From: Muribaculaceae bacterium Isolate-110 (HZI)
GTDB lineage: Bacteria > Bacteroidota > Bacteroidia > Bacteroidales > Muribaculaceae
Direction: 5' to 3'
Assembly: GCA_003762875.1 (NCBI GenBank)
Contig: RIBL01000001.1
Span: forward strand, 62,001-126,000
Length of the DNA stretch: 64,000 nt
The position numbers were made by a program, and so were the translations under genes. Below are positions 1 to 64,000 of this stretch, piece by piece; the stretch's first letter is position 1; the number at the start of each line of letters is the position of its first letter. A model generated the notes under the pieces. The model was not told the origin of the DNA and did no database searches. It worked only from the letters and a program-made list of their open reading frames with translations.

Positions 1-791
1 GCGATCTTGCCTGATGGCACAACATCGGTCTCTCCGTCGGCAGGAACTATGCGTTCGAGCACCGGAGCCTGAAAGTCGTCGGCTATAATGTTGAGATATT
101 TGAGATTATAGTTACTGGTTTTGGTGGCCGACTGTATGAGCATGCGCACGATGAGGCTCTCTTTGTTGTCCGCTTCTAGAGTATAGACAGCGTCTTCATA
201 TTTGTTCCAATGGCTTGCGGCCGTATAGTCCTGAAGGCGTGTCCAGGTGGTGCCTCCGTCGACTGAGTAGACCACTCCAAACCGTGTTGAGGAGCTGGAG
301 CCATCGCCGATGGAGAAGTTGAGTTTCACGTTGGAGAGGGCCGTCGTGGGCATCGATACCTCGAAATACTGGTCGTGCTTTGTAGCGTCGGCGTAATCGT
401 CAGGAGATGTAAAACGTGTGATTGAAGCTGTGTTGAGACGCAGCAGATAGTTGGGTGTAGAGCCGCTTGAGGTGAGTTGCCATTTGCCGTCGCTTGTGTG
501 GAGTGTCACTTTGCAGTCGTCGGGTGTCAGGGCACAGGAGTTTGGAAGGAAGCAAGGGTGCATGTCGCTCCATTTTTGGTTGGCCGATGCGGCCCATCCC
601 GAGTTGTCGGGAGTGTAGGTTACGGTGCTGCCGTTTTTGACTTCGTCATAGCCTGTGGTAAATTCCCAGTGGGCCACGGTGGTCTGCTCGGCAGCCATGG
701 CGACGAGCGAGCCTAAGGCAGTTGCGGCAGCGAGTAATAGCCGCCTTGCCTGACCGCTTTTTGACATTGTGTCGGTCTGTGTCATTTTCAT
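1..791 (-). CDS. Secreted protein with Ig-like domain, 5' part only
   Basis: The gene runs off the left edge of the window, so only about 263 N-terminal residues are seen. The N-terminus is a signal peptide (basic QARR, then LLLAAATALGSLVAMA). A beta-rich region follows with no family I recognise; it includes a VYSVDGGTTWTRL stretch typical of BNR or jelly-roll modules. The last visible residues, PVLERIVPADGETDVVPSGK, match the opening of bacterial Ig-like Big_5 domains. ATG codons at 791, 785 and 767 are all in frame; 791 is chosen because a -7 box lies 35 nt upstream, but 767 gives a more normal signal peptide. It is divergent from the membrane regulator at 952. Function unknown; a secreted or surface protein is the safe call. 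Confidence 0.75.
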   Translation of the reverse strand, partial: MKMTQTDTMSKSGQARRLLLAAATALGSLVAMAAEQTTVAHWEFTTGYDEVKNGSTVTYTPDNSGWAASANQKWSDMHPCFLPNSCALTPDDCKVTLHTSDGKWQLTSSGSTPNYLLRLNTASITRFTSPDDYADATKHDQYFEVSMPTTALSNVKLNFSIGDGSSSSTRFGVVYSVDGGTTWTRLQDYTAASHWNKYEDAVYTLEADNKESLIVRMLIQSATKTSNYNLKYLNIIADDFQAPVLERIVPADGETDVVPSGKI

Positions 792-825
792 TATACAGTT
801 AGAATTAAGGTTATTTTTCCGACTG

Positions 826-833
826 CAAAATTA
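826..833 (-). promoter_or_regulatory. -7 box TAATTTTG for the divergent secreted protein
   Basis: On the minus strand the sequence reads TAATTTTG, matching the Bacteroidota TAnnTTTG consensus, 35 nt before the ATG at 791. I see no clear TTG at the -33 position. Confidence 0.5.
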
Positions 834-918
834 TTGCAGACCGATTCGGATGGTACGGAAAAAACGGTCAAACATGGTGAAAAAAGCGTCAAAAGTAGGT
901 GAAACGGCGTTTTTTTCT

Positions 919-926
919 TACTTTTG
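919..926 (+). promoter_or_regulatory. -7 box TACTTTTG for the membrane regulator
   Basis: TACTTTTG matches TAnnTTTG. Transcription would start near 933, downstream of the first in-frame ATG codons of the open frame. This supports a start at 943 or 952 rather than 769. No good -33 TTG is visible. Confidence 0.5.
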
Positions 927-951
927 GGGTGAAATCAGTGTGATGTATGCC

Positions 952-3234
952 ATGAAAAACTGTCTGTCAGCCATAATCGCTTTTTTGCTGTCGTGCGTGA
1001 TGCCGATGTCAGCCAGAGTGCGGGAGCCGGAGCGTGTGACGCACTATGACACCCTCGACGGATTGTCGAGCACGAGTGTCGGGTGGGGCTTGCAGGACGG
1101 CAACGGCCTGTTGTGGTTTGCCACATGGAACGGGCTCAACTGTTATGACGGATATGATTTCCATCGCGTGCAGATACGTCCTGGCGACCGCGTGTCGATA
1201 AGCACTAACCGTATACGCGACATACTCCTGTCGGACGATGGCAACATATTGTGCCGCACCGACGAGGATATCTATGAGTATGACCTTGGCACATATTCTT
1301 TCAAAGACATCACGCCTGAACGAAAAGACTCGCTTAGAGGACGTATGGGACGGCCATGGCGTGGATTTTATGACCGTCAGGGCAATTTCTGGTCGGGCAA
1401 TCATCAGGGGCTTAACAAACGGTATACGCTGCGTCATCCGGCGTCGATACTTGCCGGGACCGCTGACAGACATCCGCGTGCCTTGATGCTCGACCGCGAC
1501 AGTGTGTTGTGGGTGGGCACGCGGACTGACAGGTGTGTACGTAGGTATGATTGCACCGGTATTCTTGTCGACAGCATGCATCTCGCCACAGCTCCCTATT
1601 GCATATTTCAGACCTCGGCAGGTGACGTGTGGATAGGAGGTAAACCCGGGTCTCTCATGAAATATGGAGGTGAGAGTGTGACCGACGATGCCGTATATGA
1701 TATAAAGGAGGACCGCCGAGGCCGCCTGTGGGTGGCGACGTATGGTGACGGAGTGAAGTGTATCGACAATCCGCGTGCCGGCAGGCCGTCGGTCTCTACT
1801 TCGCTCGGCGGACACAGGGTACGCCGGCTGCTCATAACGCCGTCCGACCGTCTGATAGCCGCGACAACCGATGGACTATTGATAGGAAGTATCGCCACGG
1901 ATGACAGCCGCGAGGTGAAACTGCGTCGCATAAGTCGCGACGGCAGTGTGGCCGGGAGCCTGTGTAGTAATGCCACTATGAGTCTGGCGCAGGACAGCCG
2001 TGGGCGTGTGTATGTGGCTACCGAGAGCTCGGGGATTGATGTCATAGATGAGGACGTGCTCTTTTCTGACAGCCCCGAGTTCACGCATGTCAATACGTCG
2101 GGCTCTTCGTTGACAAGCGATATCGTCAACGCCATGACTCTTCACAGCGACTCGCTGCTGATGATAGCGGGGAGTGACAATGTGATGGCCTATAACCCTG
2201 TCACGGGGCGTACTCAGACTCTCAGCCGCACATTCTGGGGTGACAGTTGCCGTTTTGCCGAGACCACTCCTTTGTGCCTGCCCGACGGGACGTGGGTGTT
2301 CGGGGCCGGAGAGGGTGCTTATGTAGCCACAGCCGAGAGCATTTACGGGCGTGACTATGTGCCGCCTGTAGTGTTTACATCATATCTTGTCAACGGAGAG
2401 TCGGAGTGTTTTGCCCCCACGCCGGGCGGGATGATTGAAATCCCTGCCGGACACCGCAACATGACTGTGAGCTTCGCGGCAATCGACTATACCGACAACC
2501 GAGATATACTTTACCGCACGCGTCTTGACGGCTCGCCGTGGACCGGGGCCGACCGCACGCGCAGCGTGACCCTGTTCAACATGTCGGCCGGCACGCACAG
2601 ACTCGAGGTGCAGTCGACCGACCGTTACGGACGTTGGGTCGATAATGTGGCCGAGCTGAAGATTGATGTACCATATTATTGGTATGAGACTATATGGGCG
2701 CGCTTGTTGTTTGCGGTCATGGGTGTTGGTTTCGTGACGGCGGTCGTGTATACTTTGTTTTATATAAGGAATGTCAATCGTCACCGTCGCGAACTGCTTG
2801 ATAAATATATGGCTTTGCTGAAGGAGCGCGATGCAGTCTCGACTGAGAGGACAGTTGTGGCTGAGGAGGCTGACGGAGAGTATGAGATGCCTCCGCTAAA
2901 TCCTGATCAAAAGCCGGAAGACACGGCTTTTCTCAACAGGGTGAGAAAATATATCGAGGAAAATCTTGATAATCCGGAGGCCAATGTGGACGATATGGCT
3001 GTGGCTGCTGCGGCAAGCCGCTCAACGCTCAACCGTCATCTGCGCGCTCAGCTCGGCATAACGGCGGCCCAGCTACTCATTGAGGCGCGTATGCAGCGTG
3101 CACGGCAGTTGCTTGGCGACGGCCGGACGGTGGCAGAGGTGGCGGATATGTGCGGATATGCCGATGTGCATTACTTTCAGCGGGTGTTCAAGAAGAAGTT
3201 CGGAGTCAATCCAGGTGTTTTCGGGCGAGGCTGA
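952..3234 (+). CDS. SusR-like membrane regulator: propeller, Y_Y_Y, TM, AraC HTH
   Basis: About 760 residues from the ATG at 952 (943 is possible). This start gives a clean signal peptide, MKNCLSAIIAFLLSCVMPMSA. Residues about 25-480 contain two-component-regulator propeller repeats (for example GLLWFATWNGLNCYDG, RGRLWVATYGDGV). A Y_Y_Y domain follows at about 485-570, one TM helix at about 580-605, and an AraC-type helix-turn-helix at about 660-757 ending in CGYADVHYFQRVFKKKFG. Histidine kinase, ATPase and receiver domains of hybrid two-component systems are absent. The protein therefore resembles SusR, which senses a periplasmic glycan and binds DNA from the membrane. No glycan genes adjoin except the divergent secreted protein, so its target is unknown. 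Confidence 0.85.
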   Translation: MKNCLSAIIAFLLSCVMPMSARVREPERVTHYDTLDGLSSTSVGWGLQDGNGLLWFATWNGLNCYDGYDFHRVQIRPGDRVSISTNRIRDILLSDDGNILCRTDEDIYEYDLGTYSFKDITPERKDSLRGRMGRPWRGFYDRQGNFWSGNHQGLNKRYTLRHPASILAGTADRHPRALMLDRDSVLWVGTRTDRCVRRYDCTGILVDSMHLATAPYCIFQTSAGDVWIGGKPGSLMKYGGESVTDDAVYDIKEDRRGRLWVATYGDGVKCIDNPRAGRPSVSTSLGGHRVRRLLITPSDRLIAATTDGLLIGSIATDDSREVKLRRISRDGSVAGSLCSNATMSLAQDSRGRVYVATESSGIDVIDEDVLFSDSPEFTHVNTSGSSLTSDIVNAMTLHSDSLLMIAGSDNVMAYNPVTGRTQTLSRTFWGDSCRFAETTPLCLPDGTWVFGAGEGAYVATAESIYGRDYVPPVVFTSYLVNGESECFAPTPGGMIEIPAGHRNMTVSFAAIDYTDNRDILYRTRLDGSPWTGADRTRSVTLFNMSAGTHRLEVQSTDRYGRWVDNVAELKIDVPYYWYETIWARLLFAVMGVGFVTAVVYTLFYIRNVNRHRRELLDKYMALLKERDAVSTERTVVAEEADGEYEMPPLNPDQKPEDTAFLNRVRKYIEENLDNPEANVDDMAVAAAASRSTLNRHLRAQLGITAAQLLIEARMQRARQLLGDGRTVAEVADMCGYADVHYFQRVFKKKFGVNPGVFGRG

Positions 3235-3292
3235 GCATAGGCGCGTGTCTGAGACAAAGGATTCGCCAATAGGGCTTCGGGAAGGTCCGGGG

Positions 3293-3323
3293 TTGTGAGG
3301 GTGGGGATTTTTTTGTAACTTTG
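3293..3323 (+). promoter_or_regulatory. fabI promoter
   Basis: TTG at 3293-3295 and TAACTTTG at 3316-3323 are separated by 20 nt, a near-consensus Bacteroidota housekeeping promoter. Transcription would start around 3330, leaving a leader of about 70 nt before fabI. Confidence 0.8.
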
Positions 3324-3401
3324 CGGCGAAATTTATGAAAAACAAACATTCGCATGCTTACTATGAGGCCTTAGGGCCGGCGTGCGATTAATCATTATTT
3401 T

Positions 3402-4259
3402 ATGAGTTATAATCTTTTGAAAGGTAAGCGCGGCGTGATATTCGGCGCGCTCAACGACAAGAGTATCGCCTGGAAGGTAGCCGAGAAGGCTGTGGAAGAG
3501 GGCGCAATCATCACTCTCAGCAACACCCCTGTGGCTGTGCGCATGGGTGATGTGTCGAAGCTCGGCGAGAAACTTAATGCCGAGGTAATCCCTGCAGATG
3601 CTACCAATGTCGATGACCTCGAAATGGTATTTGAGAAGTCGATGGAGGTACTTGGCGGCAAAATCGACTTTGTGCTCCACTCAATCGGCATGTCGCCCAA
3701 CGTAAGAAAAAAACGTCTCTATGATGATATAGACTACGACCTGCTCAACAAGACTCTCGATATTTCGGCTGTTTCGTTCCACAAGATGATCCAGGCCGCC
3801 AAGAAGCTCGATGCCATCGCCGAATATGGCAGCATCGTGGCTCTGAGCTATATCGCAGCGCAGCGCACCATGTTTGGTTACAATGACATGGCCGATGCCA
3901 AGGCTCTGCTTGAGTCAATTGCCCGCAGCTTTGGTTACATCTACGGCCGCGAGAAGCACGTGCGTATCAATACTATCTCTCAGTCGCCCACTCCCACCAC
4001 TGCCGGCAGCGGTGTCAAGGGTATGGATTCGCTCATGGACTTTGCCAACCGTATGTCGCCTCTGGGCAATGCCACTGCAGATGAGTGTGCTGACTATTGC
4101 ATCATGATGTTCTCTGACCTTACACGTAAGGTGACCATGCAGAATCTCTTCCACGACGGTGGTTTCTCCAGCATGGGTATGAGCCTCCGCGCCATGGACC
4201 AGTATGAGAAGAGTTTCGACCAGTATCGCAACTCGGACGGTACGATACAGTATGGCTAA
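3402..4259 (+). CDS. fabI: Enoyl-[acyl-carrier-protein] reductase (NADH), FabI
   Basis: 285 residues, normal for FabI. It reduces enoyl-ACP in the last step of each fatty-acid elongation cycle in the cytosol. The N-terminal nucleotide-binding segment GVIFGALNDKSIAW (residues 11-24) is the FabI version of the short-chain dehydrogenase Rossmann motif. The catalytic set Tyr150, Tyr160 and Lys167 (Y-x6-K) lies in SYIAAQRTMFGYNDMADAK. The sequence is close to FabI of other Bacteroidales rather than FabK, FabL or FabV. It is a single-gene unit with its own promoter and terminator, convergent with trpA. Confidence 0.97.
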   Translation: MSYNLLKGKRGVIFGALNDKSIAWKVAEKAVEEGAIITLSNTPVAVRMGDVSKLGEKLNAEVIPADATNVDDLEMVFEKSMEVLGGKIDFVLHSIGMSPNVRKKRLYDDIDYDLLNKTLDISAVSFHKMIQAAKKLDAIAEYGSIVALSYIAAQRTMFGYNDMADAKALLESIARSFGYIYGREKHVRINTISQSPTPTTAGSGVKGMDSLMDFANRMSPLGNATADECADYCIMMFSDLTRKVTMQNLFHDGGFSSMGMSLRAMDQYEKSFDQYRNSDGTIQYG

Positions 4260-4265
4260 TTGAAG

Positions 4266-4300
4266 TTTAGAGTTTAAAGTTTAGAGTTTAAAGTTTAGGG
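4266..4300. repeat. Five tandem heptamers, TTTARAG family
   Basis: TTTAGAG, TTTAAAG, TTTAGAG, TTTAAAG, TTTAGGG in direct succession immediately after the fabI stop. The complement (CTCTAAA/CTTTAAA) is the same heptamer seen in several other gaps of the window. Confidence 0.8.
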
Positions 4301-4340
4301 TTTGGAAAGTCGGCAGTGACTTTTCAGACCCTAAATTTTT
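4298..4340 (+). terminator. fabI terminator
   Basis: A 14-bp arm at 4298-4311 pairs with 4318-4331 around a 6-nt loop, with two G-T wobble-type positions, followed by TAAATTTTT. It overlaps the last heptamer. Confidence 0.65.
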
Positions 4341-4349
4341 GTCGATGCT

Positions 4350-5123
4350 CTAATAAATTGTAGCCAAGAGGTCGGCTACGGCTACGGCTGGAGTGGGGTT
4401 GCGCTCGAGACATTTGATGAAGAGCGAACCGATGATGGCTCCCGAGGAGTTGGCACATGCGTCGGCCATGGTGGAGGGGGTGGAGATGCCAAAACCTATC
4501 AGGCGTGGATGGTTCAGCTTCATAGAGGCTATGCGCCGGAAGTAGGCGGTCTGTTCGTCGGTGAAGCGGTCTTTGGTGCCGGTGGTGGAAGCTGTCGAAA
4601 CCATGTAGATGAATCCCGAGCAGTGCTCGTCGATGAGGTGTATTCGTTCGGACGATGTTTCGGGTGTGATGAGCATGATGAGGTCGATGCCATATTTCTC
4701 GCAAAGCGGTTTGTATTCGCGCATGTATTCGGCAAACGGCAAGTCAGGGATGATTATGGCGTCGATGCCTGTCTCGCGGCAGCGGGCAAAGATACGCTCG
4801 ATGCCGTAGCGGAGCATGGGGTTGAGATAGCCCATGAGCACGAATGGCATGTCTTTGACTTCTTTGCGGGCTTCGGCCACCTGATCAAACAGTAGTGAGA
4901 GACTCATGCCGTTGTCAAGGGCTATGGAGGAGCTGTGCTGTATGACAGTGCCGTCGGCCATGGGATCGGAGAAGGGCACTCCTATTTCTACCATGTCGAT
5001 GCCACGGCGGTCGAGTTCACGTATGATTTCGACGGTGGAGTCGAGGCGAGGGAAGCCGGCGGTGAGAAATACAGAGAGTATGTCGGAGGATTTACGTGAG
5101 AAGAGTGATTGAAGACGATTCAT
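4350..5123 (-). CDS. trpA: Tryptophan synthase alpha subunit
   Basis: 257 residues, a complete TIM barrel. It cleaves indole-3-glycerol phosphate to indole and glyceraldehyde-3-phosphate and passes indole to TrpB. The segment VEIGVPFSDPMADG holds the catalytic Glu46 and Asp57, equivalent to Glu49 and Asp60 of the E. coli enzyme. The phosphate-binding region includes LIGFGIS and AIIGS near the C-terminus. It is the last gene of the trp operon, 12 nt after trpF, and convergent with fabI. TrpA is separated from TrpB by five genes here, unlike the trpBA pair of proteobacteria. Confidence 0.97.
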   Translation of the reverse strand: MNRLQSLFSRKSSDILSVFLTAGFPRLDSTVEIIRELDRRGIDMVEIGVPFSDPMADGTVIQHSSSIALDNGMSLSLLFDQVAEARKEVKDMPFVLMGYLNPMLRYGIERIFARCRETGIDAIIIPDLPFAEYMREYKPLCEKYGIDLIMLITPETSSERIHLIDEHCSGFIYMVSTASTTGTKDRFTDEQTAYFRRIASMKLNHPRLIGFGISTPSTMADACANSSGAIIGSLFIKCLERNPTPAVAVADLLATIY

Positions 5124-5135
5124 TTTAGCGTTTTT

Positions 5136-5771
5136 TTAGAGATTAGAGTCGTTTAGCCGGTTGATGAATGAGGCTGCAAGCTGAGGATTTTTTGAGCCGG
5201 GCATAGTCTCGAAACGGCTGTTGATGTCTACGCCGGCCATGAGGGGCAGTGCGGACATGGCTTTGACGACGGCTTCGGCATCATCCGGACCTATGCCTCC
5301 ACTCAGCAGAAACGTGGTGGAGAGTGGATAGCTGTTGAGCAGACTCCAGTCAAATTTGCGCCCCGAGCCGCCGTGATTGGCTGTGAGGGTGTCGAGCACG
5401 AGCATGTCGACAGTTCCTTCATATGGTTTGACGTCTGCCCAGGCGATGTCTTTGTTTACACCGATGGCTTTCATGACACGGAGTCCTGCCCGACGGAGTT
5501 CGCGACATGTGTCGGGTGTCTCTTTGCCATGGAGCTGGATGGTGTCGAGGCCGTAACGCGAGGCGGTGTGAAGGATGTGGTCCACGGGGGCGTCGACAAA
5601 GACTCCGACGCGGCTTATATCGGCAGGCAGGGCGTTGACTACCGATGGAAGTAGGGCACAGGCGTTGCGCGGGGATGGTGCATAGAATATGAAGCCCATC
5701 ATGGAGGGGCGCAGAAGGGCTATCTGCCGTATGCTGTCAGGGTCGGAAAGACCGCAAATCTTGATTTCCAT
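5136..5771 (-). CDS. trpF: Phosphoribosylanthranilate isomerase
   Basis: About 211 residues from the ATG at 5771 (MEIKICGL), the usual TrpF N-terminus with the catalytic Cys6. The frame is open to 5810 but the added residues have no family support. Conserved segments include GFIF, VGVFVDAP, IQLHG, GGSGRKFDW, LSGGIGPDDA and GVDINSRFE. It performs the Amadori rearrangement of phosphoribosylanthranilate to CdRP. It is unusual in this compact operon in having 140 nt upstream, which holds a tetranucleotide repeat. Confidence 0.95.
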   Translation of the reverse strand: MEIKICGLSDPDSIRQIALLRPSMMGFIFYAPSPRNACALLPSVVNALPADISRVGVFVDAPVDHILHTASRYGLDTIQLHGKETPDTCRELRRAGLRVMKAIGVNKDIAWADVKPYEGTVDMLVLDTLTANHGGSGRKFDWSLLNSYPLSTTFLLSGGIGPDDAEAVVKAMSALPLMAGVDINSRFETMPGSKNPQLAASFINRLNDSNL

Positions 5772-5839
5772 AATTCCGGGGGATACAAAAAGGGGATACA
5801 AAAGTTTCAAAAGGACAGAAGAAACATAAGTTTTTAATT

Positions 5840-5880
<41 letters not shown>

Positions 5881-5911
5881 TCTTAATGAGTTTGGTCGTG
5901 TCCTTAATTAT

Positions 5912-6688
5912 TCATAGATTGGTGTGGGGTGGGTTTAAAAAATCGCTTAAGGCACGGCCCGGGTCGGTGTGGCGCATGAAGGTTTCGCCTATGAGGAAGC
6001 CTCGGTAGCCAGCATCGCGGAGACGGTTGACTTCATCAATTGAGGTGAGTCCGCTTTCGGCTATTTTGACTACGTTGTCGGGCAACATGCGGGCGAGTGT
6101 CAGCGACAGGCCGGGGTCGGTGTGAAATGTGGATAGGTTGCGGTTGTTGATGCCTACCATGTCGACTGCCGGATAGAAGCGGGCCATCTCTTCGGCCGAA
6201 TGTAACTCGATGAGGACTTCGAGGTTCATGCTGTGGGCATAGTCGGTGAGACGGGTTATCTCGTCGAGCGAGAGTGCTGCCGCGATGAGCAGGATGGCGT
6301 CGGCTCCGTGACCGGCGGCTTCGGCTATCTGAAATTCACTTATTATAAAGTCTTTGCGCAGAAGCGGGATGTCGGTCAGAGTGCGGGCTACAGCGAGGTC
6401 GGTGAGCGCGCCTCCGAAGTAGGGTGTGTCGGTCAGTATCGAGCATGCCGAGGCTCCGGCCCGGGTATAGGATGGTATCACTTCGCTGACCATAGCCATG
6501 GGGTGAATATCGCCTTTGGATGGGGAGCGGCGTTTGAATTCGGCTATTATGCCTGTCGGGCTCTGGGTGAGTGCGCGGCTCATGGAGCGGTGCGTTCGGT
6601 CGGGAGCTGTAGCCGGGACTGTGTGGCGGGCCATGGCTTCGACTTCGCGTCGTTTGTTATCGACTATATGTCGGAGTATGTCAGTCAT
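5912..6688 (-). CDS. trpC: Indole-3-glycerol phosphate synthase
   Basis: 258 residues from the ATG at 6688 (MTDILRHIVDNKRREVEAMA). The frame stays open for 64 more codons upstream, but that part overlaps trpD and is not TrpC-like. Family motifs: IIAEFKRRSPSKG (substrate phosphate and catalytic Lys), LLRKDFII, ADAILLIAA, VEVLIELH-like NLEVLIELHS, VGINNRNL and AESGL. It closes the indole ring of CdRP. It is monofunctional and separate from TrpF, and starts 10 nt after trpD. Confidence 0.96.
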   Translation of the reverse strand: MTDILRHIVDNKRREVEAMARHTVPATAPDRTHRSMSRALTQSPTGIIAEFKRRSPSKGDIHPMAMVSEVIPSYTRAGASACSILTDTPYFGGALTDLAVARTLTDIPLLRKDFIISEFQIAEAAGHGADAILLIAAALSLDEITRLTDYAHSMNLEVLIELHSAEEMARFYPAVDMVGINNRNLSTFHTDPGLSLTLARMLPDNVVKIAESGLTSIDEVNRLRDAGYRGFLIGETFMRHTDPGRALSDFLNPPHTNL

Positions 6689-6698
6689 TAGAGTAATG

Positions 6699-7694
6699 TT
6701 AAGAGTTGATTTCGACAAATCGGCGGAAGGCACCGAGTGCAGCACCTGAATGAATTGATTCGCGGGCTTGACGGATGGCTTCGTCAATGGAGACTTCAGG
6801 CTCGAGTGTGTGTATGGCAAAGGCCGAGTTGGCCACAACACAGTCGGTCTGTGGCTTGGAGCCCTTGCCGGCGAGCACATTGTCGAAGATTACAGCCGAC
6901 TCGTCCACAGTGTCACCTCCGTAGAGCGATGCTTGTGAGGCGGTGTCAAATCCGAGTTGGGCCGGAGTGTAGAGCCGTTCGCCCTCGGATGAAGACACCT
7001 TGAAGGGGGATGTCAGCGAGATTTCATCGTATCCGTCGAGCGAGTGTACGACAGTACAGTCGATGCCCTCCTGCTGGGCTATGTAATTGTAGAGGCGGAG
7101 GAGCTTGAGGTTATAGACTCCGAGCAACTGATATTTGGGCATGAACGGATTGACAAGCGGGCCGAGCATGTTGAAGAACGTGCGTACTCCAAGAGCCTTT
7201 CGCACCGGTCCCACGCTCTTGAGTGCCGGGCTGAAAAACGGAGCGTGGAGATAACATACACCGCTGTCGGTGAGCGAGCGGTGGAGACGGTCGAGGTCGG
7301 CAGTGAATCTGACGCCATGCTGCTCGAGCACGTTGGAAGCTCCCGAGATGGAGCTCGCGCCATAGTTGCCATGTTTCACCACCTTGCGCCCTGTGCCGGC
7401 CACCACGAAGCATGAGGCGGTGGAGATGTTGAACGTGTTTTTGCCGTCGCCGCCCGTGCCTACGATGTCAATTGCCTTGATGTCGCCGAAATCGACGGGA
7501 TTGCGTCGTTCGAGTATGGCGTCGCGAAAACCTGTCAGTTCGTCGAGCGTGATGGAGCGCATCAGATAGACGGTCATGAAAGCCGACAGTTGCGAGTCGT
7601 TATATTTGCCGTCGGCGATGTTGAGCAGCACTCGGTGAGACTCATCGCGCGAGAGACTCTTGTGCTCAAACATTTTATATAGGAGTGATTTCAT
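6699..7694 (-). CDS. trpD: Anthranilate phosphoribosyltransferase
   Basis: 331 residues, the normal length. It transfers the phosphoribosyl group of PRPP to anthranilate. The glycine-rich PRPP site GTGGDGKNTFNISTASC is present, followed by KHGNYGASSISGASNVLEQ and the conserved LGPLVNPF segment. It is not fused to TrpG. It lies between trpG (34 nt upstream) and trpC within the trp operon. Confidence 0.97.
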   Translation of the reverse strand: MKSLLYKMFEHKSLSRDESHRVLLNIADGKYNDSQLSAFMTVYLMRSITLDELTGFRDAILERRNPVDFGDIKAIDIVGTGGDGKNTFNISTASCFVVAGTGRKVVKHGNYGASSISGASNVLEQHGVRFTADLDRLHRSLTDSGVCYLHAPFFSPALKSVGPVRKALGVRTFFNMLGPLVNPFMPKYQLLGVYNLKLLRLYNYIAQQEGIDCTVVHSLDGYDEISLTSPFKVSSSEGERLYTPAQLGFDTASQASLYGGDTVDESAVIFDNVLAGKGSKPQTDCVVANSAFAIHTLEPEVSIDEAIRQARESIHSGAALGAFRRFVEINS

Positions 7695-7728
7695 ATGTTT
7701 ATTCAGTGTTGAGCGGTTAAATGGACTA

Positions 7729-8292
7729 TCAGTGTCTGAGCCAGTTGGAAATCAGCTCTATGCCCTGAGGCGTGAGGATTGACTCGGGGTGAAACTGGAC
7801 CCCGCGTATATCGAGCGAGCGATGTCGTATGGCCATTATTTCGCCGTCGGGACTGACCGCTGTGACCTCGAGACAGTCGGGAAGCCCCTCACGGTCGATG
7901 ACCCATGAGTGATAGCGGCCCACCTCGATCATGGCGGGGAGACCGTCGAATATATAGTCGGGACATGTGACCGTGATGTCGGAGCGGATGCCGTGATACA
8001 CGTGTGAGAGATTGCGGAGACGTGCGCCGAAACGTTGGCCTATGGCCTGATGGCCGAGACAGATGCCGAGGATGGGCTTGGACTCGGCATAACGTTCGAG
8101 CAGAGCCGGGAGGATGCCTGCCTCGGAAGGGATGCCGGGGCCCGGAGATATGATGATTTTGTCAAAGTCCTCTATCTCGTCGAGCGTGATGCAGTCGTTG
8201 CGTCGCACAATCGGTTCAATGCCGAGCGAGCGGACGGCATGCACTATATTATAGGTGAAAGAATCGTAATTGTCGAGTATGAGCAGTTTCAT
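7729..8292 (-). CDS. trpG: Anthranilate synthase component II (glutamine amidotransferase)
   Basis: 187 residues, a class I glutamine amidotransferase that supplies ammonia to TrpE. The oxyanion segment SPGPGIPSEAG, the nucleophile Cys78 in GICLGHQAIG, and the His168/Glu170 pair in VQFHPESIL make the catalytic triad. No second domain is present. It follows trpE by 32 nt. In some bacteria the same subunit also serves PabB; no pabB lies in this window. Confidence 0.96.
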   Translation of the reverse strand: MKLLILDNYDSFTYNIVHAVRSLGIEPIVRRNDCITLDEIEDFDKIIISPGPGIPSEAGILPALLERYAESKPILGICLGHQAIGQRFGARLRNLSHVYHGIRSDITVTCPDYIFDGLPAMIEVGRYHSWVIDREGLPDCLEVTAVSPDGEIMAIRHRSLDIRGVQFHPESILTPQGIELISNWLRH

Positions 8293-8324
8293 GATTTTGA
8301 CCTGTTAGAGCTGTTACAACTGAA

Positions 8325-9743
8325 TTATGCGCCGAAACTCTCGGCATAGTTAAGGGCGCGTGTAAGAGCCCCGAGTTTGTTGTTGGTTTCCTGGAGCTCG
8401 TTTTCCGGCACTGAGCGAGCCACCACACCTGCACCTGCCTGGAAGTAGAGATTATTGTCGTGGCTCAGGAACGAGCGGATGGTGATGGCCTGGTTGAGAT
8501 TGCCGTCAAATCCGATGTAGCCTATACATCCGCCATAGGTCATGCGCGAGTGAGGCTCGATGTCGTCAATCAGTTGCATGGCTCTCACCTTGGGCGCGCC
8601 GCTGAGAGTCCCGGCCGGAAAAGTGTCGGCAAAGAGGCGATAGACATCGGCATCGTCGGGCAGTTCGGCCTTTACGCGCGATACCATGTGGATGACGTGG
8701 GAGTAATATTGGATCTGACGCAGGAAGTCGATGCTTACCTTGCCTCCGCTCCGGCTCAGGTCGTTGCGGGCAAGGTCGACGAGCATGATGTGTTCGGCGT
8801 TTTCCTTCTCGTCTTCAAGCAAAGCGCGGGCCAGCTCATGGTCGCGTGCGTCATCGCCGGTGCGTCTGAACGTGCCGGCTATAGGGTCGATGTAGGCTGT
8901 GCCGCCATCCACTCTGAGATGGGTTTCAGGCGATGAACCGAAGATGCGGAAGTCGCTGAAATCGAAATAGAACAGGTAGGGTGACGGATTGACGCAACGC
9001 AGGGCACGGTAGACGTTGAACTCGTCGCCCTTGAACCGCTGGGCGAAGCGTCGCGAGAGAACTATCTGGAACACATCGCCACGGAGAGCGTGAGCGACTC
9101 CGCGTCGCACCATGTCCATGTACTGACCGTCGGTGACTGTTGATGTAGGCGAGGAGATGAGTGAGAATGAGTATTGTGCCACGTTGTTGTTGTGAATCAC
9201 GCTTACAATCTCGTCGATGGCCGAGGTGGTGCCGGGCAGTGCGTGTTCATAGACCGTCATCTGGTTTTTGTAATGGTTGACCTTTATGATGAAGCGGTAG
9301 AGGATATATTTCATGTCGGGCACGGATGCGAAACAGGCCTCTTTGGGCTGAATGTCGACACGCTCGAAGTAACGCACGGCGTCATAGGCCGTGTAGCCGA
9401 AGAGACCGCTCGCGCTGCTGTCAGAATCACCTTCGACAGAGTAGGAGGAGATGTACTTTTTCAGTTCGTCCACCACGTCGATATCATTGGTGACGGGGAT
9501 TATGGTGTCGGTAGAGTCGGGATAGGAGAGTGTTATCACGCCATTGTTGACCATGAAGCCTCCGATGGGATCTACGCCGATGAAGCTGACAGAGTTTTGC
9601 GAAGTGTGATAGTCGGAACTTTCGAGAAGAGCCGACTGAGGATAGAGGTCGCGAATCTTGAGATATATGCCCACGGGGGTCTCGAGGTCGGCCGGAATGA
9701 CGTGTGAGTTTATGAAGAGTGTATGTGGCATTGTTGTTTGCAA
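8325..9743 (-). CDS. trpE: Anthranilate synthase component I
   Basis: 472 residues (start at 9743; 9731, MPHTLF, is also possible). It converts chorismate to anthranilate with TrpG. The N-terminal segment SALLESSDYH corresponds to the LLES motif that binds tryptophan in feedback-inhibited enzymes. Chorismate-binding motifs are present: PIAGTFRRTGDDARDHELAR, HIMLVDLARNDLSRSG, FPAGTLSGAPKVRAMQLID and YGGCIGYIGFDG. Its stop is followed after 32 nt by trpG. The start is 3 nt after the trpB stop, suggesting translational coupling. Confidence 0.97.
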   Translation of the reverse strand: MQTTMPHTLFINSHVIPADLETPVGIYLKIRDLYPQSALLESSDYHTSQNSVSFIGVDPIGGFMVNNGVITLSYPDSTDTIIPVTNDIDVVDELKKYISSYSVEGDSDSSASGLFGYTAYDAVRYFERVDIQPKEACFASVPDMKYILYRFIIKVNHYKNQMTVYEHALPGTTSAIDEIVSVIHNNNVAQYSFSLISSPTSTVTDGQYMDMVRRGVAHALRGDVFQIVLSRRFAQRFKGDEFNVYRALRCVNPSPYLFYFDFSDFRIFGSSPETHLRVDGGTAYIDPIAGTFRRTGDDARDHELARALLEDEKENAEHIMLVDLARNDLSRSGGKVSIDFLRQIQYYSHVIHMVSRVKAELPDDADVYRLFADTFPAGTLSGAPKVRAMQLIDDIEPHSRMTYGGCIGYIGFDGNLNQAITIRSFLSHDNNLYFQAGAGVVARSVPENELQETNNKLGALTRALNYAESFGA

Positions 9744-9746
9744 AGT

Positions 9747-10940
9747 TTAGGGGTTGATAAATTTCATGTAGGTCTGCATGTCCTTGTCGCCACGTCCGGA
9801 GAGGTTGAGCACCACTGTGTCGTCGGGCGAGAATCTCATGATGTCGAGCACACCGAGCGCGTGTGACGACTCCAGGGCCGGGATAATACCCTCGGTGCGT
9901 GTGAGGCGCATGGCCGCGTCAAGAGCCTGTGAGTCGGTGATGGCCACGACCTCGCTGCGGCCCGATGAGGCGAGATAGGAGTGGAGAGGTCCGACGCCGG
10001 GATAGTCGAGACCGGCCGAGATGGAGTAGGGCTCTATAATCTGACCGTCGTCGGTCTGCATCACCATAGTGCGTGAGCCGTGTATGATGCCCTCGCTGCC
10101 CACCTGCATGGTGGCTGCGGTCATGTCGGTGTCCACTCCAAGTCCGGCCGCCTCGGCTGCTATCAGACGCACGGAGGGCTCGTGGATGAAGTGATAGAAG
10201 GCTCCGGCCGCATTGCTGCCTCCGCCGATGCAGGCTATTACGCAGTCGGGGAGCTCGGAGCCGGTCTGCGACAGTAGCTGGGCGCGAATCTCACGCGATA
10301 TGACCGACTGGAAATAGGCCACCATCTCGGGATAGGGGTGAGGTCCGACAGTGGAGCCTATGACGTAGAAGCTGTCGGGGTTGCAGCACCAGTAGCGTAT
10401 GGCCTCGTTGGTAGCGTCCTTGAGTGTGCGGTTGCCGCTTTGGACGGCCTCGACACGTGCACCGAGCATGAGCATACGGTCGACGTTGGGTTTCTGACGC
10501 GCCACGTCGGTGGCACCCATGAACACTATGCATTCCATCCCCATGAGAGCACAGGCGGTGGCGGTGGCTACGCCATGCTGTCCGGCTCCTGTCTCGGCGA
10601 TGATGCGGGTCTTGCCCATGCGCTTGGCAAGGAGGACAGAGGCCAGAGCGTTGTTGATCTTATGGGCTCCGGTGTGGTTGAGGTCTTCGCGTTTGAGATA
10701 GATGTTGGTGCCGTAATGTGCACTCAGACGATCGGCCCGGTAAAGCGGAGAGGGGCGTCCCACGTAGTCGCGGAGCAGGGTGTCGAGCTCGCGGTTGAAG
10801 TCGTCGTCGGCCGCATAACGGTAGAAGGCTTCGCGGAGCCGCTCGATGTTGCCGTGAAGTATCTCGGGGATGTAGGCTCCGCCGAAGTGTCCGTAGTAGC
10901 CCTCGTCGTCGACAGGGAGAATGGAGTGAAACTGTTTCAT
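9747..10940 (-). CDS. trpB: Tryptophan synthase beta subunit
   Basis: 397 residues, PLP-dependent, condensing indole with serine. Lys94 in REDLNHTGAHKINN binds the cofactor; GGGSNAAG binds its phosphate; the C-terminal SGRGDKD loop is typical of TrpB1. It is the first structural gene of the operon, and its ATG lies about 40 nt after the T-tract of the leader terminator at 10981-11025. Placing trpB first is characteristic of Bacteroidales trp operons. Confidence 0.97.
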   Translation of the reverse strand: MKQFHSILPVDDEGYYGHFGGAYIPEILHGNIERLREAFYRYAADDDFNRELDTLLRDYVGRPSPLYRADRLSAHYGTNIYLKREDLNHTGAHKINNALASVLLAKRMGKTRIIAETGAGQHGVATATACALMGMECIVFMGATDVARQKPNVDRMLMLGARVEAVQSGNRTLKDATNEAIRYWCCNPDSFYVIGSTVGPHPYPEMVAYFQSVISREIRAQLLSQTGSELPDCVIACIGGGSNAAGAFYHFIHEPSVRLIAAEAAGLGVDTDMTAATMQVGSEGIIHGSRTMVMQTDDGQIIEPYSISAGLDYPGVGPLHSYLASSGRSEVVAITDSQALDAAMRLTRTEGIIPALESSHALGVLDIMRFSPDDTVVLNLSGRGDKDMQTYMKFINP

Positions 10941-10980
10941 ATGATGAGTGTATTTTTTTTGTTGTCGTCGGGATGATTGT

Positions 10981-11025
10981 AAACAAAAACAAGGAGGCCA
11001 CCGATATAACTCGATGGCCTCCTTG
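10981..11025 (-). terminator. trp operon leader terminator (attenuator)
   Basis: On the transcribed strand a 15-bp stem (arms 11025-11011 and 11004-10990, one G-U pair) with a 6-nt loop is followed at once by TTTTTGTTT. It stands between the trp promoter and trpB, so it can only act on the trp transcript. The 5' arm contains GCCATCGA, complementary to TCGATGGC in the leader coding region (11096-11089). Confidence 0.9.
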
Positions 11026-11096
11026 GTATGGGTTGGTGTGTTATTTTTATTGTATGCCCGTAATTGGAAAAATCAGTCACAGGCAACTGCCATCGA
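11011..11096 (-). promoter_or_regulatory. Candidate antiterminator helix of the trp leader
   Basis: TCGATGGC at 11096-11089 (codons 18-20 of the leader peptide) is perfectly complementary to GCCATCGA at 11018-11011 in the 5' arm of the terminator, and can be extended by 3 bp past a 2-nt bulge. The two structures are mutually exclusive. The strand lies downstream of the tandem Trp codons, so a ribosome stalled there would leave it free. Inferred by reading only; no folding energy was calculated. Confidence 0.75.
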
Positions 11097-11148
11097 TATG
11101 TCTACCGATGCGCCACCAATAATTCTGATTGTTGAGCATATTTCTCAT
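11077..11148 (-). CDS. trpL: trp leader peptide with tandem Trp codons
   Basis: A 23-codon frame from ATG at 11148 to TGA at 11077, too short for ordinary ORF calling. The peptide begins MRNMLNNQNYWWRIGRH and ends with six more residues. Codons 11 and 12 (11118-11113) are TGG TGG. It lies about 12 nt after the expected transcription start and about 50 nt before the terminator stem. Two adjacent tryptophans in a short leader frame upstream of trp genes are the hallmark of ribosome-mediated attenuation. No Shine-Dalgarno sequence is evident, as is normal in Bacteroidota. Confidence 0.85.
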   Translation of the reverse strand: MRNMLNNQNYWWRIGRHIDGSCL

Positions 11149-11166
11149 AATTTCTTGTTTTCGTGG

Positions 11167-11197
11167 CAAAATTATGTCAAATTATCGTAACTGCCAA
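11167..11197 (-). promoter_or_regulatory. trp operon promoter
   Basis: On the minus strand TTG (11197-11195) is followed after exactly 20 nt by TAATTTTG (11174-11167), a consensus Bacteroidota promoter. Transcription would start near 11160, just before the trp leader frame. Confidence 0.85.
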
Positions 11198-11259
11198 ATG
11201 TTTTTGAAATATTTTTTATCGAAGCGGAGTGAAACGCCTGTGACAACGGTCATTGCGGA

Positions 11260-11766
11260 CTATTTGCCGTGGCTGTTGATAATCCTGTTGATAGCCTGGA
11301 CTGTCGGGTTGACAGCCACGATTTTGCCTGAGGGGTTGAGGAGATAGGACGAGTATCCACCCTCGGGATGATAGCCCGGCGATATGCCTCGGGCCTTGAT
11401 GTCGGCGATGTGAAACTGGGTGAGCGAGTCGAGACCGTCGCGACGCACTATCTCGTCAAAGAGTCGGCGGTTGTCGTCGGTGTTGACCGAGAGCAGTCGG
11501 AGGTCGGGACGCTTGTGGGCGCGGAAGTAACGGTCATATTCGCCGGCTGCGATGCGTGACACCGCGTTGTGCGAGTCCCAGAAGTTTACGAGTACATATT
11601 TGCCTTTGAGGTCGGATGTGGAGAGCTGAGTCGAACTGTTGGCTGCTTCAAGGAGTCTTGGCGGACCCGAGAGTCCGGGAGCGGTGCTCTCGATGCGTCC
11701 GGAAAATATCCACACGACTGTGGCGAATATTATGACCAGAGATATGAATATAAGAAATTTTTTCAT
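11260..11766 (-). CDS. Thioredoxin-fold membrane-anchored protein lacking CXXC
   Basis: 168 residues with an N-terminal membrane anchor (KKFLIFISLVIIFATVVWIF). The rest follows the TlpA/AhpC-TSA fold: SDLKGKYVLVNFWDSHNAVSR aligns with the usual FWASWCGPCR region, and LLNPSGKIVAVN with the C-terminal strand and hairpin. The CXXC site is replaced by Ser65-His-Asn-Ala68 and there is no cysteine anywhere in the protein, so disulfide chemistry is excluded. It lies upstream of the trp promoter on the same strand, with 62 nt between its stop and the -33 box, and is divergent from the btu operon. Role unknown. Confidence 0.8.
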   Translation of the reverse strand: MKKFLIFISLVIIFATVVWIFSGRIESTAPGLSGPPRLLEAANSSTQLSTSDLKGKYVLVNFWDSHNAVSRIAAGEYDRYFRAHKRPDLRLLSVNTDDNRRLFDEIVRRDGLDSLTQFHIADIKARGISPGYHPEGGYSSYLLNPSGKIVAVNPTVQAINRIINSHGK

Positions 11767-11876
11767 AAGTCGGAATTTTTATCTGTAACATAGTATTAAC
11801 CGCGTGAGAGGCCACTTTGTTTCATGACAGGTGTGTGGAAGGTGTATGACAGAGCGGGTGAAGAGGCGGGAACCGT

Positions 11877-11907
11877 TTGGTGGATTGGGAAAGATTTTCT
11901 ACCTTTG
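11877..11907 (+). promoter_or_regulatory. btu operon promoter
   Basis: TTG at 11877-11879 and TACCTTTG at 11900-11907 with a 20-nt spacer. The predicted transcription start coincides with the first stem of the cobalamin riboswitch. Confidence 0.85.
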
Positions 11908-11911
11908 CCCC

Positions 11912-12086
11912 CACGTTCTGGTGTCGCACTCATGAAAGGGGTGTGATGAAAAGGGAACCGGGTGAGACTCCCGGACAGACCCGCTGCTGTGATTCCTGCC
12001 ATAACTCATTGATAAAGCAAAGCCACTGGAGCATCTCCGGGAAGGCTGTCGATGAGGGGATAAGTCAGAAGACCTGCCGGAACGTG
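11912..12086 (+). ncRNA. Cobalamin riboswitch
   Basis: The conserved B12 box GCCACTG is at 12022-12028 in the context AAGCCACTGGAGCATC. The upstream part has GGGAACCGGGTGAGACTCCC and CCCGCTGCTGTGA, both core elements of the AdoCbl/MeCbl aptamer. The closing P1 stem pairs CACGTTCTGG (11912-11921) with CCGGAACGTG (12077-12086). The element lies in the leader of the B12 transport operon, so it should shut the operon off when cobalamin is abundant. Confidence 0.95.
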
Positions 12087-12143
12087 TGATAAGTTTTGAA
12101 GTTTTCGGGACATAAAGCGACAAAACAACCATAAATCCACCCC

Positions 12144-12250
12144 CCCTCATAGCGTGTGTGGCGGCATACCGGCGGCAGGCATGAGGGAGTGAGAGCGATG
12201 AGTTGTGGCGTTGCTGTGAAGCACCGAGATAAGATATAGACTCAATCGCT
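12144..12250 (+). promoter_or_regulatory. Likely expression platform of the cobalamin riboswitch
   Basis: Between aptamer and start codon two helices are visible: CCCTCAT (12144-12150) with ATGAGGG (12181-12187), and AGCGAT (12194-12199) with ATCGCT (12245-12250). The second closes directly before the ATG at 12252. No T-tract follows, which suggests control of translation initiation rather than termination. This is inference from the sequence. Confidence 0.5.
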
Positions 12251-12251
12251 G

Positions 12252-14270
12252 ATGGAAAACCGTAAAAGCATGTCATTAACGCTACTTGTGGCGGCCGCAC
12301 TTCTCCCTGTCAAGGGGTGGAGCAGCCCCGAGTTGCCCGACATAGTCGCGACCGGCACCGAGCAGAAAGTTGGCGAGGTGACTGTCACGGCCAGGAGGTC
12401 GCCCGTAAGAGTGTCGACAGGAGTGGCTGTACAGTCGCTCAGCGGTCAGAACATAGCCGAGCTCGGTATTCAGAACATAGCCGACGCCGTGAGACGCTTT
12501 GCCGGCACCAATGTGAGGGATTATGGCGGCATAGGCGGACTTAAGACCGTGTCGGTGAGAAATATGGGAGCCTCGCATACTGGTGTGAGTTATGACGGAG
12601 CCCCTGTGAGCAACTGCCAGGCCGGTCAGATAGACATCGGCCGGTTCTCGCTTGACAATGTGTCGATGCTCTCGCTGGCAATAGGGCAGGACGAGAATCT
12701 GTTGCAGCCTGCCAAGCTCTATGCGTCGGCTGCCGTGCTCAATATCATTACCAACACTCCGGAGTTTGAGGCGGGACGCAGTTCGGCCTTTGAAGTGCAG
12801 ATGAAGGGGGGCTCATTCGGGTATGTCAACCCGATGGCCCGGTGGTGGCAGAAGGCCGGAAGCCGTGTGAGGACCTCGCTTGACGTCAATTTCATGCGGG
12901 CCGACGGTAATTACCCTTTCACACTTGTAAACGGCAAATATGTCACACGGGAGCGACGCAACAACTCGGCCATAGATTCGTGGCATGGCGAAGCCAATGT
13001 GTATTACGATGTGCCCGGAGGGGGTGACCTGCAGGTAAAGGGTTATTATTTCTACTCCAAACGCGGATTGCCGGGAGCTGTGACGCTCTACAATCCGGTG
13101 TCGAACGAAACGCTTTGGGACAAGAACGGATTTGTGCAGGCAAGATATAGCTGCGATTTCTCGTCTAAATGGCGTTTTCAAACTTTGGGCAAATATAATT
13201 ACGGCTGGAACCGCGACAGGGAGCATGGGCCGCAGTTTGCCGGCGGAATGTATCAGGCCGTGCACACTCAGAACGAGTATTACCTGTCGGCCACGGCCGA
13301 GTATCGCCCTGTGACGGGTCTGTCGTTGGCTCTTGCACAGGACGGGACAGTCAACACTCTCAGCAGCACGATGGGCTCGTGTCCCTTTCCTACCCGCTAT
13401 ACATCGCTGACAGCTCTCACGGCACGATGGCGCAGGGGCCCGCTGACGGCTACCGGCACTGTGGTGGGGACGTATATCACCGAGAGAGTCAGGGAGGGGA
13501 CAGCTCCCGAAGATATAAAGCGGCTGTCGCCGAGTCTGTCGGTGAGCGTGCAGCCGTGGAAGGAGGAGATGCTGTTTGTGAGAGGCATGTACAAGTCGAC
13601 ATTCCGCACTCCGACATTCAACGACCTGTATTATGACCGTCTCGGCAATCGCTCGCTGCGCCCCGAACGGGCCAATGAGTATGACCTCGGAGTGACGTGG
13701 AGCGGGAAGTTCTGTCAGGTCATGGACTATTTTTCGGTGACGGCCGACGGTTATTTCAACGAGGTGACCGACAAGATAGTGGCTTTCCCGACCACATATG
13801 CCTGGAAGATGGCCAATTTCGGTAAGGTACATGTGACGGGTGTGGATTTCACCATGGCTACGGCTTTCTCGCTCCCCCGCGGCATCAACGTCTCGCTCTC
13901 GGCCGCCTATACATGGCAGCGGGCTGTCGATCTGACCGACCCCGAGGCAAAAAACTATAAGGAGCAACTGCCTTACACGCCCGAGCACAGCGGCAACATG
14001 GCCGTGACGGTCAAGAGCCCGTGGGTGACTCTCGGCTATTCGCTCGTGGGGGTGGGCAAGAGGTATTATCTCAGCCAGAATATTCCCGTCAACGAGATAG
14101 AGGGTTATGTGGAGCAGACTGTGACGCTCGGGCACGAGTTGAGCCTGGGAGGGTGCAGGCTGGGTCTGCGCTGTGAGCTTGTCAATCTGGCCGACAGGCA
14201 GTATGACGTGATAAAGTATTACCCCATGCCTGGACGTTCGTGGCGTGTGGTGGCAAATGTGAAATTTTAA
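12252..14270 (+). CDS. btuB: TonB-dependent cobalamin receptor, BtuB-like
   Basis: 672 residues. A signal peptide (MSLTLLVAAALLPVKGWS) is followed by a TonB-box-like VGEVTVTA. The plug domain spans about 50-170 and includes GGIGGLKTVSVRNMGASHTG and SVLNIIT-like ASAAVLNIITNTPEF. The C-terminus ends with an aromatic strand, RVVANVKF, as in outer-membrane barrels. It lacks the N-terminal carboxypeptidase-like extension of SusC proteins. The riboswitch upstream and btuFCD downstream identify the cargo as cobalamin. It would import B12 handed over by the BtuG-like lipoprotein, powered by TonB. Confidence 0.92.
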   Translation: MENRKSMSLTLLVAAALLPVKGWSSPELPDIVATGTEQKVGEVTVTARRSPVRVSTGVAVQSLSGQNIAELGIQNIADAVRRFAGTNVRDYGGIGGLKTVSVRNMGASHTGVSYDGAPVSNCQAGQIDIGRFSLDNVSMLSLAIGQDENLLQPAKLYASAAVLNIITNTPEFEAGRSSAFEVQMKGGSFGYVNPMARWWQKAGSRVRTSLDVNFMRADGNYPFTLVNGKYVTRERRNNSAIDSWHGEANVYYDVPGGGDLQVKGYYFYSKRGLPGAVTLYNPVSNETLWDKNGFVQARYSCDFSSKWRFQTLGKYNYGWNRDREHGPQFAGGMYQAVHTQNEYYLSATAEYRPVTGLSLALAQDGTVNTLSSTMGSCPFPTRYTSLTALTARWRRGPLTATGTVVGTYITERVREGTAPEDIKRLSPSLSVSVQPWKEEMLFVRGMYKSTFRTPTFNDLYYDRLGNRSLRPERANEYDLGVTWSGKFCQVMDYFSVTADGYFNEVTDKIVAFPTTYAWKMANFGKVHVTGVDFTMATAFSLPRGINVSLSAAYTWQRAVDLTDPEAKNYKEQLPYTPEHSGNMAVTVKSPWVTLGYSLVGVGKRYYLSQNIPVNEIEGYVEQTVTLGHELSLGGCRLGLRCELVNLADRQYDVIKYYPMPGRSWRVVANVKF

Positions 14271-14300
14271 GGACAACAATCGAAATACAAAATCGTAATT

Positions 14301-15419
14301 ATGAAGATTAAGAATTTTTTCAACTGGATGTGTGTGCTTGCTGTCGGCTTCTCGGCAGTGGCTTGTAGCGATGACGACGATGCTCCCGTAGTGGACAGCG
14401 AGGTGTCGAAGGTGGCTCTGCCCCGACACAGGATGTTTATTCTCAACGAGGGTAAGTTCGGGCTCAACAATGCCGGCATCGGTTTTTATGCTCCGGATAA
14501 CAACATGGAGTCAATCGATGACATATTTTATCTGCAGAACGACATGCGTCTGGGCGATACCGCTCAGGACATGATAGAGGAGGACGGCAAAATCTATGTG
14601 GCCGTGTATGGCTCCAACTATCTCGCACGGCTCAACGCAGCGTGTGTCGAGGAGGCCCGCATCTCGTTTGCCGGTGACACCGAGCTTGGTGGCGGCATCA
14701 GGTATATTGTCGCAGAGGACGGATATGTCTACGCATCGTTCCACGGCAGCATGGTTGCAAAAATCAATGCCCGGACCATGCAGGTTGAGGCCAAGCTCCA
14801 TACTCCCGGTTCCAACCTGGAGGGTGTGGCCATAGTGGGTGACAACCTTTATGTCTCAAACTCTTATTCTCAGACAAGCGCGGGATGGGTGTATCACAAC
14901 GACGTATTTGTAATCGACCTGAAAACTTTCACTCTGAAGGAGACTCTGACCGTAGTGGAGAATCCCAATGACATGACAGAGGAGGATGATAAGGTGTTTG
15001 TGATTTCATGTGGCAATTATGATGATGTGGGATATTCATTCCAGATGATTGACCCTGCAAATAACAATAACGTGACTGATTTGGCGGTTGCCAGCAAAAT
15101 GTGCGTCGGCAACGATAAAGTATATCTTGTATATTCAGATACTGACTGGTCCACTTATATCACAACCAACACCTTCTTCTCATATGACATCAAGACCGGC
15201 CGTGTGATCAATGAGTCATTCCTTAAGAATGCTCCCGCCGAGCTCTCAAGCTCAAGCATCTACATGATGGCTGTCGACGATGAGAACGGTGATATCTATA
15301 TCGGTGTGTCCTACTACTCGAGCAACGGCAACATGTATCGTTTCAGAAAGGACGGTACGTTTGTCGAGAAGTTTGACTGCGGAGGTCTGAATCCCAGGAC
15401 TGCTGTCTTTGTAGACTAA
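14301..15419 (+). CDS. btuG: Surface cobalamin-binding lipoprotein, BtuG-like propeller
   Basis: 372 residues. The lipobox SAVAC places Cys22 next to SDDDD, a strong Bacteroidota lipoprotein surface-export signal. The mature part has repeated YncE/DUF5074-type propeller strands, for example RIYVAVYGSNYLARLN-like KIYVAVYGSNYLARLN, DNLYVSNSYSQ, VIDLKTFTLKETL and DIYIGVSYYSSNGNMYRF. In Bacteroides, BtuG is a seven-bladed propeller that captures B12 with very high affinity and sits on BtuB. Position 30 nt after btuB fits. The assignment rests on architecture and context, not on seen ligand residues. Confidence 0.85.
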   Translation: MKIKNFFNWMCVLAVGFSAVACSDDDDAPVVDSEVSKVALPRHRMFILNEGKFGLNNAGIGFYAPDNNMESIDDIFYLQNDMRLGDTAQDMIEEDGKIYVAVYGSNYLARLNAACVEEARISFAGDTELGGGIRYIVAEDGYVYASFHGSMVAKINARTMQVEAKLHTPGSNLEGVAIVGDNLYVSNSYSQTSAGWVYHNDVFVIDLKTFTLKETLTVVENPNDMTEEDDKVFVISCGNYDDVGYSFQMIDPANNNNVTDLAVASKMCVGNDKVYLVYSDTDWSTYITTNTFFSYDIKTGRVINESFLKNAPAELSSSSIYMMAVDDENGDIYIGVSYYSSNGNMYRFRKDGTFVEKFDCGGLNPRTAVFVD

Positions 15420-15438
15420 ACAGACTTTAGAACAATAG

Positions 15439-16581
15439 ATGACAATCAAATATTTTTTCAGTCTATTTCTGCCGATAGCGTTGTCGACCCTTGTCTCGTG
15501 CAAGGGCGGCAACGCTTTTGTTTCGGCGGATGGCGGCGATACGCTCCATCTGAAGTATGCCGACCATCTTTCGCTCGTGAAGTATCCTGACTATGTAAAG
15601 GCGACGGTAAGAAATCCGTGGGACACGACTGCTGTGCTTCACACCTATGTGCTTGTGCCCGACAGCGTGTCGGTGCCCGAGGGGTTGCCGGAGGAGTGGA
15701 CCGTGGTGCGCACACCGTTGAAGTCGGCGTTGATATACTCGTCGGTCCACAACAGTCTGGTGACCGAGCTGGGTGCTCTCGATGCCATCTCTGGGGTGTG
15801 TGACGCGCAATATATACATCAGAAGAGTCTTGCCGACAGGATTGCCGGAGGCCGTGTGGCCGACTGCGGCACGGGGACTTCGCCCAACATCGAGAAAATC
15901 ATCAGCCTCAATCCCGACGGTGTGATGCTGTCGCCCTATGAGAACTCGGGCACTTACGGGCGGCTCGGACAGCTTGGCATACCGCTCATAGAGTGTGCCG
16001 ACTATATGGAGACCTCGCCGCTGGCCAGGGCCGAGTGGATGATACTGTATGGCATGCTTTTTGACCGCGAAGAGGAGGCAAGACGCTTGTTTGACGCGAC
16101 AGAGCGGGAGTATAACGCTCTGAAAAATCTTACCGAGGGTGTTGCCGACAGGCCCAAGGTGCTTGTTGACCGTCTGTACGGGCAGGCGTGGTATGTGCCT
16201 GCGGCCAATTCGACAATGGGTATCTTCATCAAGGATGCCGGAGGCGAGAATCCGTTTGCCGTCCATGACCGAAACGGGAGCGTGGGGCTTGCGGGCGAGC
16301 AGGTGCTGTATCAGGCCGAGGATGCCGATGTGTGGCTGATGCGCTATGCCCAGGACTCCGACAAGACGATGAGGGAATTGGCTTCGGACAATGCAATATA
16401 CACGCAGTTCAAAGCGTTTATGGATAACAGAGTGTACGGGTGCAATACGTCCCGTGTGTTTTTCTACGAAGATATACCTTTTCATCCGCAGTGGCTTCTG
16501 AGGGATATGATTTCCATCCTGCATCCCGGACTTGTGGCTGAGAAGGAGGGTAAAAAATATTTCACACAACTGGAGCAGTGA
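15439..16581 (+). CDS. btuF: Cobalamin-binding periplasmic lipoprotein BtuF
   Basis: 380 residues. Cys21 in STLVSC is a lipobox without an acidic export signal, so the protein should stay on the periplasmic side of a membrane. Two lobes of the class III (BtuF/FecB/FhuD) substrate-binding fold are visible: LIYSSVHNSLVTELGALDAISGV early, IEKIISLNPDGVMLSPYENSG and LGIPLIECADYMETSPLARAEWM in the middle, and a long connecting helix RLFDATEREYNALKNL. It delivers B12 to BtuCD. Its stop overlaps the GTG start of btuC. Confidence 0.9.
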   Translation: MTIKYFFSLFLPIALSTLVSCKGGNAFVSADGGDTLHLKYADHLSLVKYPDYVKATVRNPWDTTAVLHTYVLVPDSVSVPEGLPEEWTVVRTPLKSALIYSSVHNSLVTELGALDAISGVCDAQYIHQKSLADRIAGGRVADCGTGTSPNIEKIISLNPDGVMLSPYENSGTYGRLGQLGIPLIECADYMETSPLARAEWMILYGMLFDREEEARRLFDATEREYNALKNLTEGVADRPKVLVDRLYGQAWYVPAANSTMGIFIKDAGGENPFAVHDRNGSVGLAGEQVLYQAEDADVWLMRYAQDSDKTMRELASDNAIYTQFKAFMDNRVYGCNTSRVFFYEDIPFHPQWLLRDMISILHPGLVAEKEGKKYFTQLEQ

Positions 16582-17573
16582 AATTTATAGGAGTGACATT
16601 GCTGATTGGCGTGCTGTTTCTGCTGAACATCTTTATAGGTTCGGTGGACATCCCCGTGTCGCATGTCGTCGACATACTGCTGGGGGCTGATGGCTACGGA
16701 GCCGTCGGCTTTATCGTGAGGGAGAGCCGTGTGCCCATGGCTGTCACGGCGTTGCTCGCCGGAGCGGGTCTGGCCGTGTCGGGCCTCATGCTTCAGACGG
16801 CTTTCCGCAATCCGCTGGCGGGTCCATCGGTGCTTGGCGTCAACTCCGGGGCGAGTCTCGGGGTAGCCTTGGTGATGCTGCTGCTCGGCGGGACAGTCTC
16901 GGCGGGTTCGTTCACGATAGGTGGCTATGCGGCCGTGATGGCAGGGGCGTTTGCCGGGAGTCTCATGATAATGGGGGTGCTGCTGTTGCTCTCATCGGCT
17001 CTGAAAGACACTCTGATGCTGCTGATTACGGGTATAATGATAGGCTATCTGACCTCGTCGGTCATCATGCTGCTCAACTTTGTGTCGACGGCCGAGGGTG
17101 TGCAGAGCTATGTGATGTGGGGTATGAGCAGCTTTGGCGGCGTGTCGGTGAGACAGTTGCCGCTGTTTTGCTCGGTGACCGCTGTCGGGCTTGTGATGTC
17201 GCTGCTGCTGATGAAGCCGCTCGACCTGCTGCTGCTTGGCGACGGCTATGCGCGCAATCTAGGGGTGAATCTGCAAAGAGTGAGAAATCTGCTGCTGCTT
17301 GCCACGGGCATACTCACGGCTGTGATTACGGCCTATTGCGGACCGGTGGCTTTCATCGGTCTTTCGGTGCCCCACATAGCGCGTATGATATTCCGCACCG
17401 ACAGCCACCGTGTGCTGATGCCCGGCACTCTGCTTACGGGAGCTGCTGTGGCTCTGGGCTGTAATCTGATGTGTGTGCTTCCGGCCAATTCGGTGATACC
17501 GCTCAATGCCGTGACTCCGCTTATAGGCGCGCCTGTCGTGATATGGGTGCTTTTTAAACATAGATCAAGATGA
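16578..17573 (+). CDS. btuC: Cobalamin ABC transporter permease BtuC
   Basis: 331 residues, polytopic (about ten TM helices), FecCD/BtuC family. Signature segments: VRESRVPMAVTALLAGAGLAVSG, FRNPLAGPSVLGVNSGASLGVAL, MWGMSSFGGVS, GPVAFIGLSVPHIARMI and a C-terminal PLIGAPVVIWVLFKHR. The start is GTG at 16578, overlapping the btuF TGA; the stop overlaps the btuD ATG in an ATGA. Such overlaps imply translational coupling of the three transporter subunits. Confidence 0.93.
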   Translation: MKFIGVTLLIGVLFLLNIFIGSVDIPVSHVVDILLGADGYGAVGFIVRESRVPMAVTALLAGAGLAVSGLMLQTAFRNPLAGPSVLGVNSGASLGVALVMLLLGGTVSAGSFTIGGYAAVMAGAFAGSLMIMGVLLLLSSALKDTLMLLITGIMIGYLTSSVIMLLNFVSTAEGVQSYVMWGMSSFGGVSVRQLPLFCSVTAVGLVMSLLLMKPLDLLLLGDGYARNLGVNLQRVRNLLLLATGILTAVITAYCGPVAFIGLSVPHIARMIFRTDSHRVLMPGTLLTGAAVALGCNLMCVLPANSVIPLNAVTPLIGAPVVIWVLFKHRSR

Positions 17574-18637
17574 TGGAGATGTCTGTCGGACGACGCGATA
17601 CAGTAAGGGTGCATGACCTTGTGACGGGCTACAGGAGCCGGTCGGCGGTCAGGGAGGTGTCGAAGAGCTTTGACGCGACTCTGCTGAGCGGTGAGCTCAC
17701 CTGTCTGCTCGGGCCCAACGGTGCAGGCAAGTCGACGCTCCTGCGCACACTATCGGGCTTTCAGCCGGCCATAGGCGGGACGATAGAGATAGAGGGCAGG
17801 TCGCTTGCCGATTACAGCAGCCGTGAGCTGTCGCGGCTGATAGGTGTGGTGCTTACCGAGCGTGTGAGCCTGAGCAATATGACTGTCGGCGAGCTTGTAG
17901 GGCTCGGACGAAGTCCCTACACGGGTTTCTGGGGCCGGCTGTCGGCTCTTGACCTGGAGATGACCGACCGTGCCATACGTCTTGTAGGTATCGATGAGCT
18001 CAGGGAGAGGCCTGTCGGCACTCTGAGCGACGGTGAACGTCAGAAGGCGATGATAGCCAAGACTCTGGCTCAGGAGACTCCGATAATATTTCTCGACGAG
18101 CCGACGGCTTTTCTTGACTATCCGAGTAAAGTGGAGATTATGCAACTGTTGCAGCGGCTGGCACGCGAGGAGGGCAAGACGGTGTTTCTTTCGACCCACG
18201 ATCTTGAGCTTGCTCTCCAGATAGCCGACAGGGTGTGGCTTATCGACAAGACACGTGGAGTGGAGATAGGGGTGCCGGAGGATCTCGCGCTTAACGGGGC
18301 ATTGGGACGGTATTTCGAGCGCGAGGGGGTAGTGTTTGACATGACTACGGGCATGTTTCGTATCAATACAGGCCTCTCGCGGTCGGTGATTGTGACAGGC
18401 GACGCACATAGCGGGCGCATGAGTATGGCGGTCAAGGCTTTGTCACGAGTAGGCGTGCTTGCGGTGACTGCTGCTGTGTGTGAGGAGTTGCCGTGTGGTG
18501 TCAGCCGTCCCGACATTACCGTTGAGGTCACGGCCGATGGCTTTATAGTCGACGGCTCGAGACGTTGTGTCACCATCGCGGAGATGCTTGAGTCGATATT
18601 GGGACAAAATAATTTATCTATGAGTGAAAAACCGTGA
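17570..18637 (+). CDS. btuD: Cobalamin ABC transporter ATPase BtuD with C-terminal extension
   Basis: 355 residues. Walker A GPNGAGKST (48-56), signature LSDGE (152-156), Walker B IIFLDEP (172-178) and the H-loop STHDLE are intact. The ATPase core ends near residue 250. The remaining hundred residues (about 255-355) form an extra alpha/beta domain including RSVIVTGDAHSGRMSMAVKA and ADGFIVDGSRRCVTIAEML. I know similar extensions in Bacteroidota siderophore/B12 ATPases but not their function. It is the last gene of the operon. Confidence 0.9.
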   Translation: MMEMSVGRRDTVRVHDLVTGYRSRSAVREVSKSFDATLLSGELTCLLGPNGAGKSTLLRTLSGFQPAIGGTIEIEGRSLADYSSRELSRLIGVVLTERVSLSNMTVGELVGLGRSPYTGFWGRLSALDLEMTDRAIRLVGIDELRERPVGTLSDGERQKAMIAKTLAQETPIIFLDEPTAFLDYPSKVEIMQLLQRLAREEGKTVFLSTHDLELALQIADRVWLIDKTRGVEIGVPEDLALNGALGRYFEREGVVFDMTTGMFRINTGLSRSVIVTGDAHSGRMSMAVKALSRVGVLAVTAAVCEELPCGVSRPDITVEVTADGFIVDGSRRCVTIAEMLESILGQNNLSMSEKP

Positions 18638-19000
18638 GACAACGGTCATCTGTAACATTTTGTGCCGGCTGTTGATAATGTGAGTCGTTTTATAGACGAT
18701 AAGACTATAGATGACCTCTTGGGAGATTCCATGCTGTTTTTTTGCTGTGGTGAAGAATATTGAAATAATCGGAGAGGCGGCCTATATGCTAAGTACGTAA
18801 GTATGTTCATCCAGCCGCTCCCTGGCGGCAGACTACCGGCATGCATGATGTGCTTGTTCTTGGATTTTATCTTGTAAGCAGCAAAGAGGTGTGGGATGCC
18901 TCCGGGAACACTTTGTTAAATCTCTGTAAGCTCATATTATTGGTTATCCGGATGAAGAGAATCACTCGTGATATTTCGGAAGTTTTTACAAGTAAAATAC
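18638..19000. other. Intergenic stretch without recognised gene
   Basis: About 360 nt between btuD and the bidirectional terminator. I see no coding frame with family support, no tRNA and no riboswitch core. A short palindrome ATCACTCGTGAT is present near 18960. Confidence 0.5.
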
Positions 19001-19040
19001 AATAATCAGCCCCGGGCATTATGTCCGGGGCTGATTATTA
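19001..19040. terminator. Bidirectional terminator between btuD and the M16 peptidase
   Basis: AATAATCAGCCCCGG and its complement CCGGGGCTGATTATT form a 15-bp stem around a short CATTATGT-type loop. A/T-rich flanks on both sides would serve both convergent transcripts. Confidence 0.8.
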
Positions 19041-19062
19041 TGTATTGGTGATTTTTGGGAGG

Positions 19063-19083
19063 TTAAACTCTAAACTTTAACCT
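19063..19083. repeat. Heptamer repeats, TAAACTC/TAAACTT family
   Basis: TAAACTC, TAAACTT and TAACCTC in tandem immediately downstream of the M16 peptidase stop. GGTTAAA and TTTAACC at the ends also make a small palindrome. Confidence 0.6.
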
Positions 19084-19091
19084 CATAAACT

Positions 19092-21929
19092 TTACAATGC
19101 AGGGTCGAGGGTGATTGTGCGATAGTTGCCCTGGGCGTTGAGGTTTTTCATGAAGTCCATGATGTCGTTGACAGTGATTGAGTTGAGGACTTCGATGTTG
19201 CCGTTGAATGTGTCGATGCCGTCGATGCCGTAGCCCGAGAGCGCGCTGAGCCATGTGCTGTTGCGTTCCTTGGCTTCGGTGAAGCTCTTGGCCATGTATT
19301 CCTTTATGGGGTTGAGTTCTTCGGCAGTGACGTCGCTCTCCATGGCTTTGAACTGGCCGTGGATGAAGTCGAGCACTTCCTGCTTCATTTCGGGTTTCAT
19401 GGGGAATGATGTCGACATCATGACGGGGTTGAGTCCGAGGCGTGAGGCCTGGCCCGAGGCTCCGATGGAGTAGACGGCACCCATGTCCTCGCGCACTGTC
19501 TTGATGAGACGGTTGGTGAGTATCTGTCCGGCGATAGAGGCTATCTGTGAGGTCTTGGCTGAGAATGGTATTGTGCCGTATTCCATGATGGCGACGAGAG
19601 TCTGGGGTGTGGCCATCTTGGTCGAGAAGGTATCGTCGGCCGAGCCGGGCTTGGCGAAGAGTGCGGGATTGTAGGTGGGGATGCCTTTGCGTGCGGTGGC
19701 TGCGTTGCCGGGTATCGAGGCTATGTAGGTCTCGACGAGCGGACGGAGGTTGTCGAGGTCGACGTTGCCCACGAAGTAGAAGGTGAAGTCGGCGGCGTTG
19801 GATGTCATCTCATGCACGAGGCTTGTGATGTAGTCGAGGTCGGCGGCTTCGAGGTCGGCCTGAGTGAGCATGCGCTGGAAGGGCGAGGTGTAGAGGGTGG
19901 TGAGCATCTTCTCGTTGAAGACGTAGTTGGGGGTCGTAGTCTGGTTGGCGAGCATTGCGGCTGTCGACTTGCGCATGGCTTCAAACTCGTCGCGGTCGAA
20001 GGTCACGTCGGTAAATGCCATGTAGACGAGCTCCATGAGTGTGGGGAGGTCTTTGGGGGTAGTGCCGCCCGAGACTGAGCGGGTGTATGCGCCCAGGTCG
20101 ATGCCTACGCCGGCTATTTTGCCTGCGAGATATTTGGCGAGGTCGCTCGAGTTGTATGAGCCGAGGCCCATGTTGCCGAGGGTGTTGGGGAGAGTGAGTA
20201 TGGAGGGAGCTTTTTCTGCGGGCACGTCGGCATATCCACCGAGAGCCTGAGCCGAGAATTGTATCTCGTCTTCCTTGAATTTGGTTGACTTGATGATGAC
20301 CTTCGCGCCGTTTGAGAGGGTCCATTCGGTGGTGCCCCATGTGGGGTTCTGCACCTCCTTGATGATTTTGCCGGCTACGGGAGCCTTGCGTATGAGGGGC
20401 TCGGTCTTCACGTTGTCGACAAAAGCCTCGATGGTCTCGGCGTCGACCTGTGAGAGAGCTGCCTCGAGCTGTGATGGAGTGGGGAGTGTGAAGCCTTCTT
20501 TTTCGGGCGACAGTATCATGATGGCGCGGTTATCCTGCGTGATGAGCGAAGCCATGGCCTTGTTGATGACTTCGAGGGGCATCGAGGCTGCTATCTGCTG
20601 GCAGAGGGCCCACTCGGTCTCGATGCCGGGGATAGGCTCGAGGTCGACGAAGTTGTTGACATACTCGTTGACAAATGTGCCGCTCTCGCGTGTGGCGCGG
20701 TTGTTGTAGGTGCGCTCGAACGATGAGAGATAGTTGTCGCGCATGCGGTCATATTCGCTCTGTGTGAATCCGCCGCGAGCCGCGCGGAGCACTTCGCGAT
20801 AGGCTGCCTGGAGGGGAGCGATGATGTCGTTGTCTTTTGATACGGCTGTGATGCCGGCTGCGTCTTTGGTCTTGGTGATGATGTAGTCGCCATAGCTGAA
20901 GTCGGCTGCCGCAAAGGGTGCGTCGGGCTTGGAGGCGATGTCGGAGAGACGGTTGTTGAGCATGCCCGAGATCATGCTGAGGATGTAGGAGTTGGCAAAG
21001 TAGGCGGGTGTGTTGCGCAACTCGAGGGGGAAGATGTCGTGGAGTATCATGAGCTGGCCCATGAGGTGTTTCTGCTCGGGGTCGGAGCCTATGCCGTAGA
21101 GAGTGCCTTTGTGGTCGGGTACGGGCTCATAGGTGCGGGGTTTGGCGTCGGCGGGCATTTCGATGGAGGTGAACATCTCCTTGATTTTGCCTTCGATGCG
21201 GTCTACGTCGATGTCACCCACCACTATGACAGCCTGCTGGTCGGGGCGATACCATGTCTCGTAATAGTCGCGCAGGGCCTGAGGCTCGAAGTGGTCCACC
21301 ACATCCATGATGCCGATGGGCAGACGGCGGCCATATTTGGTGGTGGGGAAGAGGTCTGGGAGTATGCGCTCGAAGATGCGCATCTGGCCCTGCATGCTGC
21401 GACGCCATTCTTCATGGATTACGCCGCGTTCTTTGTCGATTTCCTCGGGGGCAAGTGTCAGGTCGTTGGCCCAGTCGTGGAGTATGAGCAGACAGGAGTC
21501 CTGCACGCTCTCGCGGGCGATAGGCACGTTGGATATGTTGTAGACAGTCTGGTCGACGGCGGTGTAGGCGTTGAGGTTGGCTCCGAATTTTACGCCTATC
21601 GATTCGAGCCACTCGCGCAGTTGGTTGTCTGGGAAGTTGGTGGTGCCGTTAAAGCACATGTGCTCCAGGAAGTGGGCCAGTCCGCGCTGGTTTTCTTCTT
21701 CCAGGGCCGAGCCTACCTTCTGGGCTATGTAGAAGTCGGCCTGCCCCTTGGGATACTCGTTGTGACGGATGTAATAGGTAAGTCCGTTGGGGAGCTTGCC
21801 GATGCGCACATCTTTGTCGACCGGCAACGGCTGTGTCATGGGGTTGTTGCCCCCTTGGGCCATTGCGCTCTGCCCTGCGGCGAGCAGGACTGTCAGAGCG
21901 ATGAGAGCTGTTTTCAACAAATGTTTCAT
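19092..21929 (-). CDS. M16 family zinc peptidase (insulinase type)
   Basis: 945 residues with a signal peptide (ALIALTVLLAAGQSAMAQ). The inverted zinc motif HFLEH is at residues 86-90, in GLAHFLEHMCFNGT, with the distal acidic ligand expected near residue 165 in the EEWRRS region. The protein has four M16 half-domains in two repeats, the second half (from about residue 530) lacking the metal site. Probably periplasmic, degrading short peptides or presequence-like substrates. It is transcribed alone, with a -7 box at 22024-22031. Confidence 0.93.
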   Translation of the reverse strand: MKHLLKTALIALTVLLAAGQSAMAQGGNNPMTQPLPVDKDVRIGKLPNGLTYYIRHNEYPKGQADFYIAQKVGSALEEENQRGLAHFLEHMCFNGTTNFPDNQLREWLESIGVKFGANLNAYTAVDQTVYNISNVPIARESVQDSCLLILHDWANDLTLAPEEIDKERGVIHEEWRRSMQGQMRIFERILPDLFPTTKYGRRLPIGIMDVVDHFEPQALRDYYETWYRPDQQAVIVVGDIDVDRIEGKIKEMFTSIEMPADAKPRTYEPVPDHKGTLYGIGSDPEQKHLMGQLMILHDIFPLELRNTPAYFANSYILSMISGMLNNRLSDIASKPDAPFAAADFSYGDYIITKTKDAAGITAVSKDNDIIAPLQAAYREVLRAARGGFTQSEYDRMRDNYLSSFERTYNNRATRESGTFVNEYVNNFVDLEPIPGIETEWALCQQIAASMPLEVINKAMASLITQDNRAIMILSPEKEGFTLPTPSQLEAALSQVDAETIEAFVDNVKTEPLIRKAPVAGKIIKEVQNPTWGTTEWTLSNGAKVIIKSTKFKEDEIQFSAQALGGYADVPAEKAPSILTLPNTLGNMGLGSYNSSDLAKYLAGKIAGVGIDLGAYTRSVSGGTTPKDLPTLMELVYMAFTDVTFDRDEFEAMRKSTAAMLANQTTTPNYVFNEKMLTTLYTSPFQRMLTQADLEAADLDYITSLVHEMTSNAADFTFYFVGNVDLDNLRPLVETYIASIPGNAATARKGIPTYNPALFAKPGSADDTFSTKMATPQTLVAIMEYGTIPFSAKTSQIASIAGQILTNRLIKTVREDMGAVYSIGASGQASRLGLNPVMMSTSFPMKPEMKQEVLDFIHGQFKAMESDVTAEELNPIKEYMAKSFTEAKERNSTWLSALSGYGIDGIDTFNGNIEVLNSITVNDIMDFMKNLNAQGNYRTITLDPAL

Positions 21930-22023
21930 GTGAGAATTTATTGGTTGTTTTGTAGTGTATTGTCGTTGTGGCGTGATTGCGTGATGACGTGATTTAAGGT
22001 ATGGGTCATTTATAGGTTAGTCG

Positions 22024-22031
22024 CAAAGATA
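22024..22031 (-). promoter_or_regulatory. -7 box TATCTTTG for the M16 peptidase
   Basis: TATCTTTG on the minus strand, 95 nt upstream of the peptidase start. No convincing -33 TTG. It overlaps no coding sequence. Confidence 0.5.
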
Positions 22032-22042
22032 GGCGATTAGTT

Positions 22043-22831
22043 TCACCATAATGACGCGCAGGGGTGGAAAATATCACTATGTTTAACTTTATTTAACACG
22101 CTGAGAGCCTCCATGTGAAGATAGGGCACCTCGACAATCCACGGCGTGGCATATGTCGGGTGAAACACTCCGAGTCTCATGCCTGAGACCCGTATGCCGT
22201 AACGTTCCTCGAGAATGAAGCGGTAGATGCTAAGCTGAAGGGCATAGTGCCAGTAGGAGGTGTCGGGCAGATGGCTTATGGGGTGGAGGCCTGTTGATTT
22301 TCGGGGTGACTCGGCCATGATGCGGCCGTCGGGGGCCACGAGCTTCTTGGAGCGTTTCCAGTCATAGATGTTGAATGTGCCGTTGGGCGTGCGTTCAAGA
22401 AAGTCGAGCGTGCCGGCCACTCCGTAGTCCTCGTGATAGATGCGCCACTCCGTGCGATAGGGGTGCAGACGGTTGTTGGCCGCGAAGTTGCAGAAGAGTC
22501 GATAGGCATCGATGTCGCCCTCGGGCCCATCGGGTCGCTCGCCGCGGCTAAGAGCCAGATAATAACGCTCTATGCGCTCGTGCATCACCGTCCCGAGATC
22601 GCGTGCACGGCATGCCTCGCGCTCCCAGCGGTCGAGTATCACCTGCGGGTCGATGCCCTGCTTGCGTGCCATGCGTCCGGCCCAGAAGGGTGCGTCAAAC
22701 CGCGGAAAGCACTCCTCGACCAGCGTGGTGACCGATTTCATCTCATGCTCTCCAAGACGGTAGGTGTGGCTCTTGGCTTCAAAGCTCAGATAAGGGTCAC
22801 GCTCATGGGCGTTGACTTGATTGCAGTCCAT
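22043..22831 (-). CDS. PD-(D/E)XK nuclease superfamily protein
   Basis: 262 residues. The RecB/Cas4-like nuclease core is visible in order: GTVMHERIERYY (helix with the active-site His), GVAGTLDFLERTPNGTFNIYDWKRSKK (the Asp and the D-x-K catalytic hairpin) and YWHYALQLSIYRFILEERYG (Q-x3-Y motif). This is a stand-alone nuclease domain without helicase, so DNA repair or a specialised function is possible; I cannot name a partner. It lies 55 nt downstream of mazG on the same strand, with heptamer repeats in the spacer. Confidence 0.8.
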   Translation of the reverse strand: MDCNQVNAHERDPYLSFEAKSHTYRLGEHEMKSVTTLVEECFPRFDAPFWAGRMARKQGIDPQVILDRWEREACRARDLGTVMHERIERYYLALSRGERPDGPEGDIDAYRLFCNFAANNRLHPYRTEWRIYHEDYGVAGTLDFLERTPNGTFNIYDWKRSKKLVAPDGRIMAESPRKSTGLHPISHLPDTSYWHYALQLSIYRFILEERYGIRVSGMRLGVFHPTYATPWIVEVPYLHMEALSVLNKVKHSDIFHPCASLW

Positions 22832-22833
22832 CG

Positions 22834-22889
22834 TAAACTCTAAACTCTAAACTTTTAACTCTATAAACTCTATAAACTCTATAAACTAT
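22834..22889. repeat. Heptamer and nonamer repeats, TAAACTC family
   Basis: TAAACTC, TAAACTC, TAAACTT, TTAACTC, then three TATAAACTC-type units fill the gap between the mazG stop and the nuclease start. Confidence 0.75.
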
Positions 22890-23665
22890 AAGAGCTTAGC
22901 TTCGTCCCACAGGGCATCCATCTCGGCGAGGGTCAGCTCTTTGAGCGGGCGGCCCATCTCGGCGGCACGACGCTCGATGTGGTTGAAACGCTTGATAAAT
23001 TTGGCATTGGTCTTCTCCAGAGCGTTCTCCGAATTGATGCCGTAGAGACGCGCGGCGTTGATCATGGCAAAGAGAGCGTCGCCCATCTCCTCCTCGCGGC
23101 GTGCGGGGTCCATGCCCTCGGCCTCGCGGGCAAACTCGTCAATCTCCTCCCTGACCTTGTCCCATACATCCTCGCGTTTCTCCCAGTCAAAGCCCACATT
23201 GGCGGCTTTCTCGGTGATACGCTCGGCCTTGATCATGGCGGGCAGAGCCTTGGGCACTCCCGAGAGGACGGTCTTGTTGCCCCCTTTCTCTTTGAGCTTG
23301 AGCTCCTCCCAGTTGCGCAGCACATCGTCGGTCGAGTTGACCGAGGTGTCGCCAAACACGTGGGGGTGGCGATAGATGAGCTTGGTGTTGAGTGCGTCAC
23401 ACACATCGGCGATGTCAAACGCGCCCTTCTCCTCGCCTATGAGAGCGTAGAAAAGCACGTGGAGCAACACGTCGCCAAGCTCTTTGCGTATGTTGGCGTT
23501 ATCCTCCTGTATGAGAGCGTCACACAGCTCATAGACCTCTTCGATAGTGTTGGGGCGCAGCGACTCGTTGGTCTGCTTGGCGTCCCACGGACACTTTACG
23601 CGCAATATCTCGAGAGTGTCTATGACACGCCCGAGTGCCTCTAACTTTTCCTGTCGGTTATGCAT
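22886..23665 (-). CDS. mazG: Nucleoside triphosphate pyrophosphohydrolase MazG
   Basis: 259 residues, two-domain MazG. The catalytic segment LRVKCPWDAKQTNESLRPNTIEE...RKELGDVLLHVLF carries the EExxE and ExxD metal ligands. The second, partly degenerate repeat begins near residue 155 (RREEEMGDALFAMINAARL). It hydrolyses NTPs and dNTPs to monophosphates, and is thought to clean aberrant nucleotides. It has its own promoter and precedes the nuclease gene. Confidence 0.95.
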   Translation of the reverse strand: MHNRQEKLEALGRVIDTLEILRVKCPWDAKQTNESLRPNTIEEVYELCDALIQEDNANIRKELGDVLLHVLFYALIGEEKGAFDIADVCDALNTKLIYRHPHVFGDTSVNSTDDVLRNWEELKLKEKGGNKTVLSGVPKALPAMIKAERITEKAANVGFDWEKREDVWDKVREEIDEFAREAEGMDPARREEEMGDALFAMINAARLYGINSENALEKTNAKFIKRFNHIERRAAEMGRPLKELTLAEMDALWDEAKLL

Positions 23666-23684
23666 GATGATTGGTAATAAGCTA

Positions 23685-23713
23685 CAAAATTACTGCATGA
23701 GTGCCAAACACAA
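23685..23713 (-). promoter_or_regulatory. mazG promoter
   Basis: TAATTTTG (23692-23685) with TTG at 23713-23711 upstream, spacer 18 nt, slightly short of the usual 20. Confidence 0.6.
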
Positions 23714-23769
23714 AAACTTTAGATGTGAAAAAGTCGTAAAAACCGACGTGTCACCACCGCCACGACAGG

Positions 23770-23800
23770 AGTGTCAGTGTCACAATTTGACACTGACACT
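23770..23800. repeat. Perfect 13-bp inverted repeat built from TGACACT
   Basis: AGTGTCAGTGTCA (23770-23782) and its exact complement (23788-23800) flank CAATT. Each arm is a double TGACAC motif. It lies about 105 bp upstream of the mazG transcription start. No T-tract follows. Confidence 0.8.
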
Positions 23801-24093
23801 GGCTATTTATAGTAGCGATAGAGGTATTTTTACTATATATAACTTTTTAGACCCCGCTAAGCGACGTTAACGCACCTTTTTATAGGCTTCCTGTTATTAA
23901 CTTTGTATTGTATAGAGTATAGGGAGGGGGAAGGTGTATTTTTAAGTTTAGATGGGTTAAGATTTATATATAGGTTAGAATATATATAGTGAGAGTATAA
24001 AGTATAGAAAATGGATAACTGTATTAGTTACTGACTGTACAGTCTAAATTCTAAACTTTATACTCTAAACTTTTTATATTATTCAAGAGTGTC
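23801..24093. other. A/T-rich intergenic stretch
   Basis: No supported gene. It holds an isolated TAACTTTG at 23898-23905 on the plus strand without a -33 partner, and heptamer-like CTAAACTTTA sequence near 24045-24072. Confidence 0.4.
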
Positions 24094-24113
24094 AGTGTCA
24101 ATATTTTGACACT
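24094..24113. repeat. 7-bp inverted repeat AGTGTCA/TGACACT
   Basis: AGTGTCA (24094-24100) and TGACACT (24107-24113) around six A/T bases, using the same motif as the palindromes at 23770 and 24131. Confidence 0.65.
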
Positions 24114-24130
24114 ATATTGATACTGTGTCA

Positions 24131-24163
24131 CAAGAGTGTCAAATCGTGAGATTGACACTCTTG
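24131..24163 (-). terminator. 12-bp hairpin after the epimerase gene, TGACACT family
   Basis: CAAGAGTGTCAA (24131-24142) pairs perfectly with TTGACACTCTTG (24152-24163), 28 nt after the epimerase stop. The position suits a terminator of the mannan operon, but no T-tract follows, so a protein-binding site is equally possible. Confidence 0.5.
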
Positions 24164-24190
24164 TCGGTATATTCTGTGAGTATGAGGTGT

Positions 24191-25438
24191 CTACGAGCCG
24201 AGCTTGCCGAGCACCGATGCCGCCTCGAGACACATGCGCGAATTGTGGTAGGGACACTTCCAGAAGCCCGCCTTGTCATCATGACGGTTGACAGAGCCGT
24301 CGGATGCAAGCCGCGACCAATACCATTCGCCCTCGGGGTCGACGAGATTGTCGAGAATGTAACGCCACGACTCACGAGCGCGCACAGCCATCTCGGGCAT
24401 GTCGTGAAACGCCGCCAGATAGAGCTGCCCGATTACGTTCTCAGCCTGCACCCACCAGTGCTTGTCGTTGTCATAGTGCCCGTCGAGATGACGCTCATAC
24501 ACCATCGAGCCGTCGCAACATCTGCCCTGGAGTCCGGCCAAAGCTATGTGGCGAGTATGGTCGAGAGTCTCCCCGAGCAGGTCGGGGTCATCTATCACCA
24601 GGGCCGTCTCGAGCAGCAGCCACGAAGCCTCGATGTCATGGCCGTAGCTCTCAATGTCGCCCCCCACCTGCTGCCAGTCATCGTCAAAGAAGAGCGTGAG
24701 ATGGCGTGTGACGGGATGCTCTATGCGGTCGAGAAATATGCGCAGCAGTCCGCGGGTAGCCTCCTCCACTACAGCCGTGTCGAGGATGTCGTCGAGTTCG
24801 GCCGAGAGCACACTGCGGTTTTTGCCCGCCTCGCGCTCCTTGAGTGCGCGCAGCAGGTTGGTATATCCCTCGATGATGTGGAGATGGGTGTTCATGGTCT
24901 TGGAGGCATTGGTGTCCTTGTCGCTAAGACGCATGTCGGCTATGGGCTGCCATGAGCGTGTAGCGGCCTCAAAATATCCTTCCTTGCCCTCGCGGCGGTC
25001 GCGAGAGTGGGTCTCGATGCAGACAAAGAGCTCACAGGCCAGCGCGAGAGCCTCCTCACAGCCCGTAGCGCGGTAATATTCAGCCATACCGTAGATCATG
25101 AAGCCTATGGCATAAAACTGTTTCTTGTCATCGAGCGGCGAGCCGTCGGGATTGAGGCTCCAGTATGTCCCGCCATATTGGCGGTCGACAAAATGGTCGC
25201 GTATATAGTCATAGGCGCGAGTGGCCATGTCGAGATACTCAGGGCGGTGCAGCTCGCGATAGGCGGCCGCAAAAGTCCAGAGTATGCGGGCGTTGAGAAT
25301 AGCCCCTTTGGGAGCCGACGGGTCGAGAGCATCGTGGCCGTCGCGTCGACCGTAAAAACCTCCTGCCGGATCGACCATACGGTCAATCCAGTAGGTGAGT
25401 ATATTAGAGGTCAGATTGTCAATCAGTTGCTGTTTCAA
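24191..25438 (-). CDS. Cellobiose/mannobiose 2-epimerase (AGE family)
   Basis: 415 residues, an (alpha/alpha)6 barrel of the N-acylglucosamine 2-epimerase superfamily. Characteristic segments: YWIDRMVDPAGGFYGRRDGHD, KGAILNARILWTFAAAYR, QFYAIGFMIYGMAEYYRATG, HLHIIEGYTNLL, YGHDIEASWLLLE and KHWWVQAENVIG, the histidines being the general base and acid residues. Adjacent GH130 and GH26 genes point to epimerising beta-1,4-mannobiose to mannosyl-glucose in the cytosol, as in the Bacteroides fragilis mannan pathway. It is the last gene of the mannan locus. Confidence 0.9.
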   Translation of the reverse strand: MKQQLIDNLTSNILTYWIDRMVDPAGGFYGRRDGHDALDPSAPKGAILNARILWTFAAAYRELHRPEYLDMATRAYDYIRDHFVDRQYGGTYWSLNPDGSPLDDKKQFYAIGFMIYGMAEYYRATGCEEALALACELFVCIETHSRDRREGKEGYFEAATRSWQPIADMRLSDKDTNASKTMNTHLHIIEGYTNLLRALKEREAGKNRSVLSAELDDILDTAVVEEATRGLLRIFLDRIEHPVTRHLTLFFDDDWQQVGGDIESYGHDIEASWLLLETALVIDDPDLLGETLDHTRHIALAGLQGRCCDGSMVYERHLDGHYDNDKHWWVQAENVIGQLYLAAFHDMPEMAVRARESWRYILDNLVDPEGEWYWSRLASDGSVNRHDDKAGFWKCPYHNSRMCLEAASVLGKLGS

Positions 25439-25496
25439 ATCTTCTATAAAGTTTATAAGTTAATAAAAGTTTATAGAGTATATAAAGTAAATGGCG

Positions 25497-25536
25497 CAAA
25501 TAGGAGTAAATAGAAGCAAATAGGAGTAAATAGAAT
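25497..25536. repeat. Two copies of a 20-bp direct repeat
   Basis: Two adjacent 20-bp units (25497-25516 and 25517-25536) differ only in the last base. Each is itself two related 10-mers (CAAATAGGAG, TAAATAGAAG). They lie just upstream of the epimerase start. Confidence 0.8.
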
Positions 25537-25575
25537 TGATAAAGAGAGTAGAAACCCTCAGCTATCAACAAATTG

Positions 25576-25785
25576 CTAATTACTAATTGCTAACTGCTAA
25601 TTACTAATTACTAATTACTAATTACTAATTGCTAACTGCTAATTACTAATTACTAATTACTAATTGCTAACTGCTAATTACTAATTACTAATTACTAATT
25701 GCTAACTGCTAATTACTAATTACTAATTACTAATTGCTAATTGCTAATTGCTAATTACTAATTACTAATTGCTAATTGCTAATTG
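25576..25785. repeat. Tandem array of exactly 30 CTAAYTR heptamers
   Basis: 210 nt made only of CTAATTA, CTAATTG and CTAACTG without a single slipped base. Between 25597 and 25736 the variants recur in a 35-bp higher-order period (ATTA, ATTA, ATTA, ATTG, ACTG). The last unit covers the TAG stop (25779-25781) and the final Asn codon of the symporter gene. There are no spacers, so it is not a CRISPR array. Confidence 0.95.
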
Positions 25786-27185
25786 TCACAGTGGTGCCGT
25801 TTGTCGCGGAGTCGGGCCACGATGTCAGCCATCTCGGTAGTGCCCAGAGGATAGAACCACACGATAATCATCGACAGCAGTGCCACCCCCGCAGGGATAA
25901 ACGTCATGAGCATCCACAGACACTCGATGGCACTCGTCGGCTGAATCACCTGGCCTATCATATCGTCCTTACGCTCGATGTAGCCACATCCGCTAAGCAG
26001 CCACATCACCGCAGCACCGCCTATGGCCCCGCCAAACTTCTGAGCCATCGAAGCCGACGAGAAGATAAGACCTGTCGAAGCAGTGCCGGTGCGCAGTTCG
26101 GAGTAATCGCTCACGTCGGCATACATCGACCACACCAGCGGCGACATCATGCCCGTGAGCACCGAGATGATGACCTGCAGGAGCAGCATCATGAGCAGCC
26201 CTCCGTTGGTGGTGGGCGAGAGAGCGAAAAATCCTACACTGAACGCAATGAGCAACGCGTCGATCATGATGAAAGTCGGCTTCTTGCCTATGCGGTTGGT
26301 CACGGGCACAGCCAGCGCGACACCCACCATGTTGGCCACCTCGCCAACACCCAGGAAGAGACCCGAGTAGAAGAGTATCGACAGAGAGAACACCACGATG
26401 TGCTGCTCGCCCCCGATAATGTCGGCAAAGAAGAACGCAACGGTGGCTCCGCGCACGGTGTTGAAGAGGTTGAAGCAGAGCGACGCTCCGTTGAGCAGCC
26501 ACCAGGGCTTATTGGTCACCAGAGCCTTGAGGTCATTGCCAAGCGTGGCGGTGGCCACAGTCTCGATGCGCTCGCGGGTGAGCTTGAAGCAGAGCAGAAA
26601 CAGCACGAAGCAACACGAAGCGATGACGCACATGGCCATCTGCCACGACGTCTGGGGCGTCATGCCCAGACTGCCGCTGAACATGGAGCACAGAGGGTCC
26701 CACGCAAAGAGGGCTATGAAAGAGCCTCCGTAGGCAAAAAACATGCGGTAGGACGAAAACACCGTCTTCTCCTGCGAGTTGTCGGTCATCACGCCGAGCA
26801 TGGCTCCGTAAGGGACATTTATGCCCGTGTAGACGGTCATCATGAGTATGTAGGTCACATAGGCCCACACGAGCTTGGCACCATAGGCCCAGTCGGGGGT
26901 GGTGAAAAGCAGGATGCCGCATATCGAGAACGGAGCGGCCACCCACAGCAGATAGGGACGGTATTTGCCCCAGCGTGTGCGCGTGCGGTCGGCGGCGATG
27001 CCCATCATCGGGTCGCTCACTGCGTCCCATATGCGGGTGACCAGGAGGAGTATGCCTGTGTCGACAAGGCTTATTCCGAAGATGTTGGCATAGAAAAAGG
27101 GTAGATAGTAGCTGAACACTTTCCAGAACATTGACGAGGCCATGTCGCCAAATCCGTAGCCTATCTTTTCACGTAACGGTGCCAT
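25779..27185 (-). CDS. GPH-family sugar/cation symporter
   Basis: 468 residues, about 12 TM helices. The glycoside-pentoside-hexuronide signature is present between helices 2 and 3: RIWDAVSDPMMGIAADRTRTRWGKYRPYL, with the conserved Asp and the RTRWGKYRP loop. It lies in the inner membrane and should import mannan-derived disaccharides, probably mannobiose or cellobiose, for the adjacent epimerase and phosphorylases. The stop codon lies inside the heptamer array. The gene is preceded by the MITE-like element at 27217. Confidence 0.9.
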   Translation of the reverse strand: MAPLREKIGYGFGDMASSMFWKVFSYYLPFFYANIFGISLVDTGILLLVTRIWDAVSDPMMGIAADRTRTRWGKYRPYLLWVAAPFSICGILLFTTPDWAYGAKLVWAYVTYILMMTVYTGINVPYGAMLGVMTDNSQEKTVFSSYRMFFAYGGSFIALFAWDPLCSMFSGSLGMTPQTSWQMAMCVIASCCFVLFLLCFKLTRERIETVATATLGNDLKALVTNKPWWLLNGASLCFNLFNTVRGATVAFFFADIIGGEQHIVVFSLSILFYSGLFLGVGEVANMVGVALAVPVTNRIGKKPTFIMIDALLIAFSVGFFALSPTTNGGLLMMLLLQVIISVLTGMMSPLVWSMYADVSDYSELRTGTASTGLIFSSASMAQKFGGAIGGAAVMWLLSGCGYIERKDDMIGQVIQPTSAIECLWMLMTFIPAGVALLSMIIVWFYPLGTTEMADIVARLRDKRHHCDN

Positions 27186-27213
27186 TTCTTTATGATTTTG
27201 ATGGTGTCAGAGT

Positions 27214-27546
27214 TAAGAGGGTGTTTCATAACAAATGTTAAAGCCAAAGTCCATTGTCATGAGTCGTGTTTCGTCATGGAAAGAGGGAGCATAGCTGTAG
27301 CTATGTGACCGATTGACAGGGCGGAACACGGCCATGACAATGGATGCAAACAAGGTATTTTTATTATTACTTAATATGTATCATATTAAGGATTTATTAA
27401 GGCTTTACCACTCATGGGCGTCTTTTCATTTAACTTGTCCCTAATCAATCGGTCACATAGCTACAGCTATGCTCCCTCTGATTATGAACAATTTAAATGA
27501 AAATACACCCACTTTGGCTTAACATTTGTTATGAAACACCCTCTAA
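27214..27546. mobile_element. MITE-like element, 327 bp, with TAA target duplication
   Basis: The element spans 27217-27543 and is flanked by TAA (27214-27216) and TAA (27544-27546). Its ends are near-perfect inverted repeats of about 33 bp, starting GAGGGTGTTTCATAA, with one extra A on the left. A second, perfect 35-bp inverted repeat lies inside (27282-27316 and 27445-27479). A third palindrome pairs CCATTGTCATG (27251-27261) with CATGACAATGG (27333-27343). It has no coding capacity. A 3-bp TNA duplication is reminiscent of one IS5 subgroup, but the parent element is not identified. Confidence 0.88.
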
Positions 27547-27574
27547 GATGTTTGGAGTTTTTATGTAAGGAATA

Positions 27575-27623
27575 AAGTCCGCGAGGCTGTCACCGCGCGC
27601 TGCGGATGCAACCCCACGGACTT
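27575..27623 (-). terminator. Hairpin after the GH130 gene
   Basis: AAGTCCG (27575-27581) pairs with CGGACTT (27617-27623), enclosing a GC-rich interior, 12 nt after the GH130 stop. TTTATTCC follows on the transcribed strand, a weak T-tract. It may reduce read-through into the MITE and the symporter gene. Confidence 0.5.
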
Positions 27624-27635
27624 CAATGCTGTCGG

Positions 27636-28802
27636 TTAGCCTTTGAGCTCCATGTTGCGGTCAATCAGACTGTTGATAGTCTTGACCGAAGCCGAGGTCG
27701 TAAGCCCGTCCTGCGGAGTGTTGAGACAATAGTCCACAAGGCGGTCGACGGTCGAGGTGGCCACGTGCATGCGGGTGTCAGACGACGCGTAGTAGATGTA
27801 GACCGTCCCGTCGGGGTCGGCGATCCAGCCGTTGGTAAAGAGCACGTTCATCACGTCGCCCATATATTCCTCACCCACGGGAGCCATCAGATAGCCGCCG
27901 GGCGAAGCGATTTTCTCCCAAGGCTTCTCGAGCGAGGTCATGTACATGTAGAGCACATAGCGCAGACCCGAGGCACAGCCGCGCACACCGTGGGCCAGAT
28001 GCAGCCACCCCTTGGGGGTCTTGATGGGGTGGGGACCCTCGCCGTTCTTGACCTCTTTGATGGTGTGGTAATAGCGCGGGTCGATGATGATTTCCTCCTT
28101 GACCTCGGCATTGCATATGTCGTCGATAAGGGCCCAGCCTATGCCGCCGCCGCTGCCGGTGTCGATGAAGCCGTCCTGCGGGCGGGTGTAGAGGGCATAC
28201 TTGCCGTCGACAAACTCAGGGTGCAACACCACGTTGCGCTGCTGCGACTTGCACTTGAGGTCGGGCAGACGCTCCCAGTTCTCGAGGTCCTTGGTGCGTG
28301 CTATGCCGCAAGCGGCTGTGGCGGCCGACAGGTCGCCCGGACACGAGTCATCGTGACGCTCCACGCAGAAGAGACCGTAGACCCATCCGTCCTCGTGAGC
28401 CGTCAGACGCATGTCATACACGTTGGTGGCAGGATTGTCGGTGTCGGGCATCGTGATGGGACGCTCGCGGAAGCGGAAGTTGTCCACACCGTTGGGGCTC
28501 TCGGCTACGGCAAAATATGACTTGCGGTCCATGCCCTCGACACGCACCACGAGCACATACTTGTCATTCCACTTGATGGCACCCGAGTTGAGCGTGGCGT
28601 TGCAGCCGATGCGCTCCATGAAGTAGGGATTGGTCAGAGGGTTGAAGTCATATTTCCAAGTGGGCGGAATCATCTCGGCCGTCACCACAGGATTCTGATA
28701 GCGGTTATATATGCCGTTGCCTTCCAGCTTGACGTTGCGACGTGTCACCAGCTCCTCATAGCGGGCAAGTATCAGGTTTTTGCGATATTCAAATTCTGTC
28801 AT
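27636..28802 (-). CDS. 4-O-beta-D-mannosyl-D-glucose phosphorylase (GH130)
   Basis: 388 residues, the length of GH130 subfamily 1. Family segments: [58 protein letters not shown] (with the proposed catalytic Asp), [38 protein letters not shown] and [22 protein letters not shown]. It would split mannosyl-glucose with phosphate into mannose-1-phosphate and glucose in the cytosol. It works directly after the epimerase in the Bacteroides-type mannan pathway. Other GH130 subfamilies act on mannan oligosaccharides; the epimerase neighbour favours mannosyl-glucose. Confidence 0.92.
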
Positions 28803-28883
28803 AGTCTTAATCTAAACTGTATTTTGCTGTTATATAAGTGTTTTTAGGTAATATGTCTTAGTCTGTATCCGTAGTGGCCGCTG

Positions 28884-29981
28884 TCACTTGACAAAGATAG
28901 CCTTTGACTCGTCGTGCCACTTCTTGAAGTCGGCGGCCGCCGGATGGCCCGGATATGGAGCGTAGAAATGATTGGGCTTCTCGCTCTCGATAGCGTTGCG
29001 CCACACACACACATAGGCTATGGGCAAACCTTCGATTGACGGCTGGAGCACACGGGTGTACCAGTCGGTCACCTCCAGTCCCTCGAGACCGGTCTCCGTA
29101 AACGCCGCCACTTTGCCGCGCTTGGCGGCTTCCTCGGCCACATAAGGCAACTGGGCCTTGATGCGGGCCATATAGTCGGCCACACCGGCCTCGCCTCCGA
29201 AATGATAGATGTCAGAGCCGAGAATGTCGACATAATCATCGCCCGGATAGGTCGAGAAATACTGCTCGCGTGTGAGATCCTTGTCAGGCGAATAAGCCCA
29301 CACCACATTGTCGATGCCCAGCGAGTCAAAACGCTCGCGTGTCAGATGCCACAGGGCTATATACTGCTCCGGGTCACCGTTGGCAGCACCCCACCAGAAC
29401 CATGAGCCCGAGTTCTCATGCCACGGGCGGAAGATTACGGGGATGGGATTGCCCTCACTGTCCTTGAGCGACGCTATGAAACGGCCCGCACGGTCTATCC
29501 ACTCGGTCATGATGACCTTGAGAGCCTTGTTTGACTCCATCTCACGCAGCGGAGATGTCGACACGTCCCACGAGTCACCACCCGAAAGCGGATTGCGCGG
29601 ATGCCACGAGATGGCATTGATGCCGCCGCGTGCATGCTGGCGCGCTATCTCACCCGCCATAAAGTCAAACGGCACTCCGTCGAGATTATTGGCCGAGTCA
29701 AGCTCTATCATACCCAAGTCCCAGCTCATAAGTCCGGGATACTCGCCCGTAATGGCCTTGACATCCGACCCGCCCACCACGTAACGCCACGTGTGGCCAT
29801 AGGCCGTGTCATCGTGATGACCGAAATAAAAATGTCCCGAATCGACGGCATTATGCAGTTGCTCTATGAGGCGGTCGGCCACAGTGGGTGGCTTCGGCTC
29901 GTTGACAGCCGCTGTCTGCGTGGCCTGAGTGCCACAAGAAGTTGCAAGCGCGACTAACGCGCAAATAGCTATATGTTTCAT
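28884..29981 (-). CDS. Beta-mannanase, GH26, periplasmic lipoprotein type
   Basis: 365 residues. Cys16 in ALATSC is a lipobox, followed by GTQATQ rather than acidic residues, so surface export is not expected. The GH26 catalytic pair is Glu189 in FRPWHENSGSWFWWG (acid/base) and Glu296 in AAFTETG (nucleophile). SWDLGMIE and ISWHPRNP are further family hallmarks. It probably trims imported mannan oligosaccharides to mannobiose before the symporter. It lies between GH94 and GH130 on the same strand. Confidence 0.93.
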   Translation of the reverse strand: MKHIAICALVALATSCGTQATQTAAVNEPKPPTVADRLIEQLHNAVDSGHFYFGHHDDTAYGHTWRYVVGGSDVKAITGEYPGLMSWDLGMIELDSANNLDGVPFDFMAGEIARQHARGGINAISWHPRNPLSGGDSWDVSTSPLREMESNKALKVIMTEWIDRAGRFIASLKDSEGNPIPVIFRPWHENSGSWFWWGAANGDPEQYIALWHLTRERFDSLGIDNVVWAYSPDKDLTREQYFSTYPGDDYVDILGSDIYHFGGEAGVADYMARIKAQLPYVAEEAAKRGKVAAFTETGLEGLEVTDWYTRVLQPSIEGLPIAYVCVWRNAIESEKPNHFYAPYPGHPAAADFKKWHDESKAIFVK

Positions 29982-29982
29982 T

Positions 29983-30020
29983 TAAACTCTAAACTCTAAA
30001 CTTTAAACTCTTTTAAAACT
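29983..30020. repeat. Heptamer repeats, TAAACTC family
   Basis: TAAACTC, TAAACTC, TAAACTT, TAAACTC in tandem between the GH94 stop and the GH26 start. Confidence 0.75.
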
Positions 30021-30025
30021 CTATG

Positions 30026-32461
30026 TCACAAAACGACTTCCACCTTATTGACCGTTCCGGCCTGGCAGAGAGGTATGCGGTTGCCCTCGACAGGCTTACC
30101 GTTGAGAGTAACAGTGCGCACACCGCGGCACACATGAGCCGGATTGCTGACCTTGATGTCATAGCGCGCACCGCGAAACTGGCGCGACACCTCATATCCG
30201 CTCCACGAGTCGGGAATGCACGGATCGATGGTCAGACCGTCATAATCGGGCTTGATGCCGAGGATAAACTGTGTGATGGCATACCAGTTCCAGGCAGCCG
30301 TGCCGGTCAGCCACGAGTTCTTCGCCTCGCCTGGCTTGGCGGCATCCTTGCCCGCCGTCATCTGGCAATACACATAAGGCTCCACTTTATGAAGGTCGCT
30401 CTTCTCCTCGAGATAAGCCGGACATATCTTGCGGTAATATTCCCAGGCACGGTTGCCGCGTCCGAGCACCGTCTCTCCGATAATAACCCACGGATTGTTG
30501 TGGGCAAAGATGCCCGCATTCTCTTTATAGCCTGCGGGATAGGTCGAAATCTCGCCATACTCCATGACATACTCCGTAAACGCCGGATTGTTGAGCACAA
30601 TGCCGTGCTCACAGTCGAGATAGGTCTTGACCGAGTCGAGCGACTTGCCCACCAGGCCATCCTCGAGTCCGATGCCGGCCATAGAGCACCAGCCCTGCGA
30701 CTCGATAAAGATTTTACCCTCCTTGTTCTCATGCGAGCCCACCTTGCGGCCATAGAAGTCATAGGCACGCAGATACCACTCGCCGTCCCAGCCATGGGCC
30801 TTGACAGCCTCGACCATCGCCTCGACATGACGCTCGGCTCTCTCGGCCTCGGCCTCCATGCCAAGATGGCGGCACAGGGCGGCATAATCGCGGCCATAGA
30901 TTACAAACTGGCCGGCTATCATGAGCGACTCGGCCTGCGAGCCCTCCGAGTTGTTCTCGGTCGTCTGAAATGACTCGTTGGGGTCATTGGAGAAGCAGTT
31001 GAGGTTGAGACAGTCGTTCCAGTCGGCACGGCCTATCAGCGGCAGCCCGTGAGGACCGAGATTGTTTATGACGTGGTCAAACGACACCTTGAGATGCTCC
31101 ATGAGCGACACCTCCGACCCGGCAACGTTGTCAAACGGCACAGGCTCATCGAGTATCGTGAAGTCGCCCGTCTCCTTGATGTATGACACCGTCCCGAAGA
31201 TGAGCCACATCGGGTCGTCGTTAAATCCGCCGCCTATGTCATTGTTGCCGCGCTTGGTAAGCGGCTGATACTGGTGATAGCATCCGCCGTCGGCAAACTG
31301 GGTCGACGCTATGTCGATTATCCTCTCACGCGCACGTTCCGGTATCTGGTGGACAAATCCCGCCAGGTCCTGGTTGGAGTCACGAAAACCCATGCCGCGT
31401 CCGATGCCGCTCTCGAAAAACGATGCCGAGCGCGAGAAGCAGAACGTGATCATGCACTGATACTGGTTCCAGATATTGACCATGCGGTCGAGACGCTCGT
31501 CGCCGCTGTTGAGTGTGAACCGCTCCAGCAGATTGTCCCAATAGGCACGCAGACGGCCAAAGGCCTCCTCGACCTTCTCTACCGTGTCAAACCGCGCCAT
31601 GAGTTCGCGGGCCGGAGCCTTGTTGATGACACCCTTCGACTCCCACTTCTGCTCCTGCGGATTCTCGATATAGCCGAGAGTGAAGATGAGGTCGCGGCTC
31701 TCGCCCGGTTTCAGGCTGATCTCGAGCGAGTGTGACGCTATCGGGCTCCATCCGTGGGCCACCGAGTTGCGCGAACGGCCATCAAGCACAGCCTCCGGCT
31801 CGTCAAAACCGTTGTAGAGGCCGAGAAACGTCTCGCGGTCTGTGTCAAAGCCGTCGATAGGGGCATTGACCGAATAGAACGCATAATGGTCGCGACGCTC
31901 CTTGTATTCGGTCTTGTGATATATGGTCGAACCGTCGATTTCCACCTCGCCTGTCGAGAAATTGCGCTGGAAGTTCTCCATGTCGGTCGCAGCGTTCCAC
32001 AGACACCATTCCTGAAACGAGAACAGTGTGAAACGCTTCTCGCTGTCGCTGCGGTTGGTCAGCGTCAGACGTGTCACCTCGGCATGCGTGTCGAGCGGCA
32101 CAAAGAAGAGTGCGCGGGCCTCAAGACCGTTTTTCTCACCCGTGATGACCGTATAGTTCATGCCGTGGCGACATTCATAGCGGTCGAGCGGAGTCTTGCA
32201 TGGCTTCCAACCCGGATTCCACACAGTGTCGCCCTCCTTGATGTAAAAATAGCGTCCTCCGGCATCCATCGGCACACCGTTGTAGCGATAGCGGGTGATG
32301 CGGCGAAACTTTGCGTCCTTATAGAACGAATAGCCGCCCGCAGTATTGGAAATCAGCGAGAAGAAATCCTTGTTGCCAAGATAGTTGATCCATGGCCACG
32401 GAGTGCGCGGATTGGTGATTACATACTCACGCGCTTTATCGTCAAAGTGTCCGTATTTCAT
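30026..32461 (-). CDS. GH94 phosphorylase, probably cellobiose phosphorylase
   Basis: 811 residues, close to known cellobiose phosphorylases. N-terminal [20 protein letters not shown] and [11 protein letters not shown] are typical of GH94. The catalytic general acid lies in [19 protein letters not shown], and the C-terminal [24 protein letters not shown] segment is characteristic. No signal peptide, so cytosolic. It would phosphorolyse cellobiose released from glucomannan to glucose-1-phosphate and glucose. A different disaccharide specificity within GH94 cannot be excluded. It is followed by the GH26 gene 44 nt downstream. Confidence 0.9.
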
Positions 32462-32535
32462 GTCTGAAGTGGAGTGTTGAATATTCTGTTTGTTACAATT
32501 TATCGGGTAGGGGGGCAGAGGAGAGAGACTGGTGA

Positions 32536-32562
32536 GAGCGGGCGGGTATCAGCCACCCGCTC
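32536..32562 (-). terminator. Hairpin between the surface GH26 and GH94 genes
   Basis: GAGCGGG (32536-32542) pairs with CCCGCTC (32556-32562) shortly after the GH26 stop. No T-tract follows on the transcribed strand; it may be a processing or partial termination signal between the SusCD part and the cytosolic part of the locus. Confidence 0.45.
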
Positions 32563-32580
32563 CCTATACTTTTGGGGACT

Positions 32581-34302
32581 TTAGAAGCTAAAATCTCCAC
32601 GGTTGAGCACTGCCGGATTGTTGAGCACGGTGCTCCACTCGTTGTTTTTGTTCCATGTCAGGAAGCCGGGTCCGTTGCCGTCCTGCTCATACCAGCCCAT
32701 GAAGTAGCTCCAGAGGCAGTTTTCGTTAAGTTGGGCCTCAACGTCGAGGAGATTGCCGGTCTCGGAGAGAGCTACAATCTTCTTGCCTTCGACAGCCTGG
32801 TTGATGAGAGCAAACTGGTCGGTCTGATCAGAGAGCGCGTCGGCATAGATATCGGCACCCACGATGTCGACATATTCGTCGCCGGGATAAGCCGACTTGA
32901 CCTGAGCCTCAGTCGCGAGTTTGCCTTCGTCGCTGGTCTGCATGGTCCACACCCATATGAGGTTGTTCAGACCATAATCATCAGTCAGAGTTCTGTAGAG
33001 CCACTTCCACAGGTCGTTGGTCACCTCGGGGCCGCTGTTGCCCCACCAGAACCATGAGCCCCAGGTGAAGTCACCGCCGGCCTCGTGGAACGGACGGAAC
33101 AGCACGGGAATATTGGCATCCTTCAGCAGCTTGAGATAGCCGGCGAGCTTGGCCACATCGGCGGTGGCTACGGCGTTTTCGCGAGTACCCGACACGAGCA
33201 CCTTGCTTGCGTCAAAGCCCTTGAAACGCTGTGTGTCGCGGCATGTAAGGTCAAAGTATACGCCTGTCACGGTGTAATTCTGACCCGAAACGATTATACC
33301 GCTCTCCTTCACCTTGGCGGCAGCCTCGGCGTTGAGACGTATCTTGTATTCGCCCGCAGCCTTTTCGGCATCGGTAAGGTCGAAATACTCGGTGGCCGGC
33401 ATCAGAGCACTCCAGTCGCTGCCCTTGAGCGAGCCCTGGGCATCGGAGGCGGCGTCCTTGAATGTGACGCGTATCACAGTGCCGTCCTGAGCGTACTCCC
33501 AGATGTCCATTGCGAGGGGCACTTCTTCTTTGTCAAGGCGCACGTTTGACCAGCTTCCGATTTCATATTCGCCTGCCCACATCTGCATAGGCACATTCCA
33601 GTGCCATGTCACGGTGGGGATGCTGCCGGCATTCCATACGTTCTGCACGGGGGTGATGTCGCCATAGTTGATCCAGTTGGCGGGCGACGATGCGAGGTGG
33701 ATGTAGTCAAAACCTACGATGGCAGGATATTTGCCGGCGGCATTGGCCACGAGGTCACTGAAAGCCGTGCCCCAGGCCACTTCGCCCATAGCTCCAGAGA
33801 GCTGCTTCACGCCATAGTTCTCAAGCATGAAGCTGTAGAGCTTCTTGGCCTCGGCCGACGCATTGGGATTGACGGGCGAAGCCGAGATTTTACTCTTGTC
33901 GATAGCTGGAGCCGACTCGGCGTTGAAATTTATCACCACAGCGGGCGCAAATGTCATCGCGTTGGGAGCGGTGATGGCACGGGCGGGTATCTCGAATGTA
34001 TAGGTTTTGCCCTTGGTGAGCGACACTTTCGACTCAAGTGTGTTGCCGTCGACAATCGAAGTCTCGACAGGCTCGCCGTTGAGGGTCACCGATACAGCCT
34101 GATTGAGTATGATCGGACGGTCGTAGGTCACAGAGATGATATCAGTGGTCACGCTCACCGTCTCACCCTCGGTCACCGACATCGAGGTGGCTGTTATCTC
34201 GTAGGGCGACGGTTCGTCCCACTCGGGCTTGTGGTCGTCATCACAGGCCACCAGAAAGGTGGCGAGTGATGCGGCCATGAATAGATATTTTATCTTGTTC
34301 AT
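32581..34302 (-). CDS. Surface beta-mannanase lipoprotein, GH26 with Ig-like domain
   Basis: About 573 residues from the ATG at 34302 (MNKIKYLF), which fits the lipobox LVAC-DDD; the upstream ATG at 34314 adds four residues. CDDDH is a strong surface-export signal. Residues about 30-130 form an Ig-like (Big_5-type) domain, YEITATSMSVTEGE onward. The GH26 domain follows, with acid/base Glu in FRPFHEAGGDFTWGSWFWWG and nucleophile Glu in IVALSETGN. As the surface endo-enzyme encoded right after SusCD and the binding proteins, it should make the first cuts in mannan. Confidence 0.92.
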   Translation of the reverse strand: MNKIKYLFMAASLATFLVACDDDHKPEWDEPSPYEITATSMSVTEGETVSVTTDIISVTYDRPIILNQAVSVTLNGEPVETSIVDGNTLESKVSLTKGKTYTFEIPARAITAPNAMTFAPAVVINFNAESAPAIDKSKISASPVNPNASAEAKKLYSFMLENYGVKQLSGAMGEVAWGTAFSDLVANAAGKYPAIVGFDYIHLASSPANWINYGDITPVQNVWNAGSIPTVTWHWNVPMQMWAGEYEIGSWSNVRLDKEEVPLAMDIWEYAQDGTVIRVTFKDAASDAQGSLKGSDWSALMPATEYFDLTDAEKAAGEYKIRLNAEAAAKVKESGIIVSGQNYTVTGVYFDLTCRDTQRFKGFDASKVLVSGTRENAVATADVAKLAGYLKLLKDANIPVLFRPFHEAGGDFTWGSWFWWGNSGPEVTNDLWKWLYRTLTDDYGLNNLIWVWTMQTSDEGKLATEAQVKSAYPGDEYVDIVGADIYADALSDQTDQFALINQAVEGKKIVALSETGNLLDVEAQLNENCLWSYFMGWYEQDGNGPGFLTWNKNNEWSTVLNNPAVLNRGDFSF

Positions 34303-34329
34303 AGATTTTTGCATTGGTTGTGTGGGGGA

Positions 34330-36675
34330 TTATTCAATGGTAATCTTGGTGAGTATAATACCGTTGGCCTGGATGATGAGACCGCCCTTGTTGACGAGCG
34401 CGTCGATGTCGGCGTCGGTAAGAGTGATTGACAGTGAGCCGGAGCTTGTCACACATTCCTGATACTCGGCGGGTGAGCCGGGGAGCATGTTCCATCCGTC
34501 ACCCATGCCGAATTTCAGCTTGGGGTCATCATCACCGTTGAGAGTGTAGTAGGCGCGGAGCACCTGACCGGCTTTCCATGACTGGAACATGGGGGTCAGA
34601 TTGCTGTCCCAGGCGAGAGTTTGGAAGCCGCCATATCCTGTCACGACTTCATTGCCTTCCCATATTACAGTCTCCATCGAGCGTTCCCACTCGATGTGCA
34701 CCTTGCTTACAACAGTGCCTTCGCCCTGGATTACAATGGCTGTCTCTGACCATCCGTCGTTGGTGGTGAGGATACGGTCGAGGACATCGGTGGTGAGCTC
34801 ATATGCTACGAGAGTCTCGCTCTGGTCGGGCTGTAGCATAGCCATCTGGCCCCAGTTGGCATCGTTGATCTGTATCTGGGTGTAGGCGTATGAATTGACG
34901 TGGAATACAAGTTTGGCTCCTGCGGGCACATCCTTGAACGATTCCTTGTAGAGCCGGAATGCACCGCCGTCACCCTCGCCGGTCCATGAGCCGAGGTCGC
35001 GCACTTCGTTCATGATTACATTCTCCACATGTGTCGCGGGGATGAAAGCCATCTCATAGGTGATGGAGCCGTTTGACGACACGAGAGTCACCTGAGCGGT
35101 CGAGCCTACATTGTCAGGCACGAGGATGATGAGATTGGTGCCCTGGAGTATGTGCTGGGTCTTGGTGCCGTTGATCTGCACCTCGGTCAGAAGTGATTCG
35201 TTGGCGATGGGGAGAGTGAAAGTATCTCCGGCATTGATTTCGGCATCCTCGGCAGGAAGCTCGGTAGCGTAGGCACACTCGGGTGCGGTCAGCTCGATGG
35301 CGGGAGTCTCGATCTGCTCGCCGTTGCTGAGCTCGAGAGTCACGGTGTTGCTGCCGGCCTGGAGAGTGGCGGGTACACTGATGCTGAATGATGTTGCCGA
35401 CGGAGTCTTCACCTCTACGGCTGCCGAGCCGGCAAAGATAATCTTCACGACATTATGGAGATTCTTGCCGTTGACGGTAAGCTGGCCTGCAAGAGCTGCG
35501 GGAGCAGGATTATAAGTCACGTTCTCGGGCTGGAGAATCTTGACAGCTATGGCTACCGACATGCCTGAGCCGGTGTTGAGCATCACGTCGCCGCTCTGAG
35601 TGCCGGCGGGCACCTTGACGGTGATTTCGGTCGCGCTCTTTGTGGCGGGCTCTACGGCATCGGCCACTCCGGGGAATGTCACGTCGGTCACAAGCTCCAT
35701 ATTTATGCCTTTGAACTTGATTACGTCCTCGGCCCAGATGTTGTCGGCCGGCTCGGCCACAACTTCTTCAGGAAGGGCTACACCGATAGTGGCTGCTGCG
35801 ACTTTGACGCCCGAGGCGGGTATCATCACTACGGTGCCGTTTTCGGTATTGGCGGGGAGGGAGAATGAGATTTCGCTGTTGGCTGCATCGTAGGTAAATT
35901 CTACCTCACCTGCGCCGGGCACCTCTACGCTCTTCACCAGGTCGAGATCGTTACCCTTGATGGTCACGGTCTCGCCGGGCTTTTTGTTGTCGAGGCTCAC
36001 CACGTTGCTCACCGCTGGGAGCACCACCTGGAGCTCTTCCTCGCTCTTGATCACGTTGGGTATAGGCTCTGCTCCGTCGCTGAACTCGAGCACGCCCGAC
36101 TTGGCCTCGGCAGGCACTGTGAGCGACAGTTCGTTACGCTTCTGGCTGATGAAGTCGGCCTTGTCGACATAGATGCCGTCGGGATAGTTCTCCTTGTCAA
36201 GAATGCTTTCGTCATATGCGAAAGTCACGCGTGAGATGAGGTTGAGATAATCACCCTTGATGGTCACGGTCTCGCCGGGCTTGACGGGAGAGGGGAGCAT
36301 CGACTCGATGACGATAGGCTCTGTGTAGGAGAGCATTGTCAGAGTGGTGATGTCTCCACCGGCATGATGGAGCACCAGTTTGCCGGGCTCGGCGTCCTGA
36401 GGGACGGTGATACGTATCTCCTCCGGCGAAATCACGCGTATGTCGGTGATGTCGGATGTGCCGGGGATGGAGATGGAGTTGATCTGGTCCATGCCCGAGC
36501 CGAGAAAGCGGAGTTCACCGCCGCGCATTACGGGCGACGGGCCCCATACGTTGAGGCTTACGCCCCCTTTGTATTGCTGTGTGTCGAAGTCGTCGTTCTC
36601 GCATGAGGTCAGCGCGGGGAGCATGAACGCCATGCACAATAAGAGCAGACTCGAAAGATTGAATATTTTTTTCAT
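34330..36675 (-). CDS. Surface lipoprotein with multiple IPT/TIG domains, glycan-binding protein
   Basis: About 781 residues from the ATG at 36675 (MKKIFNLSS); the frame is open 32 codons upstream without signal-peptide sense. The lipobox ALTSC is followed by ENDDFD, a surface-export signal. At least five consecutive IPT/TIG-type Ig repeats can be recognised by recurring KPGETVTIKGDYLNLISRV-like openings (for example MRGGELRFLGSGMDQINSI, KKPGETVTIKGNDLDLVKSV). The last 200 residues form a different jelly-roll-like domain (GSWTGEGDGGAFRLYKESF). Its position after SusD and another binding protein suggests mannan capture. The specificity is not visible. Confidence 0.8.
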   Translation of the reverse strand: MKKIFNLSSLLLLCMAFMLPALTSCENDDFDTQQYKGGVSLNVWGPSPVMRGGELRFLGSGMDQINSISIPGTSDITDIRVISPEEIRITVPQDAEPGKLVLHHAGGDITTLTMLSYTEPIVIESMLPSPVKPGETVTIKGDYLNLISRVTFAYDESILDKENYPDGIYVDKADFISQKRNELSLTVPAEAKSGVLEFSDGAEPIPNVIKSEEELQVVLPAVSNVVSLDNKKPGETVTIKGNDLDLVKSVEVPGAGEVEFTYDAANSEISFSLPANTENGTVVMIPASGVKVAAATIGVALPEEVVAEPADNIWAEDVIKFKGINMELVTDVTFPGVADAVEPATKSATEITVKVPAGTQSGDVMLNTGSGMSVAIAVKILQPENVTYNPAPAALAGQLTVNGKNLHNVVKIIFAGSAAVEVKTPSATSFSISVPATLQAGSNTVTLELSNGEQIETPAIELTAPECAYATELPAEDAEINAGDTFTLPIANESLLTEVQINGTKTQHILQGTNLIILVPDNVGSTAQVTLVSSNGSITYEMAFIPATHVENVIMNEVRDLGSWTGEGDGGAFRLYKESFKDVPAGAKLVFHVNSYAYTQIQINDANWGQMAMLQPDQSETLVAYELTTDVLDRILTTNDGWSETAIVIQGEGTVVSKVHIEWERSMETVIWEGNEVVTGYGGFQTLAWDSNLTPMFQSWKAGQVLRAYYTLNGDDDPKLKFGMGDGWNMLPGSPAEYQECVTSSGSLSITLTDADIDALVNKGGLIIQANGIILTKITIE

Positions 36676-36715
36676 GTTGCTTGTAGTCTCTAAAATTTTA
36701 CCGTGTTGACACTTA

Positions 36716-38050
36716 TTAGTTGGGAACGACGCGGATGTTGTCAAACTTGAATACGGGCTGACAGTCCACACCGGTCTTGCCGCCGGCTACAACGAATATC
36801 ATGAGCGATGCGAAGTCCTCCTTCGAGCCGAGGAACTTGTCGGCACCCGTGCCGTTGTGTCCGTATACAAAGTCCTTGATGGGGAATGACACTGTCACCC
36901 ACTCACCGTTGGTGTGATAAGCCTCGGTATCGCTCCAAGGTATCCAGAGGCCGCGGGCCAGGCCCTCGTTGTCGCCCTGGAAGTAAGTGTTGTTACATCC
37001 GGCTACATTGTTGCCAAACTCATCGAGACCGGCGTTACCGAACGAAATCTTGTCGGTACCGGCAAAGATAAACTGCATGGCTCCTGCCTGCCAGGGATTT
37101 TCGGCGGGAATGTTGATCTCAAATTTCAGACACTTGTTGTTGAAGTCGCTGAAGTCGGCAATGTCAAAGAGTCGGTCGCCGATACCTGCGGGATAGGTCA
37201 CGGGGTCGGTCCATGCTCCGGGCCAGTACTCGAAAGCAAAGTTGGAGTCATCCCAGCCACCGTCGGCCGACATGGTTACCTTGTTGGCGTTGAGCATCAT
37301 GTATTGTCCCGAGATGCTTGAGTCATCGGTCATGAATGCCGGCGCATGCCACCATTGACCTGTTGTGCCGAAGCCTGTGGGTGAATCGAAGTCAAACAGC
37401 ATGCCGCGGGTGTCCATGTAGCGGAATGAGCTTGAGCCTTCGCCATAGATTGATGCCATGGTCACAGGACCCTCGACGGCTCCGTCGGGCACTACGACCG
37501 ACACTTCTTCCTCCGACAGCGACTTGATTTCAGCGGGTATGCCGCCGGGGAATGTCACAGTGAACGGAACATTGGGATCATCGGCAAAATACGCGCCCTT
37601 GAAGGTAACGGTCTCGCCTGCCTTGGCATATTCACACGACATGTTGTCGATGCGCGGTGCGGGAACGATTACGTTGAACGGATAGTTGACCTCCATGCCT
37701 GTCGAGGTGATGAAGCGGGCGGTGTTATTGACCTCGGCGGGTATGAGATTGGGTATATCCACTATTATGGTGTGGCTTGTGACCATGGTAGGGTTGAGTT
37801 TGGCCTTCTGGTCGTTGAACCATACCTGCTGCACGTCACCGAGATTGTCGCCCACAAAGGCCAGACGGGTGCCGAGGCTGGCACTTACTACGAGTGAGTC
37901 GGCCTTGTCGCTGTCACACATGCGTGCATACTTGATGACAGGTGCTGAGCCGCGGTCTTTCTCGGCGTCAGTCTCGCTGCACGAGGCAAGCGAGCCGGCT
38001 ATGAGAAGCCCTGCCGCGTTCAGTAATATGTATTTATATGATTTTCTCAT
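36716..38050 (-). CDS. Surface glycan-binding protein (SGBP), IPT domains plus binding domain
   Basis: 444 residues. The lipobox SLASC is followed by SETDAEKD. Residues about 35-225 contain two IPT/TIG domains (SLGTRLAFVGDNLGDVQQVWF, AKAGETVTFKGAYFADDPNVPF). The C-terminal half (from about 230) resembles the carbohydrate-binding domain of SGBP-B proteins: GMLFDFDSPTGFGTTGQWWHA through the terminal CQPVFKFDNIRVVPN. It is encoded directly after SusD, the standard place for SusE/F-equivalents, and should hold mannan at the cell surface. Confidence 0.85.
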   Translation of the reverse strand: MRKSYKYILLNAAGLLIAGSLASCSETDAEKDRGSAPVIKYARMCDSDKADSLVVSASLGTRLAFVGDNLGDVQQVWFNDQKAKLNPTMVTSHTIIVDIPNLIPAEVNNTARFITSTGMEVNYPFNVIVPAPRIDNMSCEYAKAGETVTFKGAYFADDPNVPFTVTFPGGIPAEIKSLSEEEVSVVVPDGAVEGPVTMASIYGEGSSSFRYMDTRGMLFDFDSPTGFGTTGQWWHAPAFMTDDSSISGQYMMLNANKVTMSADGGWDDSNFAFEYWPGAWTDPVTYPAGIGDRLFDIADFSDFNNKCLKFEINIPAENPWQAGAMQFIFAGTDKISFGNAGLDEFGNNVAGCNNTYFQGDNEGLARGLWIPWSDTEAYHTNGEWVTVSFPIKDFVYGHNGTGADKFLGSKEDFASLMIFVVAGGKTGVDCQPVFKFDNIRVVPN

Positions 38051-38089
38051 GATGTTTTCAGAATGTGTTTGTTCAGTGAAAAGACTTTA

Positions 38090-39784
38090 TTAATCACCGT
38101 AGTAGCTTACCGGAGCTCCGAGAAGCGCGGGTGAAGTCGAGGTCACGGCTGCGGGGATGGGGGCTACAAACGAGCTTACTGACAGATTGATGTTGTCATA
38201 CTGGCCGCCGTCGGCGGTGTTGTCGACAATCTTGTAGACCGAGAGGTCATTCTCGTTGGTCTTGTCGATGGTCGGATTGTTTTCGTAGTCTCCGATATAC
38301 ATGGACGAACGGTTCAGACCTGTGCCGTAGCCATTGTTGAGCAGCTCGAGAGCGGCAGCATCTCCCTCGCGATAACGGTAACGCTGGGTGTCAAACCATG
38401 TCTGGCTCTCAAAGGCAAACTCGCGGCGACGCTCTTTGAGCAGTTCCACATAAGTTACCGAGGAAGCTTCTGTGACACCTGCGCGCTGGCGCACCATGTT
38501 GTAATACTTCATGGCTGTGGGGTCGGATGTCGACGATGCAGTGCCCATCTTGGCCTCTACATAGGTGAGATAGACGTCGGCCAGACGCATGAGATAGATA
38601 TTGTTGGCTGCATCCTGGTTGATGCCTACATTGCCGTTGCAGTCGGCACCCTTGCCTATGATATACTTCTTGATGTGGGCGAGCATCTCGTTCTTGTCCT
38701 CAAGCACATCGCCTGAGTCGTCGCGGCTTACATAATTGTAAGTGTAACCGCCGCCGGCACGGTTGAGCATGGGATAGTAGTCACCGTTGGTCATGTAGGT
38801 CCACATGCGACGCTTGTCGTTGAGATCATACATCTTCTGGAGCGAGAGGGTGGGACCCTTGCCTGCACCCCAGGTCTGGTCGGCGATTACCGACGAGCGT
38901 GACCATGCCACATTGTGGGCGTTGCCGTAGGAATAGCCCTGCACGGCACACTGGATGGCGAGTATCGACTCGGGACCATTGTTGGCCTCGACGTCAAAGA
39001 GTGTCGAGAAGTCGATGTCGGTCAGTGCCTGGGTGTTTTCGATTACGTAGAGAGCGTCCTCGGCTGCCTTGGCATAGAGAGCCTCGCGGTCATAGCCATA
39101 GTCGGTGTGGGCAGCCATGGTGACAGCAAGCTTGGCGCGGAGAGCTCGGGCCTTGCGGCTGTCAAGACGATAGGCATCCTCATCGGTCTCGGGCAGATTG
39201 GCCACTGCGAAATCAAGGTCTTCCATGGCAAAGCGGTATACGCTCTCCTGAGTGTTGCGGGGAAGGTCGAAGTTGCCGTCCATAATAGTCTTGGTGTTGT
39301 TGGCCATCACGGGCACGTCATGCCATACCTCGGCAAGCATGTAGTGGCAATAGCCGCGCATCGCGCGAGCCTCGGCAACCGCACGGTTGATGTCGGCCGG
39401 AGTGATGGAGCCGCTGCACACGGGCGGGATGTCGTTGATTATGGAGTTGGCGAAAAGGATTACGTTATAGAGGCCTTTCCATCCCTCGTTGAGATAGGGG
39501 TTGACCGCGGTGTAGGTACCGAAATACCACTGACCCTCGTCGGAATAGGTATAGTAGATGTCTCCGTTGATCATGTCCATCTTCCACTGGAAGTTCATGT
39601 GGAAGTTGCTCCATGTCTTGGATGCATACAGAGTCATCGTTGTGCTCCGCAGGGCTGAAGGAGTCGTATAGTAGTTCTCCAGCACAGGCTTGTCAATGGG
39701 GTCGACGGTAAGGAAGTCGTTGCATGACACAAGCGAGCCTCCGAGCACCAACGCCACAGCTGAAGTCTTGAATATATTTTTCAT
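38090..39784 (-). CDS. SusD-like outer-membrane glycan-binding lipoprotein
   Basis: 564 residues of the RagB/SusD family. The lipobox LVSC is followed by NDFLTVDPIDKPV, the typical SusD start. TPR-like helices include EARAMRGYCHYMLAEVWHDVPV. The C-terminal RagB region has YLTYVEAKMG, YYNMVRQRAGV and LLKERRREFAFESQTWFDTQRY. It forms the lid of the SusC transporter encoded 21 nt upstream. Confidence 0.96.
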   Translation of the reverse strand: MKNIFKTSAVALVLGGSLVSCNDFLTVDPIDKPVLENYYTTPSALRSTTMTLYASKTWSNFHMNFQWKMDMINGDIYYTYSDEGQWYFGTYTAVNPYLNEGWKGLYNVILFANSIINDIPPVCSGSITPADINRAVAEARAMRGYCHYMLAEVWHDVPVMANNTKTIMDGNFDLPRNTQESVYRFAMEDLDFAVANLPETDEDAYRLDSRKARALRAKLAVTMAAHTDYGYDREALYAKAAEDALYVIENTQALTDIDFSTLFDVEANNGPESILAIQCAVQGYSYGNAHNVAWSRSSVIADQTWGAGKGPTLSLQKMYDLNDKRRMWTYMTNGDYYPMLNRAGGGYTYNYVSRDDSGDVLEDKNEMLAHIKKYIIGKGADCNGNVGINQDAANNIYLMRLADVYLTYVEAKMGTASSTSDPTAMKYYNMVRQRAGVTEASSVTYVELLKERRREFAFESQTWFDTQRYRYREGDAAALELLNNGYGTGLNRSSMYIGDYENNPTIDKTNENDLSVYKIVDNTADGGQYDNINLSVSSFVAPIPAAVTSTSPALLGAPVSYYGD

Positions 39785-39805
39785 TTCGTTGTTAGTCTTG
39801 ATGGT

Positions 39806-42800
39806 TTAGAAAGAGAGATTGAGACCTACGGTGTAGGTGCGGGGAGTGGGATAGCGGCCGCGGTCGATGTTCTGGAGGAGTGAACTCTGGTTGAAGGCAC
39901 CGATTTCGGGGTCATAACCGCTATATTTGGTGAAGGTGTAGACGTTCTGTACGTTTACATAGAATTTGGCATTCTGGAGGAATGCTTTCTTGGCCCACTT
40001 GGAGGGGAGGTTGTAGCTCAGCGAGATGTTCTGGATGCGGAGATACGAGCCGTCCTCGATCCAGCGGTCGCTCATGCGCTGGTTGCCGTTTGAGTCGAGG
40101 TTGGAGAAGCGGGGCATACCGTTGTGACCGTCGGCGAGCTGCAGGTTGGAGATGTCATCGCCTCCGTTGGGGTCGATTTTCACGGCCTGTGCGCGGTCGA
40201 GCACGCTTACAGCCTGATTGTCCCATATGGAGCTGAGACCCTCGGTGCGATAGCGGGCCCAGTTGAGCACGTCACCGCCTATCTGGCCGGTAAGACCGAT
40301 GTTGAGCTCCCAGTCCTTATAAGTAAAGGTGTTGGTGAAGCCGAAGGTCAGATCGGGGTTGGGATCACCGATAATGGTCTGGTCGGCATCGTTGATGATA
40401 CCGTCGCCGTTGAGGTCTTTGAACTTGAGGTCGCCGATCCATGCGCCTGAGGTCTTGTCGATTTTGTTGGCATAAGGATCAGAGCCGCCGGTCTGTGTGG
40501 CGTGGCTGAGGATGTCGGCTTCGTTGCGGAAGAGACCCTCGGTCACATAGCCGTAGAACACGCCCATCGGCTGACCTACCTTAAACATTGACACTGTCTG
40601 GAAAGGTGCATACCAGTCTACGTTGCCATATATGATCTGCGAATCATCGTTGAGGGCCACAATCTTGTTTTTGTTGTGCGAGAGAGTCAGTGACGAGTTC
40701 CAGAGGAAGTTTTTGGTCACTACAGGACGGGCGTTGATCTGGAGGTCGATACCGGTATTGCGTGTCTGACCGATATTGGCATAGGGTGTCTGGATAGTAC
40801 CCCAGTCGTTAGTGGCGATGTGTCCGGGGGTGAACACCTGCATGAGCAGGCCATCGGTCTGTTTGCGATACACGTCAAGAGTGATTTCGAGACGGTTGTT
40901 GAACGCTGCGAAGTCGATACCGCCGTTATACTGCTCCGAAGCCTCCCACATAAGGTCGGGATTGGAGAGGTTGAGGGGGAAGAATGCTGTGCCGTTGGGT
41001 GTGAGCATTGTCTGCATCGCCGAGCCGTAGCGATAGGTGTCGATGTTGGAGTTACCTACCTTACCATAGCCGAGACGCACCTTGAGGTTGTCGAGCCAGC
41101 TTACATCCTGGAGGAATTTCTCCTGTGAGGCGCGCCATGCGAGTGCCACCGAGGGGAATGAGCCCCACTTGTGGTTGGAGCCGAATTTGCTCGAACCGTC
41201 GCGACGTATGGTAGCGGTGAGGAGGTAACGGTTGTCGAAACCATAGTTGAGTCGGGCGAATATCGAAGCAGTGGTGCTGGCGTCGGCCCATCCGGTGTTT
41301 GATACAAATTCACCGTCCTCGCCCATGATGTTGATGTCATCGCGGGTGAAGTTTTTCTTGATGAACTGTGTGCCGTTCCAAGAGCTCTTTGAGGCCTCGA
41401 AACCTGCCATGACTGTAACGTCGTGCTTGTCGAGGAATTTCTGATTGTAGGTGATATAGTCCTTCTGCATCCAGTAGAAGTTGTGGTCTTCGCGCTGCAT
41501 CATCTGGTTGATGTCGTTTGACACGAGGCCGAACTGATAGCGGGGGATAAACGACTTGTTCTGGTTCTGCGAAGCGTCAAACGCATACTCTGCGCGGAAA
41601 GTGAAGTGCTTCAGGAAGTCCGCGCTTACATAGAAGTTACCGGTGATTTTCTGACGGAGCAGAGTGTTGTTGGTCATGAGAGCGAGAGCCACGGGGTTCC
41701 AGGTCGAGGCTCCGTTTACGGTGTTGGGGCCTGCCCAGTTGCCGTCAAAGTCACGCACGGGCACCGAGGGCATCATGGTCATAGCCTGCATGATTACGCC
41801 GTCCGAGCCGTCGTTGCGGGTGATGGTCTCGTCGGTGCGGGTGTAGGCGAGCGCGCCACCTATTTTGAGCCATTTTGTGAAGTTGTTGTCGATATTGAAT
41901 CGGCTGTTGAATCGGGTGAAGTCCGAGCCGATGATTGTACCCTCTTGTTTCATCCAGCCGCCGCTCATAGAGTAGACGGTCTTTTCATTACCGCCGGTCA
42001 TGCTGAGCTGGTGGTTCTGCATGAATGCTGTGCGGAATATCTCGTCCTGCCAGTCGGTGCCTTTGCCCAGGAGTGAGATGTCGCTGTAGGTCATGTCGAA
42101 ATTGTCCTTTGTGAAGACTCCTTCGTTGAGGAGCTGCTGCTGATAGGTGGCATACTCGCGCAGGTTCATCATGTCGAGTTTCTTGGCCACCTGCTGCCAT
42201 GCCACATAACCGTCATAGGTGATGTTGGTGTGGCCGGCCGAGCCGCGGCGTGTGGTCACGAGTACTACACCGTTGGCACCTGCCGCACCATAGATGGCAC
42301 AGGCCGATGCGTCCTTGAGCACGTCGATGCTCACGATGTCGGAGGGTGCGATTGCTGCGAGAGGATTGACGGTGGTCTGTCCGTTTGTACCGCCGGCCCA
42401 ATCAAAGCCGCCGATGGTGTTGCTGCCGCTCATGGGCACACCGTCGATTACATAGAGAGGTTCGTTGGACGAGTTGAGTGAGCTCGCACCGCGGATACGT
42501 ACGGATGTCGCACCGCCGGGGGCTCCTGAGTTCTGGGTCACCTGCACACCGGCCACTTTGCCCTGAAGCATCTGGTCGGCATTGGTCACGATGCTTTGTT
42601 TCATCTGCTCCTCTGAGATTCGTGCCACCGAACCTGTGATGTCAGATTTGCGCTGGGTGCCGTAGCCTACGACTACGACCTCTTCTAGCAGCTCGGTGTC
42701 GTCCTGAAGCACGATGGTCACTTCAGTACGTCCGGCAAGAGCCACTTCCTGCGACTTCATGCCTACGTATGACACGAGCAGAGTGGCTTTGGCCGATTTC

Positions 42801-43003
42801 ACTTTGAGAGAGAAGTCGCCGTCGATGCCTGTGGCGGTGCCGTTGGCGGTGTTTCCCTTCTCTTGCACTGTCGCGCCGATAAGCGGTTCGCCCGACTTAT
42901 CCTGCACGATTCCTGTCACTGAGACCTGCGCCGTGGCACTAAGCACGAAGCATAGCAGCACTGCCGTCAGCAGACCTCGAAGGTCGGAAATTTTTCTTTT
43001 CAT
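39806..43003 (-). CDS. SusC-like TonB-dependent oligosaccharide transporter
   Basis: 1065 residues. The signal peptide is followed by a carboxypeptidase-D-regulatory-like domain (VSVTGIVQDKSGEPLIGATV). The SusC hallmark EEVVVVGYGTQRKSDITGSV leads into the plug, with VRIRGASSLNSSNEPLYVIDGVP and IDVLKDASACAIYGAAGANGVV. The C-terminus is an aromatic-ended strand, YTVGLNLSF. It imports mannan oligosaccharides under TonB energy together with the adjacent SusD. The 5' untranslated region of about 108 nt follows a -7 box and a candidate AraC site. Confidence 0.97.
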   Translation of the reverse strand: MKRKISDLRGLLTAVLLCFVLSATAQVSVTGIVQDKSGEPLIGATVQEKGNTANGTATGIDGDFSLKVKSAKATLLVSYVGMKSQEVALAGRTEVTIVLQDDTELLEEVVVVGYGTQRKSDITGSVARISEEQMKQSIVTNADQMLQGKVAGVQVTQNSGAPGGATSVRIRGASSLNSSNEPLYVIDGVPMSGSNTIGGFDWAGGTNGQTTVNPLAAIAPSDIVSIDVLKDASACAIYGAAGANGVVLVTTRRGSAGHTNITYDGYVAWQQVAKKLDMMNLREYATYQQQLLNEGVFTKDNFDMTYSDISLLGKGTDWQDEIFRTAFMQNHQLSMTGGNEKTVYSMSGGWMKQEGTIIGSDFTRFNSRFNIDNNFTKWLKIGGALAYTRTDETITRNDGSDGVIMQAMTMMPSVPVRDFDGNWAGPNTVNGASTWNPVALALMTNNTLLRQKITGNFYVSADFLKHFTFRAEYAFDASQNQNKSFIPRYQFGLVSNDINQMMQREDHNFYWMQKDYITYNQKFLDKHDVTVMAGFEASKSSWNGTQFIKKNFTRDDINIMGEDGEFVSNTGWADASTTASIFARLNYGFDNRYLLTATIRRDGSSKFGSNHKWGSFPSVALAWRASQEKFLQDVSWLDNLKVRLGYGKVGNSNIDTYRYGSAMQTMLTPNGTAFFPLNLSNPDLMWEASEQYNGGIDFAAFNNRLEITLDVYRKQTDGLLMQVFTPGHIATNDWGTIQTPYANIGQTRNTGIDLQINARPVVTKNFLWNSSLTLSHNKNKIVALNDDSQIIYGNVDWYAPFQTVSMFKVGQPMGVFYGYVTEGLFRNEADILSHATQTGGSDPYANKIDKTSGAWIGDLKFKDLNGDGIINDADQTIIGDPNPDLTFGFTNTFTYKDWELNIGLTGQIGGDVLNWARYRTEGLSSIWDNQAVSVLDRAQAVKIDPNGGDDISNLQLADGHNGMPRFSNLDSNGNQRMSDRWIEDGSYLRIQNISLSYNLPSKWAKKAFLQNAKFYVNVQNVYTFTKYSGYDPEIGAFNQSSLLQNIDRGRYPTPRTYTVGLNLSF

Positions 43004-43117
43004 TATAGCAATTTTAAGGTAATGGGTAATTGATTAGCTTTGATTGAAGTTGTTTGTTGTTGTATAAATAACGATAAGTGTTTGGTTTTAAGGTTTGTTA
43101 TTATAATATTGTTGTTG

Positions 43118-43125
43118 CAAATTTA
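43118..43125 (-). promoter_or_regulatory. susC promoter -7 box
   Basis: TAAATTTG on the minus strand. The -33 position has no TTG and is occupied by the palindrome at 43141-43164, as expected of an activator-dependent promoter. Confidence 0.6.
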
Positions 43126-43140
43126 GTGCAAACATTTTGG

Positions 43141-43164
43141 ATAAAATGATACTATTTTATCCAA
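43141..43164 (-). promoter_or_regulatory. Candidate AraC operator upstream of susC
   Basis: On the minus strand TAAAATAGTATCAT (43159-43146) is identical to 14 bp in the araC upstream region. Here it is part of a perfect palindrome with 9-bp arms GGATAAAAT and ATTTTATCC around AGTATC. It lies roughly 35-50 bp upstream of the expected start point. Confidence 0.65.
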
Positions 43165-43333
43165 TAGTTGCATGCGCTAAGTAGAGGAAATATGTTGTTT
43201 AACATGTGTGCTACGTGTCTATGCAGGTGTGTAGTTACAAAGGTGGGAGGAGGCGGTGTGTCGCCTGTGTAGGAATTGATGGATATAGGCGTGTGGGGGG
43301 GAGAATGTGGTCGGTCAGGGGTGTCGGTCATGC

Positions 43334-43354
43334 GGGGACGGGATGACCCGCCCC
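43334..43354 (-). terminator. GC-rich hairpin after the GH5 mannanase gene
   Basis: GGGG and CGGG pair with CCCG and CCCC (one bulged A), loop ATGA, 27 nt after the mannanase stop. No T-tract. The remaining sequence up to the susC start holds only the susC promoter region. Confidence 0.5.
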
Positions 43355-43380
43355 TGCATGGCGATTGTTATCGGGAAGGA

Positions 43381-44679
43381 TTAAATCCTGCCGGTGGCGC
43401 GCTTGATGATTTCTATGGTTGTGGAGTCGGAAGCAAACACCGAGTTGAGACCCTGGGGTTCCTGTGCAGGATCGCCCGTGTAGTCATCGCCGGCTTGCCA
43501 GGTGGTGTGGGCCGGATTGGCCAGGCCACCCCATCCCCAGAAGTTCAGGCCTGCGATTTTGCCGCCGTCGATTACCTCGTCAAACACGTGGGCGTAATAG
43601 GTGTCACGTCCGTTGACTGCCGAGCCTTTGGCCGTGGCCATCGCGTCGCGCGGATAGCCGAACTCTTCGAGCACGATAGGCTTCATCATGGCTCCGCTGT
43701 CCACGAGAGCTTTGTAAAGGGCGTCATAGTGCTGTGAGATGTATTCGTCGGTCTTGGCACAAGCTACTGCCACACTGTCGTTGACAGTCTCGGCCGTGAT
43801 CCAGCTCCAGTTGTAGGGCCATATGTGTATGGTGGCATAGTCTACATCGGGATAGCTGTGTATCTCTTTCCACAGGTCGATGTCGCCTTCACATCCGTTG
43901 TAGCCTTCGCTGCCCACCGACACCAGATGGTGAGGATCGATGCTCTTGATGAGCGCGGCGGTCTCGGCTATCCATTCCGAGAAAGCGTGTTTGCTCTCGT
44001 CGGCAAACGGGCGCGGCTCGTTGGCTATCTGCCACGACATGATGGCGGGCGAGTCGGCATAGCGGCGGCCGGTGATGGAGTTGACGCGGCCTACGATTTT
44101 GCTTACGTGTTTGGCGGCAAGCTCCTTGGCTGTCTCGTTGCGCACAAACTGTGATGCATATTTCACATAGGCGGGATAGCCGTCGTGGGCGGGATTGACA
44201 GCCTTGCCGGCTCCGGCCCATTCGAGATAGGTGCCGAATCCGCCGCTCCATTCCCATGCGTTGTTGAGATAGAGCACGGCTTTCATATCGCGCTTCTCAA
44301 GCTGGTCAAGCAGGTAGTCAAGGCCTTGGAGCAGAGTGTCGTTATAGACTCCGGGCGCGGTCTGAAGGGTAGGGGAGATGTGTGATGCGAGTCCCTCTTC
44401 GCCCTCGCCGCCGACGAGTATGCGCAGGTTGGTTATGCCGAGACTCTTGAGCGAGTCAAGTTCGCGGGCCAGACGGTCACGGTCGCCTCCGCGCCCTTCT
44501 GAGGCGAGGATGGTGCCATACCAGAAGTTGGTGCCGATGTAGCGATATACACTGTCGCCGAGATAAAAGTTTCCGTTGTTGACAGTTACGTAGGGCGACG
44601 GGGCTTTACCCTTGGGGCCGGAACATGCTCCTATAATGGCAAGCATGATAAACAGTGGTATAAAAAGACGGTTACGCAT
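43381..44679 (-). CDS. Beta-mannanase, GH5 (subfamily 7 type)
   Basis: About 432 residues from the ATG at 44679 (MRNRLFIPLFIM). The frame is open 23 codons upstream without support. The lipobox IIGAC is followed by SGPKGK, so a periplasmic location is likelier than the surface. GH5 catalytic residues: the acid/base Glu in MSWQIANEPRPF and the nucleophile Glu in IVLEEFGYPRD. IGTNFWYGTILAS and YLNNAWEWSGGFGTYLEWAG are typical of subfamily 7 mannanases. It would shorten imported mannan oligosaccharides. Confidence 0.92.
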   Translation of the reverse strand: MRNRLFIPLFIMLAIIGACSGPKGKAPSPYVTVNNGNFYLGDSVYRYIGTNFWYGTILASEGRGGDRDRLARELDSLKSLGITNLRILVGGEGEEGLASHISPTLQTAPGVYNDTLLQGLDYLLDQLEKRDMKAVLYLNNAWEWSGGFGTYLEWAGAGKAVNPAHDGYPAYVKYASQFVRNETAKELAAKHVSKIVGRVNSITGRRYADSPAIMSWQIANEPRPFADESKHAFSEWIAETAALIKSIDPHHLVSVGSEGYNGCEGDIDLWKEIHSYPDVDYATIHIWPYNWSWITAETVNDSVAVACAKTDEYISQHYDALYKALVDSGAMMKPIVLEEFGYPRDAMATAKGSAVNGRDTYYAHVFDEVIDGGKIAGLNFWGWGGLANPAHTTWQAGDDYTGDPAQEPQGLNSVFASDSTTIEIIKRATGRI

Positions 44680-44746
44680 AATGGATTTAAATATAGGATA
44701 CTGTTTATATAATGCATGTGCACAGTATTTGGTTTTGTTAAAATCC

Positions 44747-44796
44747 ATGAAACTCTTTAAACTTTATAAACGTTTTTAACTCTATAAACTCTCAAA
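44747..44796. repeat. Degenerate heptamers, TAAACTC/TAAACTT family
   Basis: Units such as TAAACTT, TATAAAC, TTAACTC and TATAAACTC fill the gap between the esterase stop and the GH5 mannanase gene. Confidence 0.5.
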
Positions 44797-44798
44797 AT

Positions 44799-46232
44799 TC
44801 ACTCCCAGTTGTCGGTACGGAATGGCACGAGCGGGAGTCCGAGCATGTCTTTCAGTTTGCCCGGGGCAAAATTTCTGAAGCAGTATCTGACGGCCTTGAT
44901 GTCGCTGACCTCGGGCGAGGAGACAGTTATGGTAAACTTGTCCCAGTCCTCGACGGCTTTTGCCGGATGAAACACCTTGTCCTCTCCCGCCACTTCAAAA
45001 CCTTCGATGTCGCGGTTGGGGTTTAGACCGCCATAGGCGTTGTCGAAAGTCAGCACTGCCTTGTCGCCCTGATAGTCCACAGACTTGAATGTGGGATATT
45101 GTGTATGTATCCCCTCCACTCCATAAGTCTTTGCAGCCGCGAGAAAAGCCAGACGTTCGCCTATCGGTTTTTTCTGCGAAGCGTGCACATCCTCCAGTTC
45201 ATGGGGATAGATAAGGTCGGTGGTGCATACAATGCCGGTGTTGGGAATCATGGCTGCCGCTTTGTGCTGACATTCGCGGAAGCGTGCGGCGTGGTCGCCC
45301 TGCGGGTCGCCATAGCTCCACGGCGGCATCTCCACGAAGTAAAACGGCAGGTCGGGATTGCCCCATTCGTTGCGCCAGAGTTGCACCAAATCCTTTTTGT
45401 GTGAGGGATATTCGTTGTGAAGTCCGACGTTCGATTCACCCTGATTCCAGAGAAAGCCTTTGATGGTGTATCCTGCCAGCGGGTGGAGCATGCCGTTGTA
45501 AAGCACACCTATACGATACCAGGGGTCGACGGTTTTTTCGCCGGTACGTTCGGCTTCCATATCATAGCCCGGATATGTGTCGAGCATCTCCTTTGGAAGC
45601 CAGCTCTCGAGTTTGGAGCCTCCGTAGGCACAGTTGATAATGCCCACCGGGGTGTTGATGATGTCGGAGAGCGAACGGGCAAAGAAGTAGGCGAGAGCCG
45701 AAAACTCGGCGGCTTTTGCCGGCGATGATACGTTCCATTTTCCCTCCACACGCTCAGGCTTATCATATTCCTGGCGTTTGGGCACATTAGCCATGCGTAT
45801 ATGTGGATATTTGCCCGAGTATGCTATAGCCTCGCCGGCTCCTTCTATGGGCTGTATGCCGAATCCTCTGAGCGGCATCTCCATGTTGGACTGTCCTGAG
45901 CAGAACCACACCTCGCCTATGAGCACGTTTGATATCGTCTTGGGTGATTCACCGTCGTCAAATGTCACTGTCCATGGAGTGAACGAGGCTTCGGGGGTGT
46001 CGACATTGACATCCCAGCGGCCGGTCTTGCTGTCGGCCTTGGCGGTATAGCTCTTGCCGTCCCACGACGGGGTCACCGTGACTTTGCGTCCCGGTCTGGC
46101 CCAGCCCCATAGTCTGGCTTTGGTGTTTTGTTGGAGCACGGCATTATCGCTGATGATGTCAGGAAGCTCTACGGCCTGGACCGACAGTGCGGCAAGAGTC
46201 ATACTCACGGCTGCAAGTGATATTTTTTTCAT
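44799..46232 (-). CDS. Acetyl esterase of the SASA (sialate O-acetylesterase) family
   Basis: 477 residues with a cleavable signal peptide (ISLAAVSMTLAALSVQAVELPD). The SGNH-like nucleophile Ser lies in VWFCSGQSNMEMPLRGFG, and the catalytic Asp-x-His in ELEDVHASQKKPIGERLA. KGFLWNQGESNVG is the family block III. The family is named after sialate esterases, but in a mannan locus the probable substrate is O-acetylated (gluco)mannan oligosaccharide in the periplasm. Specificity is inferred from context. Confidence 0.88.
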   Translation of the reverse strand: MKKISLAAVSMTLAALSVQAVELPDIISDNAVLQQNTKARLWGWARPGRKVTVTPSWDGKSYTAKADSKTGRWDVNVDTPEASFTPWTVTFDDGESPKTISNVLIGEVWFCSGQSNMEMPLRGFGIQPIEGAGEAIAYSGKYPHIRMANVPKRQEYDKPERVEGKWNVSSPAKAAEFSALAYFFARSLSDIINTPVGIINCAYGGSKLESWLPKEMLDTYPGYDMEAERTGEKTVDPWYRIGVLYNGMLHPLAGYTIKGFLWNQGESNVGLHNEYPSHKKDLVQLWRNEWGNPDLPFYFVEMPPWSYGDPQGDHAARFRECQHKAAAMIPNTGIVCTTDLIYPHELEDVHASQKKPIGERLAFLAAAKTYGVEGIHTQYPTFKSVDYQGDKAVLTFDNAYGGLNPNRDIEGFEVAGEDKVFHPAKAVEDWDKFTITVSSPEVSDIKAVRYCFRNFAPGKLKDMLGLPLVPFRTDNWE

Positions 46233-46272
46233 CGATAGCAGTTTAAACTGTTAGCTCTATAAACTTTGTAGA

Positions 46273-47289
46273 CTACAAGGAATTACGCTCTTTGATAGTC
46301 TTTTTGGCCAGTTTGGCCCATTCCTTCAGGTCCTCGTCGGTCCACTGCGAGCCGTCGTCAGAGGCTGTCGGCTTGATCATCGAGCAGCTTTCATCCTTGT
46401 CGGCGATGTCCCACATGAGCACAGACACCTTGTGGTCGTTGGCCCAGTCCATCCAGGCTTGCCATGACTCATAGTCGATGGGGCCGTCGCCGGTGTGGTC
46501 CATTGAGCCACATTCCGAGATTATGAGCGGCAGACCGGCTTCGATAGCCTTGGTGGCTTTATCGCGGTTCCAATCCTTGTGGGTGCCCGCATAGTAGTGG
46601 AGTGAGTAGAGCAGGTTGGGCGAGTCGATTGGGCTTTGGGCCGCCACATCTACCTCCTGATCCCATTTTGGGGTGCCGACTATGATTACCGATCCCGGAG
46701 CGTTGGCGCGGATCACAGATATCACTTCTGCGGCATAATCCTTTATTTCTTGCCACTGGATGTCAAGAGGCTCGTTCCATATCTCGTAGAGGATATTGGG
46801 GGTGTCGCCATATTTTTCAGTAATGACAGAGAAAAATTTCTTGGCGTTTTCGAGCGTATTGTTGTGCGAGTGCCAGTCACATATTATATACATGTCATTT
46901 TCGATAGCTGCGTCAATGGCAGCCATTGCCAGATTGACAGCGTTGGCCGAGTCGGCTTCAAACGAGTTGACACAGTCGCCGCTGGCATGCGCACCTATTG
47001 CGGCACGTGTGATGTTGGCACCCCAGTCCTCTTTGAGAGCCTTGATGGTGCCGGAGTTGTAGAATCGTCCCCAGTTGGAGTGCCATCCGAGCGACGGCCC
47101 CGTGAGCACTACGGTGTCGCCGGCGGCGTTGAGCAGGGCCGTACCTTCGACGTGGAGAGGTGTTACAAATGCGGTTGCGGTCGAGTCGTCCTGAGCTTGG
47201 CCGGCTGACGATGCGTTGCCGCGACATGAACCGAGTGTTGTGGAGGCCATTGCGGCGCACAGCAGAATTGATGCAATAGATGTTTTCAT
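46273..47289 (-). CDS. GH5 endo-beta-1,4-glucanase-like lipoprotein
   Basis: 338 residues. The lipobox LGSC is followed by RGNASS (not a surface signal). GH5 features: GPSLGWHSNWGRFYN, YIICDWHSHN, the acid/base Glu in NILYEIWNEPLDIQW and the nucleophile Glu in PLIISECGSMDH, a pattern of subfamily 2 endoglucanases. In this locus it probably cuts glucose-containing stretches of glucomannan, feeding cellobiose to the GH94 enzyme. Its ATG overlaps the stop of the araC gene by 4 nt. Confidence 0.9.
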   Translation of the reverse strand: MKTSIASILLCAAMASTTLGSCRGNASSAGQAQDDSTATAFVTPLHVEGTALLNAAGDTVVLTGPSLGWHSNWGRFYNSGTIKALKEDWGANITRAAIGAHASGDCVNSFEADSANAVNLAMAAIDAAIENDMYIICDWHSHNNTLENAKKFFSVITEKYGDTPNILYEIWNEPLDIQWQEIKDYAAEVISVIRANAPGSVIIVGTPKWDQEVDVAAQSPIDSPNLLYSLHYYAGTHKDWNRDKATKAIEAGLPLIISECGSMDHTGDGPIDYESWQAWMDWANDHKVSVLMWDIADKDESCSMIKPTASDDGSQWTDEDLKEWAKLAKKTIKERNSL

Positions 47290-48161
47290 ATTAAGGCTTT
47301 GTGGTGCTGATATATGTCTCGGAATACTTTGGGCGAGTTGCCTTTCTTCTTTTTAAAGATGCGGTTGAAGTTTGATATGTTGTTAAATCCACATTCATAG
47401 CATATCTCGGCCACTGATGTCGTCGAGTCGACGAGTGCTCGTGTGGCATGCCCGAGACGTATGTCTATTAGGTAGTCGGATATGGAGCGACCCGTGCGTA
47501 GTTTGAAAAAGCGGCTGAAGGCCGTAGGGGTCATCCCTACGAGAGCCGCGAGGTCGGCCAGGCGTATCTCTTCTTTGTAATGGGTGTTGATGTATTCTTG
47601 TACTTTCGTGACGCGACGGCTGTCGCCGGTGGGGCGGTGGGAGGCAAACGACGATGATGACAGCACTCTGTATTCGCCGCTCTCTGCAAGCTCGTGGAGT
47701 ATGGCCATAAGTTCGAGCATGCGGAAGAATCCAACTTCGGTACGCGTCAGATTGTCAAGGCGGTTAAACACTTTCATGATGGCGTTGGAATTGAACGCGA
47801 TGCCGTTGGCACACAGTTGAAGCATACGTCTGATGCTCGAGAGCTGGGTTTTGGCAAGGAGCGATTCTCCGAATAGGTCATGTGAAAATTGTATCGTTAT
47901 CTCGCGTATCTTGTCATTGGTGCATTGATGCTGCTCCCAGCCGTGTTCTATGCCGTTGCCTACGAGCACGAGGTCATATTCTCCGAGTGTTTCCATCGAA
48001 TCGCCCACCACACGACGTGCGCCTGCACATCCGGCCAGAAAGTTGAGTTCATACTCCTCATGGCGGTGTACGGGATATGTGAATCGGTCCTTGAGCCTGT
48101 CTATCAGATAGAAACAGTCTTTTTCCGACAGCGGGGTGATTTCGGTGATAATCTTGTTCAT
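47286..48161 (-). CDS. AraC-family transcriptional regulator with cupin sensor
   Basis: 291 residues. The N-terminal cupin-like sensor (YPVHRHEEYELNFLAGCAGARRV, NGIEHGWEQH) spans about 25-130. Two helix-turn-helix motifs at about 190-285 include EIRLADLAALVGMTPTAFSRFFK and TSVAEICYECGFNNISNFNRIFKKKKG. It is the first gene of the enzyme run and is translationally coupled (ATGA overlap) to the GH5 gene, so it probably controls the mannan locus. The shared 14-bp motif upstream of this gene and of susC is the best candidate binding site. Confidence 0.92.
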   Translation of the reverse strand: MNKIITEITPLSEKDCFYLIDRLKDRFTYPVHRHEEYELNFLAGCAGARRVVGDSMETLGEYDLVLVGNGIEHGWEQHQCTNDKIREITIQFSHDLFGESLLAKTQLSSIRRMLQLCANGIAFNSNAIMKVFNRLDNLTRTEVGFFRMLELMAILHELAESGEYRVLSSSSFASHRPTGDSRRVTKVQEYINTHYKEEIRLADLAALVGMTPTAFSRFFKLRTGRSISDYLIDIRLGHATRALVDSTTSVAEICYECGFNNISNFNRIFKKKKGNSPKVFRDIYQHHKALI

Positions 48162-48261
48162 GGCGGAAGATTTGGCGGAATAGAATTAATGATTTGTACT
48201 GGTAGATGTGTATTCAGGTAATGGACTGCTGACAATGACTCATTGCTGAGAAAAGTCTGCA

Positions 48262-48269
48262 CAAATATA
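48262..48269 (-). promoter_or_regulatory. -7 box TATATTTG for araC
   Basis: TATATTTG on the minus strand, 101 nt before the araC start; no -33 TTG, consistent with regulated expression. Confidence 0.5.
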
Positions 48270-48339
48270 TGATTTTATTTTTATATATTGATAATTTCCG
48301 CAAAGATTTGGCTATAATTGATGATATTTAGCATTTATT

Positions 48340-48376
48340 TGTTAAAATAGTATCATATTGGGTCGTAAAATAGTAT
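48340..48376. promoter_or_regulatory. Direct-repeat operator candidate upstream of araC
   Basis: AAAATAGTAT occurs at 48344-48353 and again at 48367-48376, 23 bp start to start, about two helical turns. The first copy extends to TAAAATAGTATCAT, identical to the site at the susC promoter. Paired direct repeats at this spacing suit AraC-family proteins. Confidence 0.65.
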
Positions 48377-48459
48377 GTGCAGATACTTTTATGCAAGTTT
48401 TACGTCCGTACCGGTAAAGCTGACGACATACACCTATTTATAAATAGTCAGCGAATTAT

Positions 48460-48490
48460 TTGTTTATCAGACGGAGTTGTGTTACTTTTG
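48460..48490 (+). promoter_or_regulatory. sppA promoter
   Basis: TTG at 48460-48462 and TACTTTTG at 48483-48490 with a 20-nt spacer. The start point near 48497 supports the sppA ATG at 48539. Confidence 0.8.
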
Positions 48491-48538
48491 TGGATTATTA
48501 GGAATAAAGGCCAATTCTACATTCCATCGGTTTTCGAC

Positions 48539-50320
48539 ATGAAAAAATTTTTACTATCATTCCTCGGCACTCTTGCCGGCATATGGTTTTCGCTTTTTCT
48601 CGCATTCTTCGGGCTTCTTCTTGTGGTCGCGGCCGCAGGTGTCGCATCGCTCGGCAACGGCAAGACCGTGAATGTCGATAGTCATAGTTACCTTGAAATC
48701 ACACTTGTCGGAGAGGTTGCCGACCGCCCCGGCCGCATAGACCCAATAGGCATCATTCGTGGCGAGGATAACCGCGCTCAGGGCGTCAACGAGATTGTCG
48801 GAGCCATAGGTGCCGCCGCCTTTGACGACCGTATCGACGGCATTGTCATCGATTGCCGCGGCTCCGAGATGGGGCTCGCCCGCCGTCAGGCCATTGTCGA
48901 GGCCCTGTATCGTTTCAAGGCCGACGCCCCCGGCAAATGGATTTACTCTTATGCCGACATGTACACCCAGGGCGATTATTACATCGCTACGGCCGCCGAC
49001 TCGGTGTTCATCAATCCTATAGGACAGGTGTTCATCCATGGTCTGTCCACCACAGGACTGTATTTCAAAAATATGCTTGACAAACTCGGCGTGCAGATGC
49101 AGGTCGTGAAGGTCGGTACCTACAAGAGTGCTGTCGAGCCTTATATACTCACCGGCATCAGTGAGCCTGCTCGTGAGCAGCAGCAGCTTTTCCTCTCCAA
49201 TATGTGGAGCAGCGTCACGAGCTATATCGCCGGAGCGCGCGGTGTCATGCAGGATGAAGTTAAAAACTGGGCCGACAGTGCCGTGTATGCCATGCCGACT
49301 GAAAAATATGTCGGAATGCATATTGTTGACCGTCTGATGTATCGTCACGAGTTTGACGAACTCCTTGTATCACTCACCGACAAGAAAGATGTCAAGCATC
49401 TCACACCCGTAACTCCGTCGGAATATTGCTCCGTGCAGGACATTGACAAGAAAGGTGACGGCCGTGGTGCCACTATCGCCGTGCTCTATGCGTGCGGTGA
49501 CATTACCGACGAGACCGGCGATGGCATTGTGGCGTCCAGACTCGTGCCCGAGATACTCGAGCTTGCCGAGGATGACGACATTGACGGTCTCGTGATGTAT
49601 GTCAATTCGGGCGGAGGCTCAGCCTTTGCCTCCGAGCAGATATGGGAGGCGTTGCAGCAGTGGAAGTCGCTCACCGGCAAGCCGTTCTATGTATCTATGG
49701 CCGACTATGCCGCTTCGGGTGGATATTACATCTCCTGTGGCGCCGACCGTATATATGCCCAGCCTACCACCCTCACCGGCTCGATTGGCATTTTCGGGCT
49801 CATCCCTGATTTGAGCGGACTTCTCAACAATAAGATTGGTGTCAGCACCTCTACCGTGTCGACCGACCCCGGCGCAGGTATGCCAGGAGTGCTTGAGCCG
49901 ATGACACCCGCTCAGAGAGCTGCCATGCAGGGATATGTAGAGCGAGGCTATGAACTGTTCACTTCACGTTGTGCCAAAGGCCGTGGCATGAGTCAGGACT
50001 CCATAAAAGCCATTGCCGAAGGGCGTGTGTGGGATGGAGCCGAGGCTCTGAAGCTCGGGCTTGTCGATGAGATAGGCGGACTGGACACAGCCGTGGCCGG
50101 CATGGCCCGTGAGCTTAATGCATCTACATGGACCATACGCAATTATCCCGAGACAAAGGAGAAATGGTATGACCTTCTTATCGAGGCGGGAGCCGATGTC
50201 AAGACACGTATGATACGTGACGAGCTTGGCGAGATGGCTTCGATTTACGAGACCGTAGCCCGTCTCAAGGGCATGTCGCCCGTACAGGCACGTATGGAAA
50301 TCATGAAGGTCGACATGTGA
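48539..50320 (+). CDS. sppA: Signal peptide peptidase SppA (67-kDa type)
   Basis: 593 residues from the ATG at 48539, which gives the N-terminal TM anchor MKKFLLSFLGTLAGIWF; the frame extends upstream over its own promoter. The two-domain form has the general base Lys196 in VGTYKSAVEPYILTG of the first half. The nucleophile Ser393 lies in MADYAASGGYYISCG of the second half, as in E. coli SppA. It digests cleaved signal peptides in the inner membrane. It is divergent from the mannan regulator and followed by lpxK. Confidence 0.95.
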   Translation: MKKFLLSFLGTLAGIWFSLFLAFFGLLLVVAAAGVASLGNGKTVNVDSHSYLEITLVGEVADRPGRIDPIGIIRGEDNRAQGVNEIVGAIGAAAFDDRIDGIVIDCRGSEMGLARRQAIVEALYRFKADAPGKWIYSYADMYTQGDYYIATAADSVFINPIGQVFIHGLSTTGLYFKNMLDKLGVQMQVVKVGTYKSAVEPYILTGISEPAREQQQLFLSNMWSSVTSYIAGARGVMQDEVKNWADSAVYAMPTEKYVGMHIVDRLMYRHEFDELLVSLTDKKDVKHLTPVTPSEYCSVQDIDKKGDGRGATIAVLYACGDITDETGDGIVASRLVPEILELAEDDDIDGLVMYVNSGGGSAFASEQIWEALQQWKSLTGKPFYVSMADYAASGGYYISCGADRIYAQPTTLTGSIGIFGLIPDLSGLLNNKIGVSTSTVSTDPGAGMPGVLEPMTPAQRAAMQGYVERGYELFTSRCAKGRGMSQDSIKAIAEGRVWDGAEALKLGLVDEIGGLDTAVAGMARELNASTWTIRNYPETKEKWYDLLIEAGADVKTRMIRDELGEMASIYETVARLKGMSPVQARMEIMKVDM

Positions 50321-50386
50321 TGTCAACCCTCGACATCGTATGGTGCATTAAAAATTATTTTTAACTACGTTATTTAATCAAACTCT

Positions 50387-51487
50387 ATGGCACGTAACCG
50401 TCTGCTGTCAATGTTGCTGCTCTATCCGCTTTCACGCCTTTATGGTCTGGGAGTGGCTGTGCGCAACAAGATGTTTGAGCAGGGTATGCTCAGGCAGCAA
50501 GAGTTTAAGGTGCCGGTGGTTGTAGTCGGCAATATTGCCATGGGGGGCACCGGCAAGACTCCTCATGTCGAGTATATAGTCGAGGCCCTGATGGATAAAT
50601 ATAATATAGGTGTGCTTTCTCGCGGCTACAAGCGCGCTACCAAAGGTTTTGTCCTTGCCACACCCCAGTCGCGCCCCGAGGACATAGGCGACGAGTCCTA
50701 TCAGATATACCGCAAGTTTGGTCCGGAGATTACCGTGGCCGTATGCGAGAAACGTGTCGAAGGCATAAACCGTATGCTGGAGATTAATCCCAAAATCAGT
50801 CTGATATTGCTCGATGACGCTTTCCAGCACCGCTATGTCAAGCCGTCGGTGTCGATAGTGCTCACCGAGCACAACCGCCCGGTCTTTACTGACAGTCTGC
50901 TTCCTTATGGACGTCTGCGCGAGCCGCGCGGCGCGCTCAACAGGGCCGATATCGTCGTCGTGACAAAATGTCCGCCCGATATGAAGCCGATGCAATACCG
51001 CATCTTTGAAGAGAATTTCAAACTCTTCCCGTTTCAGAAACTTTATTTCTCGCGCTATAATTACGGGCATCTCGTGCCGGTATTTCCCGAGGAGGCCGAG
51101 TCGATACCGTCGCTCGACACTCTTGTGCCGGGCACTCCGCTTCTTGTCATTACCGGCGTGGCCAATCCAAAGCCGTTTTCACGTTTCTTAAGGCGTCGCA
51201 AGGCCAAGGTAAAGCTCAAGCGTTTTGCCGACCATCACAATTTCACCGCCTCTGACATGGCCGAGATAGAGCGTGAGTTCAACGCGCTCCCGGGCAATGA
51301 CAAATTTATCGCCACCACCGAGAAGGATGCCGTAAGGCTCTTTAACAATCCCTATTTCCCCCACGCGCTCAAGAGCCGCATATTCTATGTACCCATCAAG
51401 GTCGACTTCATTGACCGTGCGGGCGACGTACCCTTTGAGCAGTGTGTCGAGAAAACCATACGCGACTCACGTTTGTTTAAATCTTAA
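50387..51487 (+). CDS. lpxK: Tetraacyldisaccharide 4'-kinase LpxK
   Basis: 366 residues. The N-terminal membrane-associated helix is followed by a P-loop, VVVGNIAMGGTGKTPHVEYI. LLDDAFQHRYVKP is the conserved DDxxQ/H motif, and EPRGALNRADIVVVTK and FIATTEKDAVRL follow. It phosphorylates the lipid A disaccharide at the 4' position on the cytosolic face of the inner membrane. It lies 66 nt after sppA and is probably co-transcribed. Confidence 0.95.
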   Translation: MARNRLLSMLLLYPLSRLYGLGVAVRNKMFEQGMLRQQEFKVPVVVVGNIAMGGTGKTPHVEYIVEALMDKYNIGVLSRGYKRATKGFVLATPQSRPEDIGDESYQIYRKFGPEITVAVCEKRVEGINRMLEINPKISLILLDDAFQHRYVKPSVSIVLTEHNRPVFTDSLLPYGRLREPRGALNRADIVVVTKCPPDMKPMQYRIFEENFKLFPFQKLYFSRYNYGHLVPVFPEEAESIPSLDTLVPGTPLLVITGVANPKPFSRFLRRRKAKVKLKRFADHHNFTASDMAEIEREFNALPGNDKFIATTEKDAVRLFNNPYFPHALKSRIFYVPIKVDFIDRAGDVPFEQCVEKTIRDSRLFKS

Positions 51488-51556
51488 CTGCCTGAACAAC
51501 GCGGTTTTGGGTTTGAAAACATCTGTTAATACATATTATATTTAATAGCCAATATC

Positions 51557-52369
51557 ATGCTTGAAAAAATCAATCAGACGGCAGAATATCTGCGTTCGCA
51601 AGTATCCGAAATGCCCCGCACAGCCATTATCCTCGGCACAGGTCTCGGTCCGCTCGTTGATCATATAACCGACAAGAAATTTATCCCTTATAGCGAGATA
51701 CCCAACTTCCCCGTGTCGACTGTCGAAGGCCACAGCGGCAACCTTATTTTCGGCAAGCTCGGCAACAAGCCTGTCATCGCCATGCAAGGCCGTTTTCATT
51801 ATTACGAGGGTTATGACATGAAGACCGTGACATTCCCCGTGAGAGTGTTCAAGGCTCTCGGAGTGGATACATTGTTTGTGTCAAACGCCTCTGGCGGTAT
51901 GAACAAGGAGTTTGTTGTCGGCGATGTCATGACCATCACCGATCACATCAACCTCTTCCCCGAGCATCCTCTGCGCGGCAAAAACTATCCCGAGCTCGGC
52001 GTTCGTTTCCCGGCCATGACCTATGCCTATGATCCCGAACTCATGCGTCTTGCCGACGAGATTGCCGCTGAGAAGGGTATCCGGCTCATGCACGGAGTGT
52101 ATGTAGGCGTTACCGGCCCGACATTCGAGACTCCGGCTGAATATGAATACTATCGCGTGATAGGCGGCGACTGCGTGGGCATGTCGACCGTGCCCGAAGT
52201 GATTGTGGCCAACCATGCCGGCATGCGTGTCTATGGCATTTCGGTGATCACCGATCTCGGTGGCAAGGACGTGAAGCAGGTGCCCACTCATGAGGAGGTG
52301 CAGCAGGCGGCCGTTATCGCCCAGCCCAAGTGTCTGGAGATTATGAAAGAACTCGTCAACCGTTGCTGA
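51557..52369 (+). CDS. Purine-nucleoside phosphorylase (trimeric, PNP/MTAP family)
   Basis: 270 residues. Phosphate and base sites are clear: ILGTGLGPL, VEGHSGN, GRFHYYEGYDM, VSNASGGMN, and GVTGPTFETPAEYEYYRVIGGDCVGMSTVPEVIVANHAGM. It cleaves guanosine or inosine and their deoxy forms with phosphate. This is the trimeric PunA type rather than the hexameric DeoD. It lies between lpxK and thiL on the same strand, 10 nt upstream of thiL. Confidence 0.94.
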   Translation: MLEKINQTAEYLRSQVSEMPRTAIILGTGLGPLVDHITDKKFIPYSEIPNFPVSTVEGHSGNLIFGKLGNKPVIAMQGRFHYYEGYDMKTVTFPVRVFKALGVDTLFVSNASGGMNKEFVVGDVMTITDHINLFPEHPLRGKNYPELGVRFPAMTYAYDPELMRLADEIAAEKGIRLMHGVYVGVTGPTFETPAEYEYYRVIGGDCVGMSTVPEVIVANHAGMRVYGISVITDLGGKDVKQVPTHEEVQQAAVIAQPKCLEIMKELVNRC

Positions 52370-52379
52370 TACCGCAGCC

Positions 52380-53399
52380 ATGGAGATTTCCCAGTTGGGT
52401 GAGTTCGGTCTCATTGACCGGCTCACCAAAGATTTGCCCGTAGTAAACGCCTCGACTGTCCGCGGTGTGGGTGATGACTGTGCAGTGTTGCGCAACCGCG
52501 ATACCGACATACTCGTTACCACCGATCTGTTGCTTGAAGGCGTGCATTTCGACCTCACCTATGTGCCGCTCAAACATTTGGGCTACAAGTCGGCGGTGGT
52601 CAATTTCTCTGACGTCTACGCCATGAACGGCACGCCCCGGCAGATAACGGTCTCGCTCGGCATTTCGAGCCGTTTCACGGTCGAGCATATGGAGGAACTC
52701 TACAGCGGCATACGTCTTGCGTGCGAGATATATGGCGTTGACCTCGTTGGCGGCGATACAACCTCTTCGCGCCAGGGTCTTGTCATATCCATTACATGCA
52801 TCGGCGAGGCCGAGAGCGACAAGGTGGTATCCCGTTCGGGAGCCAAGGACACCGATCTCATATGCGTGTCGGGTGACCTCGGAGCAGCCTATATGGGCCT
52901 TCAGCTTCTTGAACGTGAGAAGGTGGCTTCGGCTGGACAGAAGGATTTTGTACCCAATTTCAGCGGCAAGGAATATCTTGTGGAGCGTCAGCTCAAGCCT
53001 GAGGCACGCAAGGACATCATACGCGAGCTTGCCGAGGCAGGCATCGTGCCGACTGCTATGATGGATATAAGCGACGGTCTTAGCTCCGAACTGATGCATA
53101 TATGCAAGGCCGGAGATGTCGGATGTCGTGTGTTTGAGGAGCGTATCCCCATTGACTATCAGACAGCCGTAATGGCCGAGGAACTCGGCATGAACGTGGT
53201 CACAGCCGCGCTTAACGGCGGCGAGGACTACGAGTTGTTGTTCACCGTGCCTCTGCATTTTCATGAGAAAGTCAAAGACCTTCCGGGTGTCAAGGTGATA
53301 GGACATATCACCAAGCCGTCACTTGGATGTGCTATGGTCACACGTGACGGTGGCGAGATAGCCCTTCAGGCCCAGGGCTGGAACCCTCTGAAACAGTAG
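52380..53399 (+). CDS. thiL: Thiamine-monophosphate kinase
   Basis: 339 residues, AIR synthase fold. FGLIDRLT, GVGDDCAVL, TTDLLLEGVHFDLTYVP and VNFSDVYAMNG are the N-terminal metal and nucleotide elements. VSGDLGAAYMGLQLL, AMMDISDGLSSEL and NGGEDYELLFTV complete the signature. It makes thiamine diphosphate from thiamine monophosphate with ATP. No other thiamine gene lies in the window. Confidence 0.95.
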   Translation: MEISQLGEFGLIDRLTKDLPVVNASTVRGVGDDCAVLRNRDTDILVTTDLLLEGVHFDLTYVPLKHLGYKSAVVNFSDVYAMNGTPRQITVSLGISSRFTVEHMEELYSGIRLACEIYGVDLVGGDTTSSRQGLVISITCIGEAESDKVVSRSGAKDTDLICVSGDLGAAYMGLQLLEREKVASAGQKDFVPNFSGKEYLVERQLKPEARKDIIRELAEAGIVPTAMMDISDGLSSELMHICKAGDVGCRVFEERIPIDYQTAVMAEELGMNVVTAALNGGEDYELLFTVPLHFHEKVKDLPGVKVIGHITKPSLGCAMVTRDGGEIALQAQGWNPLKQ

Positions 53400-53493
53400 C
53401 AGGGTTAAAATAGGATAAAAAGTAGCCCGGATGGCGCATCGGGTTTAAACTTTTCGCGCATCGGTGACTCTAACTAATAAAAAGACGATTATT

Positions 53494-54588
53494 ATGAGAA
53501 AAATTTTACACACCCTAATGCTTGTCGTAGCTTTGGCAGCCATGTCGTCACCTGCTATGTATGCCCAGCGTCATCAAGGTCCTCATGGTAACGATAATCG
53601 CACCGAGCACAGAAAGGAGTCGGCTCGTCCGGCAGTAAATGGCAGCCACAACAGTAACCGCGGTCAGAGCGGTCGCCCCGGAGTGGGAGCGTCAGGCCGT
53701 CCGTCGGTGGGTAGTAGTCGTCCCGCTTCAGGTTCCACACGTCCGTCATCGGTTGGAAACAATCATGGCAATAAGCCTTCGGGCAACCGTCCCGATGCAG
53801 GCAACCGTCCCGGCAACAGTCATCGTCCCGGTGTAGGCACAACTCATCGTCCAGACAACAATCGCCCCGATAATTCCCGCCCCAATGTCGGTAACAACGG
53901 CAACCATCGTCCGTCGACCGGTACATCGGGCCGTCCCGGAGTGAGCGGCAGCCACCCCGGTCAGAAGCCCGGTGTCGGTCATCGCCCTTCCAAGCCGTCG
54001 CGTCCCGGTGTCGGCCATCATCCGTCGGCTCCGTCGCGTCCGGGCGTTGTACATCGCCCTTCACATAAGCCGGCCCCGCGTCCGCCGATGATAGCTCCGC
54101 CTCACCGTCCCTACCGCCCTGTCATAGCGCGTCCGCATTATCGCCCGACACCTCCTCCGGCATGGCGTCCCCGTAGAGGATTGCCTGTGATACGCGGCAT
54201 CCTCGGCCTCACTTTCGGCGCGGCTTTCAACGTGTCGCTTGACTATCTTTATAATTCAGGCTACACGGTCGATGGTTACGGCAACAACATCGTATATCTG
54301 CGCAATGTCCCAGCCATGAACTATATATGGACTGACGGCGCGCTCTATTACGGTAACGGGGGGCTTGATGCGTCGAGCTTCTATTATTCGACACCGGGTT
54401 ATGATCTCTCGCGTTACAATGCCGTCTACTCCACATTGGTCAACACATATGGAGTGCCTGTGACGGTCAATAATTCGGGAGGCATGATGACATCGACATG
54501 GTTTGGCGGCAACAACGGCTACATCACCCTCTCGTTTGGAGCAGGCACCGCCGGACGTTTCCTCACGACCCTCACTCTTGGACTGTAA
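53494..54588 (+). CDS. Secreted low-complexity basic protein, unknown function
   Basis: 364 residues from the ATG at 53494 (MRKILHTLMLVV); ten further in-frame codons upstream lack support. A signal peptide ending near SSPAMYA is followed by about 190 residues rich in Arg, Pro, Gly, Ser, His and Asn, built on loose repeats such as RPGVG, RPSVG, NRPDN and KPSRPGVGHHP. The C-terminal 135 residues are ordered: RGILGLTFGAAFNVSLDYLYN, YNSGYTVDGYGNNIVYLRNV and GAGTAGRFLTTLTLGL. I do not recognise a family. The architecture suggests a periplasmic or surface protein with an extended basic linker. Confidence 0.8.
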   Translation: MRKILHTLMLVVALAAMSSPAMYAQRHQGPHGNDNRTEHRKESARPAVNGSHNSNRGQSGRPGVGASGRPSVGSSRPASGSTRPSSVGNNHGNKPSGNRPDAGNRPGNSHRPGVGTTHRPDNNRPDNSRPNVGNNGNHRPSTGTSGRPGVSGSHPGQKPGVGHRPSKPSRPGVGHHPSAPSRPGVVHRPSHKPAPRPPMIAPPHRPYRPVIARPHYRPTPPPAWRPRRGLPVIRGILGLTFGAAFNVSLDYLYNSGYTVDGYGNNIVYLRNVPAMNYIWTDGALYYGNGGLDASSFYYSTPGYDLSRYNAVYSTLVNTYGVPVTVNNSGGMMTSTWFGGNNGYITLSFGAGTAGRFLTTLTLGL

Positions 54589-54612
54589 ATCAGGTATTTG
54601 AAAATTAAAATA

Positions 54613-54655
54613 GAAAATGCGAAATCGGCGTTACAATTGCTGATTTCGCATTTTC
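54613..54655. terminator. Terminator after the low-complexity protein gene
   Basis: GAAAATGCGAAATC (54613-54626) pairs perfectly with GATTTCGCATTTTC (54642-54655). The stem can be lengthened by flanking AAAATTAAAAT and its complement, giving a long A/T-rich base. Confidence 0.75.
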
Positions 54656-54680
54656 AATTTTAATTTCTCAAAATTTTTAT

Positions 54681-54688
54681 TACCTTTG
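54681..54688 (+). promoter_or_regulatory. -7 box TACCTTTG for the SpoU methyltransferase
   Basis: TACCTTTG just after the preceding terminator, 27 nt before the ATG at 54716. The -33 region is only T-rich. Confidence 0.65.
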
Positions 54689-54715
54689 TGTCTATTAACT
54701 CATTATACGCAGACA

Positions 54716-55249
54716 ATGGAAAAAAAGACTATTTGGGATCTGAATCGTGTGGATGTCGAGCATTTTCGCCGACAGTCAAAAATGCGTCTTACCGTGGTGC
54801 TTGACAATGTGAGGAGCCTGAATAATATAGGTGCTATTTTCCGTACATGTGACGCGTTTGCCGTAGAGCGTATAATGCTGTGTGGCATCAGCGCGTGTCC
54901 TCCCTCGCCCGAAATCCACAAGACCGCTCTCGGCGCGGAGGACTCGGTCGAGTGGGCTTATTTTCCGACAACGGCCGAATGTATCGAATCATTGCTGCGC
55001 GAAGGCTACACCCTTTGTTGTCTCGAACAGGTCAAAGGGAGTGTAGAGCTTCAGGATTTCAACCCGCAGGACGGACACCGCTACGCACTTGTGCTCGGAC
55101 ATGAGGTGAATGGCGTGGATCAGAATGTGGTCAACCAGTGTGACGTGTGTCTCGAGATACCGCAGCTCGGCACCAAACATTCACTCAACGTATCGGTGTC
55201 GGGTGGTATAGCCATATGGCACTTCTTTACCCACATCGCTCCGAAGTGA
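54716..55249 (+). CDS. RNA 2'-O-methyltransferase, SpoU/TrmH family
   Basis: 177 residues from the ATG at 54716; upstream codons overlap the promoter. The three SPOUT knot motifs are intact: LDNVRSLNNIGAIFRTCDAF, ALVLGHEVNGVDQ and IPQLGTKHSLNVSVSGGIAIW. It uses S-adenosylmethionine to methylate a ribose in tRNA or rRNA. Short SpoU proteins of this kind are often tRNA enzymes, but the exact target cannot be read from the sequence. Confidence 0.9.
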   Translation: MEKKTIWDLNRVDVEHFRRQSKMRLTVVLDNVRSLNNIGAIFRTCDAFAVERIMLCGISACPPSPEIHKTALGAEDSVEWAYFPTTAECIESLLREGYTLCCLEQVKGSVELQDFNPQDGHRYALVLGHEVNGVDQNVVNQCDVCLEIPQLGTKHSLNVSVSGGIAIWHFFTHIAPK

Positions 55250-55330
55250 TGTCGCGGTGCCGTAGCGGATATCGCGGGTTATCTTCTTGATTGTTATTTT
55301 TTTACCTGAATCATTATAACTATTGCATTT

Positions 55331-57733
55331 ATGAGACTGTTGCCCTCGCTCCTTACATTTGCCGCTGCGGCTTCAATGCCGGTGGCTTCGGAGGCTGAAC
55401 TGATTATAAACGAACTGATGCAGAGCAACATCGACTGCATCATGGATGACCTGAACGAATTTCCCGATTCGTGGGTCGAACTCTACAACGCCGGCACGTC
55501 GGGTGTCAGTCTGTCGTCTTACAGCATAGGCATAAAGCCAGACGGCTCGGACGCCTATCAGCTACCGTCTCTGACAGTCCGGCCCGGCGGTTATGTGATA
55601 GTCTATTGCGACAAGGTCGGTAACGGCATGCACACGCCTTTCCGGCTCGACTCCGGCAAAGGGGCGGCCGTCTATCTGTATAAAGGCTTCACTCTCGTCG
55701 ATAAAGTCGAGGGGCTCAAGAAGCTGCCGGCTCCCAATATATCCTACGGCCGTGTTGTCGACAAGGCGAGTGTATGGGTGTACCAGTGTACTAGTACACC
55801 AGGACACTCCAACTGTGGCTGTGGCAGCAACGAGATACTCGGCAATCCCATATTCTCTCATACGGGCAGAGTGGGTGCTATCGGGTTCAGTCTCTCTCTG
55901 TCGTTGCCGTCTGACGCGCCCGACGGAACGGAGATACGTTACACTACCGACGGCACCGAGCCTGTGGCGACATCTCAGCTATACACTTCCCCCATATGGA
56001 TAGGCAAGACCACCAATGTCAGGGCCAAGCTCTTTTGTGACGGTTACCTGTCGCCGCGCTCGACCACTCACAGCTATATCTCGCTCGGACGTGACATGAT
56101 TATGCCTGTAGTGTCGATGGTGACTGCGGGCGATTATTTTTACAGCCGGGACAAGGGCATATATAACGAATACAACAACGGCACTGTCAATAATCAGTCA
56201 TACAGGCAGGATTGGCGCAGGCCTGTCAACGTCGAGATATTCATGAGTCAGGGAGAGGGGAGTGTCATCAATCAGTTGTGTGAGACCAGGGTCAAGGGCG
56301 GAGCCTCGCGCGGAGCTGCTCTCAAGTCGCTTGTGGTGTATGCCAACAAACGTTTCGGCACAAAGCGTCTCGAGTGTGAGTTTTTTCCCGAAGACGCTCC
56401 GGGGCGCACTGACTGGAAGTCGATAGAACTGCGTAATTCGGGCAATGATTTTGACTATCTGTATTTTCGCGACGCGCTAATCCAACGCAACATGGGACGC
56501 AACGCTGACCTCGACTGGCAGCCTTACCGTCCGGCCATACTGATGATTAACGGAGAGTATAAGGGTATGCTCAACATACGCACGCGCACCAACGAGGATT
56601 ATGTCTATACTCTCTATGACGGAGAGGAGGATATAGACATGTTTGAAAACTGGTGGGAACTGAAAGAGGGCACGTGGGACAACTATAACGCTTTCAAGGA
56701 GTTTTATTCCGGCACTGGGCAGACATACGATGAGTTTGAGAAGCGGATGGACACTGGAGAGTTTGCCAACCTCATGATTATGGAACTGTTTCACAACAAT
56801 CTTGATTTTCCCGGCAATAATATCGTCATGTGGCGTCCGAGAGCCGAAGGTGGCCGCTGGCGATGGATAGCCAAGGACACTGACTTCGGGCTCGGTCTAT
56901 ATGACCGCACGTATGCCTACAAGACCTTCGACTGGCTTCATGACAATAATTTTGACAAGGACAACGCCTGGGCCAACAAGCCCGAACATACCCGCCTTTT
57001 CAGGCGACTGATGGATGTCAGGGAGTTTCGCGACATGTTTGTCGACCGATGTGCCGTCTATATGGGAGACTTTCTTAACGGACGAGTGATAGGAGCGGAG
57101 ATTGACGCCATGTCATCAGCCATAAAGCCGGAGTATACCCGTCATCGCGCACTGTTCAATCCGTGGTGGCCCAATTATGACGAGGAGGTGCGCAAAGCCA
57201 AGCTGTGGGCTACGGACCGTACAGAGTTTTTCTACACACATCTTGCCGACTATTACAAGCTCGGCACTCCACGTGCGGTCACTATAGATGTCGGGCGCAC
57301 CGACGATGTGGCCTTAAGCATCAACGGAGTGCCCCTGCGCGGCCGCTCGTTTGATGGTAAATATTTCCAGGGTCGCACTCTTACTGTTGAGAGTGTCTCG
57401 AACGGAGTTACGGTTGACTCATGGCGAGTGACTGTCAGATATGGCGGGTCATCCTCGACAGTGCAGACTTTCCCCGGCCCGAAGCTGTCCATTGTTGTGC
57501 CTTCGTGTGTATCGCTGTCGGTCGAGTCGGTGATTTCTCAGAGCGGCATCGGGGAAATCGGCTGTGACGGAGACGGTGAGGCTTTTGATTACGGACAGGC
57601 CGTTGACGTATATGACATAGGCGGACGCCGGCTCATGCATGGAGTGCCGGTCAGTGAAGCCGTGTCGCTCCTGACTCCGGGCATCTATGTCGTGCGTCAT
57701 GACGGCAAGGCTGTGAAGATTGCGGTCAAATAA
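55331..57733 (+). CDS. CotH kinase-like protein with lamin-tail domain and type IX-like tail
   Basis: 800 residues. A signal peptide is followed by a lamin-tail domain at about 22-130 (LIINELMQSN, PDSWVELYNAGTSGVSLSSY). A chitobiase-type CHB_HEX domain lies at about 175-240 (GTEIRYTTDGTEPVATSQLY), and a CotH-like atypical kinase region at about 255-575, with RVKGGASRGAALKS, NSGNDFDYLYFRDALIQ and RWRWIAKDTDFGLG. The last 45 residues (VYDIGGRRLMHG, LTPGIYVVRHDGKAVKI) resemble a type A sorting domain of the type IX secretion system. Probably exported; substrate of the CotH domain unknown. Confidence 0.85.
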   Translation: MRLLPSLLTFAAAASMPVASEAELIINELMQSNIDCIMDDLNEFPDSWVELYNAGTSGVSLSSYSIGIKPDGSDAYQLPSLTVRPGGYVIVYCDKVGNGMHTPFRLDSGKGAAVYLYKGFTLVDKVEGLKKLPAPNISYGRVVDKASVWVYQCTSTPGHSNCGCGSNEILGNPIFSHTGRVGAIGFSLSLSLPSDAPDGTEIRYTTDGTEPVATSQLYTSPIWIGKTTNVRAKLFCDGYLSPRSTTHSYISLGRDMIMPVVSMVTAGDYFYSRDKGIYNEYNNGTVNNQSYRQDWRRPVNVEIFMSQGEGSVINQLCETRVKGGASRGAALKSLVVYANKRFGTKRLECEFFPEDAPGRTDWKSIELRNSGNDFDYLYFRDALIQRNMGRNADLDWQPYRPAILMINGEYKGMLNIRTRTNEDYVYTLYDGEEDIDMFENWWELKEGTWDNYNAFKEFYSGTGQTYDEFEKRMDTGEFANLMIMELFHNNLDFPGNNIVMWRPRAEGGRWRWIAKDTDFGLGLYDRTYAYKTFDWLHDNNFDKDNAWANKPEHTRLFRRLMDVREFRDMFVDRCAVYMGDFLNGRVIGAEIDAMSSAIKPEYTRHRALFNPWWPNYDEEVRKAKLWATDRTEFFYTHLADYYKLGTPRAVTIDVGRTDDVALSINGVPLRGRSFDGKYFQGRTLTVESVSNGVTVDSWRVTVRYGGSSSTVQTFPGPKLSIVVPSCVSLSVESVISQSGIGEIGCDGDGEAFDYGQAVDVYDIGGRRLMHGVPVSEAVSLLTPGIYVVRHDGKAVKIAVK

Positions 57734-57782
57734 GCACGTAAAATCAAACAAAAAAATATGTGAGGTGTTTGCATTTACGTGA

Positions 57783-57790
57783 TAATTTTG
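57783..57790 (+). promoter_or_regulatory. -7 box TAATTTTG for clpP
   Basis: TAATTTTG lies 43 nt before the clpP ATG. A TTTG occurs upstream but at too short a distance to be a standard -33 element. Confidence 0.55.
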
Positions 57791-57832
57791 TAATTTTACA
57801 TTATAAAAACGAAGAAAGAATAGAAGAAAGCT

Positions 57833-58519
57833 ATGAATAAGGATTTTAGAAACTATGCCGTGCATCATCTCGGCATGAATGGATTGGCTCTTGACCAGTA
57901 CACATCGGCCGCGGAATCGCAGATAACATCGTCATATATCTCTCCCACCATTATAGAAGAGCGTCAGCTCAACGTAGCCCAGATGGACGTGTTCTCACGT
58001 CTGATGATGGACCGCATCATCTTTCTGAGCACAGATGTCAATGATTACACCGCCACCGTAGTGCAGGGCCAGCTTCTGTATCTCGACTCGGTAGACCCCG
58101 GCAAGGACATCTCCATCTATCTCAACTCGCCCGGCGGCTCGGTGATAGCCGGTCTCGGACTCTATGACACCATGCAGCACATCAAGAGCGATGTCTCGAC
58201 CATATGTATCGGCATGGCCGCATCAATGGCCGCCGTGCTCCTTGTGGCCGGCGCGCAGGGCAAGCGTCTCGCACTTCCCCACTCGCGTGTAATGATACAC
58301 CAGCCTCTTGGCGGAGTGCAGGGTCAGGCTTCCGACATCGAAATCACGGCCCGCGAGATACTCAAATATAAGGCGGAGCTTTACAAAATCATAGCCGACC
58401 ACTCAGGCATGTCGCTTGACCGTATCGAGGCTGACGCCGACCGCGATTACTGGATGACAGCCCAGGAGGCCAAGGACTATGGTATGATTGACAATATCCT
58501 TCTTCCCGAAAAGAAATAA
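57833..58519 (+). CDS. clpP: ATP-dependent Clp protease proteolytic subunit
   Basis: 228 residues. The catalytic triad is Ser131 in CIGMAASMAAVLL, His156 in LPHSRVMIHQPLGG and Asp205 near DADRDYWM. YLNSPGGSVIAGLG is the oxyanion/handle region. The N-terminal 35 residues may include a propeptide. It forms the tetradecameric chamber fed by ClpX, encoded 6 nt downstream. Confidence 0.97.
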   Translation: MNKDFRNYAVHHLGMNGLALDQYTSAAESQITSSYISPTIIEERQLNVAQMDVFSRLMMDRIIFLSTDVNDYTATVVQGQLLYLDSVDPGKDISIYLNSPGGSVIAGLGLYDTMQHIKSDVSTICIGMAASMAAVLLVAGAQGKRLALPHSRVMIHQPLGGVQGQASDIEITAREILKYKAELYKIIADHSGMSLDRIEADADRDYWMTAQEAKDYGMIDNILLPEKK

Positions 58520-58525
58520 TCGAGA

Positions 58526-59794
58526 ATGGCTAAAAGCAGTAATAAAAACGGCACCGGGTCGGTGAAATGCTCATTTTGCGGCAAGGAACCGTCGTTTACC
58601 GACATCCTTGTGCCGAGTCCGCTCGGCGACGCCTATATATGCAGCGATTGCGTCGATCAGATAGAAGGTCTCCTCAAGGACTATTTCAGCGATGAGGAGG
58701 CCGGCAAGGCCCGTGCCAAAGGCAAAAAGCCCCGCAAGGAGGCCGAAGCCGAAAAGGAAATACCCACCCCCAAGCAGATATGCGATTTCCTTAACCAGTA
58801 TGTGATAGGCCAGGACGATGCCAAGAAATATCTCTCGGTGGCTGTCTATAATCACTACAAGCGTCTCGCGCAGACACGCGACGACGTGGATATAGAGAAA
58901 AGCAATATTATAATGGTCGGTCCGACCGGTACAGGCAAAACGCTTCTGGCCAAGACGATAGCCCGACAGCTCGATGTACCTTTCGCTATAGTCGACGCTA
59001 CGGTGCTCACCGAGGCCGGCTATGTAGGCGAGGATATAGAGAGTCTGCTCGTGCGTCTGCTTCAGGCTGCCGACTATGACGTGGCCAAGGCTGAGCGCGG
59101 CATCGTGTTTATCGACGAAATCGATAAGATAGCCCGCAAGGGCGACAATCCCTCCATCACGCGCGATGTCTCGGGCGAAGGTGTGCAGCAGGGCCTTCTG
59201 AAGCTGCTTGAAGGCTCGGTGGTCAACGTTCCGCCGAACGGTGGCCGCAAGCATCCGGAGCAGAAGATGATAGCCGTCGATACAAAAAACATACTCTTCA
59301 TATGCGGCGGAGCCTTTGACGGCATCGAGCGCAAGATCGCTCATCGTCTCAACACCCATGTGGTGGGATTTACCGGGCGCGCCGAAAGGTCAAAGATTGA
59401 TTCGGACAACTATCTGAAGTATATCGCACCGCAGGACCTCAAATCGTTCGGACTCATCCCCGAGATAATAGGCCGTCTGCCAGTGCTGGTCCATCTCGAT
59501 CCGCTCGACCGCGCAGCTCTGCTCAAAGTGCTTACCGAGCCTAAGAACGCCATCATACGCCAGTATGAAAAGCTCTTTGCGATGGACGGCGTGAAGCTCA
59601 CATTCGCGCCCGACACACTTGAGTTTATCGTCGACAAGGCCATAGAGTACAAGCTCGGCGCGCGAGGACTGCGCACTATTGTCGAGACCATCATGATCGA
59701 CCCCATGTATGAGACTCCTTCCAACAAGGTCGACGAGCTGGTCATCACAAAAGAGTATGCCGAAGAAAAAATCAAGAAGGCCTATATAGGCTGA
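58526..59794 (+). CDS. clpX: Clp protease ATPase subunit ClpX
   Basis: 422 residues. The N-terminal zinc finger has Cys15, Cys18, Cys39 and Cys42 (CSFCGK, YICSDC). The AAA+ core has Walker A GPTGTGKTLLAK, Walker B GIVFIDEIDKIARK, the pore loop GYVGEDIESLL, and sensor regions. The ClpP-binding loop IGF appears as LIPEIIGRLP-region sequence preceded by HVVGFTGR, so the loop is not exactly recognised by eye. It unfolds substrates for ClpP. Confidence 0.97.
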   Translation: MAKSSNKNGTGSVKCSFCGKEPSFTDILVPSPLGDAYICSDCVDQIEGLLKDYFSDEEAGKARAKGKKPRKEAEAEKEIPTPKQICDFLNQYVIGQDDAKKYLSVAVYNHYKRLAQTRDDVDIEKSNIIMVGPTGTGKTLLAKTIARQLDVPFAIVDATVLTEAGYVGEDIESLLVRLLQAADYDVAKAERGIVFIDEIDKIARKGDNPSITRDVSGEGVQQGLLKLLEGSVVNVPPNGGRKHPEQKMIAVDTKNILFICGGAFDGIERKIAHRLNTHVVGFTGRAERSKIDSDNYLKYIAPQDLKSFGLIPEIIGRLPVLVHLDPLDRAALLKVLTEPKNAIIRQYEKLFAMDGVKLTFAPDTLEFIVDKAIEYKLGARGLRTIVETIMIDPMYETPSNKVDELVITKEYAEEKIKKAYIG

Positions 59795-59814
59795 TCTCTC
59801 CGTCTGTTTATAAA

Positions 59815-59829
59815 GAGGGCGTTTCATAA
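59815..59829 (+). repeat. MITE-end-like 15-mer before recQ
   Basis: GAGGGCGTTTCATAA differs at one base from the end of the MITE at 27217 (GAGGGTGTTTCATAA). Confidence 0.55.
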
Positions 59830-59868
59830 GCAACCTCCAAACCACTCACCTCATTTCCTATCCAATCC

Positions 59869-62043
59869 ATGAACCACAGTCTTCAAACGGCACTGAAAGA
59901 GCATTTCGGATTTGATTCCTTCAAGGGCAATCAGGAAGCCATCATGTCCAGTCTACTCGAGGGTAAGGATGTCTTTGTCCTTATGCCCACAGGGGGTGGC
60001 AAATCGCTGTGCTATCAGCTCCCCGCACTCATGATGGAGGGCACCGCCATAGTGATTTCCCCACTTATAGCCCTGATGAAGAATCAGGTCGATGCCATGC
60101 GTCATTTCAGTGCGGCAGACCATGTGGCTCATTTCCTCAACTCGTCGCTCAACCGCTCGGCCATCGACGCAGTCAAGACCGACATCAGGGCCGGACTCAC
60201 CAAGTTGCTTTATGTAGCTCCCGAGTCGCTGACAAAGGAGGAGAACATAGAGTTTCTCAAGACGATAAAAATATCGTTTTATGCAGTCGACGAGGCCCAT
60301 TGCATCTCGGAGTGGGGTCATGACTTCCGACCGGAATATCGCCGCATACGTCCTATAATCAATGAGATAAATGTGCGTCCGGTCATAGCTCTCACGGCCA
60401 CGGCCACCCCGAAGGTGCAGCATGACATACAGAAGAACCTCGGCATGGGCGATGCCATCGTCTACAAGTCGTCGTTCAACCGTGCCAACCTCTACTATGA
60501 GGTGCGCCCCAAGACCTCAAACATTGACAAGGACATAATCAAGTTTATCAAGAGTCATCCCGGCAAGAGCGGCATCATCTACTGTCTGAGCCGCAAGCGA
60601 GTCGAGGAACTGGCCGAGATGCTCCGGGTCAACGACATCAAGGCGTTGCCCTATCATGCCGGCATGGATGCGGCTACCCGCAGTGCCAACCAGGATGCGT
60701 TTCTGCTTGAAGAGGTCGACGTGATTGTGGCCACCATAGCCTTTGGCATGGGCATCGACAAGCCCGATGTGAGGTTTGTGATTCACTATGACATGCCCAA
60801 GTCGCTCGAAGGCTATTATCAGGAGACCGGGCGTGCCGGCCGTGACGGTGGTGAAGGCCTCTGTGTGACGTTCTATTCGGCCAAAGACCTGCAGAAGATG
60901 GAAAAATTCATGCAGGGCAAGCCTGTGGCCGAGCAGGAGATAGGAAAACAGTTACTCATAGAGACTCAAAGCTATGCCGAGGCCAGTTCGTGCCGCCGGC
61001 GTTCTCTCCTCTTCTATTTTGGTGAACAATTTCACGAAGACAACTGTCAGAATTGCGACAATTGCTTAAATCCCAAGAAAAAAGTGGAAGCTAAAGAAGA
61101 TTTATGCGCAGTGCTTGAGACCGTCATCGCTCTCAAGGAAAAGTTTAAAGCCGATTATGTATGTGACGTTGTGCTCGGCAATGCCACCTCTATGGTCAAA
61201 TCATATCAGCATGACGAACTCGATGTGTTCGGATGCGAGAAGGGCGTCGAGGAACGTCTCATCAGTGCCGTAATCCGTCAGGCCACCCTCATGGGTTATC
61301 TGGAGCGGGACATCGAGAATTACGGGACACTGTCGATTACGGCCAAGGGTAAGAAGTTTCTCAACTCGCCCGTGTCGTTCAAGGTGGTCGAGGATTCGGA
61401 GTTCTCAAGCGAGCCCGAGCCCGAGATGATGAAGAGCGGAGCCTCGTGTGCGGCCGATACAGAGCTTTACAGCATACTCAAGGATCTCCGCCGCAAGGTG
61501 TCCAAGCAGCTCGGTCTGCCTCCTTACGTAATATTCCAGGACCCGTCGCTCGAGGCCATGGCCACGACCTATCCCATATCAATCGAGGAGCTTCAGAACA
61601 TTCCCGGTGTGGGCATAGGCAAAGCCAAGAGATATGGAGCCGAGTTTGTCAAGGTAATCAAGCGTCATGTCGAGGACAACGAGATAGACCGTCCCGAGGA
61701 TCTGCGTGTGCGCAGTGTGCCCGATAAAAACTCTACCAAACTGTATATCATCACGCTCATCGACCGCAAGATACCTCTGCCCGAGATAGCACACTCCAAG
61801 GGGCTGGAGTTTGATGAACTGATTGACGAAATCGAGGCCATAGTCTATTCCGGCACAAAAATCAACATCAACTATTACATCAACGAGATTATTGACGAGG
61901 ATTCGCAGGAGGAGCTCTTTGATTTCTTTAAAGAGTCGGAGACCGATGACCTCAACAATGCCTACAAGGAGTTTGGCTCCGATTTCACCGAGGATGAGAT
62001 ACGTCTCGCACATATCAAGTTCCTGTCAGAGATGGGCAACTGA
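59869..62043 (+). CDS. recQ: ATP-dependent DNA helicase RecQ
   Basis: 724 residues. Helicase motifs: FKGNQEAIMSSLLEGKDVFV, Walker A MPTGGGKSLCYQLPA, the DEAH box AVDEAHCISEWGHDFRPEYR, LTATATPK, and YYQETGRAGRDGGEG. The RQC zinc cluster has Cys residues in SSCRRRS and NCQNCDNCL. An HRDC domain follows at about 525-605 (LRRKVSKQLGLPPYVIFQD), and a further C-terminal extension contains two helical blocks. It acts in recombination and repair. It follows clpX by 74 nt. Confidence 0.96.
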   Translation: MNHSLQTALKEHFGFDSFKGNQEAIMSSLLEGKDVFVLMPTGGGKSLCYQLPALMMEGTAIVISPLIALMKNQVDAMRHFSAADHVAHFLNSSLNRSAIDAVKTDIRAGLTKLLYVAPESLTKEENIEFLKTIKISFYAVDEAHCISEWGHDFRPEYRRIRPIINEINVRPVIALTATATPKVQHDIQKNLGMGDAIVYKSSFNRANLYYEVRPKTSNIDKDIIKFIKSHPGKSGIIYCLSRKRVEELAEMLRVNDIKALPYHAGMDAATRSANQDAFLLEEVDVIVATIAFGMGIDKPDVRFVIHYDMPKSLEGYYQETGRAGRDGGEGLCVTFYSAKDLQKMEKFMQGKPVAEQEIGKQLLIETQSYAEASSCRRRSLLFYFGEQFHEDNCQNCDNCLNPKKKVEAKEDLCAVLETVIALKEKFKADYVCDVVLGNATSMVKSYQHDELDVFGCEKGVEERLISAVIRQATLMGYLERDIENYGTLSITAKGKKFLNSPVSFKVVEDSEFSSEPEPEMMKSGASCAADTELYSILKDLRRKVSKQLGLPPYVIFQDPSLEAMATTYPISIEELQNIPGVGIGKAKRYGAEFVKVIKRHVEDNEIDRPEDLRVRSVPDKNSTKLYIITLIDRKIPLPEIAHSKGLEFDELIDEIEAIVYSGTKININYYINEIIDEDSQEELFDFFKESETDDLNNAYKEFGSDFTEDEIRLAHIKFLSEMGN

Positions 62044-62060
62044 TGATGCCTCCCCGCGTG

Positions 62061-62075
62061 TTATTAAACACCCTC
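62061..62075 (-). repeat. MITE-end-like 15-mer after recQ, inverted
   Basis: On the minus strand GAGGGTGTTTAATAA, one base different from the MITE end and inverted relative to the copy at 59815. Confidence 0.55.
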
Positions 62076-62100
62076 TTATATACAATCATAAAGTTGAGCC

Positions 62101-62763
62101 ATGCCTTCAGTGATAGACTATAGAGATGTAACCATCCACCGCAACTCGCTTATAACTCTCAAGAATGTGAGTCTTAAAGTAAAGCAGGGCGAGTTTGTGT
62201 ACATTATCGGCAAGGTCGGCAGCGGTAAGTCGAGTCTGCTCAAATCGCTCTATGCCGACGTGCCCGTGGCATCCGGAAGCGCGCATGTGCTTGATTATGA
62301 CTTGCGTTCGATACGGAGCCGTGACATACCTTATCTGCGGCGTCAGATAGGTATCGTCTTTCAGGACTTCCGTCTGCTCACAGACCGTAGTGCCGAGGAT
62401 AATCTTCGCTTTGTGCTCAAGGCTACCGGCTGGCGCGACAAGGCGGCAATGGACGAGCGTGTCGAGGAGGTGCTCAAAAGTGTAGGCATGACCACCAAGA
62501 GCTACAAGAAGCCGTTTGAGCTTTCGGGTGGCGAGCAGCAGCGTCTGGTAATAGCGCGTGCACTTCTCAACAATCCGCCGCTCATACTGGCTGACGAGCC
62601 TACCGGAAATCTTGATCCGGCAACTGGAGAGTCGATAGTCAGTCATCTCCACGCAATCGCGCGACAGGGGACTACCGTAATAATGGCGACACACAATATG
62701 TCGCTTGTCGAGCAATTTCCGGCCCGCACCCTCGTCTGCGCCCAACGTACCATCAACGAGTAG
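62101..62763 (+). CDS. ftsE: Cell division ATP-binding protein FtsE
   Basis: 220 residues, a short ABC ATPase. Walker A is [16 protein letters not shown], signature [18 protein letters not shown], Walker [14 protein letters not shown] and the H-loop MATHNMSLV. The Q-loop [12 protein letters not shown] is typical of FtsE. With FtsX it controls peptidoglycan hydrolases at the septum. No ftsX is next to it, as is common in Bacteroidales. Other short ABC exporter ATPases (LolD type) are the main alternative. Confidence 0.88.
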
Positions 62764-62776
62764 CGGGAAAATGAGA

Positions 62777-62850
62777 TTTAAACGTTCTTTAAGGTAAAAT
62801 AAAGCCGGTCTTGCAAGTCTGGCTTTATTTTATCTTAAAGAACGTTTAAA
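62777..62850. terminator. Long palindromic terminator after ftsE
   Basis: A 30-bp stem with one mismatch: TTTAAACGTTCTTTAAG... at 62777-62806 pairs with 62821-62850 around a 14-nt loop. The 3' part is T-rich (GGCTTTATTTTAT), so it should terminate transcription in either direction. Confidence 0.8.
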
Positions 62851-62974
62851 TACAAATATCAATAAGACTCTTAATTGTTTATATATTTGTCGCATACATT
62901 GTCAGGATGGGTGTGGGTTACATTATATAACATAATTGGTAGTTTTGTGTCGTGTCAATATCATTGCCAAGATG

Positions 62975-62982
62975 TATATTTG
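62975..62982 (+). promoter_or_regulatory. -7 box TATATTTG for the terminal lipoprotein gene
   Basis: TATATTTG lies 43 nt upstream of the ATG at 63025; no TTG at the expected -33 position. Confidence 0.5.
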
Positions 62983-63024
62983 CAGTGCTTGTAGCTGATA
63001 AATCTTAACATCAATAACATAGTA

Positions 63025-63795
63025 ATGATACAAAGACTAAATTTACCTACATTATCCACATTTATTACTTGTGCGGCGACTTGTGCTTTGACCTCTTGTG
63101 CACTTGAAACTCTTGAAATCCCCGATGGGGAAAGATATACGCGCGAGTTTATAAAACAACTTGGGCCGATTGATTCGAGCCATGACTGGAATCTATCACA
63201 GCGAGTCACTCTCAAGTTTGCTTCGGCAGTGCGTAAGAATGTGGCTACTGTCAATGTCTACAACAAGATGCCCGGCAGCCCGGGATGTCAGATTGCCGCC
63301 TGTATCAGACCGGACGTGGATAGCTTCAGTTTTGATTACCCGGGCACGGCTTTGTTTGCCTGGGTTGATGGCCGTGATGCTGACGGCAATGTGATATTCG
63401 GAGATTATTATAAGATTAAAGATGGACTTATCACTCTTGGAGAGATCGGGTCACGCGCAGTGACATTTCCGTCAGGAATATATACATGTGAAGACATTTC
63501 AGCCTACAAGGCATATGACGTCGAGGCTATTTTTGACAAACCTTACGGTGAATCGGACAGGACAGTCGTAGATTATAGATGGACACCGTCTGACAGATCG
63601 GTATTTGGAAACTTCTCCAATGCATATAACCATGCTTTGTGGGAGCGTTATGACTTTTCAGGCAAGACATCTTCAGATGTGTTTGCCGAAGTGGTCGAGA
63701 GTATTGAAAAAATCAATCTCACGAATGCCGAGCGTGCGGAGACAGTTGTATATAGTAAGGAAATCAATAATACAGCTAACAAGTTTGCTGAATAA
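63025..63795 (+). CDS. Lipoprotein, N-terminal part of an LruC/DUF4842-like protein
   Basis: 256 residues to the first TAA. The lipobox ALTSC is followed by ALETLE. The segment QLGPIDSSHDWNLSQRVTLKF resembles the DWNM-A...VT block at the start of large Bacteroidales LruC-type lipoproteins, which are usually several hundred residues long; this likeness is from memory. The same frame continues open past the stop to the edge of the window, see the next entry. The protein is likely either a truncated product or the first half of an interrupted gene. Confidence 0.65.
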   Translation: MIQRLNLPTLSTFITCAATCALTSCALETLEIPDGERYTREFIKQLGPIDSSHDWNLSQRVTLKFASAVRKNVATVNVYNKMPGSPGCQIAACIRPDVDSFSFDYPGTALFAWVDGRDADGNVIFGDYYKIKDGLITLGEIGSRAVTFPSGIYTCEDISAYKAYDVEAIFDKPYGESDRTVVDYRWTPSDRSVFGNFSNAYNHALWERYDFSGKTSSDVFAEVVESIEKINLTNAERAETVVYSKEINNTANKFAE

Positions 63796-64000
63796 AGTTT
63801 CAATAACAATCCTTGGCCATTTCATCTTGGCAACGGTAACGGTGCTTTTCTTGTTCAGGAGACAGAAAGGGAAGATGACGAGCGCGATTTTTCAAAGCTT
63901 GACGGTAAGATTGTGTTGTGGCAGGGCATAAAGAAGTATAGCTGGTATCAGGATGGTCGAGAGCATACCGGTTACTTCTGGGATGCCGGCAGTGAGTGGG
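63796..64000 (+). pseudogene. In-frame continuation of the lipoprotein gene after TAA
   Basis: From 63796 the reading frame of the preceding gene stays open for 68 codons to the window edge and reads like ordinary protein: SFNNNPWPFHLGNGNGAF, DFSKLDGKIVLWQGIKKYSW, GYFWDAGSEW. No ATG with a promoter is present. A single G-to-T change (GAA to TAA) at 63793 would explain the interruption. Confidence 0.6.

Follow-up and report, generated by a model that had tools for sequence, protein, structure and literature searches.

In the window, by which we mean the whole stretch of 64,000 nucleotides that was analysed, the operon trpBEGDCFA is preceded on the minus strand (10981-11198) by a promoter, a short leader reading frame, segments 1-3 and a terminator. 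We conclude that this region is very probably a ribosome-mediated transcription attenuator, in which read-through into trpBEGDCFA would depend on charged tRNA-Trp. An attenuator had been proposed in an initial annotation of this DNA, and comparison with related loci strongly supports that reading.

Organization of the leader region

The following features were assigned from the sequence and, for the terminator arms, also from folding. Family models were used for the trp genes.

11198-11195 (-): -33-like promoter element TTTG, 20 nt before the -7 element
11174-11167 (-): -7 promoter element TAATTTTG (TAnnTTTG), with the leader ATG 18 nt downstream
11148-11077 (-): leader ORF MRNMLNNQNYWWRIGRHIDGSCL, 23 codons and a stop
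11118-11113 (-): tandem Trp codons TGGTGG, leader codons 11-12
11111-11104 (-): segment 1 (protector) GCATCGGT, just 3' of the Trp codons; its pairing partner is segment 2
11096-11089 (-): segment 2 TCGATGGC
11025-11011 (-): terminator 5' arm
11018-11011 (-): segment 3 GCCATCGA, inside the terminator 5' arm; exact complement of segment 2
11004-10990 (-): terminator 3' arm, after the loop
10989-10981 (-): T-tract TTTTTGTTT, directly after the terminator 3' arm
11260-11766 (same direction as the trp genes): thioredoxin-like gene, upstream neighbour of the leader
9747..10940 (-): trpB (tryptophan synthase beta), first structural gene; TIGR00263, 575 bits, cut-off 392
8325..9743 (-): trpE-like (anthranilate synthase component I); best match TIGR00564, 410 bits, below the cut-off of 518
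7729..8292 (-): trpG; TIGR00566, 190 bits, cut-off 121
6699..7694 (-): trpD; TIGR01245, 302 bits, cut-off 199
5912..6880 (-): trpC-like; NF001377, 251 bits, just below the cut-off of 260
5136..5810 (-): trpF-like; NF002298, 151 bits, below the cut-off of 215
4350..5123 (-): trpA; TIGR00262, 215 bits, cut-off 102

The elements TTTG and TAATTTTG correspond to what we take to be the -33/-7 promoter form of Bacteroidota. The terminator hairpin comprises 15 pairs (-28.5 kcal/mol), and trpB begins 40 nt beyond the T-tract. The true start of the trpC-like gene probably lies downstream of 6880, as the family match starts near residue 65. The initial annotation had listed a promoter, a 23-codon frame with TGG-TGG, an 8-bp segment and a 15-bp terminator with T-tract before trpB; all were found in the sequence in that order, and the 8-bp segment is indeed perfectly complementary to the terminator 5' arm, with an exact match to GCCATCGA. 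The protector, segment 1, is an extra part that this list had lacked; its hairpin with segment 2 was calculated at -12.1 kcal/mol.

Taken alone, the 8-mer TCGATGGC is not rare (7 copies in the window, 3.64 expected), so that the case depends on the ordered arrangement and on its conservation. Folding of the 180-nt leader gave a z score of -7.56, with none of 200 shuffles as good. Within the terminator 5' arm (11025-11011, minus strand) lies AAGGAGG, a Shine-Dalgarno-like string that is absent from most relatives compared; such sites are hardly used in this bacterial group. The window also holds a cobalamin riboswitch (RF00174, 11902-12095, plus strand, 117.9 bits) upstream of a plus-strand gene (12252-14270) that by eye resembles a TonB-dependent receptor.

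Conservation and covariation in Muribaculaceae

The family under study, f1, was equated with Muribaculaceae on the basis of the named loci L033 and L034, which share TrpB identity and leader peptide with L012 and L013. TrpB was present in 47 of the 149 family genomes (E <= 1e-50), and tryptophan synthesis looks patchy across the family. For 45 trpB loci with at least 300 nt of upstream sequence, a leader was counted where an ORF of up to 50 codons, beginning with ATG and containing WW, occurred no more than 330 nt upstream of trpB. Such leaders were found in 39/45 loci, compared with 26/4500 dinucleotide shuffles, 0/45 reverse strands and 7/386 window tiles; the Trp codons are thus conserved in related Muribaculaceae, as the initial annotation had anticipated. 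L061 represents a probable fortieth WW leader but carries an N at its likely stop and was therefore excluded from the helix tests. The leader was absent from five of the 45 loci, with one Trp codon in L010 and none in L022, L023, L065 and L066.

Promoter and initiation signals were counted in 83 leaders from every group, including three that were dropped later. The motif TAnnTTTG occurred at most 60 nt upstream of the leader ATG in 66 of these (3% in shuffles), at a median position of 21 nt before the ATG. Initiation without a Shine-Dalgarno site, as claimed for the window, agrees with the absence of any such sequence upstream of its leader ATG and with the presence of a Shine-Dalgarno-like 4-mer before the ATG in only 5/83 leaders.

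The 39 family loci and two close MAG loci (L031, L032) make up 41 family-type leaders, in 29 of which segment 2 starts 15-19 nt past the Trp codons. Across the segment 2 core CGRTGG, 23 loci share one frame (giving mostly YRW) and five loci, among them the window and L005 (IDG), share another. Since the frame differs among species, it appears to be the RNA, not the peptide, that is conserved. This observation bears on control by the leader peptide itself, be it translation-coupled, Rho-type or exerted by a trans-acting peptide. Such control would suit the conservation of the peptide at its Trp codons, and peTrpL of Sinorhizobium is reported to be a trans-acting peptide (PMC7298713). We nevertheless regard it as highly improbable in place of attenuation, with a second role being possible: outside the Trp codons the peptide tracks the RNA segments, frame changes included, and a terminator is present behind each of the 80 leaders analysed.

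A first test for an antiterminator considered only the terminator 5' arm and reached p < 0.05 in 30 of 45 leaders. The 15 failures comprised all seven non-family loci and 8/38 family-type loci. Because every non-family locus had failed, pairing with the loop and 3' arm was then tested. The first test had been run without L011, L016, L040, L050 and L073, whose terminators were mis-called; a better terminator finder restored L011, L016, L040 and L073, while the ORF of L050 was out of range. Across the 41 family-type leaders, segment 2 scored 19.54 with its own 5' arm and 15.51 (sd 0.49) with swapped arms, and 0/5000 permutations were as high, the helix being the best match per locus, a choice that favours finding one and leaves swapped and shuffled controls equally free. 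Pairing with the loop and 3' arm showed no preference for the own partner in these leaders (819/5000). Assigned by rule, 28 of them were of the clear 5' arm type and ten were ambiguous (L008, L012, L013, L015, L026, L028, L029, L067, L068, L076); three scored for loop and 3' arm (L030, L064, L073).

Covariation was examined in an alignment of 26 of the 41 rows, from which L024 and L070, both clear 5' arm types, were omitted. The antiterminator helix had 92.3% of its cells paired and 12 doubly changed, a figure favoured by the picking of rows for a clear match of at least 7 bp between segment 2 and the 5' arm. For the terminator helix the values were 95.1% and 14, and for the protector helix 77.5% and 11; slid control helices were 11-60% paired. 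The protector also passed the swap test in the family type (0/3000). Covariation of antiterminator and terminator helices in relatives, the check suggested in the initial annotation, was hence found, as was a preference for own over swapped arms. The same annotation would have given up the attenuator had the short frame and the alternative pairing lacked conservation in relatives; both turned out to be conserved.

These data also weigh on a rival explanation, in which the terminator simply ends transcription of the upstream gene, or acts constitutively, and the short ORF is unrelated to it. The thioredoxin-like gene is co-directional and the terminator sits between it and trpB, as this explanation would have it. 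However, a promoter-like element and the conserved Trp leader separate that gene from the terminator, segments 1, 2 and 3 covary, and WW leaders far exceed their frequency in shuffles, which leaves it very little probability.

R1, a model of the family-type leader, was run on the 149 family genomes. Of the matches listed at E <= 1e-5, 34 in all, 32 lie immediately upstream of trpB; 23 of these 32 had been used in building R1 and nine had not. One of the other two, in G119, comes from the edge of a contig that carries no trpB. The other, in G123 (E 3.5e-7), was rejected, as by eye it is an ordinary terminator lacking a Trp leader. In the window's own genome, R1 scored strongly once (E 2e-17) and weakly at two other places (E 0.01 and 0.12).

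Folding with a masked ribosome and proposed mechanism

The fold of the full leader shows the terminator, as thermodynamics demands. We therefore folded transcripts truncated where the antiterminator partner had just been made, with the ribosome represented by a mask over the 15 nt preceding the A-site codon and 12 nt counted from that codon onward (an assumed footprint). Helices of less than 6 bp were left unscored (3/41 family-type and 2/39 other leaders). In family-type folds the antiterminator formed in 35/38 loci with the ribosome stalled at the last Trp codon, in 3/38 with the ribosome at the stop (L016, L071, L074) and in 4/38 with no ribosome; it was missing from the stalled state in L029, L069 and L076. 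The modelled folds are consistent with the claims that a ribosome stalled at the Trp codons frees segment 2 for the antiterminator and that one at the stop covers it and allows termination.

Moving the A-site through the window's leader from -8 to +11 codons relative to the last Trp produced the antiterminator only from -3 to +3, with eight pairs at -3 to +2, six at +3 and three at +4. Among the 38 family-type loci it was present in 26-35 at -3 to +3, in six at +4, in none up to +10 and in 1/21 at +11. At positions 4-8 codons upstream of the last Trp codon, a masked ribosome still left the antiterminator in 8-12/38 loci, a background from which the window is free. In the window, the terminator is far more stable than the segment 2:3 helix (-28.5 versus -12.5), so that the switch would have to work kinetically. 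Kinetic operation is accepted for known attenuators.

From the computed parts, their conservation, the covariation of three helices and the masked-ribosome folds, we infer the transcription start, stalling, kinetics and response to tryptophan as follows. The first transcribed base would lie a few bases past TAATTTTG, and translation of the leader would be initiated without a Shine-Dalgarno site. When charged tRNA-Trp is scarce, the ribosome would stall at codons 11-12 and cover segment 1, leaving segment 2 free; while the terminator 3' arm is still to be transcribed, segment 2 could then capture segment 3 in the upper part of the 5' arm, and RNA polymerase would continue into the operon. The segment 2:3 helix and the terminator would thereby be in kinetic competition. 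When Trp is plentiful, the ribosome would proceed to the stop and cover segment 2, and the terminator would form. With no ribosome, segment 1 would hold segment 2 and the terminator would form likewise. In most loci, the predicted stalled, at-stop and ribosome-free folds fit this classical attenuation logic, which had been proposed for the window. Four structural hallmarks of a trpL-type attenuator were found: a leader ORF with tandem codons, an intrinsic terminator before the first gene, a covarying and mutually exclusive antiterminator, and a protector.

Other Bacteroidales and known leaders

A search at the order level gave a TrpB match in 116/247 genomes, and 27 loci plus 60 fetched regions were examined, a part of the listed matches. 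Four were lost for want of a TrpB start; L084 has 2 nt upstream. By hand count, 32/83 loci carry a plausible WW leader, L182 included. The 39 non-family leaders analysed consist of 31 from this search and eight from a named collection (Myroides included). The WW ORFs of L135 and L138 were judged part of upstream genes and dropped. L182 was dropped as well, the script having chosen another ORF; by eye, its second ORF and a ATCGTGAT/ATCACGAT pairing look real.

Many non-family leaders end in WW(W)(R/H)LQLQKS-stop. A common form of their segment 2 is GTCGTGAG, which encloses the TGA stop codon; in 34/39 leaders the distance from the Trp codons to the start of segment 2 is 16-20 nt. Scored against the terminator loop and upper 3' arm, segment 2 reached 17.96 with its own partner and 16.11 with swapped ones (0/5000), while pairing with the 5' arm was unsupported in these leaders (4970/5000). 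Two-sided changes were seen in L137 (GTCGTAAG/CTTACGAC), L159 (GACGTTGT/ACAACGTC) and L192 (GTCGTAAGTT/AACTTACGGC). In masked folds the antiterminator formed in 34/37 loci in the stalled state, 1/37 at the stop and 4/37 with no ribosome, against a background of 13-16/37 with the ribosome 4-8 codons early. The protector swap test was not significant for other Bacteroidota (493/3000), a possible reason being that there is little variation on either side.

On a TrpB tree, all 28 clear 5' arm rows belonged to the family or to the close MAGs L031 and L032, and 25 of the 28 loop rows lay outside the family; the tree was built quickly, many of its forks are weak and the type labels need several changes on it, so that our claim is limited to where the types lie. 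L067 (G083), with a family label and an ambiguous type, groups by TrpB with loop types of other Bacteroidales, for which transfer or misplacement is a possible reason. We consider it fairly likely that Bacteroidales trp operons use two wirings of the same leader logic: segment 2 would take the loop and upper 3' arm (a loop toehold) in most non-family leaders and the 5' arm in Muribaculaceae, at a much alike distance from the Trp codons, so that the antiterminator target has changed and the input has been kept. At the phylum level, where 169/198 genomes had a match, a WW leader was found in 0/29 loci examined (L105-L133). In several distant loci trpB seems, by eye, to lie directly behind coding sequence.

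Among known systems, the closest is Rfam RF01692 (Bacteroid-trp), a Bacteroidete tryptophan peptide leader RNA according to Table 1 of Weinberg et al. 2010 (PMC2864571). Like the window, it has a Trp-codon leader ORF ahead of trp genes in Bacteroidota. The model matched 6/12 non-family loci and 0/6 Muribaculaceae loci given to it; the window was unmatched at the gathering score (49 bits), and 0/149 family genomes exceeded the cut-off in a run with stricter filters, which can lose weak matches. The best family score, 40 bits in G083, comes from immediately upstream of trpB of L067. RF01692 stops in the terminator 5' arm and includes neither antiterminator. Loci matched by RF01692 show pairing of segment 2 with loop and 3' arm, a feature found in this analysis that is no part of the Rfam definition; the window's segment 2 instead takes the 5' arm.

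The enterobacterial trpL combines tandem Trp codons, a protector, an antiterminator that takes the terminator 5' arm, and a terminator. The window shares all of these, but differs from it in having no Shine-Dalgarno-like site, an operon that starts with trpB, and a segment 1 located after the Trp codons. Rfam gave no match to an enterobacterial trp leader in the window, and RF00513, which we take to be the Trp_leader model of Proteobacteria, was not among the window's matches. RsaJ, the best match at relaxed threshold, was dismissed as a chance match (27 bits, cut-off 100). T-box and TRAP control trp genes in other phyla, but, despite this precedent, a T-box, TRAP or other RNA sensing tRNA or Trp directly has next to no probability here, as no such Rfam family was found in the window at the gathering threshold or in 10900-11300 at E <= 10 and as the Trp codons sit in a conserved reading frame.

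For other amino acids, a Phe/Tyr-rich leader (e.g., MTRFYAYPFFYYFYFDKK) preceded pheA in 7/8 loci of the genus, the eighth, from the window's genome, being cut by the contig end. By eye, a terminator-like hairpin follows the ORF in L210, L211, L212, L213, L214, L216 and L217, which we read as a second attenuator; ACGGGAT seems to lie opposite ATCCCGT of the terminator 5' arm. No consistent leader was found for hisG or ilvD in the genus (eight loci each). L195 has a single His-rich ORF upstream of hisG, MYRTNRHNSSAVMTLHHGHHHHEQSAIHIV, which is absent from the other seven hisG loci.

For amino-acid operons of Flavobacterium psychrophilum, structured 5' regions and hints of leader peptides have been described; the section concerned names no trp case and lists pheA and hisG among the elements conserved in other genera (PMC9723704). 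Also on record are a predicted attenuator ahead of pheA in B. thetaiotaomicron (PMC1173090) and leader-like sORFs in this species (PMC7366714). In 2010, the authors of PMC2965389 knew of no leader-peptide systems demonstrated outside Proteobacteria and Actinobacteria. The open-literature titles and abstract starts listed included neither a Muribaculaceae trp leader nor a trp antiterminator that takes the loop and 3' arm. As a kind, trp leader-peptide attenuation is already known, in Bacteroidota too (RF01692). As far as searched in the open literature, what appears new is the Muribaculaceae variant missed by Rfam and its antiterminator partner, which differs from that in other Bacteroidales.

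For annotation, it follows that the current Rfam model misses Muribaculaceae members. From the two wirings it may be learnt how an RNA switch can move to a new pairing partner without loss of function. In classical attenuation a ribosome has to follow RNA polymerase closely. A conserved attenuator with covarying helices in gut Bacteroidota, whose leaders here mostly lack Shine-Dalgarno-like sites, would predict transcription-translation coupling in these bacteria and may serve as a simple reporter for it.
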